From assembly GCF_030611305.1 (NCBI RefSeq), contig NZ_JAUWQB010000020.1:1-46712 (forward strand): a stretch of 46,712 nt of DNA, in the 5' to 3' direction. How positions within the stretch are numbered: the first letter of the stretch is position 1; every line of letters starts with the position of its first letter. Made by a program: the position numbers and the translations under genes. Of this stretch, positions 1 through 46,712 are shown piece by piece. Below the pieces are notes generated by a model that was not told the origin of the DNA, did no database searches, and was given only the letters and a program-made list of their open reading frames with translations. The DNA is from Desulfobacula sp. (lineage in GTDB: Bacteria > Desulfobacterota > Desulfobacteria > Desulfobacterales > Desulfobacteraceae).

Positions 1-613
1 CGACAAGCCTTACGCCATGCTCAACAGGAAAAATCCAGGCACCCCGACCGATCATTTCCTTTAAAATATCATTCTGGGGGGTGGTGGAAATCTGCTCTTT
101 GGAATACCCGAATTTTTCTGCCACTGCCTGATACATGGCCATCATGATGGTGGCTACGGCATTGATGGTCAACCCGGACCCGATCCGGTCCAGGGGAATG
201 CCGGCAAAAGCGGTTTCAAAATCCTTTAGTGAGTCAATAGCCATGCCCACACGCCCGACCTCACCTTCAGCCAGGGGATGGTCTGAGTCATAACCCATCT
301 GGGTGGGCAGATCAAAGGCCACGTTCAGTCCGTTCTGACCGTTTGCGATCATAAGCTTGAACCGCTCGTTGGTCTCTTCCGGGGTGCCGAATCCAGTGTA
401 CTGTCTCGTAGTCCAGGCACGGCTTCGATAGCTTTGCGGATGAAGACTGCGGGTAAAGGGGTATTCACCTGGAATTCCGAGATCTTTTTCATATTCAAAT
501 CCCGCCTTTTCAAGATCCTGTGGACCATAGACCGGTTTTACTTTTATGCCGGACTGGTAGGTCACCTCTTTTATAGCACCTTTTTCATCTTTGGTATATT
601 TTGCAACACCCAT
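1..613 (-). CDS. Acyl-CoA mutase large subunit (methylmalonyl-CoA mutase-like), partial at window edge
   Basis: Only the N-terminal 204 codons are in the window; the gene continues past position 1. The reading starts at the ATG ending at 613, with GGAGAGG about 7 nt upstream. It matches the substrate-binding TIM barrel of B12-dependent acyl-CoA mutases: WTTRQYTGFG (residues 67-76), FDLPTQMGYDSDHP and QNDILKE. Tyr72 lines up with Tyr89 of the Propionibacterium methylmalonyl-CoA mutase, a residue that contacts the substrate carboxylate. Isobutyryl-CoA mutase has Phe there and 2-hydroxyisobutyryl-CoA mutase has Ile. This favours a dicarboxylic acyl-CoA substrate, but the second diagnostic residue (Arg207) lies outside the window. 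The B12-binding domain is a separate gene at 858-1256. The pathway inferred from the operon is 2-oxoacid oxidation, CoA transfer and skeleton rearrangement. Confidence 0.93.
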   Translation of the reverse strand, partial: MGVAKYTKDEKGAIKEVTYQSGIKVKPVYGPQDLEKAGFEYEKDLGIPGEYPFTRSLHPQSYRSRAWTTRQYTGFGTPEETNERFKLMIANGQNGLNVAFDLPTQMGYDSDHPLAEGEVGRVGMAIDSLKDFETAFAGIPLDRIGSGLTINAVATIMMAMYQAVAEKFGYSKEQISTTPQNDILKEMIGRGAWIFPVEHGVRLV

Positions 614-698
614 TGTTTTACCTCTCCATGTTTGGGAAATGACCCATGTTTAGACTTCGTAATTTATTACTGAAAAATGATGCTAAACCTTTAAACTG

Positions 699-785
699 GT
701 TGCTCGTTGCTTGTTACTCGTTTATTTCCAGCAACCAGAAACCAGTAACCAGTAACAAGCAACGAGTAACCAGTAACAAGCAACT
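699..785. repeat. Inverted and direct repeat block between the two mutase subunit genes
   Basis: Positions 699-718 read GTTGCTCGTTGCTTGTTACT. The reverse complement recurs at 751-770 with one mismatch, so the RNA could fold into a stem of about 20 bp. The right arm also overlaps short direct repeats (CAGTAACAAGCAAC and ACCAGTAAC, 741-784). The block lies in the 244-bp gap between the B12-subunit gene and the mutase large-subunit gene, the only sizeable gap in the operon. It resembles a dispersed intergenic repeat. It could also act as an mRNA processing or partial termination site that sets subunit ratio, which is inference. Confidence 0.75.
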
Positions 786-857
786 TGATGTATTATTAAC
801 GCATTGCTTTTGTCCAAAAAAATAGCATACTTTTTAACAAAATATCGAGGTCTGATG

Positions 858-1256
858 TTATTCAAACAACTTGTTTATACCGGTAATAATGTCCTCAAAA
901 GAAGTTCCACCGGGAAACACTTCGGCCACTCCCATTTCTTTGAGTTTGGGAATATCCCGGTGAGGAATGACCCCGCCTACGGTCAGGTTAACATCATCGA
1001 GCCCCTGTTCTTTCATCATGTTAATGAGCTTTTCAGATATGGGCAGATGTGCCCCGGACATGATGCTTAAACCGATTACGTCCACGGTTTCCTGTATGGC
1101 AGTCTGCGTGATCTGTTCAAGGGTCTGGTGGAGTCCTGAATAGATCACTTCCATACCCGCATCCCTTAAGGCAAGGGCAACAATCTTTGCTCCCTTGTCA
1201 TGACCGTCAAGGCCGGGTTTTGCTATCAGTACCCGAATTTTCTTTTTGTTTTTCAT
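858..1256 (-). CDS. B12-binding small subunit of acyl-CoA mutase
   Basis: This 132-residue protein is a complete stand-alone cobalamin-binding domain. It supplies the B12 half of the mutase whose substrate half is encoded downstream. The base-off/His-on motif DGHDKG is at residues 17-22 (His19 would coordinate cobalt), followed by the LSIMSGAH segment and a GGVIP loop near residue 93. The length matches small subunits of two-subunit mutases (methylmalonyl-, isobutyryl- and 2-hydroxyisobutyryl-CoA mutase types). It starts 13 bp after the meaB gene, so the two are co-transcribed. Which acyl-CoA is rearranged cannot be read from this subunit. Confidence 0.93.
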   Translation of the reverse strand: MKNKKKIRVLIAKPGLDGHDKGAKIVALALRDAGMEVIYSGLHQTLEQITQTAIQETVDVIGLSIMSGAHLPISEKLINMMKEQGLDDVNLTVGGVIPHRDIPKLKEMGVAEVFPGGTSFEDIITGINKLFE

Positions 1257-1269
1257 AAGTCATCTTCCT

Positions 1270-2241
1270 TTAATTATTGCTCTTTAAAACGCAGATATTA
1301 TTAACCACAAGTTCAGCAGCACTCAGGGGATCCATTTCACGGGACTGAATTTTATTCAAAACCTCCATGTATTCTCCTGATGTTTCCGCAAATAAAAGTA
1401 CCTTTTTTAATATAAGATCCTTTAAGAGAGATGTAAAATATGATTTTTCAATTTTTTTTCTTTTTTGGTCAAGAAGACTGTTCTTTTTCATGAAATCAAA
1501 ATGAGATAAAAAGGTGTCGGCAAGTTCCTTAACCCCGGTTCCATCCCGAGCGATGGTTTTCAGCACTCTGGCTGTCCAGTTTGTTTTAGCCAAGTTTGTT
1601 TTAAATGGCTTGCGCATGCTGATCATCCTTGTAAGATGGTGTACTAACTCATCCGCATCAGGTTTGTCACTTTTGTTAACAATAAAAACATCCCCTGTTT
1701 CAAGAATGCCGGCCTTTACCGTCTGGATGCCGTCTCCTGTTCCCGGGATATTGATAATCCCGGTTGAATGGGCAATAGTGGCGACCTCAAATTCTCCCTG
1801 GCCGGCCCCCACGGTTTCAATAATGATAATTTCATATCCCATGGCATCCAGGACAATGGCAGCATCTTTTGTTGCTCGTGAAAGGCCACCTTTCTGGCCC
1901 CTCGATGCCATGGATCGGATAAACACTTTTTCATCTGTTGCATGGCGCTGCATGCGCAGCCGGTCTCCTAAAATGGCGCCGCCTGAAATAGGGCTTGTAG
2001 GGTCAACAGCAATGACGGCGATTTTAATGTCAAGTTTGCGAAATTCCAGGATCAGTGCATCAATCAGGGTGGATTTGCCCACGCCGGGAGGCCCGGTGAT
2101 ACCGATGATAAAGGCATTGCCGGAATGGGGATAGAGTAGCTTTAGCATCTCAAATGCCGATGGATCGCTGTCTTCAATGAGACGGATCATCCTTGCTCCT
2201 GCAATTTTGCTTCCTTCCAGTATGTCCTTGATTTCAGGCAC
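1270..2241 (-). CDS. meaB: MeaB/ArgK-type GTPase chaperone of the B12 mutase
   Basis: MeaB-family G3E GTPases load and protect adenosylcobalamin in acyl-CoA mutases. The 323-residue protein has a P-loop GPPGVGKST at residues 50-58, the family segment VDPTSPISGGAILGDR, the ETVGAGQGE switch region and NKSD for guanine specificity. The length is normal for the family. It overlaps the GntR gene by 8 bp and lies 13 bp before the B12-binding subunit, so it is almost certainly the dedicated chaperone of this mutase. Confidence 0.95.
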   Translation of the reverse strand: MPEIKDILEGSKIAGARMIRLIEDSDPSAFEMLKLLYPHSGNAFIIGITGPPGVGKSTLIDALILEFRKLDIKIAVIAVDPTSPISGGAILGDRLRMQRHATDEKVFIRSMASRGQKGGLSRATKDAAIVLDAMGYEIIIIETVGAGQGEFEVATIAHSTGIINIPGTGDGIQTVKAGILETGDVFIVNKSDKPDADELVHHLTRMISMRKPFKTNLAKTNWTARVLKTIARDGTGVKELADTFLSHFDFMKKNSLLDQKRKKIEKSYFTSLLKDLILKKVLLFAETSGEYMEVLNKIQSREMDPLSAAELVVNNICVLKSNN

Positions 2242-2920
2242 GCTTTCTTTTTTCTTCCTCTTGTTTTAATTCGCTTAAAACCGCGTTTTTCCCTTTGATA
2301 ATGTGTTGGCGTACAAGTTGTTCAACCTTTTTGCCATCACGATTTTTAATGGCGTCAAGCATTTTGAAATGGTCTTCACTGCTCCTATGGGCATACTCAT
2401 CCTGCTTTAGGATAATCTGCCTGAACCTTGAGATCTGGGCTCGAAGCTGGTTGATCATTTTGATCAGTTTCGGGCTTTTGCTCAGGCTGTAGAGAAGATC
2501 ATGGAATTGGGTATTAATTTTATGAAGTTTGTCACTGTCTTTTGTCTCGAGACACTTCTTAAATTCATTCATCTTTTTTTCTAAGGGAGCAAGATCCTTG
2601 TCCTGGTAATTTTCAGCAGCTAGCCGCGCTGCATATGCTTCAAGAACACTCCTGATACCAAAGGTCTGCTCAATATCAGCATTAGTCAGGGTGACCACCT
2701 GGAATCCGCCTGACGGGATTTTTTCAATCCAGTCTTCTCTTTCAAGCTTGTGCAAGGCCTCGCGCAACGGTGTCCTGCTGATACCCAGCATGTCGGCAAT
2801 TTTGCTTTCCACAAGCCTTGAACCCGGCTCAATGGTCTGGTCAATAATGGCGTTTTTCAAATATTCAAATACATCATGGCCTAAGGAATTTCTTTCCTTA
2901 AAGCTGTTATCCAACTTCAT
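2234..2920 (-). CDS. GntR family (FCD subfamily) transcriptional regulator
   Basis: The 228-residue protein has an N-terminal winged helix (about residues 15-80, with IADMLGISRTPLREAL as the recognition region) and a C-terminal all-helical FCD ligand-binding domain (about 85-215). FCD regulators usually bind GTATAC-centred palindromes and respond to organic acids or acyl-CoAs. The gene is inside the operon: it overlaps the CoA-transferase stop by one base and the meaB start by 8 bp. The operon promoter at 6681-6716 carries three GTATAC units, so autoregulation of the whole cluster is the simplest model. The effector is unknown. Confidence 0.93.
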   Translation of the reverse strand: MKLDNSFKERNSLGHDVFEYLKNAIIDQTIEPGSRLVESKIADMLGISRTPLREALHKLEREDWIEKIPSGGFQVVTLTNADIEQTFGIRSVLEAYAARLAAENYQDKDLAPLEKKMNEFKKCLETKDSDKLHKINTQFHDLLYSLSKSPKLIKMINQLRAQISRFRQIILKQDEYAHRSSEDHFKMLDAIKNRDGKKVEQLVRQHIIKGKNAVLSELKQEEEKRKRA

Positions 2921-4110
2921 TAAATAATACCTTTTTCCTTAAACTCTGAAAGAGTGGCCTCGTCATACCCTAAGAGATTACCGTATATTTCCTGATTCTG
3001 TTCTCCAAATCTGGGAGGAAAGGAAAGTTTTTGGTCACATTCTTCCAGAAAGGGTGTCATATTGGGCGGCGGAGCAAGGGTTACTTTTGTGCCGGTCTTT
3101 GGGTCTTTACATGTAAGGATCCGTCTTGCGACCAATGGATCTTCCACCACTTCATTCACGTTCTTGATCTTTGAGATGGGCACGGTAATAGAGTTAAACA
3201 ACTCAATGAGTTCTTCAGAAGTGTGCTTTTCCGTGATGGCATTAATGGCCTTGTTCAGATTTACTACATCTGTAATCCTGCCTTTGTTCTTTTTATACTC
3301 TTCTTTTGCAAGAGACTTGAACATATCCTGCGATACTACGGATTCCCACTGACGATCATTACCCACGGCAAGGTAGACAAACCCGTTGCTGGTTTTATAA
3401 ACCGATACCGGGCTGAAAAATTCATGGGTGTTTCCGCGTCTGGAAATATTCGCACCAAAGCTCTTTGAAAGGGCAATGGGAACGGTCAGCCAGGATACGG
3501 TGGATTCAAACATGGACAGGTCAATCCGTGTGCCTTCTCCTGTGACCGCCCGTTTAAAGAGCGCTTTCATCAAAAGGCCGTATCCATGTTCGCTGGTTCC
3601 CATGTCCGGCAGGGGAATGCCCAGAACCTGGGGTTCTCCGTCAGCTTCACCGGTAAGTTCCATTAAGCCCGATCTTGCCTGCAAAATCGGATCATAGGCA
3701 CCTTCATTGGAATCCGGGCCAAACCCGGTAAGACCCAGCCAGATAATATCCGGTTTGACCTCTTTTATTATTTCATATGCCATGCCTAGCTTTTCATAAT
3801 TTTTTGGTAACTGATTTGTTATAAAAATATCAACATCAAGCTCTTTAATCAGTTTTTTAAATATCTCCTGCCCTTGGGGATCAGCCATGTTCAATGACAA
3901 AGCTTTTTTCCCTGAGTTAATGCACAGAAAATAGGAGTTCATCCTTTTTTCATCAAGAACGTTTTCTCCGATGAACCGGTTGGGATCTCCATATACCGGG
4001 TGTTCCAGTCTTATGACATTCATTCCGTCCTGGGCCAGTCTGTATGTGAGATATGGGGCAACGGTTGCCTGTTCAAGTGATAGTACCGTGAGATTCTTAA
4101 AAAGTTCCAT
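2920..4110 (-). CDS. Class III CoA-transferase (CaiB/BaiF family)
   Basis: The 396-residue protein has normal length for the formyl-CoA transferase/CaiB family, which moves CoA between an acyl-CoA and a free carboxylate through an aspartyl intermediate. The family Asp falls at residue 169 in PLPDMGT, in the expected place. The N-terminal segment LSLEQATVAPYLTYRLAQDG and the downstream RIDLSMFES fit the fold. The gene overlaps iorB by at least one base and the GntR gene by one base. In context it would activate a carboxylic acid for the mutase, or exchange CoA with the acyl-CoA made by IorAB. The substrates are not predictable from sequence alone. Confidence 0.93.
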   Translation of the reverse strand: MELFKNLTVLSLEQATVAPYLTYRLAQDGMNVIRLEHPVYGDPNRFIGENVLDEKRMNSYFLCINSGKKALSLNMADPQGQEIFKKLIKELDVDIFITNQLPKNYEKLGMAYEIIKEVKPDIIWLGLTGFGPDSNEGAYDPILQARSGLMELTGEADGEPQVLGIPLPDMGTSEHGYGLLMKALFKRAVTGEGTRIDLSMFESTVSWLTVPIALSKSFGANISRRGNTHEFFSPVSVYKTSNGFVYLAVGNDRQWESVVSQDMFKSLAKEEYKKNKGRITDVVNLNKAINAITEKHTSEELIELFNSITVPISKIKNVNEVVEDPLVARRILTCKDPKTGTKVTLAPPPNMTPFLEECDQKLSFPPRFGEQNQEIYGNLLGYDEATLSEFKEKGII

Positions 4111-4684
4111 AAAGGTCTCCTGAAATTATTTTCCTGCCGACGTCATGGCAGGTATCAAAAATTTTTAAATTTTTTTCCTTAAACGGCCCGGGGCTGATAT
4201 TATCCACCGTAGCCCTTAAATCATCTGCGCTCAAAGGTCCCACTCCAAAGGCGGAGTAAAAAGCAATCATGGCAAGATTCGTGGATCTGGGAGATCCGAG
4301 TTCCATGGCGGTTTTACCCGCTTCCATGGCATAAGGCTCAATTTGCATTTTATCAAGATAGCCTGCCACCCGTTCATCCGGGAAGGCATCGGACGATGCA
4401 TTGGCAAAAAGCTTCCCGCCTTTCTTCAGATAGGGCAGGTGCCGATAGGCTTCTGACTCATCCATTGATATTAGAAAGTCTGCCGCACCTGCCCGGATCA
4501 GGCTGGATGCTGCATCCCCGATCCTCAGATGGGACACAACAGAACCTCCCCGCTGGGCCATGCCGTGGGTTTCTGCGCCCAATATATTATATCCTTTATT
4601 TAAAGCAGTTGTGGCAAAGATCCTGGTCATGAATAAAATTCCCTGGCCGCCCAGACCGCTTAATACATAATTCATAGTTCTCAT
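4097..4684 (-). CDS. iorB: Indolepyruvate ferredoxin oxidoreductase beta subunit
   Basis: This is the gamma-domain (IorB) subunit, about 195 residues, with the GLGGQGILFMTR motif near the N-terminus and HGMAQRGGSV, both typical of 2-oxoacid:ferredoxin oxidoreductases. An ATG at 4699 is also in frame. The ATG at 4684 is preferred because GGAG lies 9 nt before it, whereas the upstream ATG has no good ribosome site. The gene follows iorA within about 20 bp and overlaps the CoA-transferase gene. With IorA it would oxidatively decarboxylate a 2-oxoacid to acyl-CoA, reducing ferredoxin in the cytoplasm. Confidence 0.92.
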   Translation of the reverse strand: MRTMNYVLSGLGGQGILFMTRIFATTALNKGYNILGAETHGMAQRGGSVVSHLRIGDAASSLIRAGAADFLISMDESEAYRHLPYLKKGGKLFANASSDAFPDERVAGYLDKMQIEPYAMEAGKTAMELGSPRSTNLAMIAFYSAFGVGPLSADDLRATVDNISPGPFKEKNLKIFDTCHDVGRKIISGDLYGTF

Positions 4685-4705
4685 ATTGATGTTCTCCATA
4701 TCTGG

Positions 4706-6565
4706 TTATACTGTTTCAATCGCATTCTTTGGGCAGATGGTCAGACAGACACCGCACTGGACACAGAGGACCGGATTTATTTCAGTCTTTTCGGTTTCTT
4801 CGTTCCTGACCATGGCAGGACATTCAAACCTGAGATGGCAGAAACCGCAGTCATCACATTCATCGGAAATTTCAATCTCGAATTTTTCAGGAATGGCCTC
4901 GTCCTTGAAGGCGATAACACAGGGATGGCGGGCAATAACTACTGCAATACCGCCGTCAGGATCATTAACATGCTCGGCAGCTTCCTTAACCACCTTGATC
5001 ATATGTCGAGTGTCATAGGGATCAACCACCTTTAAGTATTCAACGCCACAGCCTTTTACAATGGTTTCAAGGGAGATGGCATTTCCTTTTCTGCCGTCCA
5101 CCCGGTCTCCCTGGGTAATGGCCGGCTGCATACCGGTCATGGCCGTAATATGGTTGTCCAAGATGACCAGGATAAACCTTGCATCATTGTAAACCGCATT
5201 GATCAGGCCTGTGGTGCCGGAATGAAAAAATGTGGAATCCCCCATGGTGGCCACAATGGGCTTTTTTACATCGTCCTGGATATAAGCGTTCCAGAATCCC
5301 GATGCCATGGTAATACCGGCCCCCATGTCAAGGACTGTATCCACAACACCTAAATTGATTCCAAGGGTGTAGCACCCGATATCAGACGGGAAAATTGCCT
5401 TGGGCAGTGCTTTTCTGATGGAATAAAAAGAAGCCCTGTGGGGACAGCCCGGGCAAAGGGTGGGTTTTCTTATGGGAAGTTCAAGGCTTCCCACAAGCCC
5501 GAAGGCCTCCATGCCGCAGTCGCTGCCTGACAATGGGTCCAGGGCGCAGTCTAAAAGAGCCTTGTTCAACATCATTTCAATTTTTTCAGGCAAAAGCTCA
5601 CCTTCCATGGGAACATGGCCGGATAAGCGTCCCAGAGTTTTATGTTTATCCCTTAACATATATTCAATAACCGTGTCGGTCTCTTCAATCACCAGAACCT
5701 TGTCGCAGGCATCCATGAATTCGTCGCTGAGTTTTTCCGGGAAAGGATAGGGCGCCCCGAGTTTTAAAACCGGGATATCATCTCTTTCATATTCTTCAAA
5801 CAGATCCCGGATAACACTGGACGGCACACCGCCGGTGACAACGCCGAAAGGATAATGTTTTCCTTTCGCAAGATTGTGGATATTGTAGGGTGTCAGGGTG
5901 CTGAATTTTTCCGCGATCTGTACATGTTTTTCATTCAATGCCTTGTGCTGCATAAATCTGAACTTCGGGGTGGATGCCCATCGTGAGGGTTCCCGTTTGA
6001 ACTCGGCTTTGGTCATATTGCTTTCAAGCCTGTCATATTTGATGTTCTGCCGGGCATGACAGATCCTGATGGCAGGTCTTACTAATACGGGTACCTGGAA
6101 TTCTTCGGACAGATCAAAAGCAGTTTTTATCATTTCTCTTGCTTCTTCAGGACTTGCCGGGTCAAAAACCGGCACTTTACCCAGCCGTGCCATCATCCTT
6201 GAGTCCTGTTCGGTCTGGGATGAATGGGGTCCCGGATCATCACACGAGATAATAACAAATCCGCCAATATTGCCGATATAGGCCGCTGACATGAACGAGT
6301 CCGCAGCCACATTCAGGCCCACCATTTTCATGCAGCAGGCAGCCCGTTTGCCGGATATGGCAGCAGCAAAGGCATTGTCAAACGCCACTTTCTCATTTAC
6401 AGACCATTCAATACCGGTGTTCAGGTTGGCTGCCTTTGAAAACCTTACCATCTCGGGAAGGATTTCAGAACTTGGCGTGCCCGGATATGATGTCATGATC
6501 TGACAGCCGGCTTCTAAAAGTCCAAGAGCCATTGCGCCGTTTCCTAATAAAAACTCTTCTTTCAT
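4706..6565 (-). CDS. iorA: Indolepyruvate ferredoxin oxidoreductase alpha subunit
   Basis: The 619-residue protein has the IorA layout: an N-terminal pyrimidine-binding domain starting LLGNGAMALGLLEAG, a CPGCPHRASFYSIRKA segment, a TPP-binding GDSTFFHSGTTGLINA, and a C-terminal ferredoxin domain. The ferredoxin Cys sets are 570/573/576/582 and 601/604/607/611. The enzyme converts an aryl- or branched-chain 2-oxoacid plus CoA to acyl-CoA, CO2 and reduced ferredoxin. It is the first gene of the operon; GAGGAT lies upstream of the ATG. Classical IorAB works on aryl pyruvates. The link to a B12 mutase here suggests a different, possibly branched or dicarboxylic, oxoacid, which is inference. Confidence 0.95.
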   Translation of the reverse strand: MKEEFLLGNGAMALGLLEAGCQIMTSYPGTPSSEILPEMVRFSKAANLNTGIEWSVNEKVAFDNAFAAAISGKRAACCMKMVGLNVAADSFMSAAYIGNIGGFVIISCDDPGPHSSQTEQDSRMMARLGKVPVFDPASPEEAREMIKTAFDLSEEFQVPVLVRPAIRICHARQNIKYDRLESNMTKAEFKREPSRWASTPKFRFMQHKALNEKHVQIAEKFSTLTPYNIHNLAKGKHYPFGVVTGGVPSSVIRDLFEEYERDDIPVLKLGAPYPFPEKLSDEFMDACDKVLVIEETDTVIEYMLRDKHKTLGRLSGHVPMEGELLPEKIEMMLNKALLDCALDPLSGSDCGMEAFGLVGSLELPIRKPTLCPGCPHRASFYSIRKALPKAIFPSDIGCYTLGINLGVVDTVLDMGAGITMASGFWNAYIQDDVKKPIVATMGDSTFFHSGTTGLINAVYNDARFILVILDNHITAMTGMQPAITQGDRVDGRKGNAISLETIVKGCGVEYLKVVDPYDTRHMIKVVKEAAEHVNDPDGGIAVVIARHPCVIAFKDEAIPEKFEIEISDECDDCGFCHLRFECPAMVRNEETEKTEINPVLCVQCGVCLTICPKNAIETV

Positions 6566-6680
6566 TACAAGATCCTCAATAAAATCTTAAGTCAAAAGGG
6601 TTAAAACATTGCAAATTCTGCAAGGTTTCATGAACATCTCCATTTTTTAAACAGATCAGGGTTTACTGCAATAATAACTA

Positions 6681-6716
6681 GTATACTGTATACGGTATAC
6701 AATCAATCTGTGTCAA
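6681..6716 (-). promoter_or_regulatory. Operon promoter with triple GTATAC operator
   Basis: Positions 6681-6700 read GTATACTGTATACGGTATAC, three self-complementary GTATAC units spaced by one base. On the minus strand a perfect TTGACA (6716-6711) is followed after 18 nt by TATACA (6692-6687), so the GTATAC block covers the -10 region and the end of the spacer. GntR/FCD regulators commonly bind TTGTATACAA-like sites, and one is encoded in this operon. Transcription would start near 6680, leaving a leader of about 115 nt before iorA. Confidence 0.75.
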
Positions 6717-7098
6717 GTGCTATTTTCTCTGAAAATCACCCGAAAATTTACAGTAATTTCATCGCATTTCTTTAAAATACAACTTTTGCGGGTATGGCAT
6801 TGCCACATCAAATTTTAAATCACCTGAAATTGGATGGAAGGATCTGACACAACGAATAATTGTTTTTAATGGCTTTGTTTGTTCCAAACCGAGCAGTTAT
6901 AGACATAGTCAACTATTTGAAACCTTTAAGATACCAGTACAAATCAAAACATTTTTTCATTCGAAAATTTAGAAATACTAATGCAAGTAGTTGTAACTTT
7001 GAGTTGCCCTAAAAAGCGACTTCTGAAAAATTAAATCATGGGGCCGAAAATTCATTTTATAACCCCACAATCATAGCCAGATTGTTCATTTTTTAACT
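6717..7098. other. Long AT-rich intergenic region, no gene seen
   Basis: This stretch of about 380 bp lies between the operon promoter and the IS200-like remnant. Both strands are broken by frequent stops, and no convincing coding, tRNA or structured RNA signal was found. It may be decayed mobile-element or flanking DNA. Confidence 0.5.
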
Positions 7099-7239
7099 TC
7101 AAAAATTTTTCATAAGTAGTTTAACTCTATCTCTATTTTTTCGGGGTAGGATCAACATCTTCTTTCGGTATTTTGGAATCCAGGCCAAATGATACTTGCA
7201 ATCCCATGTCGTATGGTTTAATTTATTATAATTATTCAT
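7099..7239 (-). pseudogene. IS200/IS605-family TnpA transposase, N-terminal remnant
   Basis: The minus strand from the ATG at 7239 encodes 46 residues beginning MNNYNKLNHTTWDCKYHL, followed by a WIPKYRKK segment. This is the standard start of IS200-type Y1 transposases. The reading stops at 7099, before the HUH motif and the catalytic Tyr, so only about a third of the gene survives. GGAGAC precedes the start. No right end of the element was recognised. Confidence 0.8.
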
Positions 7240-7319
7240 TGAAAGTCTCCTTTTCTATGATCTTTGAGCGGCTCACATCATTGGAGGCTTATGATTATTC
7301 CCGTAATTGTCAAACTTTG

Positions 7320-7355
7320 GGAGTCTCCCCGGCAAAGCCGGGGGTTTACCCATGA
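7320..7355. repeat. Hairpin at the left end of the IS200-like remnant
   Basis: CCCCGGC at 7327-7333 and GCCGGGG at 7337-7343 form a perfect 7-bp stem with an AAA loop, about 90 bp upstream of the tnpA remnant. IS200/IS605 elements carry such subterminal hairpins, which are transposase recognition or translation-blocking structures. It sits just upstream of the OmpA-like gene and could now also affect that transcript. Confidence 0.6.
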
Positions 7356-7417
7356 TAATTAGGAAAAAATTAGAATAGAAATTGGAAATTAGGGATAAAT
7401 GAAAAGGAGGTTTTATA

Positions 7418-8461
7418 ATGGCTCATTTGAAAAAATTATTGATAGCACTTTGCCTGCTTGCGTCTGCATCGTTTGCAGACGCATCAGGTGTTATTTCAGA
7501 GCAAATTTATTTCCTGGAGGAAGATGGCCGGCACGCATTGATATATACGACTAACCGTTCCGACTACCCCAATTACAACATGTGGTTTCGAAACAGGGAA
7601 GGATATAAAACAGAGGATTATATCAAAAATTTTCTTTACATCTATCCTAATGAATACGCATGGGATACGGTTTCAAAAAACGGCTACACCATTCTGAAAA
7701 TGCCCGGAAGAAATTTCGCCGGCATGGAGCGGGTTGAACTTGAAGCCGGCCTGCATGTCACTGAAGATGGTGTGTATAATTTTAGTAATTACCGAGATAA
7801 AGTTAAGACACCTGACGGCCATTACGGAATCTGGAACAGCCCCGACAACTTTGAAAAGATCTCTTATTCATGGGTGTTTCCTGCAAATTTGGAACCAATT
7901 GAATACCGATCCAATCGCAAAGGCAAATGGGTGCACCGGCACAACACTATCACATATTATGGATCAAACGTGAATGATCTCGAGTTTGAGATAGTATACC
8001 GCCCGTCCACTCATGAAACCTATGATGTGCTTAAAGAGAAACTCGCAACTGAAACCGAGATCGAGGTTGAACAGGAGCCAACTGGCGTCAAGATTACGGT
8101 GGCCGCAACTGTACTCTATCCGTCCGGGATCGCAATATTGTCTGACAGAGGGAAATCCGTGCTTTCCAAGGTAGCAGAGACACTCAAGAATCGCAAGAAT
8201 GTGAATATCATAGTTGAAGGACATACAGACAATGTACCGATCAGCCTTAAGCTTGTCTCGATATTTGCAACAAACTGGGAACTGGCTTCTGCTCGTTCCA
8301 TTAATATTGTACATTTCCTCGTAGAAAAAGGGATAGAAGAGTCTCGTTTTGAGTCGCGGGCATTCTCCTTTCAGCGACCCATTGCATCTAACGACACAGT
8401 GGAGGGCAAGGCAAAAAACCGCCGGATCGAACTCTTGATTAAGGGGAATGGCGGAGAATAG
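7418..8461 (+). CDS. OmpA-family outer membrane/periplasmic protein
   Basis: The 347-residue protein begins with a signal peptide (charged start, LLIALCLLASASFA, cleavage near residue 20-24). Residues 25-215 form an unrecognised domain rich in Tyr and Trp. Residues 222-345 are an OmpA/MotB-type peptidoglycan-binding domain, with GHTDNVPI at 268-275 and NRRIELL at 334-340. A strong AAGGAGG lies 8 nt before the ATG. It probably anchors an envelope structure to peptidoglycan. It appears to be a single-gene unit between transposon remnants. The function of the N-terminal domain is unknown. Confidence 0.88.
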   Translation: MAHLKKLLIALCLLASASFADASGVISEQIYFLEEDGRHALIYTTNRSDYPNYNMWFRNREGYKTEDYIKNFLYIYPNEYAWDTVSKNGYTILKMPGRNFAGMERVELEAGLHVTEDGVYNFSNYRDKVKTPDGHYGIWNSPDNFEKISYSWVFPANLEPIEYRSNRKGKWVHRHNTITYYGSNVNDLEFEIVYRPSTHETYDVLKEKLATETEIEVEQEPTGVKITVAATVLYPSGIAILSDRGKSVLSKVAETLKNRKNVNIIVEGHTDNVPISLKLVSIFATNWELASARSINIVHFLVEKGIEESRFESRAFSFQRPIASNDTVEGKAKNRRIELLIKGNGGE

Positions 8462-8536
8462 AGGCGTGTAGATTGGCTTGCAAGATTTGTAACACATATT
8501 TCCTGCAGATATGAGCATACTGTGCGGTATTACGGC

Positions 8537-8902
8537 TTTTTTTAAAACAAGTCCAGAGGGTTGAGAAAGAAGGCAAATGCTGATAATGCAATCCCGACTA
8601 TCATGTCAAATGAGATGTCTTTCAGTGAAGCAAAACAGAATTGGGCTCGGTTAATTCAAAAAATATATGAAGTCGATCCTCTGATTTGCCCAAAATGTCA
8701 GGGGACAATGAAAATTATCAGCATTATTGATGATTTTGATATCATAGAACAAATTTTAAAACACCTGGATCTTTTGAGATATTCGCAACCATGATCCGCC
8801 TGAGATAGAACCAGTTTATATTCCTGAATTAACATATGTTGAAGATTCAGATTATGATAATAGCATGAGTATTGGGTCTGAAAAACTGATTTACCAGAGT
8901 TA
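8537..8902 (+). pseudogene. C-terminal remnant of an IS91-like (zinc-finger/Y2) transposase
   Basis: The plus strand encodes KNWARLIQKIYEVDPL-type sequence (here QNWARLIQKIYEVDPL) followed by ICPKCQGTMKIISII and ILKHLDL. This is the characteristic tail of IS91-like transposases common in deltaproteobacteria. A frameshift near 8782 breaks the reading, and the last part (PPEIEPVYIPELTYVEDSDY) continues in another frame to the stop at 8900-8902. The N-terminal catalytic part is absent and no start codon is evident. Only a decayed 3' end remains. Confidence 0.8.
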
Positions 8903-8987
8903 AGTATTATTATCCTAATGGAAATTGCCATTAGAAGTTCAGAGTATCAATGATACCAGATCAAATCTTGATGAGTTTTAGGCGTTT

Positions 8988-9006
8988 ACTTCTGGCTATA
9001 ATCCGC
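8988..9006. repeat. Diverged copy of a dispersed ACTTCTGGCT motif
   Basis: ACTTCTGGCTATAATCCGC here differs from 29392-29410 at a single base. The shared core ACTTCTGG also occurs at 24231-24238. It lies just downstream of the IS91-like remnant. It may be part of an element end. Confidence 0.5.
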
Positions 9007-9099
9007 TCCATAGCGGGACGGATATCGCTTAATTTTTAGTATGTGAAAAGTTGATGAATATTATCAACAGGTGACCATCACTTACAGGATTTTCGTCCT

Positions 9100-9447
9100 T
9101 TATCTGCCATTGAGTTTGTCTGTGCATAACACACAAAAAGGGGCTTCCGGCATAATCAGAAGTCTTTTAAATGGAATTGGCTCTTGGCAATGCCCGCAAA
9201 AACCAAAATCCGGATCATCGATCATTTTAAGATTTTTATTAAGCGTCTTCAATGTTTGTTTTGATTTTGCAAGGGAGGCTTCATTAATGCTTTTGCTGCT
9301 GATCGCTTCCATACGTGTAATCCGACCAATGGCATTATCCGGCGACACTGGTTTTGATAGTTTTTTAAATATTTCAACACTCTTTTCCAGCTCGCAAATT
9401 TTCTCGGATATCACTTTTCTGATCTCTTCTTTTTCTTCTGGATTCAT
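9100..9447 (-). CDS. DksA/TraR family C4 zinc-finger protein
   Basis: The 115-residue protein has an N-terminal helical coiled region and a C-terminal C4 zinc finger (Cys84, Cys87, Cys105, Cys108; FGFCGHCQEPIP then FCVLC). The segment SPDNAIGRITRMEA is typical of small DksA-like proteins. The acidic coiled-coil tip of true DksA is not evident. Members bind RNA polymerase through the secondary channel or act in general regulation; the specific role is unknown. It is transcribed alone on the minus strand. Confidence 0.88.
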   Translation of the reverse strand: MNPEEKEEIRKVISEKICELEKSVEIFKKLSKPVSPDNAIGRITRMEAISSKSINEASLAKSKQTLKTLNKNLKMIDDPDFGFCGHCQEPIPFKRLLIMPEAPFCVLCTDKLNGR

Positions 9448-9574
9448 ATTCTTTCATATTTTAATATTATTTATCGTCTATACCCGTGTTCGATTATAAT
9501 AGAAATAAATACAGGTATCAAATCCATCCAGTCTTCAGTCAGCTCAAGTGCTCATTTCAAGCGTCCTATTCAAT

Positions 9575-9904
9575 TCAATCCTCAACATGCTCAATATCCC
9601 CATCCCCATAATCCCATGTCATATCTGAACAAAGAACATCAAACCATTTTTTAAACATTTTATAATCTCGTTTCTTTGGCCAAATATCCGGATCAGCCAT
9701 CCATGATTCAAGCTGTTCTTCAAATATCTGTTTATAGGTTTTTTTGATAAATTTTTCATAATTAAATTCATCATATTCATCAGGGATTAAAATTGTTGTT
9801 ACAGCCTCTTTATAATATACCTTTACATCATTAAAGCTATCCGCCCAGTCAATGTATGGTTGCTTGGGGATTATTGTGATTCCTGTTCTGTTGATTGTTT
9901 TCAT
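9575..9904 (-). CDS. Conserved hypothetical acidic protein
   Basis: This 109-residue protein contains TGITIIPKQPYIDWADSF at the start and LESWMADPDIWPKKRDYKMF towards the end, and has a very acidic tail. It resembles a small bacterial family of unknown function; I cannot name a domain. It is the last gene of a tight minus-strand trio, 12 bp after the nuclease-like gene, so it probably acts with that protein. Confidence 0.7.
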   Translation of the reverse strand: MKTINRTGITIIPKQPYIDWADSFNDVKVYYKEAVTTILIPDEYDEFNYEKFIKKTYKQIFEEQLESWMADPDIWPKKRDYKMFKKWFDVLCSDMTWDYGDGDIEHVED

Positions 9905-9916
9905 TTTTATATCACT

Positions 9917-10528
9917 TTATTTTTGTAACAGAAAAATATCATTTTCTGGAGAAGCATAAAGAAAACCGACGTTTAAAGATTCAGCCATACCTTTAGCTTT
10001 TAAAAGCGCTTGTTCAGTCATTCGCTCATTAATATCAGGTGCCGAATCAATAATCATCATTACAGGATAAAAATTTGAATCCAGAGCGATAACTTCTTCT
10101 CGATGAGCTGCTAATTTTTTTATATCATCAATAATTTCTCCTGGTCTAAGACGGCTCGATTCTCTTTCGGATGCTTTTACCTCAATTACCAACAACATAT
10201 GTTTTAATGTATTCTCCCTATTTCTTCTTCTCCAATCTCCATGAATTGATGAAGAGAATAAAACAATGTCGGGAATTGGTTCAAATCCCCCTTGATAATC
10301 TTCTTGTTTTTGTTTGTCTAATTTTTTAAAGAGAGCTGAGACAGGATTATCAATCCACATTTTTACATTCATACCAATTTGATCTTTAGGAACTTGACCA
10401 TACTCTCTAAGACAATGGTAAATCATTGCTTGATAGTGTAATTCTGACCCAAGAACAGAAAGGCATTCTTCTTTAATGAATGGCCAAGTTTTTGTAAGAT
10501 TTTTTATAGCTTGATTTTGTGTATCCAT
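9917..10528 (-). CDS. PD-(D/E)XK nuclease-like protein
   Basis: The 203-residue protein shows a plausible nuclease core: PDIVLF with Asp87, then a strand LLVIEVKAS with Glu116 and Lys118, giving the D-x(n)-ExK pattern of restriction-type nucleases. Acidic residues in the N-terminal helices (Glu20, Glu21, Glu29) could supply the usual upstream carboxylate. No DNA-binding domain or methylase neighbour is seen. The gene is 14 bp downstream of the 63-codon gene and 12 bp upstream of the 109-codon gene, forming a compact operon. Defence or mobile-element maintenance is possible. The fold call rests on motif spacing only. Confidence 0.65.
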   Translation of the reverse strand: MDTQNQAIKNLTKTWPFIKEECLSVLGSELHYQAMIYHCLREYGQVPKDQIGMNVKMWIDNPVSALFKKLDKQKQEDYQGGFEPIPDIVLFSSSIHGDWRRRNRENTLKHMLLVIEVKASERESSRLRPGEIIDDIKKLAAHREEVIALDSNFYPVMMIIDSAPDINERMTEQALLKAKGMAESLNVGFLYASPENDIFLLQK

Positions 10529-10542
10529 TAATCACACTCCAT

Positions 10543-10734
10543 CTAAAACGGTGTAAAAACTTCCTTTCCATCCCTGTCATCAAATAAAATCTGAGAAACT
10601 TTTCTACCCCCGGCTGTATCCTGAAAACCTTTGGTATTAGAAATTTTATTTTCTCCAGGATCAAGCCCTATATTAGATTGATACTTTTCAAAACATTCCC
10701 TGATTTCAGCTCGTTTCTCTTCAGATAGATACAT
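10543..10734 (-). CDS. Small protein of unknown function, duplicated in this window
   Basis: The 63-residue protein has a charged N-terminal helix-like half and a conserved tail TAGGRKVSQILFD followed by RDGKEVFTPF. A paralogue of identical length lies at 24979-25170; by eye 44 of 63 residues match, and 24 of the last 25. A GGGAGAG site precedes the ATG. It heads the operon with the PD-(D/E)XK-like gene, whereas the second copy stands alone. I do not recognise the family. Preservation of length and tail argues for a real protein. Confidence 0.7.
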   Translation of the reverse strand: MYLSEEKRAEIRECFEKYQSNIGLDPGENKISNTKGFQDTAGGRKVSQILFDDRDGKEVFTPF

Positions 10735-10852
10735 GAGATCTCTCCCATTTCAGGTTATGGTGAATGTGGAACTGAGATTGTTATTGGTTTATTGCACTTG
10801 GGAAGGAAGAATTCAAGGGTTTTCGAATTGTGATTAACAATGTTTTTTTGTA
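10543..10852 (-). repeat. Duplicated gene-plus-upstream segment, copy A
   Basis: This covers the 63-codon gene and about 115 bp of upstream DNA. The upstream part, including the CAGGTTAT, ATTGGTTTATT and ATTCAAGGGTTTT stretches, is closely matched at 25171-25292. Similarity ends at the stop codon on one side and near 10852 on the other. A candidate promoter conserved in both copies is TTGAAT, 17 nt, AATAAA on the minus strand, which is weak. The rest of 10853-11036 shows no gene. Confidence 0.75.
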
Positions 10853-11036
10853 ATTCATATTCAATAATAATCATTTCAGTTCATTTGAAATAAAAAAAAA
10901 GACAAATCAAGAGAAGCTTTAAAAAGTTATGAGACTTGTGTATAAAGATAAATTTCTTACACGATAAAAAGACTTAACAAATTGGATAAAATTCAGAAAT
11001 GAAAAAAGGGCCCCCGGTAAGCTCAGAGAATAGAAA

Positions 11037-12323
11037 TTGAAGATTGTTGATCTGGAAACAAATGAAAAAAAGGTATTTGGACTCCACCTTCTTTATTCAA
11101 TAATTGAAGGGGTATTGGCTGGAGTTGTGGTTCTTAACGAGTTTGTCTTTGTTAAAAGCCTTAAGGGTACAGAGATGCAGCTTGCGATTCTTTTTCAGAC
11201 TAGTGTGATTGTATTTGTCTTCTCTGTTGTTATCCATGAATTATTAAAGAGATACAAAAAGAAAAATATCCTCAGGATGACAGCTATTATTACCAGGTTA
11301 CCTATGCTTTTGGTAATAGTTTTTCCTCGTGAATTGCTTTCGGCAAATGATATGGTTTTCTATCATTATTTTTTTCTGCTTATTTTCCTTTTTTACTATT
11401 TGGCGATGCCTATTGTGTTTCCAATAATCAATAGTATTCTTAAAAATAATTATAGCAATTCACATTTTGGGACGCTTTATAGTTATGCCGCGATGACCAA
11501 TAAAATTGTCATGATGATCACTACTTTTGTCTTTGGTTGGGTTCTTGATGTTGATCCATTTTCGTTTGTATATGTTTATCCTGTCATCGGAGTCTTAGGG
11601 ATTATATCCCTGTTTTCGCTCTCTATGGCAGTGAAGGTGGACTACTTGCAAACTGGAGAGAAAATTCTTTCTATAATGGAATCGCTTCGCAAGTCATTCA
11701 GAGACATGAAGGCAATTATTAAATTCAACAAACCGTATCGTGATTTTGAGTTAGGGTTTATGCTGTACGGGTTCTCATTTATGCTTACTGCTGCTATTAT
11801 TACACTTTTTTTGGTTGAAGAACTTGGGCTGAATTACACTAGTATTGCGTTTTATAAAAATTCGTATAACCTTATCGCGATTTTGTTGTTGCCATTTTTT
11901 GGCAATCTTATTGGTCGGATTGACCCACGAAAATTTGCTGCCTTCACTTTTTTAACTTTGCTTATGTACTTGTTCTTTATGGGACTCACTGAATATTACC
12001 CCTACTATTTTGATATTGGTGCTTACAGGTTTTATTATCTGATAGTTATTTCTTTTGCTTGGAATGGCTTGTTTGCTGCGACTATGTCACTTTTGTGGAA
12101 TATTGGTTCGGCTTATTTTTGTAAGAACGACGATGTAGGCAAATACCAATCAGTACATCTTAGCATGGTTGGCATTCGGGCACTGATTGCACCTCTCTTT
12201 GGCATCTGGTTATACCAATACATTGGGTTTAGTGGTGTTTTTGCCCTCGGAGTGATATTATTGACTTTATCGATCGCTGTTATGTTTTGGTCGTTAAGGC
12301 GTGATAGACTTGTTATTGGATAG
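11037..12323 (+). CDS. Major facilitator superfamily-like membrane transporter
   Basis: The 428-residue protein is almost entirely hydrophobic, with about 12 membrane segments in two halves joined by a basic central loop near residues 205-235 (SLRKSFRDMKAIIKFNKPYR). The layout is that of MFS permeases; the substrate is not predictable. The only suitable start is a TTG directly after an in-frame stop, with a weak AGAGA upstream. Codon use is strongly AT-biased compared with the mutase operon, which fits acquired DNA. It may be co-transcribed with the next small gene. Confidence 0.8.
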   Translation: MKIVDLETNEKKVFGLHLLYSIIEGVLAGVVVLNEFVFVKSLKGTEMQLAILFQTSVIVFVFSVVIHELLKRYKKKNILRMTAIITRLPMLLVIVFPRELLSANDMVFYHYFFLLIFLFYYLAMPIVFPIINSILKNNYSNSHFGTLYSYAAMTNKIVMMITTFVFGWVLDVDPFSFVYVYPVIGVLGIISLFSLSMAVKVDYLQTGEKILSIMESLRKSFRDMKAIIKFNKPYRDFELGFMLYGFSFMLTAAIITLFLVEELGLNYTSIAFYKNSYNLIAILLLPFFGNLIGRIDPRKFAAFTFLTLLMYLFFMGLTEYYPYYFDIGAYRFYYLIVISFAWNGLFAATMSLLWNIGSAYFCKNDDVGKYQSVHLSMVGIRALIAPLFGIWLYQYIGFSGVFALGVILLTLSIAVMFWSLRRDRLVIG

Positions 12324-12422
12324 TATAAAAGGACCTTGTCTGAGAACTATATGAACATTGCCCAAAATTTTACTTCAAATGAGTTGTTTTATGAGATAGA
12401 GATCTCAATAGGGAGAGAACAA

Positions 12423-12611
12423 ATGGCAAAACATAACTGCGGCAACTGCAGTTTTAGAGCAAAATATGATAATAATCCAAAATCATTTTTAGGACGAATA
12501 TGGAGATGGCATACAAATTGGTGCCCTGGTTGGAAAAAACATATCACATCACTACCAACCGAGGAACGAGTTAAATTGGCAAAAAAGTATGATATGAAAA
12601 AGTATAAATGA
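12423..12611 (+). CDS. Small conserved Cys-rich protein
   Basis: A 62-residue product starts at the ATG preceded by AGGGAGAG. An upstream in-frame TTG at 12336 has no such signal. It contains CGNCSFRAKYDNNPKS, then RIWRWHTNWCPGWK, a pattern of three Cys and one His that could bind zinc. The sequence resembles small uncharacterised proteins of anaerobic bacteria. The function is unknown. It lies 100 bp after the MFS gene on the same strand. Confidence 0.7.
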   Translation: MAKHNCGNCSFRAKYDNNPKSFLGRIWRWHTNWCPGWKKHITSLPTEERVKLAKKYDMKKYK

Positions 12612-12695
12612 GTAAATTTTGGGCACAATTTTTTTTACAGATCAATTTTTCTTTTCAAATTTGAAAATTGGGATTTATATATCGCTGTCCATTCT

Positions 12696-12740
12696 ATGAA
12701 TCGCCACGAGTTTGTATATTATTTGAAAGAGAGGAATTGA
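12696..12740 (+). pseudogene. Possible HicA toxin N-terminal fragment
   Basis: The plus strand reads MNRHEFVYYLKERN and stops; the next codons in frame read ALKE and stop again. HicA mRNA interferases commonly begin M-x-R-x-E-F/L-x-x-x-L-x-x-x-G-C and continue into an REGSxH segment. The resemblance is limited to about 18 codons and could be chance. No hicB partner is present. Confidence 0.3.
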
Positions 12741-12834
12741 GCGCTGAAGGAATAATTTATTGTTTGAATTTTGATAAGTCACTTATAATATTTTAAGTGG
12801 GGGAGGGGAATGGATAGGGAGAAGTCACTTCTGA

Positions 12835-13089
12835 TTATTTTAATCCTAATTTTTGTAAATCGGAACCCAGTTCTTTTTCATTATAAATTTTGCCTTTCCG
12901 CCATTTTCCATTGAATTCAAGTGTTGGTACAACCCAGTCATCGCCACCATTTACTTCAATGATTTTCTGAACTGTCTTTTCGGATTGCTTTTCCATTTCA
13001 AAATATTCAAATTCAATATTGTTGGTCTTCAAATATTCAACGGTCTTTGTACAGTGTGGACACCATTTAGCAACATATACTTTTAGCAT
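12835..13089 (-). CDS. Glutaredoxin-like thiol redox protein
   Basis: The 84-residue protein has a thioredoxin fold signature: strand MLKVYVAKW, then the active site CPHC at residues 10-13, and the cis-proline at 55 in WVVPTLEFNG. It lacks a signal peptide and should act in the cytoplasm in thiol-disulfide exchange or as an arsenate or persulfide redox partner. AGAGGTTG precedes the ATG. It appears to be a single-gene unit. Confidence 0.88.
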   Translation of the reverse strand: MLKVYVAKWCPHCTKTVEYLKTNNIEFEYFEMEKQSEKTVQKIIEVNGGDDWVVPTLEFNGKWRKGKIYNEKELGSDLQKLGLK

Positions 13090-13181
13090 AGCAACCTCTT
13101 TTTTGATAATTTATTCGGCCAAATTACAGTAAGCATTAATTTGATGATCATCAATATTTTAAGGCAGGAATTATATCGAAA

Positions 13182-13316
13182 TCACTTTTCTAAAGGCGAA
13201 TCTCTATCTCCAATAAAATTTACTGGATGCTTTATTGATTTGATTATGCCTTCTCCCATATAGATGAATTTAATTTGTGGAAAATTATTTGCCTTGCACC
13301 ACAATTTATAGTACCG
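13182..13316 (-). pseudogene. Possible 3' gene fragment
   Basis: The minus strand has a 44-codon open stretch that reads like protein (YYKLWCKANNFPQIKFIYMG, then HPVNFIGDRDSP) and ends at a TGA at 13182. It has no start codon except an internal ATG. It may be the tail of a deleted gene. I cannot assign a family. The rest of 13090-13548 shows no other gene. Confidence 0.3.
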
Positions 13317-13427
13317 TTATTTTTGATATAAGAATTTTAATACGGGGAGGTGATTAATCTCCAATAAAGAACATTCTGCCAGACCCTTCCTGAATCAATT
13401 ATATTTTCACCATTGTTGATTTATTGA

Positions 13428-13444
13428 AATACCTTTAAGGTATT
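13428..13444. promoter_or_regulatory. 17-nt palindrome upstream of the propeller gene
   Basis: AATACCTTTAAGGTATT is a perfect palindrome about 105 bp upstream of the Ycf48-like gene. It is flanked by TGAATCAA (13391) and TTGATTCA (about 13467), which form a wider inverted repeat. It could be an operator or a stem. No matching regulator is known. Confidence 0.4.
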
Positions 13445-13548
13445 AAAAATGTTGATAAGGAATTCTTGATTCAGATTTAATAATCAGATATGTCCATATA
13501 TAACATTTAGAGTGATATGCGGACATGCATATTTATCAGGAGGTCTTT

Positions 13549-14562
13549 ATGAAAGCTCCAATCATTGTGTCAACCCTTTTGCTGTCCTTTTTTTTCTTTT
13601 TATTGAGCCCGGTATGGGCTGCGGAGGAATGGACCCAGATCAAACATGCTACTTCAGCTGTATTCAAGCCCGGTGCTGTTGTCTTTGTCGATAAAAATCA
13701 TGCCTGGGCATACCAGAACCTTAATAACAATAAATCCCACCTGAAAAAAATGAAAGGTACTTCACCTACATCCTGGCTGGATTTAAGAACATTTTCTTTT
13801 CATATTAAAACGCTTATTTTCAAGAATACTCGAGTTGGATTCATTGCTGGAGACGAAGGCCATTTGATACGAACAGTAAATGGCGGATCAACATGGTATC
13901 CAACAAATTATAAAACCACTAAAAGCTTGAATGATATCGATATCAGGGGTAAAAATATCTGGGTTGTCGGCCATGATAATACTATTGTCTACAGCCCTGA
14001 CAACGGGAAAAACTGGCAGGAGATCAATCCAGAACTTTCGAAAAAATGGATTTTCACCGGTGTCTCATTTTCCTCTAATAAAACAGGATGGATCACTGGT
14101 TATCGATATAATAAAGGCGCCAGGGTTATCATCCTTTACTCCCGGAACGGCGGCAGAAATTGGGTTGTCCAAACCGATAACATAAAAAATATGAGCAAAA
14201 AATTTATTCCGCGGAATATCCATGCAACAGAAGCTGGGTGGGCTTATATTGTCGGCTCAAAAGGTAGTTTTTTAATGACAACAGATGAAGGCAAAACATG
14301 GAAGACAGCCCTTAACTGGAGCATGGGGGAAGAAACAACACTGCATAAAATCTCTTTTCCCATTTCCCGAATCGGATGGATTTCAGGTGACCATGGCAGG
14401 GTGTTAAGAACAAATGACGCAGGTTTTCACTGGACCCTTGATCCCACTCCCATAAGAAGCTGTTATAGTTATTGCAATTTAGTGGACATCCATATGTTTT
14501 CACCCACATCGGGTTATGCCTTTACCAGCTGGGGTGATGTGATCAAGTATGCACCCAAATAA
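13549..14562 (+). CDS. Secreted Ycf48/BNR-type beta-propeller protein
   Basis: The 337-residue product has a signal peptide (LLLSFFFFLLSPVWA) followed by repeated propeller motifs such as HLIRTVNGGSTWYP, IVYSPDNGKNWQ, SFLMTTDEGKTW and RVLRTNDAGFHW. This is the Asp-box/Ycf48-like pattern. In bacteria such proteins are exported and often assist assembly or bind surface polymers. The ATG at 13549 has AGGAGG 6 nt upstream; an earlier in-frame ATG at 13525 lacks one. The next intact gene is also exported, so the two may serve an envelope function. Confidence 0.85.
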   Translation: MKAPIIVSTLLLSFFFFLLSPVWAAEEWTQIKHATSAVFKPGAVVFVDKNHAWAYQNLNNNKSHLKKMKGTSPTSWLDLRTFSFHIKTLIFKNTRVGFIAGDEGHLIRTVNGGSTWYPTNYKTTKSLNDIDIRGKNIWVVGHDNTIVYSPDNGKNWQEINPELSKKWIFTGVSFSSNKTGWITGYRYNKGARVIILYSRNGGRNWVVQTDNIKNMSKKFIPRNIHATEAGWAYIVGSKGSFLMTTDEGKTWKTALNWSMGEETTLHKISFPISRIGWISGDHGRVLRTNDAGFHWTLDPTPIRSCYSYCNLVDIHMFSPTSGYAFTSWGDVIKYAPK

Positions 14563-14604
14563 CCCGGAGACCAAGTTTAATCACTAAGTATACTGCTGTC
14601 TGAT

Positions 14605-14760
14605 ATGAAAATGGATATTCTCGAACTCTTGCGCGAGGATGTGAACCGGTCTTTTTACCATATCCCCTATGATCTTTTGGTGATAAAACAATATTCGAAC
14701 ATGGTGGCTGACTCTTTGTTAAATGTCCTAAAAACGAAATGCACCGGATTTCACCGGTGA
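14605..14760 (+). CDS. Short open reading frame, doubtful
   Basis: This 51-codon frame begins MKMDILELLREDVNRSFYHI and ends in a hairpin-forming CACCGG..CCGGTG sequence. No ribosome site is seen and it matches no family I know. It may be a gene remnant. It occupies half of the 307-bp gap between the two secreted-protein genes. Confidence 0.25.
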   Translation: MKMDILELLREDVNRSFYHIPYDLLVIKQYSNMVADSLLNVLKTKCTGFHR

Positions 14761-14869
14761 TTTAGCTCTTTAGCAGTTTAAAGAAACAAGTATTACCCAA
14801 TACTTGAATATACGTTAAAGTTATGTTTATCTGTTCCAGAAACCATTTTCAATATATAGGAGGAAATCA

Positions 14870-15643
14870 ATGACTGAACCAGATGATTCCAAGCATGTCA
14901 GGCGGAAGTTTCTTTTTGTAAACCTTTTTGTCACTCTCTTCATTCTATTGCTGGTAGGGTTACCTGATATAGGTTTTTGTAAAACCTTAACACGTAGTTG
15001 CAATGGGGCCGAAATGATCAAATACGAGATCAATGGCAAAAAGTACACACATACGGAGCCCTTTAAGTATAAGGGAAGGGGCACGAGCAAGGGGACAGTG
15101 CCCAGTCCGGGCAAGGCACGGAGGCGGGCCTGTCAAGCGGCTGCGGAACAGGCGGCCCATGCCGCCAACCGGGATAGATTGCTGGCCAAAGTGTGCGAAA
15201 AAAATCCAAATTGCAATGGCCGCATTCTCTTTATAGGCGGCATCGGTCGCAGCAAGGGTGAGCAGAAAACTCACGGCGCTCCTAGCTCTTATGGTTTGGA
15301 TGAATTTCGATGCCAAAACGGACGGCTCTATCATATACCGATTTGCGGAAATGGTAAAAAAGAGGGATTGGAAGAGTGTGACAACGGGGCGAACAACTCG
15401 GATACCATATCGAATGCCTGTCGTACCGACTGCACACGGGCAGACTGTGGTGATGGTGTCATCGACAGCGGTGAACAATGTGACGATGGAATAGAAAACC
15501 ATGATGAGATTCCTGGCGCCTGCCGGACAAATTGTAAACAAGCCTATTGTGGAGATGGTGTAATTGAATATGATAAAGGTGAAAGGTGTGACGACGGCAA
15601 TAATGATCCTAACGACGGATGCTACCAGTGCCAGGAAGAATAG
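14870..15643 (+). CDS. Exported Cys-rich repeat protein (DUF4215/Myxococcus-type)
   Basis: The 257-residue protein has an N-terminal membrane segment or signal (residues about 15-37, ending GFC) and a basic low-complexity region. The C-terminal third carries three repeats of the form CGNGKKEGLEECDNG, CGDGVIDSGEQCDDG and CGDGVIEYDKGERCDDG. These are DUF4215 Cys-rich repeats, which are common in secreted myxobacterial and deltaproteobacterial proteins and are likely disulfide-bonded and calcium-binding. AGGAGG precedes the ATG. No enzymatic domain is visible. Confidence 0.8.
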   Translation: MTEPDDSKHVRRKFLFVNLFVTLFILLLVGLPDIGFCKTLTRSCNGAEMIKYEINGKKYTHTEPFKYKGRGTSKGTVPSPGKARRRACQAAAEQAAHAANRDRLLAKVCEKNPNCNGRILFIGGIGRSKGEQKTHGAPSSYGLDEFRCQNGRLYHIPICGNGKKEGLEECDNGANNSDTISNACRTDCTRADCGDGVIDSGEQCDDGIENHDEIPGACRTNCKQAYCGDGVIEYDKGERCDDGNNDPNDGCYQCQEE

Positions 15644-16012
15644 TGTTCAGAACCCGGATGAAACAGATTTGAAGAAAGAAATTGCGCGCATGCTTAAAGC
15701 CCCGCGTTTTGATATACGATCACCCAAATAATGTGACTATGCTGATAAATTAAATAAGAAATTTCAAAGAAACAGATGATTGATCTTCCAGTAAGACTGT
15801 TGGAGCTAAGTTAAGCTTCAAATGGGTAATTAAACCGATTTTGATAAGATTTTGAAAATAAATTTTTATATCTAAATAGGAAATGCATAGTTTTGCTAAC
15901 CTAAAATTGACCCATTAAAGCAAGAAATTACAACCCAAAATTGACCCACCTGTAATAGACTTCTGATAATACAGATTTCAATTGAGCAAATCTATTATCA
16001 GAGGAGAGGAGG

Positions 16013-17511
16013 ATGCTAACAGTGGATCAATATGAGTACATACGGATTGCACACAGGGTTTATGGCAAAAAGATCAGAGAAATCACAAGAGAAACAGGCC
16101 ATTCAAGGAACACAGTCAAAAAAGTGTTAAAAAATGAATACATGGGTTACAGCACCCGGCAAAACCAACCATTTCCATCACTTGGGCCTTACCTTGGGAC
16201 GATAGCCAATTGGCTTGTAAATGATAAGGATAATCCCAAAAAGCAACGGCATACCGGAACCAGGATCTACAACCGGCTCAAAAATGAAAAAGGTTATCAA
16301 GGTTCAATTTCAACTGTTCTGCGCTACGTAAGAATTGCCAGGCAAAAAATAGGGGTCAGTGCCAGGCAGGTTTTTATTCCATTGGATCCCCCGGTGGGTC
16401 AGGAAGCTGAAGTGGACTGGGGAAGATGCACTGCAATCCTTGGTGGCCTGAAAACGGTACTTAAATTTTTATGTATACGTTCAAAATTTTCCGGTAAACA
16501 TTTTGTCCGCTGTTACCCTTGTGAAAGGCAGCAGGTTTTATTTGATGCCCATATTCAAGCTTTTCATATTTTGGTGGTATTTTCCCTGTTTTAATTTACG
16601 ACAATCTGACAACTGCGGTTCAAAAAGTGCTTGTGGGTAAAGATCGTATTCTTCAAAAAGAATTTAAAAAATTCAGAGCATATTACAATTTCACACCCCG
16701 ATTTTGCACGCCTGGAGAGGGCCATGAAAAAGGCGAAGTCGAGGGTCTTGTTGGATATGCAAGGCGTAATTACATGGTGCCAATTCCACAGGCTGAAACC
16801 CTTGAAGATTTAAACAGGATGCTTTTACAGGAATGCCAGGCATATGGGGATCATCGTATCAGCGGTAAAGAAAGTTCTGTTAATGAAATGTATGAACAGG
16901 AAAAGCACCATCTGCTTGACCTCCCGGCTATTGAATTTAGTAATATCCAAACGGTAAATGGGAAGTCAGATAAGTATTCCACTGTAATAATAGATAAAAA
17001 TCGTTATTCAGTACCGACAGAGTATGCATATCTGAAAATCAGGGCAGTTTTAAAAGTTGATGGTGTTGATCTTTATTATGGCAACAAAAAAATGGCAGAG
17101 CACCCAAGACTTTATAATAATAACCAATGGAGCCTTGATCCCTCCCACTATCTGGAGCTTATCGGGCAGCGTCCCCGGGCATTTGCAAGCGCCCGTCCGA
17201 TAAAACAGTGGAGGAAGACCTGGCCTGCCAGCTACGAAGCACTGCTTGCCCGATTTTGTGCAAGTAAAGGCGAGACAAAGGGAATAAAAGATTTTATTCA
17301 GGTCCTGCTGCTCCATAAAAAATATAATAACCAGGATATCCAGGCTGCAATTGAAAAAGCATTGAAAGCAAATGTGAGCTGTAGCGATGCTGTCTTTCAA
17401 ATACTGATAAATTCATTAGAACAGCCAACCCCCTTTAGCAGCCTTCCAAACTGGGAGATTCTTCCGACCCCTGATATCTCTGTTTACAGCCAGATCGGAG
17501 GTGCCATATGA
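16013..17511 (+). pseudogene. istA: IS21 transposase IstA, broken by a one-base frameshift
   Basis: The first frame (16013-16594) carries an N-terminal HTH (about residues 15-45) and the first catalytic Asp in EAEVDWGR (Asp135). After AFHI the frame is lost at a T-run near 16570. Adding one T gives FGGIFPVLIYDNLTTAVQKV, which joins the second frame (16627-17511) with the second Asp in YDNL and the Glu region GHEKGEVEGLVGYARR. The three catalytic residues are therefore split between frames. Either the element is inactive, or the slip is tolerated or an assembly error. The C-terminal end overlaps istB by 4 bp as usual in IS21. Confidence 0.88.
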
Positions 17512-18275
17512 ATGCAGCCATGACGGCAATGCTCCAGGAGGATTTTCATTTTTTAAGACTGTCCACAATGATGAAAAACCTTGAACATATCCATCGTCAG
17601 GCCTTGGAAAACAAATTGGGTTATGATGAATTTTTATTAAATTTAACACAAGCAGAAGTCCAGGTTCGCAAAGAGAACGGCAGAAAAAGAAGGATCAGAG
17701 AAGCATCGTTCCCTCTGCATAAACCGCTTGATACATTTGAATTTGATGCAGCGCCGGATTTGGATATACGTTTCATAAATGATCTTGCAGGTGGAAGTTA
17801 CATAAAACGAAATAAAAATATCATATTCTTTGGCAAAAGCGGCACAGGAAAAACCCATCTTGCAACAGCTCTGGGTATTGAAGCATGTGACCAGGGCATC
17901 CGGACAAAATTTATCACAGGCTGCGGCCTTGTAAATGAATTAACAGAAGCCAGGGATGAAAAAAAATTAAGGGCATTAATAAAACGATATTTCAATTATG
18001 GACTTCTGGTCATAGATGAACTTGGGTACGTACCCTTTTCCAAAACAGGAGCAGAACTACTTTTCCAGGTTTTAGCCGAACGGCATGAACGCAAACCGGT
18101 AATTATAACGACCAACAAAGGATTTGGAGATTGGACTCAAATATTTGGGGACCCATCTCTTACAGCTGCCTTATTAGACCGGGTGACACACAGAGCCCAT
18201 GTTATAGATTGTTCATGGGATAGCTACAGGTTAGCTGAAACATTGAAAAATCGGAGAAATAAATCATGGAAATAA
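17508..18275 (+). CDS. istB: IS21 helper ATPase IstB
   Basis: The 255-residue AAA+ ATPase has Walker A GKSGTGKT at residues 109-116 and Walker B LLVIDELGY around 167-173. IstB loads IstA at target DNA during transposition. Length and N-terminal domain are normal. It overlaps istA by 4 bp (ATGA). It looks intact even though istA is frameshifted. Confidence 0.94.
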   Translation: MNAAMTAMLQEDFHFLRLSTMMKNLEHIHRQALENKLGYDEFLLNLTQAEVQVRKENGRKRRIREASFPLHKPLDTFEFDAAPDLDIRFINDLAGGSYIKRNKNIIFFGKSGTGKTHLATALGIEACDQGIRTKFITGCGLVNELTEARDEKKLRALIKRYFNYGLLVIDELGYVPFSKTGAELLFQVLAERHERKPVIITTNKGFGDWTQIFGDPSLTAALLDRVTHRAHVIDCSWDSYRLAETLKNRRNKSWK

Positions 18276-18517
18276 CCGTTTGTAATATTGCCAAAAGTAG
18301 GCTTGAGACAATTGATATAAATATCACCAGGGATAATACGACCTGGTTTGAAGATATAGCAGAAAACAGGGGAGTCCAAATGCTGACAGATGTTGATGGC
18401 TGTTTGTTGATCAGCGGGTATAATTATGATTATCCTGTTTTGATTTGTGACGTTACCAGAAAGGATATTGAAGTCAATATCCACAAAGCTTTGGAACTGA
18501 AAGAATCACACACATGA
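18266..18517 (+). CDS. Small passenger protein of the IS21 element
   Basis: This 83-residue protein is read from an ATG that overlaps the istB stop by 10 bp, and it lies inside the right end of the element. It has alternating short strands (EITVCNIAKS, VQMLTDVDGCLLISGYNYDY) but no motif I can name. Overlap with istB implies translational coupling. Most IS21 elements have only two genes, so this is an unusual passenger. Confidence 0.6.
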   Translation: MEITVCNIAKSRLETIDINITRDNTTWFEDIAENRGVQMLTDVDGCLLISGYNYDYPVLICDVTRKDIEVNIHKALELKESHT

Positions 18518-18526
18518 AATCGAACC

Positions 18527-18566
18527 AGCCCCAAGGGAGGGCAGGATCCTGCCCTCCCTTGGGGCT
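18527..18566. terminator. Perfect 40-nt palindrome after the passenger gene
   Basis: The arm AGCCCCAAGGGAGGGCAGGA (18527-18546) is followed directly by its full reverse complement to 18566, centred on GGATCC. The RNA would form a very stable hairpin just downstream of the passenger stop. No T-run follows, so it may act as a barrier, a processing site or a cruciform rather than a classical terminator. Confidence 0.75.
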
Positions 18567-18775
18567 CTGCCAGATTTTAGGTGGTGGAAAAGTTTTTAAG
18601 GCTATTTTTTTAATCAAGGGGGGTCAAAATTGGGTTATAAAAGGGGGTCATTTTTTGGTTGTAATTTCTAAATGCACAAGCTGTGACCGGTGATTTTCAA
18701 ATTACACTATATGAGCCAAGCCCACTCCCAGAAGGTATTCTTCCAGATTAAACTAATTAAAGTACCAGAAGGAAA

Positions 18776-19219
18776 TCAAACCTTTTTTTCTCTTTTATTT
18801 TTTGGCCATAGTACACCACTCCGATCCCTATCTTTCCAAATAGCATCATCCAGAACCTTCTCAAAATACGGACTCATCTTCTCAAACCTTATGGCCATTC
18901 CGCCTTCCTCTATTCTCGTAATTTCACCATATAACTTAACAGGCTTTTCGTGACCTGGTATTGAAACAACAACCCGAGCATTCTTGCCTAGTTCAAATTT
19001 GAGATCTGTATTCATAAAGACACCACTGGCACTTATGTCCCGAATATCAGACTGGATAAGCTTATCTTCATCTACCACAGCATCAATTTTCAATCTTGCT
19101 GATAGTCTTGAATATCTTCTCTCTTGGCCTTGCTGCATAGCTTCAAGGTATTCCATGACTTCCTTTTGTTGTTCGACTGTGAGATCGAGAATTCTTTTTA
19201 TAATTTCGTCCAGCAGCAT
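18776..19219 (-). CDS. PilZ domain protein (c-di-GMP effector)
   Basis: The 147-residue protein has an N-terminal helix and then a PilZ domain. The RxxxR motif lies at residues 34-38/38-42 (RRYSRLSAR) and DxSxxG at 61-66 (DISASG), the two loops that bind cyclic di-GMP. The C-terminal strand segment GMAIRFEKMSPYFE fits the barrel. It probably responds to c-di-GMP in the cytoplasm. It is transcribed alone, convergent with the IS21 element. Confidence 0.88.
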   Translation of the reverse strand: MLLDEIIKRILDLTVEQQKEVMEYLEAMQQGQERRYSRLSARLKIDAVVDEDKLIQSDIRDISASGVFMNTDLKFELGKNARVVVSIPGHEKPVKLYGEITRIEEGGMAIRFEKMSPYFEKVLDDAIWKDRDRSGVLWPKNKREKKV

Positions 19220-19639
19220 TTATGATACCTCCGATTATGGTTAGAGAAAGCTGTCGTGTGAGGATTTTCTTTAATATAAAAGATTTATAAAGATTCAACA
19301 AGTTTTTATTAATATTCGTTTTGTATCAGATAGGAATGAATAGAAGTTTCCCTGATTTACATAATTGATTTTAGATGGTATTAAAAATGGAATTGGGGAT
19401 ATTAACTCAGGCCTTTTCCCCGCATTAAAGCAATATATAAAAAACATAGCAGCATCCCCTTATTTGATCATTCTGATAAAATTGAAGGCAATAATATCCC
19501 TGCTAAAATGACTTTATGTAATGTCCAGACTAAATGACCATTGAGTTTTCCAAGTCCATAAAAAAGAGAATACTTTCCCACTGTAAAAAAGAGTTTTTCA
19601 CTTTCCTAAAGAAATATGAATGTGTAGTTTAGTCTAAAA
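19220..19639. other. Intergenic region without a convincing gene
   Basis: This region is AT-rich, with stops in all frames. One minus-strand hydrophobic stretch of about 40 codons (about 19478-19600, GLGKLNGHLVWTLHKVILAG) has no start codon and might be a fragment of a membrane-protein gene. This is not firm. Confidence 0.4.
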
Positions 19640-19831
19640 GTACAGATCAAGGCGATTGCCGATGTGCTCGGTGTGGTGACCAGTGGCTGCACAGTTCCTT
19701 TGCTGATCAAGCTGCAAAAACAGATCATGCAGATGGCATCGGAAAATCACAGTATGTTCCCGGTATTTGTTATTGATGATGCTCACCTGATGGAAAAGGA
19801 ATCATTAATGGATATCTGCCCACGATTCTGA
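19640..19831 (+). pseudogene. Fragment of an ExeA/TniB-like AAA ATPase
   Basis: The plus strand reads QIKAIADVLGV, then LIKLQKQIMQMAS and PVFVIDDAHLMEKESLMDI before a stop at 19829-19831. The FVIDDAHLM segment is the Walker B region of the AAA ATPases that accompany transposases (ExeA/TniB-like). The Walker A part and the start are missing. It ends 27 bp before the DDAH gene. Confidence 0.65.
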
Positions 19832-19858
19832 TAAAATAGCTTTTTTCAGGAGAAAACA

Positions 19859-20620
19859 ATGTTTAAAAATATTATTGTTAGAAAACCGGGTCGCTCAATG
19901 ATAGATGGTATCAGCAATGCCAAGCTTGGTAAACCTGATTTTAAAAATGCCCTTATACAACATGAAAACTATATCAAAATAATGGAATTTTGTCATGTAA
20001 ATGCTGACATAATTGATGCTGATGAACACTATCCGGATTCAACCTTTATTGAAGACACAGCTGTACTTTCAGAAAAGGTCGCTATTATCACCAATCCAGG
20101 AATAGAGAGCAGAAAGGGAGAAGAAAAAGAGATTTTAAAAAGTATAAAAAAATACTATAAAAACATCGAACATATAAAAGCCCCAGGCACCTGTGAGGGC
20201 GGAGATGTCATGCGGGTTAAAGATCACTTCTATATCGGATTATCTGACAGAACAAATCCAGAAGGTGCAGAACAGTTAATCAATTTGCTTCAAAAATATG
20301 GCTATACAGGGTCTACAGTAGAAATGAACGAAATGCTTCATCTTAAAACAGGCCTGTCATATCTGGAAAACAATAACCTGCTTGTTGCAGGTGAATTCAT
20401 CAATAATCCAGATTTCAAAAATTTCAACAGGATAATTATTCCTAAGGAAGAAAATTATGCTGCAAATTCTATATGGGTGAATGACATCGTTATTGTCCCG
20501 GCTGGTTTCCCTAAAACGGAACGGAGGGTCAAAGATGCTGGGTATAAAACTGTCACAGTAAATATATCCGAATTCAGAAAACTGGACGGTGGATTAAGCT
20601 GCCTCTCTTTGAGATTCTAA
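19859..20620 (+). CDS. Dimethylarginine dimethylaminohydrolase-like amidinohydrolase
   Basis: The 253-residue protein matches the pentein-fold DDAH/arginine deiminase superfamily. Visible catalytic elements are FIEDTAV (residues 64-70), EGGD (113-116), His161 in MLHLKTGLSYL and the nucleophile Cys248 in GGLSCLSLRF. DDAH hydrolyses methylated arginines to citrulline and an amine. A relative acting on another guanidine compound is possible. AGGAGA precedes the ATG. The gene stands alone in the transposon-scarred region, which suggests acquisition. Confidence 0.88.
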   Translation: MFKNIIVRKPGRSMIDGISNAKLGKPDFKNALIQHENYIKIMEFCHVNADIIDADEHYPDSTFIEDTAVLSEKVAIITNPGIESRKGEEKEILKSIKKYYKNIEHIKAPGTCEGGDVMRVKDHFYIGLSDRTNPEGAEQLINLLQKYGYTGSTVEMNEMLHLKTGLSYLENNNLLVAGEFINNPDFKNFNRIIIPKEENYAANSIWVNDIVIVPAGFPKTERRVKDAGYKTVTVNISEFRKLDGGLSCLSLRF

Positions 20621-20924
20621 AGTTACAAACTTTATTCATATAGATCACATTTTTCGAAATTCCTGGATATTGATTTTGAATAATCCGGTTACTCACCAAT
20701 AAATTTTAATGGGCGTTTGCCTTTTTTTGATTTTGATTTTCCCCATATACTATAATTTCTAATCTGAAACTAAAAAATCTATCAATACCATATCCTGTAC
20801 CATGGTAAATTTCTAAAAGCCCGGACTGGTGAAAGAAGCGCTCGGTAATTTGCCGAATTTGACTCATGACAGATAATACCATCTATAAACGATAGTACTT
20901 CAAGAAGAATCAGTGATTTTTATA
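20621..20924. other. Intergenic region without a convincing gene
   Basis: A short minus-strand protein-like stretch (EIYHGTGYGIDRFFSFRLEI, about 20695-20810) ends in a stop and has no start codon. It may be a gene fragment. Nothing else was seen. Confidence 0.4.
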
Positions 20925-21422
20925 TCAAGTTGAATAGGCCAGCATAATTTTTTTTTTAATATGTTTTTCCACCACATGGCCCATTTCGTGTCCCACCACA
21001 AAAAGTAGTTCCTCATCGTTCATCATGTCCATCAACCCACTATAAATCCTGATAGTTTCGTCTGCCATGGCAAAAGCATTGATCTGAGATGACCAATAAA
21101 CCTTGAAATCAAATACATACCCATCTGAATTGTATCGATTCCCCACAAGTTTTTTCAACCTCATTCCATAAGGATTTCCGGTCCCTGCAATATGGTTTTT
21201 TGAATCTGACTGTTTTGCGGCCATTGTTGCAATGAGCTTAACTTCTCCATCACTTAAGGTGGCGGCCTTAATCACGTCAATCCCTGCTTCTGTTGCAAGC
21301 TGCAAATTGGTATCTTCACACCCAAAAAAAACAAATACGCAAAATAAACATATAAGTAGCTGTTTGATCATTTTTTTTATATACAGGATTTTTAATACCC
21401 TATCAACTTTAACCTTTGCCAT
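20925..21422 (-). pseudogene. M48 family metalloprotease, N-terminal half, cut by an inversion
   Basis: The minus strand encodes a lipoprotein-type signal (ICLFCVFVFFGC, lipobox Cys35), then the M48 segment NAFAMADETIRIYSGLMDMM and the zinc site HEMGH at residues 145-149. The reading ends six residues after KHIKKKI with LAYST and a stop. The rest of the protease is on the opposite strand at 21646-22005. A start at 21371 (MIKQLL) would give a more usual signal peptide. The missing half carries the third zinc ligand, so this part should be inactive. Confidence 0.88.
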
Positions 21423-21645
21423 TAAGATATTCTCAGATAGCAGAAAAAGTATAAGTCTATGAAGGCAACAACCGATATAAGGCTTTCCAAGATGCTATAT
21501 AATACAAAGGCGTTGGCCGGAATTCGCAGGGCTCAATCCAGACAAAATTTGAAAACCACTATTTAGCATATCATCTTTTTTCATCATTAAGATTTTAATT
21601 CAGCTTTATAATCTCATGGCAGTATTACAGGAGAAATTTCCATAT

Positions 21646-22005
21646 GCTGCAAGCGCAGTGCGGAAAGGAATCGCCTCCCAGGAAAATATTGCTGGAGACA
21701 TTGCGCGATCTGTCTTGGGTGGGCTGGCCCAGACACTTTTAAGCGCCCAGTTTTCACAAGCAGAAGAAAGGGAGGCCGATGACTTTGGCATTCTGTTTTT
21801 AAAAAAATACGGATTTGATGTTAATGCTGCCATATCAGCTTTAAAAAAACTGGATGGCCTGGGGAAAAAACATTCGTTTTTATCCAGTCATCCTGCACCT
21901 GCTGCAAGGGCAAAGCGCCTGAAAAAGAAGCTTGACCCACCTGAAAAAATTGGTGCCGCTTCATTCTTTGATAAATTGATTGCCCGGATTATCAGCCTGT
22001 TTTAA
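21646..22005 (+). pseudogene. M48 family metalloprotease, C-terminal half, inverted relative to the N-terminal half
   Basis: The plus strand continues the protease: SAVRKGIASQENIAGDIARS, then QAEEREADDFGILFLKKYGF with the third zinc ligand Glu in EREAD, and SSHPAPAARAKRLKK. An ATG at 21616 gives an open frame of 129 codons, but its first ten codons come from DNA beyond the breakpoint. Flipping 20934-21645 joins codon 163 of the N-terminal half in frame to GCT at 21646 and yields one ORF of 282 codons, a normal size for a small M48 lipoprotein protease. Confidence 0.88.
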
Positions 22006-22069
22006 TGTTCTTTAGGCTACTTCTTCACTATACCGACAATCCGGGCCATAGTTTTTTATATACAAAAAC

Positions 22070-22393
22070 CTATTTAAATATTGAAGATACGGAGTTTTTA
22101 ACATTCTTAAAAACTCCTTTTTCACCATCAAGGATCTTTTCCATTTCACCCGGATCAAGGTGAACTGCACCGCATCCTTCATTGACACATATGTCGATAC
22201 TGATACCTTTATGGTCCACTTCCACCAAGCTGTGGGTACCGCATCTAAAACAGTGGTTCTTGTGAGCACTGCTATAAGATTCCTCAGTTTCTTTTGCAGC
22301 CTCAACTCTCAATTCTTCAATCAGCAACCGGTCTTTTTCTTTAAAATAAAGATCCTCTTCACTGGGTTTAACAATAATACGTTCATTTACCAT
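22070..22393 (-). CDS. Zinc-ribbon protein (zf-TFIIB type)
   Basis: The 107-residue protein has a helical charged N-terminus and a zinc ribbon with Cys48, Cys51, Cys69 and Cys74 (HCFRCGTHSLVEV, DICVNEGCGAVHLDPGE). The pattern resembles the zf-TFIIB family, small proteins of unknown role. GAGGTATTTC precedes the ATG. It converges on the broken protease gene. Confidence 0.8.
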   Translation of the reverse strand: MVNERIIVKPSEEDLYFKEKDRLLIEELRVEAAKETEESYSSAHKNHCFRCGTHSLVEVDHKGISIDICVNEGCGAVHLDPGEMEKILDGEKGVFKNVKNSVSSIFK

Positions 22394-22906
22394 GAAATAC
22401 CTCCTCTATTAAACTTAGTTCAACCTTATTTATGATGGCCAGCCCCACACGTATCAGATTCTTTAAAAAATATAACAAATTACCATATCTCCATCTCTTT
22501 AAGACGTCACTCTCATTCATTGCCTGACACTGAAGTATGTTGAAAATCAGTTGCAATCATTTTTTTGTTCTCTTTGTAGTCTGCAAATTTAATAATTCAT
22601 CTGACAATGGTTAATAGATTTTATCAAATTGAAAAGCAAGCCCTATGTCTATTTTTAAACGGTTTCAGCAGTTTTTGGTGGGAGACTATTTGAAAAAGAT
22701 ATACTCAGTGAATTTTCATATGACTTAGTCCGTCTTTATATCATCATTATACGTTGAGTAATCCTACTTTTTTTATTTTCGAATTTTTTTTAAAACTTGA
22801 AATGTAGGTTCATAAAGGGCACTTTTTGGCTTGAAAAGCGGCAGTATGGGACGTATATTAGAGGCTGTTGCAATGATCAAGGTAAAATTTGAAAAGGAGA
22901 CTTCAA
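22394..22906. other. AT-rich intergenic region, no gene seen
   Basis: This 513-bp stretch holds no supported gene. Only short frames without ribosome sites occur. The last 60 bp contain AAAAGGAG, the ribosome site of the following gene. Confidence 0.5.
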
Positions 22907-23842
22907 ATGCATTTGGGAATGCACACCTACAGCCTTTATCACCATGGCGTTGCAGAGGACTGGGCCGGGTTCAAGCTGCCCTGGGACCGGCAGATGACCT
23001 TTATGGAAATGATGGACTACACCCTTGAACTGGGGCTGGAAGGCCTTCATCTGGACGCCAAAGCCCTGGACCGGCTGACACCTGATTACCTTGAAACCGT
23101 CAGGGAATATGCTCGGGATAAGAACCTGTATCTGGAATTTAATTTTGCACTGAAAAGCGGTCATTACGATTCTGCGGTTCAATTTGAGGTAGAAGAAGGG
23201 ATCAATATTGCCCACCGAATCGGTGCAGATCTCACCAAAATCGGGATGAACCTGAAACGTCCGCGGCCCATTGCCGGCGGCAAATTCCACCCGAACATGA
23301 TGACCCAGCTTGAATCGGTTGTTGAACGAGTCATTGCCGCCCTCCCCTTGGTTGAAAAGACCGGGGTCCGGCTGGCCCTTGAAAATCATACGGATGCCTT
23401 TTCCGAGGAGGTGATCTGGGTCCTGGATCAAATCAATCATCCCATGGTCGGGGCCTGCATAGATACGGTCAATGCCATCCATGTCACCGAAAGTCCAATT
23501 TCAGCCGTGAAAAACCTGGCTCCCCGTGCCTTTACAAACCATTTCAGGGACAATAAAATCGTCATCACGCCCTGGGGTCTAAAGTTCACCGGGGCAGCTG
23601 TGGGCGAAGGGGACCTGGACATGAAAAAATCATATGAGCTGATCGGTCAGAATCCGAATGTGAAGCGGATCAACATCGAGCTGGATCTTGAGTGTCCCCT
23701 GGACGATATGGAGTCCGCCATGGAGACTGAACGGGCTGCCCTGATCCGAACATTGATTACTGTAGAAACGTATTGGGCATCCATAGATAAAAAGAGGCTG
23801 GGCCTGTTATTTCCTGTCAAGCCGTTATTTGTATATGTTTAG
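22907..23842 (+). CDS. Sugar phosphate isomerase/epimerase-like TIM barrel protein
   Basis: The 311-residue product belongs to the xylose-isomerase-like TIM barrel (AP endonuclease 2) superfamily. Candidate metal ligands are Glu in LALENHTD, Asp/His in ACIDTVNAIH, His in TNHFRDNK and Glu in NIELDLE. GC content is higher than in the flanks. The ATG at 22907 with AAAAGGAGA upstream is preferred to an in-frame TTG at 22889. The last 25 residues look unusual for the family, so the 3' end may have been altered. The substrate is unknown. Confidence 0.82.
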   Translation: MHLGMHTYSLYHHGVAEDWAGFKLPWDRQMTFMEMMDYTLELGLEGLHLDAKALDRLTPDYLETVREYARDKNLYLEFNFALKSGHYDSAVQFEVEEGINIAHRIGADLTKIGMNLKRPRPIAGGKFHPNMMTQLESVVERVIAALPLVEKTGVRLALENHTDAFSEEVIWVLDQINHPMVGACIDTVNAIHVTESPISAVKNLAPRAFTNHFRDNKIVITPWGLKFTGAAVGEGDLDMKKSYELIGQNPNVKRINIELDLECPLDDMESAMETERAALIRTLITVETYWASIDKKRLGLLFPVKPLFVYV

Positions 23843-24291
23843 GGAAAAATCGGGCTATGTGAGCTTTAGCTGGTTCACATTAACGGAAGCTTTTGTACAT
23901 TTCAGCAAATATCAGTCTGGGAGTTTTCGCGGCATTGAAGTTAGCAAGATTTTGAGGAGCGTACTTAGTAAGCCTTTTGTCTATCTACAGTTGCTGTGAG
24001 CCTTTAATCCAAAGGCGTTGACTTCTTTCTGTAATGCTGCCCGGAATCAAAATTCTACCGGTGAGCCATTGTATTCATTAGTCTGGATGTTTTAAAATTT
24101 TTACACAACCCTATATATGGTATATGGAGATTTTTCAGCTTTGAAATTTTTATTCAATTATATAAACTATTAGCATCATGCCCGGCCATTTCCCCGCACT
24201 AATTTTTATAATATATCAAATTTACTGAGCACTTCTGGTACGGTTCTGAGAATTCCCATCATACAAAAACTGGTGTTTAAATGACCGGTTG
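23843..24291. other. Intergenic region containing a dispersed repeat
   Basis: No gene was found in this 449-bp region. It includes the 21-bp repeat at 24218-24238. Confidence 0.5.
24218..24238. repeat. Dispersed 21-bp repeat, copy 1
   Basis: AAATTTACTGAGCACTTCTG plus G occurs here and, identical, at 29379-29399. Both copies are intergenic, in the same orientation. A diverged relative lies at 8988-9006. Confidence 0.7.
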
Positions 24292-24870
24292 TTATTTTCC
24301 AGGATTTATACCCTTCCCAATTGAAAATGCATCCCCAATCTTATCACTGATACCGTGATAGGTTTGACAGGATGGCGCATAAACGATCGGATTAATTTTT
24401 TTGATATCCGGCATTCCATCATCATTGAGCACAGACTCATCGGCCTTAACATCGATAATTTCACCAATAAATTGTGTATGTAATCCTATCTCAAAAGTAT
24501 GAATGAGTTTACATTCCAGTATTAAAGGAAATTCTTCAATGTAGGGGGCATTGACCAGGTCACTTTTTATGGGTGTTAGGCACGTGGCCTTGAATTTATC
24601 TTCGGTTTTACCCGTAGCCATACCTAAATAATCAGCCTCTTTAACATATTTCTGGGATGGAATATTCAAAGTATATGCCTTACTTTTAACAATACAATTA
24701 TAACTGTATGTGGCTTTACGCAATGACACAGTTACACACGGTGGCTTGGAACAACAAATACCACCCCATGCGACAGTCATGGCGTTGGCTTTCCCATCTT
24801 TATCATATGTAGCGACAATAAGGACGGGAGCGGGATAAACTATGGTTTTTGCGCCTATTGATTTTTTCAT
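24292..24870 (-). CDS. Flavin reductase-like domain protein (flavoredoxin type)
   Basis: The 192-residue protein matches FMN-binding flavin reductase-like proteins: [20 protein letters not shown] with [12 protein letters not shown] at the flavin site, then [13 protein letters not shown] and YTLNIPS. Such flavoredoxins transfer electrons in the cytoplasm of sulfate reducers. GGAGA lies upstream of the ATG. It is monocistronic as far as can be seen. Confidence 0.9.
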
Positions 24871-24978
24871 TTATAATCTCCTGAGAAATAATGTTATGCT
24901 TAGTTGACTTCACTACTCATCAATATTGTGAAGTGATTGTTGATTAAATATCACAAAATTCATCTTAACCAAACTTTT

Positions 24979-25170
24979 TTAAAACGGTGTAAAAACTTCT
25001 TTCCCATCCCTGGCGTCAAATAAAATCTGAGAAACTTTCCTACCCCCGGCTGTATCATGAAATCTTTTAATATGATTCCCTTTGTTTTTTCCTGAATTGA
25101 ATTCTGAATTAGATCGCTGATTTTCAATACATTCCCTGATTGCTGCTCGTTTCTCTTCATATAGATACAT
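24979..25170 (-). CDS. Small protein of unknown function, second copy
   Basis: The 63-residue protein is a paralogue of the product at 10543-10734, with the same length and an almost identical tail (TAGGRKVSQILFD, RDGKEVFTPF). The N-terminal half has diverged. GGAGAG precedes the ATG. Unlike the first copy it has no nuclease gene behind it; downstream similarity stops at the stop codon. Confidence 0.65.
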   Translation of the reverse strand: MYLYEEKRAAIRECIENQRSNSEFNSGKNKGNHIKRFHDTAGGRKVSQILFDARDGKEVFTPF

Positions 25171-25292
25171 GAAGGTCGTCTCTCCTGTTTCAGGTTATAA
25201 TGAATGCGAAACTGGGTTTATTATTGGTTTATTACACTTGGGGAAGGAGAATTCAAGGGTTTTTGAATTTAGATAAACAACGTTTTTAGATA
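24979..25292 (-). repeat. Duplicated gene-plus-upstream segment, copy B
   Basis: This matches copy A (10543-10852) in the gene and in about 120 bp of upstream DNA, including the CAGGTTAT and AATTCAAGGGTTTT stretches. The non-coding part is at least as well conserved as the N-terminal coding half, which suggests a selected control region or recent common origin. Confidence 0.75.
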
Positions 25293-25370
25293 AACCACTT
25301 AGGAGTTATCCATAATCCGCAAATATAAGGACTAACATGCCGCTTAAAATTTAAAAATAATTTTTAATGC

Positions 25371-25429
25371 TTGACTTCTAATCGACATTCTAATATTGTA
25401 CTTAGATTGTGCTATATTGTAATAGCACA
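25371..25429 (+). promoter_or_regulatory. Cold-shock gene promoter and leader hairpin
   Basis: TTGACT (25371-25376), 17 nt, TATTGT (25394-25399) forms a sigma70-like promoter. Just after it, TGTGCTAT (25408-25415) and ATAGCACA (25422-25429) form a perfect 8-bp inverted repeat with a 6-nt loop. The resulting leader of about 125 nt is typical of cold-shock genes, whose 5' RNA controls translation with temperature. Confidence 0.6.
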
Positions 25430-25531
25430 TAGGTTTCCCTCCCAAGGTGTATATTCCCGACAATAAAAAGCGGCATTACCCCCAAAGTTAGAAACTTGTA
25501 TTTTTTTATTTTTTTTTAGGAGATTGCCAAC

Positions 25532-25735
25532 ATGGCTAATGGTACAGTAAAGTGGTTTAACGACTCAAAAGGTTTTGGATTTATCGAACAAGAAGACGGC
25601 GGAAAAGATGTATTCGTACATCACTCAGGCATTAACACAACAGGTTTTAAATCCCTCAATGAAGGGGACCGCGTTTCTTTCGACATCGAAGAAGGACAGA
25701 AAGGTCCTGCAGCAGCAAATGTAACCGTTGTTTAG
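25532..25735 (+). CDS. cspA: Cold-shock protein (CspA family)
   Basis: The 67-residue single cold-shock domain has RNP1 KGFGFIE at residues 13-19 and RNP2 VFVHH at 27-31. It binds single-stranded RNA and DNA in the cytoplasm as an RNA chaperone. TAGGAGA precedes the ATG. A long leader and a strong terminator frame it as a single-gene unit. The exact csp paralogue cannot be assigned. Confidence 0.95.
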
Positions 25736-25784
25736 GTAACAGTTTTTTTTGCTTAAAAAAGTCATCTTGATGACTTGAAAAATA

Positions 25785-25826
25785 AAAGACCCTGAACAAG
25801 ATATCGTTCGGGGTCTTTCTGTTTTT
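25785..25826. terminator. Bidirectional rho-independent terminator
   Basis: AAAGACCC (25785-25792) pairs with GGGTCTTT (25811-25818), extended by GAAC/GTTC. TTTTT follows at 25822-25826 and A-runs precede it on the other side. It would end both the cold-shock gene and the convergent rhodanese gene. Confidence 0.8.
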
Positions 25827-25832
25827 AGGAAA

Positions 25833-26339
25833 TCATCCGTTTTCGTTTTCGCATTCAATTTTCGTGATTCCTAAAGACCGGACAATTTTTTTATATCCAG
25901 AGGAGAGCAATCTCTTGCTCTTTTTAACAATCAGCATTGAGTTCAGGATTGGACAAATTGAGAATCCATGTACTTTATTGGCATTTTCCGCAAATGGGTA
26001 TTCAAATTCTTCCCATAGCAGTGTACCGCCAATAAGGTTGTGGACTTTTTGGAAACCGAGCTGTTTCATCAATTTCGTTGCTATTTTGCTTCGCCCGCCG
26101 ACGGTGCAATAAACCAGGTATGCCTTGGTTTTATCAAGGGAATTGATAACGGACTTAAAAGATCTTGAAATAAAACTGTGATTTACTGCATTTTCAAGAT
26201 GCCGGTCCTTAAACTCCTTTGCAGTGCAAACATCAAGGATAACCAGATTCTGATTGCCTTTGCTAATGAGGTCCATAGCCTGGTTGGGGTTTAGATCGTC
26301 GGTTACTTCCATTTTTTTTAAAATTTGTGTGTTTAACAT
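25833..26339 (-). CDS. Rhodanese domain protein with C-terminal extension
   Basis: The 168-residue protein has a rhodanese domain (residues about 15-115): LVILDVCTAKEFKDRHL, and the active-site loop VYCTVGGRS with Cys78. The last 55 residues (KVHGFSICPILNSMLIVKKS onward) form a basic extension of unknown role. It lacks a signal peptide and would handle persulfide sulfur in the cytoplasm. It follows an ArsR remnant, and a palindromic operator lies between the two. AGGAGG precedes the ATG. Confidence 0.88.
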   Translation of the reverse strand: MLNTQILKKMEVTDDLNPNQAMDLISKGNQNLVILDVCTAKEFKDRHLENAVNHSFISRSFKSVINSLDKTKAYLVYCTVGGRSKIATKLMKQLGFQKVHNLIGGTLLWEEFEYPFAENANKVHGFSICPILNSMLIVKKSKRLLSSGYKKIVRSLGITKIECENENG

Positions 26340-26375
26340 AATTTTACCTCCTTTTTTAGGTTTATTCTATATTTC

Positions 26376-26395
26376 TAAATATTTCGAAATATTTA
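26376..26395. promoter_or_regulatory. 20-nt palindrome between the ArsR remnant and rhodanese gene
   Basis: TAAATATTTCGAAATATTTA is a perfect palindrome 36 bp upstream of the rhodanese ATG. Its half-site ATATTT/AAATAT recurs in the inverted repeat at 26569-26594. ArsR-family operators have this AT-rich imperfect-palindrome form. Confidence 0.6.
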
Positions 26396-26406
26396 AGCAA
26401 ATTTTT

Positions 26407-26532
26407 TTAGCGTTTACAATTTTCTCCAGTACAGCATTCAGATTTAAGAAAGTCTACAAGTTCGTTCAGGACTTCAAGTCGTGTGATGTGCCCAAGTTCT
26501 ACCAATTTTTTTGCCGCAATTTCATTTTTCAT
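26407..26532 (-). pseudogene. ArsR-family regulator reduced to 41 codons by an internal deletion
   Basis: The minus strand encodes MKNEIAAKKLVELGHITRLE, the start of ArsR-type winged-helix repressors, then directly FLKSECCTGENCK, which resembles the Cys-rich tail of such proteins. The helix-turn-helix and wing (about 60 residues in a normal ArsR) are missing, and the reading stays in frame. It cannot bind DNA in the usual way. It may be a pseudogene or a residual Cys peptide. It precedes the rhodanese gene in the same direction. Confidence 0.6.
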
Positions 26533-26538
26533 GACCCA

Positions 26539-26594
26539 AGTATAAAGATCAAAAAACGAGTTGTCAACTATATTTTTAGAATTATCGAAATATA
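26539..26594 (-). promoter_or_regulatory. Strong promoter and operator-like repeat upstream of the ArsR remnant
   Basis: On the minus strand TTGACA (26567-26562), 17 nt, TATACT (26544-26539) is a near-consensus promoter. The ATG of the ArsR remnant follows only 6 nt after the -10, so the mRNA would be leaderless. The inverted repeat TATATTT/AAATATA (26569-26575 and 26588-26594) abuts the -35. Confidence 0.65.
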
Positions 26595-26791
26595 AATTAT
26601 AGTTGCCGCTTTATTTGTTTTATATATTTATGCTGAGGAGCATAATTGTCCTCGATAATGTTACCTTTGCAAATTTTAATATTTATTTACAGGTATTTTT
26701 AAAATTGTTACGAAATGATTACTTGCAATCCAAATATGATGGAAATACAATCAATAATTATATTTAATCAACCAAAACAAAGGGGGAATTC

Positions 26792-26893
26792 ATGGCTAAA
26801 GGAAGAGATACTCAAAAAAAAGTTAAGAAAAAATCAGAAAAAACGTTGAAAGAAAAGCGCAAAGATAAGAAAGCCAAAAAGGGTAAGATTTAA
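26792..26893 (+). CDS. Very basic 33-residue peptide
   Basis: An ATG preceded by AAAGGGGG encodes a peptide starting MAKGRDTQKKVKKK, with about half of its residues Lys or Arg and no Cys. Similar short Lys-rich proteins occur in many anaerobes. Nucleic-acid or ribosome binding is plausible but unproven. Confidence 0.6.
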   Translation: MAKGRDTQKKVKKKSEKTLKEKRKDKKAKKGKI

Positions 26894-26987
26894 CATTTTA
26901 ATCAAATGATTTTTAAGACTGATAAGACTTTCAGAGCTTTATTCCTATGGTGTTCAATGTCAGACTATTCAATGAAGGGAGGGTGAA

Positions 26988-27299
26988 ATGGCTTTCTGGA
27001 ACTTAGGCACCTTAAAATTGGAAGAATTCAGGCCGGGTATTATGAGCAAGGCGGAATTTGGAGATAACTTGATTATGGTATGTATGGAAATTGGTGAAGG
27101 AAAAGAAGATGCAGGACACAAACATACTTTTGATCAGTGCGGTATGGTTTTAGAGGGACAAATACAAATGTTTATTGGTGAAGACTATAGATTACTCAAG
27201 CCTAACGAGTCTTATTTTATACCATCAGGGGAACAACATGGTTGGAAAACCTTCGATAAGTCAGTAAAGGTTTTGGACGTGTCATTAAAACAGCCTTAA
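26988..27299 (+). CDS. Cupin-domain protein
   Basis: The 103-residue single-domain cupin has a metal site formed by His44, His46 and Gln50 (AGHKHTFDQ) and His84 (GEQHGWK). GGAGGGTG precedes the ATG. Small cupins act as isomerases, dioxygenases or sensors; the substrate is unknown. It converges with the nitroreductase operon. Confidence 0.85.
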   Translation: MAFWNLGTLKLEEFRPGIMSKAEFGDNLIMVCMEIGEGKEDAGHKHTFDQCGMVLEGQIQMFIGEDYRLLKPNESYFIPSGEQHGWKTFDKSVKVLDVSLKQP

Positions 27300-27441
27300 G
27301 AATTAAGTGATCTTCCTCCTAAAAAGTGGATACAGGTGTTGAAGATTTGTTTAGCTCAATATCAATTTTTGAAACAATAATTAGACAGGACCATAAAAAT
27401 GTATAATTCCATGGCCCTGTGCTTAATCACAAAGCAATAAA

Positions 27442-28071
27442 CTAAAACGAAACCACTATCTCATTATATTTTTTTCTCCATTTTGCTGGATGTAATTCTA
27501 AATCAGGTTGTTTGTATCCAACTGCAAGCAACAGCGGTATCCAAAAATTATCAGGAATCTTAAATTCTTTTTTAACGGCCTCATGGTCGAATCCATCCAT
27601 GGGGTGAGTTTCAAGCCCCAAGCTCGTTGCGGCATACATCAGACTCATTGCAAAAAATCCAGTGTTCTTGGCAGCAAAAGCAAGATTGGCATCCGGGCTC
27701 CAGTTGTAAAGAGACTTTGTGGCATTGAGAAACCATTCCCGCTGTTCCAATTGCATTGACCCTGTTTCAAGACTTTTTTTCCAGTTTTTTTCAAAAGTCG
27801 GGTGGTCTTCCTGCCATCCATCCATGTCTGCAAGAACAATCAGAACAATTGGAGCCTCGACAACCTTGGGTTGATCCCAAGCCAAGATTTTTAACCTTTC
27901 CTTTTCTTTCAGGGTCTTCAGTACCATGAGATTCCATGGTTGCAGATTAAAACTCGATGGTGTATTGCTTGCCAGTTCAATCATTTTAATCAAATTATCT
28001 TCTGAAATATTTCTCTTTGGATCAAAGAAATTTATAGAACGTCTTTTTTGTACGATGTCTTGAAAATTCAT
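27442..28071 (-). CDS. Nitroreductase family protein
   Basis: The 209-residue FMN-dependent enzyme begins with the family signature DIVQKRRSINFFDPKRNIS and has ASNTPSSFNLQPWNLMVLK in the flavin site. It is likely an NAD(P)H-dependent quinone or nitroaromatic reductase. It is the third gene of a MarR-pirin-nitroreductase unit, 29 bp after pirin, which points to an electrophile or quinone response. GGAGAT lies before the ATG. Confidence 0.92.
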   Translation of the reverse strand: MNFQDIVQKRRSINFFDPKRNISEDNLIKMIELASNTPSSFNLQPWNLMVLKTLKEKERLKILAWDQPKVVEAPIVLIVLADMDGWQEDHPTFEKNWKKSLETGSMQLEQREWFLNATKSLYNWSPDANLAFAAKNTGFFAMSLMYAATSLGLETHPMDGFDHEAVKKEFKIPDNFWIPLLLAVGYKQPDLELHPAKWRKKYNEIVVSF

Positions 28072-28100
28072 AAGTATCTCCTTAAAGTCATTTAAGTTTT

Positions 28101-28805
28101 CTAATTGTATGCCGGAACATCAATCAGAATTAAATCTGAACTATCAACTGCGGTAATTGAAAGTTTAGTTTCATTACTGATTCTTGCCTGATCATTTTTT
28201 TTTAATTTTTCGCCATTTATTTCAATTTGGCCGCTTATCACATAAATAAAGGGCATCCTATTATCATATAGGTAACAGTCAACAGCCTTGCCTTTATCCA
28301 ATTGAGCACGATATAGTGACGCATCGGTATTTAATTTTACGATACTTTCATCCGGCTTGTTTGATGCCACAATAGCCAGTTTGTTTTTCCACAATTCCGG
28401 GTTGTAGGTTTTCTGGTCATAAGAAGGCTCAAGGCGATTTTTGTCCGGCTTAATCCAGATTTGGTAAAAATGTACAGGTTTATCACTTGAATTTTTTTCA
28501 GAATGAAATAATCCTGTACCTGCGGTCATTCGTTGTACATCATTTTTCCGAATGACTGTTTCGTTCCCCATGGTATCCTTATGCGTCATCTCTCCATCGA
28601 GAATAATGGAAACAATTTCCATCTCTTCATGGGGGTGGATATCAAAACCGGTATGGGCATCGACAACATCATCATTGAAAACCCGGAGCATGCCATGTGA
28701 GACATTTTTCGGATCATGGTAGTTGCTGAAAGAAAACAGCCAGTAAGTTTTAAGCCATCCCATGTCGCTAAAGTGCCTGTCTTTTGATTTGATTATATTT
28801 ATCAT
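28101..28805 (-). CDS. Pirin family protein (putative quercetinase)
   Basis: The 234-residue bicupin has all four pirin metal ligands: His57, His59 (DIHPHEEME), His101 and Glu103 (GLFHSEKN). Bacterial pirins such as YhhW degrade quercetin or modulate redox metabolism. It lies between the MarR regulator (33 bp) and the nitroreductase (29 bp) in one operon. It has normal length. Confidence 0.92.
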   Translation of the reverse strand: MINIIKSKDRHFSDMGWLKTYWLFSFSNYHDPKNVSHGMLRVFNDDVVDAHTGFDIHPHEEMEIVSIILDGEMTHKDTMGNETVIRKNDVQRMTAGTGLFHSEKNSSDKPVHFYQIWIKPDKNRLEPSYDQKTYNPELWKNKLAIVASNKPDESIVKLNTDASLYRAQLDKGKAVDCYLYDNRMPFIYVISGQIEINGEKLKKNDQARISNETKLSITAVDSSDLILIDVPAYN

Positions 28806-28838
28806 GATAACTCTCTTTTTATTTGAATCTACGCTTTA

Positions 28839-29285
28839 TCATTTATTTTTGGTTCCTAATTTTTTCAATAATAAGCCCAGTGTGTGCTGTTCTTCAGGTT
28901 CAAGAACAGAAAAGACTTTTAGGGCTGTTTTTGAATGACCCGGAAATATTTTTTTAATCAGATCATGACCCAACCCAGTAAGCGTTATAGTCAACCTGCG
29001 CCTGTCATCGGGATCTTTTGTCCGTTTAACAAGATCTCTTTTTTCAAGATTATCAATCACCAGAGTGATATTTCCGCTGGTTTTTAAAATTTTGTCACCG
29101 ATATCCTTCTGGCTTAATGGTCCCAAATGGTGCAGGGCCTCTAAAACACCAAACTGACTGATGGATAGTTTATGATTTTGAAGGTGCTTATGCATCTTTT
29201 CTGTTACGGTATTGGTCGCCCTCATCAGTCGGGTATAAAGATTTAGAATTCTTGTTTCATGTTCCAAATTTTTAATAGGCATCAT
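28839..29285 (-). CDS. MarR family transcriptional regulator
   Basis: The product of about 148 residues has the MarR winged helix: ISQFGVLEALHHLGPLSQKD, ILKTSGNITLVIDNLEKRDL as the recognition helix, and the wing DPDDRRRLTITLT. The start at 29285 is preferred because GAGGTGA lies just upstream; an earlier ATG at 29303 falls in the operator palindrome. It is the first gene of the pirin-nitroreductase operon and probably represses it until a phenolic or quinone ligand binds. Confidence 0.92.
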   Translation of the reverse strand: MMPIKNLEHETRILNLYTRLMRATNTVTEKMHKHLQNHKLSISQFGVLEALHHLGPLSQKDIGDKILKTSGNITLVIDNLEKRDLVKRTKDPDDRRRLTITLTGLGHDLIKKIFPGHSKTALKVFSVLEPEEQHTLGLLLKKLGTKNK

Positions 29286-29302
29286 AATCACCTCAACGTT
29301 CA

Positions 29303-29322
29303 TTAGTTTAATATTAAGCTAA
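29303..29322. promoter_or_regulatory. MarR operator candidate
   Basis: TTAGTTTAATATTAAGCTAA is a 20-nt palindrome with one mismatched pair, 17 bp upstream of the marR start. MarR proteins bind such AT-rich palindromes over their own promoters. TTGACT at 29344-29339 on the minus strand could be the -35 element. Confidence 0.6.
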
Positions 29323-29378
29323 TCAACATTAAACATAAGTCAAGTTATCTGACAATAACGTGAAAAAATAATGATTAA

Positions 29379-29410
29379 AAATTTACTGAGCACTTCTGGC
29401 TACAATCCGC
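29379..29410. repeat. Dispersed 21-bp repeat, copy 2
   Basis: Positions 29379-29399 are identical to 24218-24238. The continuation ACTTCTGGCTACAATCCGC (29392-29410) matches 8988-9006 with one difference. It lies between the marR promoter and the thioesterase gene. Confidence 0.7.
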
Positions 29411-29476
29411 ACAGATTAGGATGGAGAATGCTCGATTTTTATCGGCTTCTTTATTGCTTTTTATTCTTGAATCTAA

Positions 29477-29905
29477 TCAGGCAGGTGAAAACTGAGATGA
29501 AAACGCCTCCGGGGGAGTCGTAATCTTGTTTTTGGTAAAGTCAAAGAAAACAATGCCTGTTTTTGCAAGTATGACCACGTCACCGGTTTTTATATTTGTT
29601 ACCTTGTAAAATATATCACACCCATATTTGTTAAACCCACCCGCACCTATTTCAAATTTCAATTTATCGCCATAAAACGATTGCGATTTATATGAAACAG
29701 CAAGGTCTGAAATAACTAACGCTTTTCCAGCAATATCTGATTTTGAAAAACCGAAACTTTTCAGAAACCTTACCCTTGCTTCATGAATAAGGGAAACAAA
29801 TGCATCATCTCCAACATGGTTACCATAATTTATATCTGTAAGTCTTACCGCAAGTTCAGTTTCAAAAATAAAATCTTCTATCATTTTAATTTCAGTTCGT
29901 TCCAT
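29477..29905 (-). CDS. Acyl-CoA thioesterase, 4HBT hotdog family
   Basis: The 142-residue hotdog protein has the family segment VRLTDINYGNHVGDDAFVSL, with the catalytic-region Asp and His, followed by the central helix HEARVRFLKSFGF. It hydrolyses an acyl-CoA thioester; the chain specificity is unknown. AAGGAAG precedes the first ATG. It is transcribed alone on the minus strand. Confidence 0.88.
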   Translation of the reverse strand: MERTEIKMIEDFIFETELAVRLTDINYGNHVGDDAFVSLIHEARVRFLKSFGFSKSDIAGKALVISDLAVSYKSQSFYGDKLKFEIGAGGFNKYGCDIFYKVTNIKTGDVVILAKTGIVFFDFTKNKITTPPEAFSSQFSPA

Positions 29906-30077
29906 GATCTTCCTTTATTTTAACACTTGCTTGAAATCATCTGGGATTAACATTCTCTTTTATTTCCTTAGAGGCATACTCCTCAGTTGTCAAGAACAAA
30001 TTGTTTAAATGAGATGGTATCATTGCTATTTTTAATCATAATAGTCTGAAGATTAAAGCAAAAAAATATCCTCGATT

Positions 30078-30965
30078 TTAACGTCGGTTTACAAGGTATA
30101 TCCCTGTCCCTACCAGAACAAGAGCACATATAAGGTATAGGGTTATCTGTTCGTTGAGAAATACAGCCCCGGCAATTACCCCGAAAAAAGGTGTTAAAAA
30201 AGTGAATGATGCCAGCCTTGATACAGCGTAATTGCTGATCAGCCAGAACCAGGCAATATAGGTGATAAAAGCGATCCAGACAATTTGGTAAAAAAGACTT
30301 GTGATAACTAAAGGAGTCATGCTTGTGATACCCGGCTCTCCGAATGCCAGGGAGACGGCAGGAAGAACTATTGCAGAAACAGCAAGCTGGTATAAAAGTG
30401 TTTTGCTCGGCGCAATAGACGCAAGGGGGCCTGCTTTTATCACGACGGTTGTTGCACCCCAGATGATTGCCGCACCGGTCAGCATGACATCCCCGATGAG
30501 CATCTGTCTGGTGGGAAGGTTTAAGGATTCATTGAATGCGACAATTATGCCGATAAAGGCCAGGCAAAGACCGGACAGCTGGATTTTGTTGAGTTTTTCT
30601 CCGGGAATGAAGAGCTGGGCACCTAAGGCTACAGCAAATGGTGATGTGTTCAGAAAAATGACTGCCCGTGATGCATTGGTGAAATCAAGACCCCAGTAGA
30701 TCAGAATAAATTCTAATGAAAAGAGAAGACCGGCAGCGATTCCCCACCAAAGGGTATTGTCTTTTGCCAGGACAGGAATGCGGCGTATGTTCATCCATAT
30801 CAGCACTAGCATGGTTGCACCGATTGACCGGATACCGGCCTGGAGAACCGGAGAGATACTCTCAATTGCAACCTTAATGGCCACCTGGTTAAAACCCCAG
30901 CTTGCACAAAGAATTATAAGCAGCAGCACCCCTTTAAAATCTAAAGCAGCATTATTGGGTTTCAT
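30078..30965 (-). CDS. EamA/DMT family permease
   Basis: The 295-residue protein has ten predicted membrane helices as two EamA repeats (first ILCASWGFNQVAIK, second GAAIIWGATTVVIKAG). Members export amino acids, metabolites or drugs across the inner membrane. No ribosome site is obvious before the ATG. It is the first of three EamA permeases in 5 kb. Confidence 0.9.
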   Translation of the reverse strand: MKPNNAALDFKGVLLLIILCASWGFNQVAIKVAIESISPVLQAGIRSIGATMLVLIWMNIRRIPVLAKDNTLWWGIAAGLLFSLEFILIYWGLDFTNASRAVIFLNTSPFAVALGAQLFIPGEKLNKIQLSGLCLAFIGIIVAFNESLNLPTRQMLIGDVMLTGAAIIWGATTVVIKAGPLASIAPSKTLLYQLAVSAIVLPAVSLAFGEPGITSMTPLVITSLFYQIVWIAFITYIAWFWLISNYAVSRLASFTFLTPFFGVIAGAVFLNEQITLYLICALVLVGTGIYLVNRR

Positions 30966-31146
30966 AATGGATTTATGCCTTTAAAATAAATAAAAATCAA
31001 TGAATTAAATAGCCAGAGCAGGACATTCTTCAGAAAACATGTTCTTTTGAATCTTTTTTTTATATGGTACTATTTCTTATGCGACTTTTTTCAAAACATC
31101 CAATCAGTTTTTTAATATTGTTTTTATATCGTCCAGTGTTTTCGTT

Positions 31147-31509
31147 TTGATATATTTGTTTTTGGCAAATTGCACATTGATGCTACACTTCGCGTTTATC
31201 CTGTTTGTGGTGTTCGGCGGCCTGCTCATTTTTTACAGGAAATGGATGTCATGGCTGCACATTCCTGCGGTTTTCTGGGCAGTGCTTATTGAATTTGCCG
31301 GCTGGATCTGCCCCCTGACGCCACTGGAAAACCATTTCAGGACTCTGGCCGGGCAAAGCTGGTATGATCATGGGTTTATTCACCATTATTTATTGAAGAT
31401 TATTTACCCTGACGGGCTGACACGGCAGGTTCAGATTTTTCTCGGGCTCGGGGTGTTGACTTTTAATTTACTTGTTTATGCTGTTTATTTAAAAAAAAGA
31501 AAGGTGTAA
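31147..31509 (+). CDS. DUF2784 family membrane protein
   Basis: The 120-residue protein has three or four membrane helices and the DUF2784 pattern LHFAFILFVVFGG, RKWMSWLHIPAVFWAVLIEF and CPLTPLENHFR. The first possible start is a TTG at 31147; an ATG inside (residue 12) would shorten the first helix. The function is unknown. It is divergent from the first EamA gene and convergent with the second. Confidence 0.85.
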   Translation: MIYLFLANCTLMLHFAFILFVVFGGLLIFYRKWMSWLHIPAVFWAVLIEFAGWICPLTPLENHFRTLAGQSWYDHGFIHHYLLKIIYPDGLTRQVQIFLGLGVLTFNLLVYAVYLKKRKV

Positions 31510-31618
31510 ATAAAAAATAATAATCAAAAAGCGAATTCACCATCTTTCAAGCGAGTACTGCTGGTACTCTGACTAAATCAGTCACATTACATTCCCTGGT
31601 ATGATACTTTGATATAAT

Positions 31619-32533
31619 TTATTTCTTGTTTTTCGATTCATGATTCGTGACGATAATACCGGAAAAAATAAATATCATGCTGTAGAAATGAATCATGCCG
31701 ATGCTCTCATGCAAAAAAATATATCCTAAAAAACCAGCGAAGAGGGGAAGAGTATAATATACCATGCCTGCCTTTGAGGGGCCGAGTATGACAATGGATT
31801 TATTCCACAGCACAAAGGCACACAGCGATGCAAAGATCCCGACATAAAGAATTGCCGGGATGGTGGTTTGATTTAAAAAGGATTGATGGACCGTGGACAG
31901 CTCCCATAAGAAAAATGGAAACAAAAAAACCAGTCCCAAGATAAAAGTGGAAAGCTGCAACGCCTTAATACTCAAACCTTCCGGCTTATTTTTTAAAAAA
32001 AGGCTGTAAACGGCGAATATGATCGACGCTGTTAACATCCAGACATCACCAATAGTGAAAGAAATACTTAAGAGGGTGGAGATTTTCCCTTTTGTGATCA
32101 GAAACAGGACACCGCTTAAAACGATTGTGATGCCAACCCCTTTTTTGACGGTTAAAACTTCGTTATAGAGAAATCTGGAAAAGAGGATAATAAATATGGG
32201 AAATGTGATGGAAATAAGCGAGAGATTCATTGCCGTTGTTGTCTGCGCTGCAAAATAAATAAGGGTGTTGAAGGTTGTAATGCCCAGAAAGGATGTGATT
32301 GAAAAGTATGTGATATGTTTTTTTATGATCGGCCATTCCTGAATAAGATTTTTGATGGCAAAGGGTGTGAAAACAATCACTGCCACCATCCATCTGCAGA
32401 AAGCAAGGCTGACAGGCGGGATACTGTCGCTGAGCCCTCGTGCGACGATAAAATTTCCTGACCACATGGCTGTGGCACCAATGGCAAAAAGATAACCGGC
32501 AAAAACCGAATGTTTTTTGAGTATGTCGGACAT
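31619..32533 (-). CDS. EamA/DMT family permease
   Basis: The 304-residue product has ten membrane helices in two EamA repeats (FAIGATAMWSGNFIVARGL, LTASIIFAVYSLFLKN). The ATG at 32533 is chosen because AAAGGAGG lies upstream; an in-frame ATG at 32626 has no such site and adds a non-membrane leader. The substrate is unknown. It is divergent from the MFS gene at 32747. Confidence 0.9.
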   Translation of the reverse strand: MSDILKKHSVFAGYLFAIGATAMWSGNFIVARGLSDSIPPVSLAFCRWMVAVIVFTPFAIKNLIQEWPIIKKHITYFSITSFLGITTFNTLIYFAAQTTTAMNLSLISITFPIFIILFSRFLYNEVLTVKKGVGITIVLSGVLFLITKGKISTLLSISFTIGDVWMLTASIIFAVYSLFLKNKPEGLSIKALQLSTFILGLVFLFPFFLWELSTVHQSFLNQTTIPAILYVGIFASLCAFVLWNKSIVILGPSKAGMVYYTLPLFAGFLGYIFLHESIGMIHFYSMIFIFSGIIVTNHESKNKK

Positions 32534-32746
32534 GTTCTGTTTCCTCCTTTCTGAATATAGCCTAATATGCCCTGGTTGTCCGAAAAAAAAGAGCACAGAA
32601 GCAAAAACATAAGAATTGTGTTTCAAAAAATGAAATATTCCTTTAAATTACAGGTTTTAATATATAAGAAAACAGCTCCATCTTGTTGTAAAGACAATCG
32701 GGCATCATATCAAATTGAGCATGAAAAAGGAGAACCACTAATATCA

Positions 32747-34042
32747 ATGGAAACAAATAAATTGACCGGCCCCCCCATGACATTGGCCTGGTTTATATGG
32801 GGCCTGGGGGCCCTTTTCTATCTGGCCGGATTTTTTCAGCGGGTAGCCCCGGCAGTTATGACCCAGGAATTGATGCAGGATTTTCATATCTCTGCTTCGG
32901 GTCTGGGCCATCTATCCGGTCTTTATTTTTATGCTTATGTGGCCATGCAGATTCCCACGGGTATATTGGCCGACACCTTAGGTCCCAGAAAACTTTTGAC
33001 CGCTGGTTGTCTGGTGGCGGGCCTGGGCACCCTTTTGTTTGCCCTGTCACCTGGATTTTTCTGGGCCGGATTTGGCCGGCTTCTCATTGGCGGGTCTGTG
33101 GCTGTTGCCTTTGTGGGACTGTTAAAGCTTTCCTCTTCCTGGTTTCCAAAAAAAATCTATGCATTTGTTACAGGCAATGCTTTATCCATCGGGCTCATTG
33201 GAGCTGTAACTGCAGGCCCTCCTTTAAGATTTCTCATGGATATCTTTGCCTGGCGTCAGGTCATCAGCGTTACTGGTGTGATGACCCTTGTGCTGGGTGG
33301 GGTGATCTGGTTTGTTGTCCGGGACTCGCCCCAGGAAAAAGGGTATCCTGGTTTTACAAAAACAATGCCGACGTCTGTATCATTGTCTGAGCGCAGAATC
33401 TGGCAGGACCTTTTCAAAGTGTTTAAATATAGGAATATCTGGCTTTTGTTTGTTATTCCCGGTGGAATTGCGGGATGTATCCTTACTTTTTCCGGCCTGT
33501 GGGGGGTACCCTACCTGATTTCTCACCACAGCTTGAGCCCGGCCAGGGCTGCTGCCCTCACCTCTGTCCTGCTCGTTGGCTGGGCCATGGGGGCTCCTTT
33601 TTTAGGGTGGCTGTCCGATCATATGGGAAAACGAAAATCTCTGTATCTTGCCGCAATCATGGTGGTGGCTCTGGGGTGGTCATTGATCCTGTTTAGAGAA
33701 AGCCTTCCCTTTTTTCAGCTGATCATGGTCCTTTTTGTTACTGGTTTTTTTTCAGGCTGCATCATCATCAGTTTTGCCTTTGTCATGGAATCTGTTCCTT
33801 TGTCCTTGTCCGGAACGGCCGCCGGCCTCACCAATATGGGGGTGATGATGGGGCCTATGTTGCTCCAGCCGCTTGTGGGACGAATACTGGATTATCATTG
33901 GACGGGTCAGATGATGGACGGGGTAAGAATTTATTCCCTTGATGCCTATGAATATGGCTTTATCCCCATGATGGCATGGATAATTTTATCTGTCCTTCTC
34001 CTGTTTTTTACCAAAGAGACCCATTGCCGCCAGATAGCCTGA
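32747..34042 (+). CDS. MFS permease
   Basis: The 431-residue protein has about 12 membrane helices and the MFS loop motif GILADTLGPRKLLTAG between helices 2 and 3, repeated as GWLSDHMGKRKSLYLA in the second half. The N-terminal part FQRVAPAVMTQELMQDF resembles the nitrate/organic-anion MFS group. The ATG at 32747 is preferred; the frame is open upstream to 32567 but that part is not protein-like. A GGAG lies somewhat far (14 nt) upstream. An EamA gene follows 27 bp later. Confidence 0.9.
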   Translation: METNKLTGPPMTLAWFIWGLGALFYLAGFFQRVAPAVMTQELMQDFHISASGLGHLSGLYFYAYVAMQIPTGILADTLGPRKLLTAGCLVAGLGTLLFALSPGFFWAGFGRLLIGGSVAVAFVGLLKLSSSWFPKKIYAFVTGNALSIGLIGAVTAGPPLRFLMDIFAWRQVISVTGVMTLVLGGVIWFVVRDSPQEKGYPGFTKTMPTSVSLSERRIWQDLFKVFKYRNIWLLFVIPGGIAGCILTFSGLWGVPYLISHHSLSPARAAALTSVLLVGWAMGAPFLGWLSDHMGKRKSLYLAAIMVVALGWSLILFRESLPFFQLIMVLFVTGFFSGCIIISFAFVMESVPLSLSGTAAGLTNMGVMMGPMLLQPLVGRILDYHWTGQMMDGVRIYSLDAYEYGFIPMMAWIILSVLLLFFTKETHCRQIA

Positions 34043-34069
34043 ATCAAAAATGAAAAAAAGGAATGATCA

Positions 34070-34990
34070 TTGAAGCAAAAATCTGTTATGTCTAAAAACT
34101 ATCTGTATCTGTTCATGGCGCTTCATGTGCTCGGCGCAGCCGGCACGTTTATTTTCAGCAAGGCTGCAACTGTCAGCTTTGCAAATCCCATGGTCTTAAC
34201 CGTTTCCCGGGGTCTGGGGTCTGCTGTGATTTTTCTTATATTTACCGGATGGAAAATCCCTAAACCTGATTTTACCTTAAGGGAATGGTTTGGACTTCTG
34301 GGGCTGGGCATATTGCTGGTCCCGTTGAATCAATATTGTTTTTTAAAAGGTCTTGAACTTACCGTTCCGGGACATTCCGCCCTTCTCTATGCCATGACTC
34401 CACTTGGCGTGCTTCTGGTTTCAAGTATTCGGGTCGGGAAAATGCCTTCTTTCCGGAAACTTGCAGGTGTTTTTATTGCATTTTCAGGAGTGGTGATCGT
34501 TTTAAGGCCATGGGCATCAGGGGCTCAGATCAGTGAAATGAGAACCGGTGATCTCTGGCTGATCGGTGCTGTTTTCTGCTGGGTGCTGTATACGGTTATG
34601 GCCAGTGACATATGCAGGAAGAAGAATGCGCTGACCGTCACGGCCTGGAGCCTGATTTTAGGTGTTCTCGTCATGCTGCCCGTGGCGGCCGGATCAATGA
34701 TGGCTTTTGATTTTTCGGCGGTTTCAACAGCCGGATGGTTCGGGCTTGGATATATGATTGTGATCACAAGTTCTGTGATGATGATATTGTGGAACATCCT
34801 TTTGCAGCATCTCACGCCGGTCCAGGTGGCGATTACAACCAATGCTCAACCCCCGGCAACCGCCCTTCTTGCAGCAGTAACGGCGGCAGCGGGGTTTCTT
34901 CCGGGTCATCAGGACCTGGGGCCAGTGTTTATTCTGGGTATGGTGCTCTCCCTTTCAGGTGTAATAATAATCCAGAAAGCCCTGGATTAA
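34070..34990 (+). CDS. EamA/DMT family permease
   Basis: The 306-residue protein has ten membrane helices in two EamA repeats (MALHVLGAAGTFIFSKAA, LIGAVFCWVLYTVMAS). The start is a TTG with AAGGAATG at good distance; the ATG at 34088 lacks a site. It is co-transcribed with the preceding MFS gene (27-bp gap). The substrate is unknown. Confidence 0.9.
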   Translation: MKQKSVMSKNYLYLFMALHVLGAAGTFIFSKAATVSFANPMVLTVSRGLGSAVIFLIFTGWKIPKPDFTLREWFGLLGLGILLVPLNQYCFLKGLELTVPGHSALLYAMTPLGVLLVSSIRVGKMPSFRKLAGVFIAFSGVVIVLRPWASGAQISEMRTGDLWLIGAVFCWVLYTVMASDICRKKNALTVTAWSLILGVLVMLPVAAGSMMAFDFSAVSTAGWFGLGYMIVITSSVMMILWNILLQHLTPVQVAITTNAQPPATALLAAVTAAAGFLPGHQDLGPVFILGMVLSLSGVIIIQKALD

Positions 34991-35201
34991 CCCCTGACAT
35001 TTTTTTTATGAATACATGATTTGGGGCTTGCGTTTAAAAAAATCTATGGTATACTGCCTTTTTTTTAGTAGTACCATCCGGTCGGTACCTTGAAGAGTTG
35101 TGGTTGATTCCTTTCTGTTTGACTCAATCCTTACAAAATTTATCATCTCCGCCTAGATCGGCCCCTGTGACATGGGGTGGGCTTTGACAGGAGTAATATA
35201 T

Positions 35202-36461
35202 ATGTCATTTGAAAAACTTGGTCTTCGGACCGATCTGCTCCGTGCTATTGAAGCACAGGGTTACACTATTCCCACACCCATTCAGGCCCGGGCGATTCCT
35301 ATGGTCTTCGAAGGCAGGGATGTTCTTGCCGGTGCCCAAACGGGTACCGGAAAAACGGCGGCCTTTGCGTTGCCGATTCTTCAGCGTCTGAGCGAATCAA
35401 AAAAGAAGTTTCGTCACCCGCGCACCCTCATCCTGACACCCACCCGAGAACTTGCGGCCCAGGTGGGCGAAAGCTTTGAAACATACGGCAGGCATCTGTC
35501 TCTTCATACCGCTGTAATTTTTGGCGGTGTAAAGATTAATCCCCAGATTACAAAACTCAGACGCGGTGTGGATATTCTGGTGGCTACACCCGGAAGACTG
35601 TTGGATCATTTGGGCCGGAAAACACTGGATTTATCCCGGGTTGAGGTTCTGGTTCTGGATGAGGCTGACCGGATGCTGGACATGGGGTTTATCCACGATA
35701 TCCGGAAGGTGATCAAATGTCTTCCTGTAAACCGTCAGAATATGCTTTTTTCCGCTACTTATTCAAATGAGATCAAGCGGCTGGCTGACGGATTGTTAAA
35801 CAATCCGGCTCTGATTGAAGTATCCCGCAGGAATACGGCAGCCGAAGGAGTGACCCAGAGGGTGTATCAGGTGTCCCAGACAGACAAACGATTCCTGCTC
35901 TCAAGCCTGATCCGGAACGGCAAGTGGAGCCGGGCCCTGGTGTTTACCCGGACCAAGCACAGGGCCAATAAGCTGACAAAACAGCTTTTGAGTGATGGTG
36001 TCAGTGCTGCCGCTATCCACGGCAATAAAAGTCAGGCCACTCGAACACGGGCTCTTGCTGATTTCAAGAGCGGTGCCGTTCAGACTTTGGTCGCTACGGA
36101 TATTGCCGCCCGGGGTCTGGATATCCAGCAGCTTCCCCATGTGGTTAATTTTGACCTTCCCCATGTTCCGGAAGATTATATACATAGGATCGGCCGAACC
36201 GGTCGTGCCGGTGCTAATGGCATCGCACATTCCCTGGTAAGCCGGGAAGAGCAGAATCTTTTGGTCGGAATTGAGCGTCTCCTTAAACTGCAGATTCCGG
36301 TGAAGAAATCCGGGATTCGGATGCCCGTAGCCGTTTCGACACCGACACCGGTAGTTGTTCGGAAAAATACGCAAAAGGCCAGGAGGCGAAGGGAAAATTC
36401 CGGCGGCTGGCTTCCTTCCGGTCTCAAACCGATTAAACAAGCCGGTAGAAGGGCACGATAA
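35202..36461 (+). CDS. DEAD-box RNA helicase (RhlE-like)
   Basis: The 419-residue protein carries the full motif set: Q motif (GYTIPTPIQ), [18 protein letters not shown] ([15 protein letters not shown]), SAT and [11 protein letters not shown] short basic tail follows ([11 protein letters not shown]). It unwinds RNA duplexes in ribosome assembly, RNA decay or cold adaptation. The ATG at 35202 has GACAGGAG upstream; an in-frame ATG at 35172 lacks one. The 211-bp upstream gap may hold a regulatory leader. Confidence 0.95.
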
Positions 36462-36541
36462 GCAAAATACTATTGATGTTTCCGGTAAAAGCGATTATGA
36501 AATTTTAAGTTAAAAAATAAAATTGAATAAAAGGAGTCACA

Positions 36542-37108
36542 ATGAAAATAACTGTATTGCAGGGCAGTGCCAGGAAAAAAGGCAATACTGCCAGAGCAAT
36601 TGGCTGGGTTGAAGAAGAACTCGTATTCCTGGGTCATGAAGTTGAGACTATCTACTTGAATTCTCAAAACCTGAACGGATGTATGGGATGCGCCAAGTGC
36701 AAGGAAAAACCCGATACGATAGGGTGTATTCAAAAGGACGACGTGCCTGAAATCCTGGGGAAAATGATAAACTCACAACTGGTTATCTTTACCTCTCCAT
36801 TGTATTTCTGGGGCTTTACCGCTCAGATCAAGGCAGTGATTGACAGAACTTACAGTCTGTACACAAACTATCACCAGCCAGACCATGCATCCCTTGTTGC
36901 AGGACAGCGGCAGGCCCTTTTGGTGACGGGCGCCGGACCATATGAAGACAATGCAGAGGGAGTGTTTGCGGGTTTCAGGCGCATGCAAAAACCCCACAGG
37001 GCCATTAATGCCGGTGAGCTTTATATCGGTTCGTGCACGACCCCTGACAAGCTCAATGATTTGGTTCAACAGCAGGTTGTTGAATTTGCCAGAAAGATTG
37101 TCGGCTGA
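36542..37108 (+). CDS. Flavodoxin-fold NAD(P)H-dependent oxidoreductase
   Basis: The 188-residue protein matches the NADPH-dependent FMN reductase family: FMN loop GSARKKGNT (residues 8-16), a CMGCAKCKEK cluster in the iron-sulfur flavoprotein position, and FTSPLYFWGFTAQIKA. The three Cys could hold a cluster or a disulfide. AAAGGAGT precedes the ATG. The acceptor is unknown. Confidence 0.9.
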   Translation: MKITVLQGSARKKGNTARAIGWVEEELVFLGHEVETIYLNSQNLNGCMGCAKCKEKPDTIGCIQKDDVPEILGKMINSQLVIFTSPLYFWGFTAQIKAVIDRTYSLYTNYHQPDHASLVAGQRQALLVTGAGPYEDNAEGVFAGFRRMQKPHRAINAGELYIGSCTTPDKLNDLVQQQVVEFARKIVG

Positions 37109-37200
37109 TCAGTTCATAAGGTAAAATCCAGAATTTTTTGTATGGACAGGCGGATTGCAGACTGTTTTAAGGGAGTTTTTGGTTTGGACAGGGAAGGGGG

Positions 37201-37818
37201 CTATCCATGGACAGCAGCGCCCCAGTAATTAAAACTTACCGGTTTTAGACTGCTCGTATACTTCATATCAAGATTTTTGATTTTAAAACCACCCTTTTCG
37301 ATAAGGAGGGGTATGGGTCTGTTCAGATTACACCCGTTACTGACTAATTTCCATATGGGGTTCATTCTGTTTTGCCATTTGATAATATGATCATCCGGTG
37401 CCTTCCCATGTTCATAAAAAATCAATTCGCCCCCTGGTTTCAAAACCCGGTTCATTTCATTTAAAGCTTTCACCACATCAGGGATCGAGCAAAGGGTATA
37501 AGTAACCACCACAGTGTCTGCTGAATTCTTTTCAAGCGGAATCTCTTCAGCGGATGAATCTATGAATTCGACATTGAATGGAACCTTCGCAGCATTTTTT
37601 TCTGCAATTTTTCGCAATTGTTTTGAAGGATCCAAACCCCATACAAAGTCGATTTTTTCCGGGTTATAAAATGGCAAATTCAGCCCTGACCCGATGCCAA
37701 TTTCCAGGACTCTTCCAAAGGCTTGCGGAACAACCTTTTTACGCTGATATATGAAATCTTTCCGAGAACAAACCCAGTGGGTCAGTTTTGGAAAAATATA
37801 ATTATGATAAATTCCCAT
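37201..37818 (-). CDS. Class I SAM-dependent methyltransferase
   Basis: The 205-residue protein has the SAM-binding motif I VLEIGIGSGLNLPFY, motif II acidic region VWGLDPSKQL, and the later segments VVVTYTLCSIPD and RVLKPGGELIFYEHG. This is the UbiE/METTL7-like group acting on lipids, quinones or small thiols. The substrate is not predictable. It converges with the flavodoxin-fold gene. Confidence 0.92.
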   Translation of the reverse strand: MGIYHNYIFPKLTHWVCSRKDFIYQRKKVVPQAFGRVLEIGIGSGLNLPFYNPEKIDFVWGLDPSKQLRKIAEKNAAKVPFNVEFIDSSAEEIPLEKNSADTVVVTYTLCSIPDVVKALNEMNRVLKPGGELIFYEHGKAPDDHIIKWQNRMNPIWKLVSNGCNLNRPIPLLIEKGGFKIKNLDMKYTSSLKPVSFNYWGAAVHG

Positions 37819-37935
37819 TTAATCCAGTCCTAGTTCCTTTTTAAATTTGTTTTACATCATCTGCTGTCATTTGTTAAGATCATTTCGATAAGTTTAATTT
37901 TTTATTCAAATATTATAGAGTTTGGGGGAGAAAGT

Positions 37936-38202
37936 ATGAGATCCATCCAGGCGGAATTTAAAGAAGCATCAAAAAAAATCACCGTTAAAAAAAAGGCCAA
38001 AGAGGAAGACTGGGCAACGGTCTGTCAAAAATTTAATGATGACGTGTCCCGTATTTGCGATGTTACTGACCAGAAAGATTATACCGGTCTGTTTGAGTGT
38101 TTTGATGATGATAACAACCGGTTTTTTTATCTGGTTAAGGAAGATAAGGATTTATACCGGATGAAACGCAAACAGTTTTTTGATAATATCGGGTTGCAAT
38201 AA
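37936..38202 (+). CDS. Hypothetical protein upstream of an acyl-CoA synthetase
   Basis: The 88-residue charged protein begins MRSIQAEFKEASKKITVKKK and has aromatic and acidic strands later (GLFECFDDDNNRFFYLVKED). No known domain was recognised. GGGGGAG lies before the ATG. It ends 2 bp before the acyl-CoA synthetase start, so the two are coupled. Confidence 0.75.
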   Translation: MRSIQAEFKEASKKITVKKKAKEEDWATVCQKFNDDVSRICDVTDQKDYTGLFECFDDDNNRFFYLVKEDKDLYRMKRKQFFDNIGLQ

Positions 38203-38204
38203 AA

Positions 38205-39734
38205 ATGATTAAATCCATGAATATTGCCTGGTGGGTGCAGCGCTGGGCTGAGTTGACACCGGACAAACCGGCGATCATATTTGAAGAACAGACCATTTCT
38301 TATCAAGTGCTTTGCAGGCGGGCGGACCGGACAAGCTGCTGGCTTCAGTCCATAGGGATTGAAAAGGGTGACCGTGTAGCCGTGATGCTCAATAACTGTC
38401 CCGAGTTTCTCGATCTGTTTCTTGCATGTGCCAGGCTTGGGGCTATTTTTGTTCCCATAAATTTTCGTATTACATCGGTTGAACTGGATTATTTTATTAA
38501 AAACTGCCGCCCAAGGCTTTTTGTCCATGGAGATGGATTTGCCAATGCAGTGAACCCACTTGAGCTGGAAAGCTATCTGCCTCCCATGATGGTGGCGGTT
38601 GTGGGAAAGGCTCAGTTCAACGGCAGGCGATTTGATTTTGTTGAAGAAACCGGGAAATTTGACGGGAAGCGGGCTTTTTTGACAAGGTCTCTTGGTCCTG
38701 CCGATCCTGAAGAGCCCCAGGTGATCATGTATACGTCCGGTACAACCGGGAAACCAAAGGGGGCGGTTCTATCCCACCGAAAGACATTTTTTAACTGCCT
38801 GAATGCAGATATTTTTTTCAAGCTTCATTTCAGTGATATCATGCTGATTTTTTTGCCTCTGTTTCATTCGGGCGGTCTTTTTATCCAGGCAGCTCCGATT
38901 TTTTATAAAGGGGCAACCATTATTCTTCACAGGAAATTCGATCCTATTACGATTTACAGAGATATTGAAAAATATCGGGTTACCAAATTTCTAGGGGTTC
39001 CCACAGTATACAGGGAATTGTTAAAAGTTGATCCGGAAAAGCGAAGTGATATTTCCTCCCTGCGGGTATGTGCCGGTGGCGGGGAAAAACTTAGCCAGGA
39101 CCTGATCAAAAAATGTGCTGACGCTGGCCTTGCCTTCCGCCAGATCATGGGCCAGACAGAAACTTCAATCCTGTTATGGGTGTCTGAAGATGACCCCTTG
39201 AAAAAGCCGGGGACTGTGGGACGGCCTGTTTTTCATGCCGAAGTCTCCATCCTGGATGAACGGGGAAGAGCGGCAAAACCGGGTGAAACAGGTGAGATCG
39301 TTGTCCGGGGATCTATCATGATGAAAGAGTATTGGCAGGACCCTGTGAAGACAGAAGAAACCATTAAAAACGGGTTTCTCCGTACAGGGGATCTGGCCCG
39401 CATGGATGAGGACGGATTTTTCTACCTGAAGGGAAGAGCAGGGGATATGTATATTTCAGGCGGGGAAAACGTCTATCCGGCAGAAGTAGAAAAAATTCTC
39501 AAGCGTCACCCGGAGATTGAGGATGTGGCTGTCATAGGAATGGCTGATGAGACATGGGGTGAAACAGGGCATGCCTTTGTCATCGTGTCATCTGGTGCAT
39601 CCCTGACCCAGGCGGATGTCATTGCCATGTGTCATGACAAGCTTGCAAAATACAAATGGCCTAAAAAGGTAACTTTTAAATCACAATTTCCCCGGACCTC
39701 CCTTGGTAAGGTCAGAAAAGGGGATCTTTCTTAA
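38205..39734 (+). CDS. Acyl-CoA synthetase (AMP-forming)
   Basis: The 509-residue ANL-superfamily enzyme has the P-loop [13 protein letters not shown], the A5-like [25 protein letters not shown] and the C-terminal [13 protein letters not shown]. Near the end, the catalytic Lys is in [13 protein letters not shown]. It activates a carboxylic acid with ATP to acyl-AMP and then acyl-CoA in the cytoplasm. The chain type is not predictable; medium-chain or aromatic acids are usual. The start follows the preceding stop by 2 bp without a clear ribosome site, consistent with coupled translation. Confidence 0.94.
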
Positions 39735-40243
39735 TCCCGCAAAGTGAAGCTCCATTTGCAGAACATGTCATCCGGGTGAGGGTCTGGCGGCGCAAACACA
39801 CACTCCACGTTGATGCGCTCATCAACCACTTTTACAAAGCTTTCAAACTCCTTCATGTGCATGTGTTTGCAGACATATTCTCCCTGGCCGCGTTTGAGAC
39901 GGGCTTCCTGGGTGGGGCATGAAGGCACCGTAATGATCACCTCATCTTTTTTTTCCTCAAAATTGTAGCCCACAAGAATACACCAGGGGAATAATTTTAA
40001 TGCCCGGACAAATCCCTTGAGTCCCGTTTCAGAAATATTAAATTTTTCCTTAAGATCTTTGGCAGCATACCCTGCTACACGGTCCCAGACCTGTTCATTG
40101 ATTTTTTCTGCCGTTGGCTGATCAAATTTTTCAGCTATCCTGATAAACCAGAATGCATCCATGACCCTGTAGTTCCATAAAAGAAACTCAATATAGGTCT
40201 GGAGCTCCTTTTTGCTCATGGTTTTAAAAATGTCTAAATTCAT
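39731..40243 (-). CDS. DUF6125-like protein
   Basis: The 170-residue product has segments [40 protein letters not shown] and late [20 protein letters not shown]. The pattern resembles DUF6125/hydrolase-like small proteins that carry conserved Cys and acidic residues. The ATG at 40243 has GGATC upstream; an in-frame ATG at 40342 adds an unlikely Cys-rich leader. It converges with the acyl-CoA synthetase, sharing 4 bp at the stops. The function is unknown. Confidence 0.75.
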
Positions 40244-40293
40244 GGAAGATCCTTTTTTTATAGTTATGATTTTATCTGTTATACAACATTTGC

Positions 40294-40448
40294 ATGATAT
40301 TACAAAAAGAAACCCTTCGAAGCCGCAAAGACGATGTTCCACTTCCGGCAGATTTTTTTCTGGACAGGTTCAACCGTCAGATGAATAAAAGCATAAAAGG
40401 CTTTACCCCGGATGATCTTGCCATGCTGGAGGACTATCCTTCCCGGGA
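40294..40448 (+). other. Possible gene fragment between convergent and divergent neighbours
   Basis: A plus-strand frame starting at 40294 reads like protein for about 50 codons ([39 protein letters not shown]), then runs on antisense to the glycerate kinase end. It has no ribosome site. It may be the start of a gene whose remainder was replaced, or chance. Confidence 0.3.
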
Positions 40449-41798
40449 TCACCGGATCAACATAATCCGCAGGTCCATGACATTGGTGTTGGTGGCCCCT
40501 GTTTTGAAAAGATCTGAAATGCGGTCAAAAAATGGGTAGGCATTGTTCTCCTCAAGGAATAGCTCAGGCTTCAGGTCCAGGGCCACAGCCCTTTGGATAG
40601 TAGTATGATCGGCAACGGCGCCAGCCGCATCTGTGGGGCCGTCCGTACCGTCCGTGCCTGCACTCAGGATGACGATATGCTCAAGATCTTTTATCCTTAT
40701 GGCAGAAGCAAGGGCAAATTCCTGGTTGCGGCCGCCTTTCCCTTTCCCTTTCCCTTTTATGGTTACGGTGGTCTCGCCGCCTGACAGGATGCAGGCCGGT
40801 GGTTTCAAAGGGTGTCCTGTGGCAAGGATTTCCCGGGCAATGGCAGTATGGACATCTGCCACGTCAGTGGTTTCCCCTTCAATCATGGAAGAAAGAATCT
40901 GCGTGTGATATCCCAGTTGTCTTGCTTTTTTTTCAGCGCTTAAAAGTGCGTTGATATTACTTGCGATGGTGGTATGAAAAACGTTTTCAAACACGGGGTC
41001 TCCCTGTTTCAAGGTTTCAGGGATAAGGTTTTTGGAACCTTTCTTGAAGTGCTGAAGAACAGTTTTGGGCAGGTGATCTTTTATGCCATAGGTTTCAATG
41101 ATTTCAAGGCATTGCCCAAAGGTTCCTTTGTCCGCCACAGCAGGCCCTGAAGCGATGATATCAAGGTCGTTGCCCACCACATCGGACAGAACAAGACAAA
41201 TCATGGGGGCCGGATACACGGTTTGTGCAAGAAGTCCCCCTTTTATTCGGGACAAATGTTTTCTGATGGTATTGATTTCATGAATAGTGGCTCCGCAGCC
41301 AAGTAGTATCTTTGTGGTCTTCTGTTTGTTTTCCAGGGTTATCCCATGGGCCGGGAGAGTCATCAACGCGGAACCGCCACCGGAGATCAGGCAGATGACA
41401 AGGGTTTTATCATCAGCCTGGCGGGCCATTTTTAAGAGTTTCTCTGCACCGGCAACCCCGTTTGTGTCAGGCACCGGGTGACCGGCCTCGACAATCGCTA
41501 TCCTTTTCAGATTTTCAATATGGTTATACTTTACAATGACAATTCCAGCAGTTATCCTGTCCTGCAGGATTTCTTCCACGGCACAGGCCATGGATGCCCC
41601 GGCCTTTCCCGCGCCAAGAACAATGATCCGTTCGAATTTGTCCAGATTATATGCCTTATTGTTTACCTTGAGAACGTTGTTTTTAAGCCTGCAGCAGCGA
41701 TGAACACAAATCTTTGGATCTACTGCCCCAAGCCCCTCATTAAAGATATCGACAGCATCTTGTCTCATTTTCTGTAACAGTGAATTTTCAATGGTCAC
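40449..41798 (-). CDS. Glycerate 2-kinase (DUF4147/MOFRL family)
   Basis: The 449-residue protein has the class II glycerate kinase architecture: N-terminal DUF4147 domain (VLGAGKAGASMACAVEE, LISGGGSALMTLPAHG) and C-terminal MOFRL domain (GRNQEFALASAIRI, GTDGTDGPTDAAGAV). It converts D-glycerate to 2-phosphoglycerate. It overlaps the 2-hydroxyacid dehydrogenase gene by 4 bp, so the pair would feed glyoxylate or hydroxypyruvate carbon into glycolysis. Confidence 0.94.
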   Translation of the reverse strand: MTIENSLLQKMRQDAVDIFNEGLGAVDPKICVHRCCRLKNNVLKVNNKAYNLDKFERIIVLGAGKAGASMACAVEEILQDRITAGIVIVKYNHIENLKRIAIVEAGHPVPDTNGVAGAEKLLKMARQADDKTLVICLISGGGSALMTLPAHGITLENKQKTTKILLGCGATIHEINTIRKHLSRIKGGLLAQTVYPAPMICLVLSDVVGNDLDIIASGPAVADKGTFGQCLEIIETYGIKDHLPKTVLQHFKKGSKNLIPETLKQGDPVFENVFHTTIASNINALLSAEKKARQLGYHTQILSSMIEGETTDVADVHTAIAREILATGHPLKPPACILSGGETTVTIKGKGKGKGGRNQEFALASAIRIKDLEHIVILSAGTDGTDGPTDAAGAVADHTTIQRAVALDLKPELFLEENNAYPFFDRISDLFKTGATNTNVMDLRIMLIR

Positions 41799-42778
41799 GA
41801 TTCCAGAACCTCCGGATTGACGATATGGGGTACCTGGCGGTTCCGATAAAATTCGATGATATTCATGGCTGCCAGCACAGACATCTGATTTCTGGCTTCT
41901 ATCGTGCCCGACCCTACATGGGGAAGAACGCAGACATTTTCCATGAACAACAGGGGATTATCGGGCTGCATGGGTTCAGGGTTTGTCACATCCAGGCCTG
42001 CTCCCCAGATATCACCCGCAAGGACGGCCCGGGTCAGGTCTTTTTCATGATGGATAGGTCCTCTGGCGGTATTAATAAAAATTGCTGATGGTTTCATTTT
42101 TTTAAAGGCTGAGCAGTTAAAAATTTCTTTTGTCTCTGGTGTCAATGCGCAATGAACCGACAGCACATCACTTTGTGCCAGGAGATCGTCAAGTTCGACA
42201 TATGTTGCACCCAAAAGTTTTTCCGCTGCTTTATTCCGGGTCCGGTTATGATAAATGATATCCATGTTATAGGCGTTTTTACAGCGCTGGGCCATTTTAA
42301 TACCGATACGTCCAAGCCCGAATACACCCAGGGTTTTATTTTTCAGTTCAAAGCCAAGATTTCCCGTAGGAGTGAAATATCCCCACCGGCCGTTGATAAT
42401 GGTTTTATGCAGAAAAAACATTTTCCGTGCAACAGCTATCATCAGGCCGAATGTGATGTCTGCGGTGGCTTCGCTCATGGCATCAGGGGTAAATCCGACA
42501 GGAATGCCCAGGCGCGTGGCCGAGGCAATATCAATATTATCATACCCAACGGCAAACTGGGAAATGATCTCAAGGTGGCTGCAGTCATCTAAAAAATGCC
42601 GATCAATTCGGTCGGTCAGGGTGCAGAGCAGGGCATGATGGCTCTTTGCCTGTTCAATAAGCTCGACTTGTGTCATGGGGTTTTCTTTTTCCCACATGGT
42701 GAGACGAAAACCCTCTTTTTCCAGGAGCCTGATTCCTGCATTCGGGTATAGCCTTGATACCAGTATTTTCTTTTTCAT
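41795..42778 (-). CDS. D-2-hydroxyacid dehydrogenase (glyoxylate/hydroxypyruvate reductase)
   Basis: The 327-residue protein has the NAD-binding loop VFGLGRIGIKMA and the catalytic elements of the D-isomer family: Arg in NTARGPIHHE, a downstream Glu, and His in LPHVGSGT. It reduces glyoxylate or hydroxypyruvate with NAD(P)H. GAAAGGAC lies upstream of the ATG. It is translationally coupled (ATGA overlap) with glycerate kinase, which favours hydroxypyruvate or tartronate-semialdehyde-like substrates. Confidence 0.94.
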   Translation of the reverse strand: MKKKILVSRLYPNAGIRLLEKEGFRLTMWEKENPMTQVELIEQAKSHHALLCTLTDRIDRHFLDDCSHLEIISQFAVGYDNIDIASATRLGIPVGFTPDAMSEATADITFGLMIAVARKMFFLHKTIINGRWGYFTPTGNLGFELKNKTLGVFGLGRIGIKMAQRCKNAYNMDIIYHNRTRNKAAEKLLGATYVELDDLLAQSDVLSVHCALTPETKEIFNCSAFKKMKPSAIFINTARGPIHHEKDLTRAVLAGDIWGAGLDVTNPEPMQPDNPLLFMENVCVLPHVGSGTIEARNQMSVLAAMNIIEFYRNRQVPHIVNPEVLES

Positions 42779-42889
42779 GGGGTTCAGTCCTTTCGGTTAT
42801 TCACAATGTATCACAACAACTTTAAGGTTAACAGGGTTCAGCATCAGGATTTTGATAAAAAAATACGGGGTCTGAATTCGAAAGCTGGT

Positions 42890-43534
42890 TTATTCCTTTT
42901 TTGTTGCCTGGGTTTCCCAGTCTGCAATTTCAGTGGTTTCGTAAATTTCTTCCCAACCTGTAATCATTCCTGCAATATGGCTGAAAAGGGAATGACCCGT
43001 GGTGGTCATATAAAGGTGGATGACCAGAAAATTTAAAAGGAAAAGTGCAACCAGGGTGTGTATGACCGCCAAAACCGATAGGGGCAAAACCTGCGGTATA
43101 TCGTTATACAGGTAGTATAAAAGACCTGTTGCCATCTGCACGGGCAGCAGCATGGCGGAAATACCAAGATATGCCAGCCGCTGCAAGGGGTTATGCTTAG
43201 CACCCTTTGCTTTCTGCACGGGATGGGGCTTGCCCTGAAAAATACCCCAGGAGTAATAGAGAATTACTGAAAACAGCTTTTTTGTTGTGGGAATATATTG
43301 TTTCCATTCCCCTGTTGTGAATAGCCAGAATACAAAAAAAGCAAATAGAATCAGCCAGGACAGGCCAACAAAATTATGGATGTTGGCAGCCGTCTGAAAG
43401 CCGAACAATTTGTATGTCCCATGAATTTCAAGGCCGGTGACGATCAGGCTGATGATCATAAATGCCTGGAGCCAGTGCCAGAAACGTTCATATCTTGTGT
43501 AAAGATAAATTTTGATTGTATTTTTATTTTCCAT
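42890..43534 (-). CDS. Membrane cytochrome b (thiosulfate reductase/formate dehydrogenase type)
   Basis: The 214-residue integral protein has four or more helices with candidate heme His residues in RFWHWLQAF, NIHNFVG, VIHTLVA and VIHLYMTTTGH. This is the cytochrome b561-like quinone-reactive subunit. It starts directly at the end of the octaheme gene (1 bp), so it almost surely moves electrons between the quinone pool and the octaheme cytochrome across the inner membrane. Confidence 0.9.
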   Translation of the reverse strand: MENKNTIKIYLYTRYERFWHWLQAFMIISLIVTGLEIHGTYKLFGFQTAANIHNFVGLSWLILFAFFVFWLFTTGEWKQYIPTTKKLFSVILYYSWGIFQGKPHPVQKAKGAKHNPLQRLAYLGISAMLLPVQMATGLLYYLYNDIPQVLPLSVLAVIHTLVALFLLNFLVIHLYMTTTGHSLFSHIAGMITGWEEIYETTEIADWETQATKKE

Positions 43535-45166
43535 TTAATTCTCCTTGCCGTTCCGTGTAAAGAACCGTCCCATACCGTGAAGCAATACACCTGCCAGGGC
43601 ACCAAAAACCGATAGCCATCCAATGGTATCAAACAAGTTTGATCTGTCTCGTCCAGGCATATACAGCCCTGTAATATTGGCAAGCCTGGAGTTTTTCCGG
43701 ATATGGCATTGGGTACAGTTCAGTGCATTTTCTTTGGGGGCAACCATATGGGTGATGGGAAAAGCATAAGTTGTTTCCACATAATCGAATTCTCCGGAAT
43801 AGGGGATGCCAATGGCCTTATTGCCGTGTTCAATGGCGTCATTCATATCAAATGTTGTCCAGTACCCGTTTTTTCCTGAAAGCAGGGGTGCCAGAAGTTT
43901 TTTATGAATTTTATCATAGGGTTGCTTCCCCCGGTGAATTTTAAACGGAAAAATGCGGGCCTCAGGATCAGTTTTGTCGCCAACCGGATGGCTGACTTTT
44001 ACAATTTGCCCAGGGTCTATGACATCATCGGCGGTTGTGCTGGTCTGGGATCCATTGGACCAGAAATATTCAGGCGTTACATTCTTTTCCCATTTGAATT
44101 CTCCTTTGATGGATTTGTAAGTCTGTTTTCCATAGGGACCCTCTACATGATAAGGTTTGCCATCTTTCATCCTGCCTGCTTTTGACCAGTCCCACCACAT
44201 CTTTGTGGGATTCACCCTTGCATATTTTGGAATATGACAGGCCTGACAGGAAACCACATCTGTATGGTCGTTCATTTTCGAATCATTTTTATGGGGTTCA
44301 CTGCTATGGCAGGAGACACAGGTGATTTTGGGAGCCAGATCATCTTCAATCAGGCTTTTTCGTGTTTCAACAGCAGGATTTGTATAAATCCTTCCTGCAA
44401 TGTTATGATCAACCGTGGTGTGACACCGGGTACACGAAAAATTTTTGCCGTCCGTTCCCATATGCACATCCAGCATCCGGTTCGGCTTTGTTAAAGAGGT
44501 GTCAAGATCGCCGTGTTTTACGCCATCACCACCACCACCTTTGAAATGACATTCTCCGCAATTTTTTCTTGTGGGAAAGGTTACCTTGGAAACTGCTTCT
44601 TTGATTTCCTGCTGGATATCGGTCACCATTTCTTTGGTGTCAGGATCATCATCTTCTGAGAATGCCTCAATGTCCCCAAGGGCTTCTTCAAAATTAAATC
44701 CCGATGAATTGTGGCACTGGAGGCAGTTGACTGTCCCTTGAGACCCTTCCTTATTCCAGGCAGGATGACATGCCAGACAGCTTTTGTCTTCCATGGCATT
44801 TCCTGAAATACAAAAATTATTCACAGAATAACCTGCCTTGCCATATCGCATATCGCTTTTGTCTCCAGAGGCGAGCCAGGTCCAGTGAATGGATTTATGG
44901 AACTGGGTGGCTGCTTCAGAATGACAGGACAAGCAGGCTTTAGTGATTTCTTCTCCAGATGTGAAATCCTGGTTTAAGGCATCGATCTTTGCATGGTCGA
45001 CTGTGGTCCAGCGTTTACTGTCTTTCACAGCCTGTTTGGCAAGGGTACGTCCCAATGCTTCTTCTTCGTCAGGGGGAGTTGATGCAAAGACAGCCTGAAA
45101 GGATAAAACCAGCGCTGTTATAGCGAGCATAGTCAGGCCGGTCATTATAAAATACCGTTTTTCCAT
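43535..45166 (-). CDS. Octaheme c-type cytochrome (tetrathionate reductase-like)
   Basis: The product has eight CxxCH motifs; numbered from the 45178 start they begin at residues 82, 134, 152, 207, 249, 287, 311 and 488. An N-terminal signal or anchor (LTMLAITALVLSFQAVFA) and a C-terminal helix (residues 518-537) place it on the periplasmic face. The layout resembles the octaheme tetrathionate reductase family, which can also reduce nitrite or hydroxylamine. The ATG at 45166 is preferred because GGAG lies 9 nt upstream. It is coupled to the cytochrome b gene. The actual substrate is undetermined. Confidence 0.92.
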   Translation of the reverse strand: MEKRYFIMTGLTMLAITALVLSFQAVFASTPPDEEEALGRTLAKQAVKDSKRWTTVDHAKIDALNQDFTSGEEITKACLSCHSEAATQFHKSIHWTWLASGDKSDMRYGKAGYSVNNFCISGNAMEDKSCLACHPAWNKEGSQGTVNCLQCHNSSGFNFEEALGDIEAFSEDDDPDTKEMVTDIQQEIKEAVSKVTFPTRKNCGECHFKGGGGDGVKHGDLDTSLTKPNRMLDVHMGTDGKNFSCTRCHTTVDHNIAGRIYTNPAVETRKSLIEDDLAPKITCVSCHSSEPHKNDSKMNDHTDVVSCQACHIPKYARVNPTKMWWDWSKAGRMKDGKPYHVEGPYGKQTYKSIKGEFKWEKNVTPEYFWSNGSQTSTTADDVIDPGQIVKVSHPVGDKTDPEARIFPFKIHRGKQPYDKIHKKLLAPLLSGKNGYWTTFDMNDAIEHGNKAIGIPYSGEFDYVETTYAFPITHMVAPKENALNCTQCHIRKNSRLANITGLYMPGRDRSNLFDTIGWLSVFGALAGVLLHGMGRFFTRNGKEN

Positions 45167-45209
45167 AGACATCTCCATGAGCTTGTTAAATATTCTTAAT
45201 TCTTAAATT

Positions 45210-45240
45210 AAAAGGGCGGGGAAAAAATAGCCGCCCTTTT
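45210..45240. terminator. Hairpin between the small cytochrome-like gene and the octaheme gene
   Basis: AAAAGGGCGG (45210-45219) pairs perfectly with CCGCCCTTTT (45231-45240); T-rich sequence follows on both strands. In the direction of the operon it lies between two genes, so it may attenuate transcription into the octaheme gene. Confidence 0.7.
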
Positions 45241-45265
45241 TAATTTTTATCAGTTTTTAGAATTT

Positions 45266-45616
45266 TTATTTACACTTAGCAGGTGTGGGCGAATCTGATG
45301 CATGTTTATAGAAATATGAATAAATGTCAAGGATATCCTTATCAGGAAGTCCTGTCCAGTTATCCTTGCAGCCGAATTCATCAAAATTTTTATTTTCAAA
45401 AATTTCTTTCCACTGCCCCATTGTTTTATCTGCAGGGCTTATTTTGGGTGTGGCAGATTCAATCTCGCCGGTTGCCGCACATGCTTTATATACCTTCCGA
45501 TATGTGTATTTGCCTTTTCTATCGTTGCCGTCCGGTCCTTCAGAGGCAAAAGCCATGGAAAAAGATACAAGTAAAAATACCATCACCATGAGGGCGGTCA
45601 TATTTTTTTTAAACAT
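45266..45616 (-). CDS. Exported small cytochrome c-like protein without a heme motif
   Basis: The 116-residue protein has a signal peptide (MVMVFLLVSFSMAFA) and a mature domain of about 90 residues. It resembles small cytochrome c family proteins: GKYTYRKVYKAC, SPADKTMGQWKEIFENKNFD, and the tail ILDIYSYFYKHASDSPTPAK. The place where CxxCH is expected reads CAATGE, so covalent heme attachment is unlikely. It is in the periplasmic redox operon, 43 bp after the rhodanese gene. It may be a structural or regulatory partner, or a decayed cytochrome. Confidence 0.75.
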   Translation of the reverse strand: MFKKNMTALMVMVFLLVSFSMAFASEGPDGNDRKGKYTYRKVYKACAATGEIESATPKISPADKTMGQWKEIFENKNFDEFGCKDNWTGLPDKDILDIYSYFYKHASDSPTPAKCK

Positions 45617-45659
45617 GTTAGTTCCTTTATAATTTTATATTTTTTAGTAAACCCTAAAG

Positions 45660-46712
45660 TTATTTGGGTTTTTTAATTTCAATATTTCCGTCACTTTTAA
45701 AATCAATTTCAGCTTCCACATAATAGACATCTTTTAAGGATTCTCTTACGTCTTTGATCATGTAATAAGCTTCTCCACTCCTTGCACCGGTTGGACAAAC
45801 AAAAACAATGGGTTTGTCATCGGGAAGACCCTTGATTTTGGGTTCAAGATTTTCGATCGGGATATTAACGGCGGTTTTAAAGGACCCTTTTGCAAATTCG
45901 TCTGCATCTCTTACGTCAATGAGCATGATGGACTCAGGATTGTTTGCGATAATGGATTTGAATCGTTCAAGATCAATAGACCCTTCAACCTCACCGGCCT
46001 GCACCTGCACGGTCTCATTGGAAGCACCATATGTCTTTTTCCATTCAGGATAACCTTTGGCAAATACAGCCACCTTGGTGTATCCCATTTCAAGGGCTTT
46101 TGCTGCTGATTTATGGCTTAGTCGGCATTTAAGACCACCGCAATAGAAAATAACCGGGGTATTAAGATCCCTTGGCAGTTTTCCGTTGAGAGCATCAAAT
46201 TGAGAAAAAGGAATACTGATGGCTGTGGGAATATGTCCTTTGTCAAATTTGGGTTTCTTTGGCCTTGCATCAACAATCACAGTGTTGTTTGCAGCGATCT
46301 GTTTTGCCACATGCTCAGCACTGAGAGAACCATAATTTCCTTTCAGGCCGATCCATTCCGGATATCCTTTTGCATATACTTTTACATTTTTATAGCCCAG
46401 TTTTTCAGCTTTTTTGGCGGATTTGTGACTGAGTTTGCATTTAACTCCCTCACAATAATAAATCAGGAGAACGTTTTTATCTTTTGGCAGAAGATTCGTT
46501 TTTTTATCAAATTGAGAAAATGGAATGCTGATCGCCCCGGGAATATGTCCTTTTATGTATTTGCCCTTGTAAGGCCTTGCATCAACAATCATCACATTTT
46601 CAGGCATGGGAACAGTCATGTGTGCTTTTACAAATTTGGCATCCACGATGTCATGAAACATCCATGAGGTGTCTTCGACTGGAGTTGCAGCGGTTTTTAC
46701 TGTTTTGGTTGC
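45660..46712 (-). CDS. Triple rhodanese-domain protein, partial at right edge
   Basis: The reading is open to the end of the window: 17 further in-frame codons precede the ATG at 46661, so the N-terminus (probably a signal peptide) is missing. Three rhodanese domains follow. Each has a Cys in the active loop: YYCEGVKCKLSHKSA (domain 1), FYCGGLKCRLSHKSA (domain 2) and FVCPTGARSGEA (domain 3). Domains 1 and 2 share a second Cys in the loop (CxGxxCxLS), unlike the classic CxxGxR form. The protein likely carries persulfide sulfur in the periplasm next to the octaheme cytochrome, which is inference from context. Confidence 0.88.
   Translation of the reverse strand, partial: ATKTVKTAATPVEDTSWMFHDIVDAKFVKAHMTVPMPENVMIVDARPYKGKYIKGHIPGAISIPFSQFDKKTNLLPKDKNVLLIYYCEGVKCKLSHKSAKKAEKLGYKNVKVYAKGYPEWIGLKGNYGSLSAEHVAKQIAANNTVIVDARPKKPKFDKGHIPTAISIPFSQFDALNGKLPRDLNTPVIFYCGGLKCRLSHKSAAKALEMGYTKVAVFAKGYPEWKKTYGASNETVQVQAGEVEGSIDLERFKSIIANNPESIMLIDVRDADEFAKGSFKTAVNIPIENLEPKIKGLPDDKPIVFVCPTGARSGEAYYMIKDVRESLKDVYYVEAEIDFKSDGNIEIKKPK

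Follow-up and report, generated by a model that had tools for sequence, protein, structure and literature searches.

In Desulfobacula sp., a single conservative inversion, about 0.7 kb long, has very probably disabled an accessory gene that encodes a LoiP-like M48 metalloprotease. The window analysed here is the entire contig C144 (46,712 bases), one of the 159 contigs in a draft genome of 3.57 Mb, and it is the only carrier of the protease halves in that genome, where the remaining M48 matches are different genes. The N-terminal and C-terminal halves lie back to back on the minus and plus strands, respectively. The best reading of this arrangement is an ordinary and recent gene-breaking inversion, supported from both ends by different evidence. 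The features concerned are listed below.

20934 to 21422, minus strand: N-terminal half of the LoiP-like M48 lipoprotein protease gene, 163 codons, with HEMGH
21643 to 22005, plus strand: C-terminal half of the same gene, 119 codons, with EREAD and SSHP-x4-R
20934 to 21645, no strand: inverted segment of about 709-712 bp, its limits ambiguous by a 3-base overlap; delimited by relatives with a contiguous gene and by repeat continuity
20934 to 20936, no strand: left breakpoint, ATA
21643 to 21645, no strand: right breakpoint, TAT, matching the left one in inverted orientation
21501 to 21645, plus strand: repeat B, a dispersed intergenic repeat upstream of the protease gene; the outer breakpoint cuts it close to the 3' end
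20682 to 20933, minus strand: remainder of repeat B (roughly the first 24 bases, counted inward from 20933), followed by repeat A, whose profile matches 20886-20726

The initial annotation had described a gene split between a minus-strand half ending in KKKIMLAY and a plus-strand half starting with AASAVRKG, and both open reading frames were found where it placed them. The minus-strand frame (20925-21422) continues past the gene part for two codons (ST) and a stop, to 20925. The plus-strand frame (21616-22005) begins ahead of the gene-derived part, at 21616, with MAVLQEKFPY-AASAVRKG. The two halves match complementary parts of the Pfam Peptidase_M48 profile (PF01435), namely positions 26-87 for the N-terminal half (E 3.1e-14) and 107-184 for the C-terminal half (E 5.9e-9). 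In NCBIfam, LoiP was the best match of both (E 9.7e-41, 139.8 bits, and E 2.2e-21, 76.4 bits, respectively); scored separately and not joined, each half by itself falls below the whole-protein cut-off of 365 bits for NF052399. A search of solved structures returned one weak M48 match for the N-terminal half (3c37) and none for the C-terminal half. By eye, the N-terminal half begins with a hydrophobic stretch that includes a cysteine. The previously proposed length of 282 codons for the restored gene is correct as the sum of 163 and 119 but over-extended at its start. In L027, the closest relative found, a stop stands immediately upstream of the conserved start MIKQ; the natural start is therefore probably M18 (21371), for a predicted conserved length of 265 codons.

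The motif set of the M48 family (HExxH, a downstream E and HP-x4-R) is present, split over the two reading frames. In E. coli BepA, zinc is bound by both histidines of HExxH, by a glutamate further downstream and by the histidine of the HP motif (PMC7950410), and on this pattern the break divides the metal site. With HExxH in one half and both E and HP-x4-R in the other, no single chain could provide the zinc site, and we infer from this divided site a probable loss of function.

The junction within the gene was compared with relatives. A total of 493 encoding stretches were found, and the best 80 of these 493 loci were retained for comparison. As expected of a pseudogene formed by inversion, the relatives carry the gene on one strand. 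In 78 of the best 80 loci, the two halves sit next to each other on the same strand, in 77 of them in one frame, with frame continuity read from the relatives and not from joined halves. Two of the 78 (L028 and L045) have deletions that break the gene, and the two remaining loci (L050 and L100) gave no match to the C-terminal half at E 0.001. The initial annotation had suggested looking for the intact gene in close relatives. Within the genus, both halves occur in 5 of 25 other genomes and are adjacent on one strand in all five (5/5), one of which (G015) has the gene cut by a contig end; no match was obtained in the other 20 at E 1e-20 for the N-terminal half or 1e-6 for the C-terminal half. 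The two counts overlap, with G016 corresponding to L030 and G012 to L031. Relatives with the halves on opposite strands had been named as evidence that would speak against an inversion; a search for them found no opposite-strand match of either half in any of the best 80 of the 493 loci.

The position of this junction is defined to within three bases. In L027, a single gene is matched by the N-terminal half at 3126-3609 (80.6% identity, blastn) and by the C-terminal half at 3607-3957 (79.5%), and the two matches overlap by 3 bases. The same overlap, 20934-20936 with 21643-21645, was seen in DNA matches to 10 distinct loci (L014, L023, L027, L029, L030, L031, L033, L034, L035 and L044). It is also present in L009, L010 and L026, which carry the same DNA as L030, L031 and L033 and were left uncounted. 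L022 and L039 are in register with the 3-base overlap and match at 3 more bases. At the remaining loci compared that carry the gene, either the match falls short of at least one breakpoint or, in L028, a deletion has removed the gene at that place.

The evidence for the outer junction does not depend on the protease gene. The upstream repeat region (21423-21642) has no DNA match in the gene-bearing loci compared, and repeat B, of which 21501-21642 was turned together with the N-terminal half, is dispersed in the genus. Among its 16 non-self matches, 6 continue past the expected breakpoint within one base, 4 of them strongly, with the sequence TATTCAAC..GATATAAAAA, the reverse complement of the left flank of the window from 20936 downward. 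Out of 500 dinucleotide shuffles, the continuation score was reached by 0 for L108, L109 and L115, by 1 for L119, by 9 for L111 and by 31 for L112. The four strongest continuations come from three genomes (G014, G018 and G008). An earlier run with simple shuffles, on 12 of the 16 non-self matches before all 16 were included, returned the same four, at 0 of 300. The remaining 10 of the 16 matches lack a continuation at the predicted position, to within one base; the one in L110 is shifted by 2 and lacks significance. Taken together, the alignments establish, at the level of sequence comparison, that the halves were separated by an inversion relative to the relatives at both junctions. The two junctions are concordant and therefore indicate a single conservative inversion of about 0.7 kb.

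Among the dispersed repeats, stretch 20640-20940 has six further partial matches in its own genome, of about 28-114 bases, the best being 87% over 107 bases; for 21423-21660, the best other match is 90% over 30 bases. Among the matches listed, those within 20682-20921 extend to at least 17 of the 25 other genus genomes and to G047 of another family. A further dispersed intergenic repeat was observed at 24037-24210, of which 24037-24148 is matched by the repeat A profile (E 2.2e-5). A 19-base repeat pattern had 14 sites (2 exact) in 58 genomes including the own genome, against 6 for the reversed control, and is not counted as evidence. An insertion-sequence terminus at the left breakpoint, suspected as repeat A ends nearby, was rejected as a candidate, with repeat B crossing the breakpoint.

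Mediation of the inversion by an insertion sequence, through an element end or by recombination between inverted element copies, is very unlikely. Repeats A and B are found both at the outer breakpoint and within the segment, and IS21 genes end 2.7 kb to the left, as such an origin might predict. The outer breakpoint, however, runs through repeat B and abuts no element end. Furthermore, a blastn search of 20600-22099 against the window revealed no second match within that interval at E 1, and a repeat search there returned short, weak pairs only. An assembly or library artefact, in which a chimeric contig would be absent from the cell, is also unlikely, if somewhat less so. It would be in keeping with a draft assembly of 159 contigs and with an outer breakpoint located within a repeat family. 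Against it stand two breakpoints that each continue into the expected flank with only 3 shared bases, and the best own-genome matches mentioned above, among which no near-identical repeat able to confuse an assembler was found. A single template switch, moreover, would be expected to yield one junction, not two.

Both halves are still open and little decayed; the event therefore appears recent compared with the divergence from the closest relatives. The dN/dS values for the N- and C-terminal halves were 0.109 and 0.183 between the window and L027, 0.143 and 0.168 between the window and L029, and 0.173 and 0.143 between L027 and L029; with dS near 0.7-1.0 and near saturation, these values are rough. 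L022, in which no reading frame was found with the motif used, was left out of this comparison. On the window branch, dN appears to be the largest of the three lineages in the C-terminal half and the smallest in the N-terminal half, by simple arithmetic on the dN/dS table. At columns conserved in at least 90% of sequences, with L028 and L045 left out, the window deviates at 1 of 42 in the N-terminal half (G105E; 42 of 81 homologues deviate at as many) and at 0 of 15 in the C-terminal half. At 95% conservation, it deviates at 1 of 35 (as many in 23 of 81 homologues) and 0 of 9, respectively. Compared with 20 nearer relatives, the deviations are 2 of 51 (L93W and G105E; as many in 3 of 20) and 1 of 45 (N33S; as many in 10 of 20). 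Clear decay thus appears absent. Some decay is possible, given G105E and L93W in conserved columns and the C-terminal dN of the window branch.

This state of preservation, together with the conservative nature of the inversion, is also what the OFF state of a programmed reversible switch (inverton) would look like, in which a recombinase flips the 0.7-kb segment and turns the protease on or off. Serine integrases are able to act on sites with only a short common core. The initial annotation had preferred a single inversion over such a recombinase switch and reported only ATA/TAT microhomology at the breakpoints. The latter is borne out by the overlap in the 10 distinct loci, with no inverted repeat at the breakpoints beyond 3 bases. 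At least 3 shared bases also occur in 6.2% of 200,000 random inverted pairs from this window, and the overlap may therefore be due to chance. Identity in the inverted register, with the shared bases counted, is 10 of 33 and 18 of 63 positions, and dyad symmetry at the two breakpoints (8/25 and 7/25) is below the background mean of 8.69. Invertons are described in PMC11892184 as flanked by inverted repeats of 10-40 nt, a length not reached here.

No Resolvase-family gene was detected in the own genome at E 0.001, in a genome-wide search confined to this family; a control search gave hits in 10 of 14 genomes. Among the 30 window proteins scanned (of 150 reading frames of at least 60 aa), the recombination genes are of IS21 type only, and contig C15 carries one IS110-family gene. 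The gene-bearing relatives compared, moreover, have no DNA match to the upstream repeat region, and the draft assembly holds only one orientation of the segment. An inverton is accordingly highly improbable. A reversible switch acting without inverted repeats on the 3-base core, with the protease off in some cells and on in others, seems less probable still. The preference for a single inversion is supported from both junctions, and the on/off state that the initial annotation had left open is disfavoured.

In the vicinity of the inversion, an open dimethylargininase-like gene was observed at 19859-20620 (E 3.1e-108; 361.4 bits, below the family cut-off of 450). Part of an IS21-type transposase (294 aa; a partial match below the family cut-off) and an IstB helper are located at 16627-18275. 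A stretch at about 19640-19830 resembles by eye a remnant of a transposition-type ATPase, with stops in the single frame translated. No tRNA or tmRNA was found in the window, and no Rfam match was obtained over 19400-25400 at E 1. Comparison of 41 window proteins with 49 fetched loci revealed no neighbour of the window's protease gene beside the protease gene there, which makes synteny unusable.

Other breaks were observed in the same protease gene. L028 (about 6430-6450) and L045 (about 6298-6310) carry deletions of roughly 200 bases that begin at nearly the same codons as the inversion breakpoint of the window and have a putative direct repeat of about 5 bases at their ends, as judged against L029 and L041. 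This is possibly a fragile spot in the gene, and three cases are too few to say. In addition, around position 1950 of L008 (G017), the DNA downstream of the protease is matched at 87% as far as the last bases of the gene, beyond which the sequence is unrelated; this may be a further loss of the gene, or simply a terminator in common.

In the single inversion that we favour, the first break would have fallen within the gene, shortly after the HExxH motif, and the second upstream, in the dispersed AT-rich repeat, so that the HExxH half and its upstream DNA would have been turned round. A joint with 3 shared bases or none fits non-homologous or template-switch repair, which would be the simplest reading. 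The inversion is presumably fixed in the population. With 20 of the 25 other genus genomes giving no match at these cut-offs, the protease gene seems dispensable or accessory in the genus, and its fate here is apparently a lineage-specific gene loss. The locus provides a base-exact case in which a Desulfobacula-like lineage has apparently lost a gene through a small inversion whose ends share almost no sequence. Losses of this kind are easily missed because the pieces resemble two separate small genes. The wider consequence is small unless both orientations exist.

The protease can be compared with LoiP (YggG), described in PMC7950410 as an E. coli M48 metalloprotease and outer-membrane lipoprotein. 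It resembles LoiP in its best NCBIfam match, the hydrophobic N-terminus with a cysteine, and the HExxH, E and HP-x4-R motifs; it differs in that the gene is in two pieces, each below the family cut-off, with the zinc site in no single chain. As in invertons and other intragenic inversions, a segment with part of a gene is turned and the gene is left off. Unlike in invertons, the inverted repeats are of 3 bases at most, a Resolvase-family gene was not found and a second orientation was not seen in the assembly. The small inversions of Salmonella reported in PMC3411829 are similar in having a short shared sequence at the joint and, apparently, no dedicated recombinase. The spontaneous inversions verified in that study share at least 12 bases, with candidates of 7 and 9 bases failing, which counts against our preferred reading with its 3 bases; most candidates there were picked by long shared sequence. 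The present case also differs from those of Salmonella in that it comes from an assembled genome and splits a gene.
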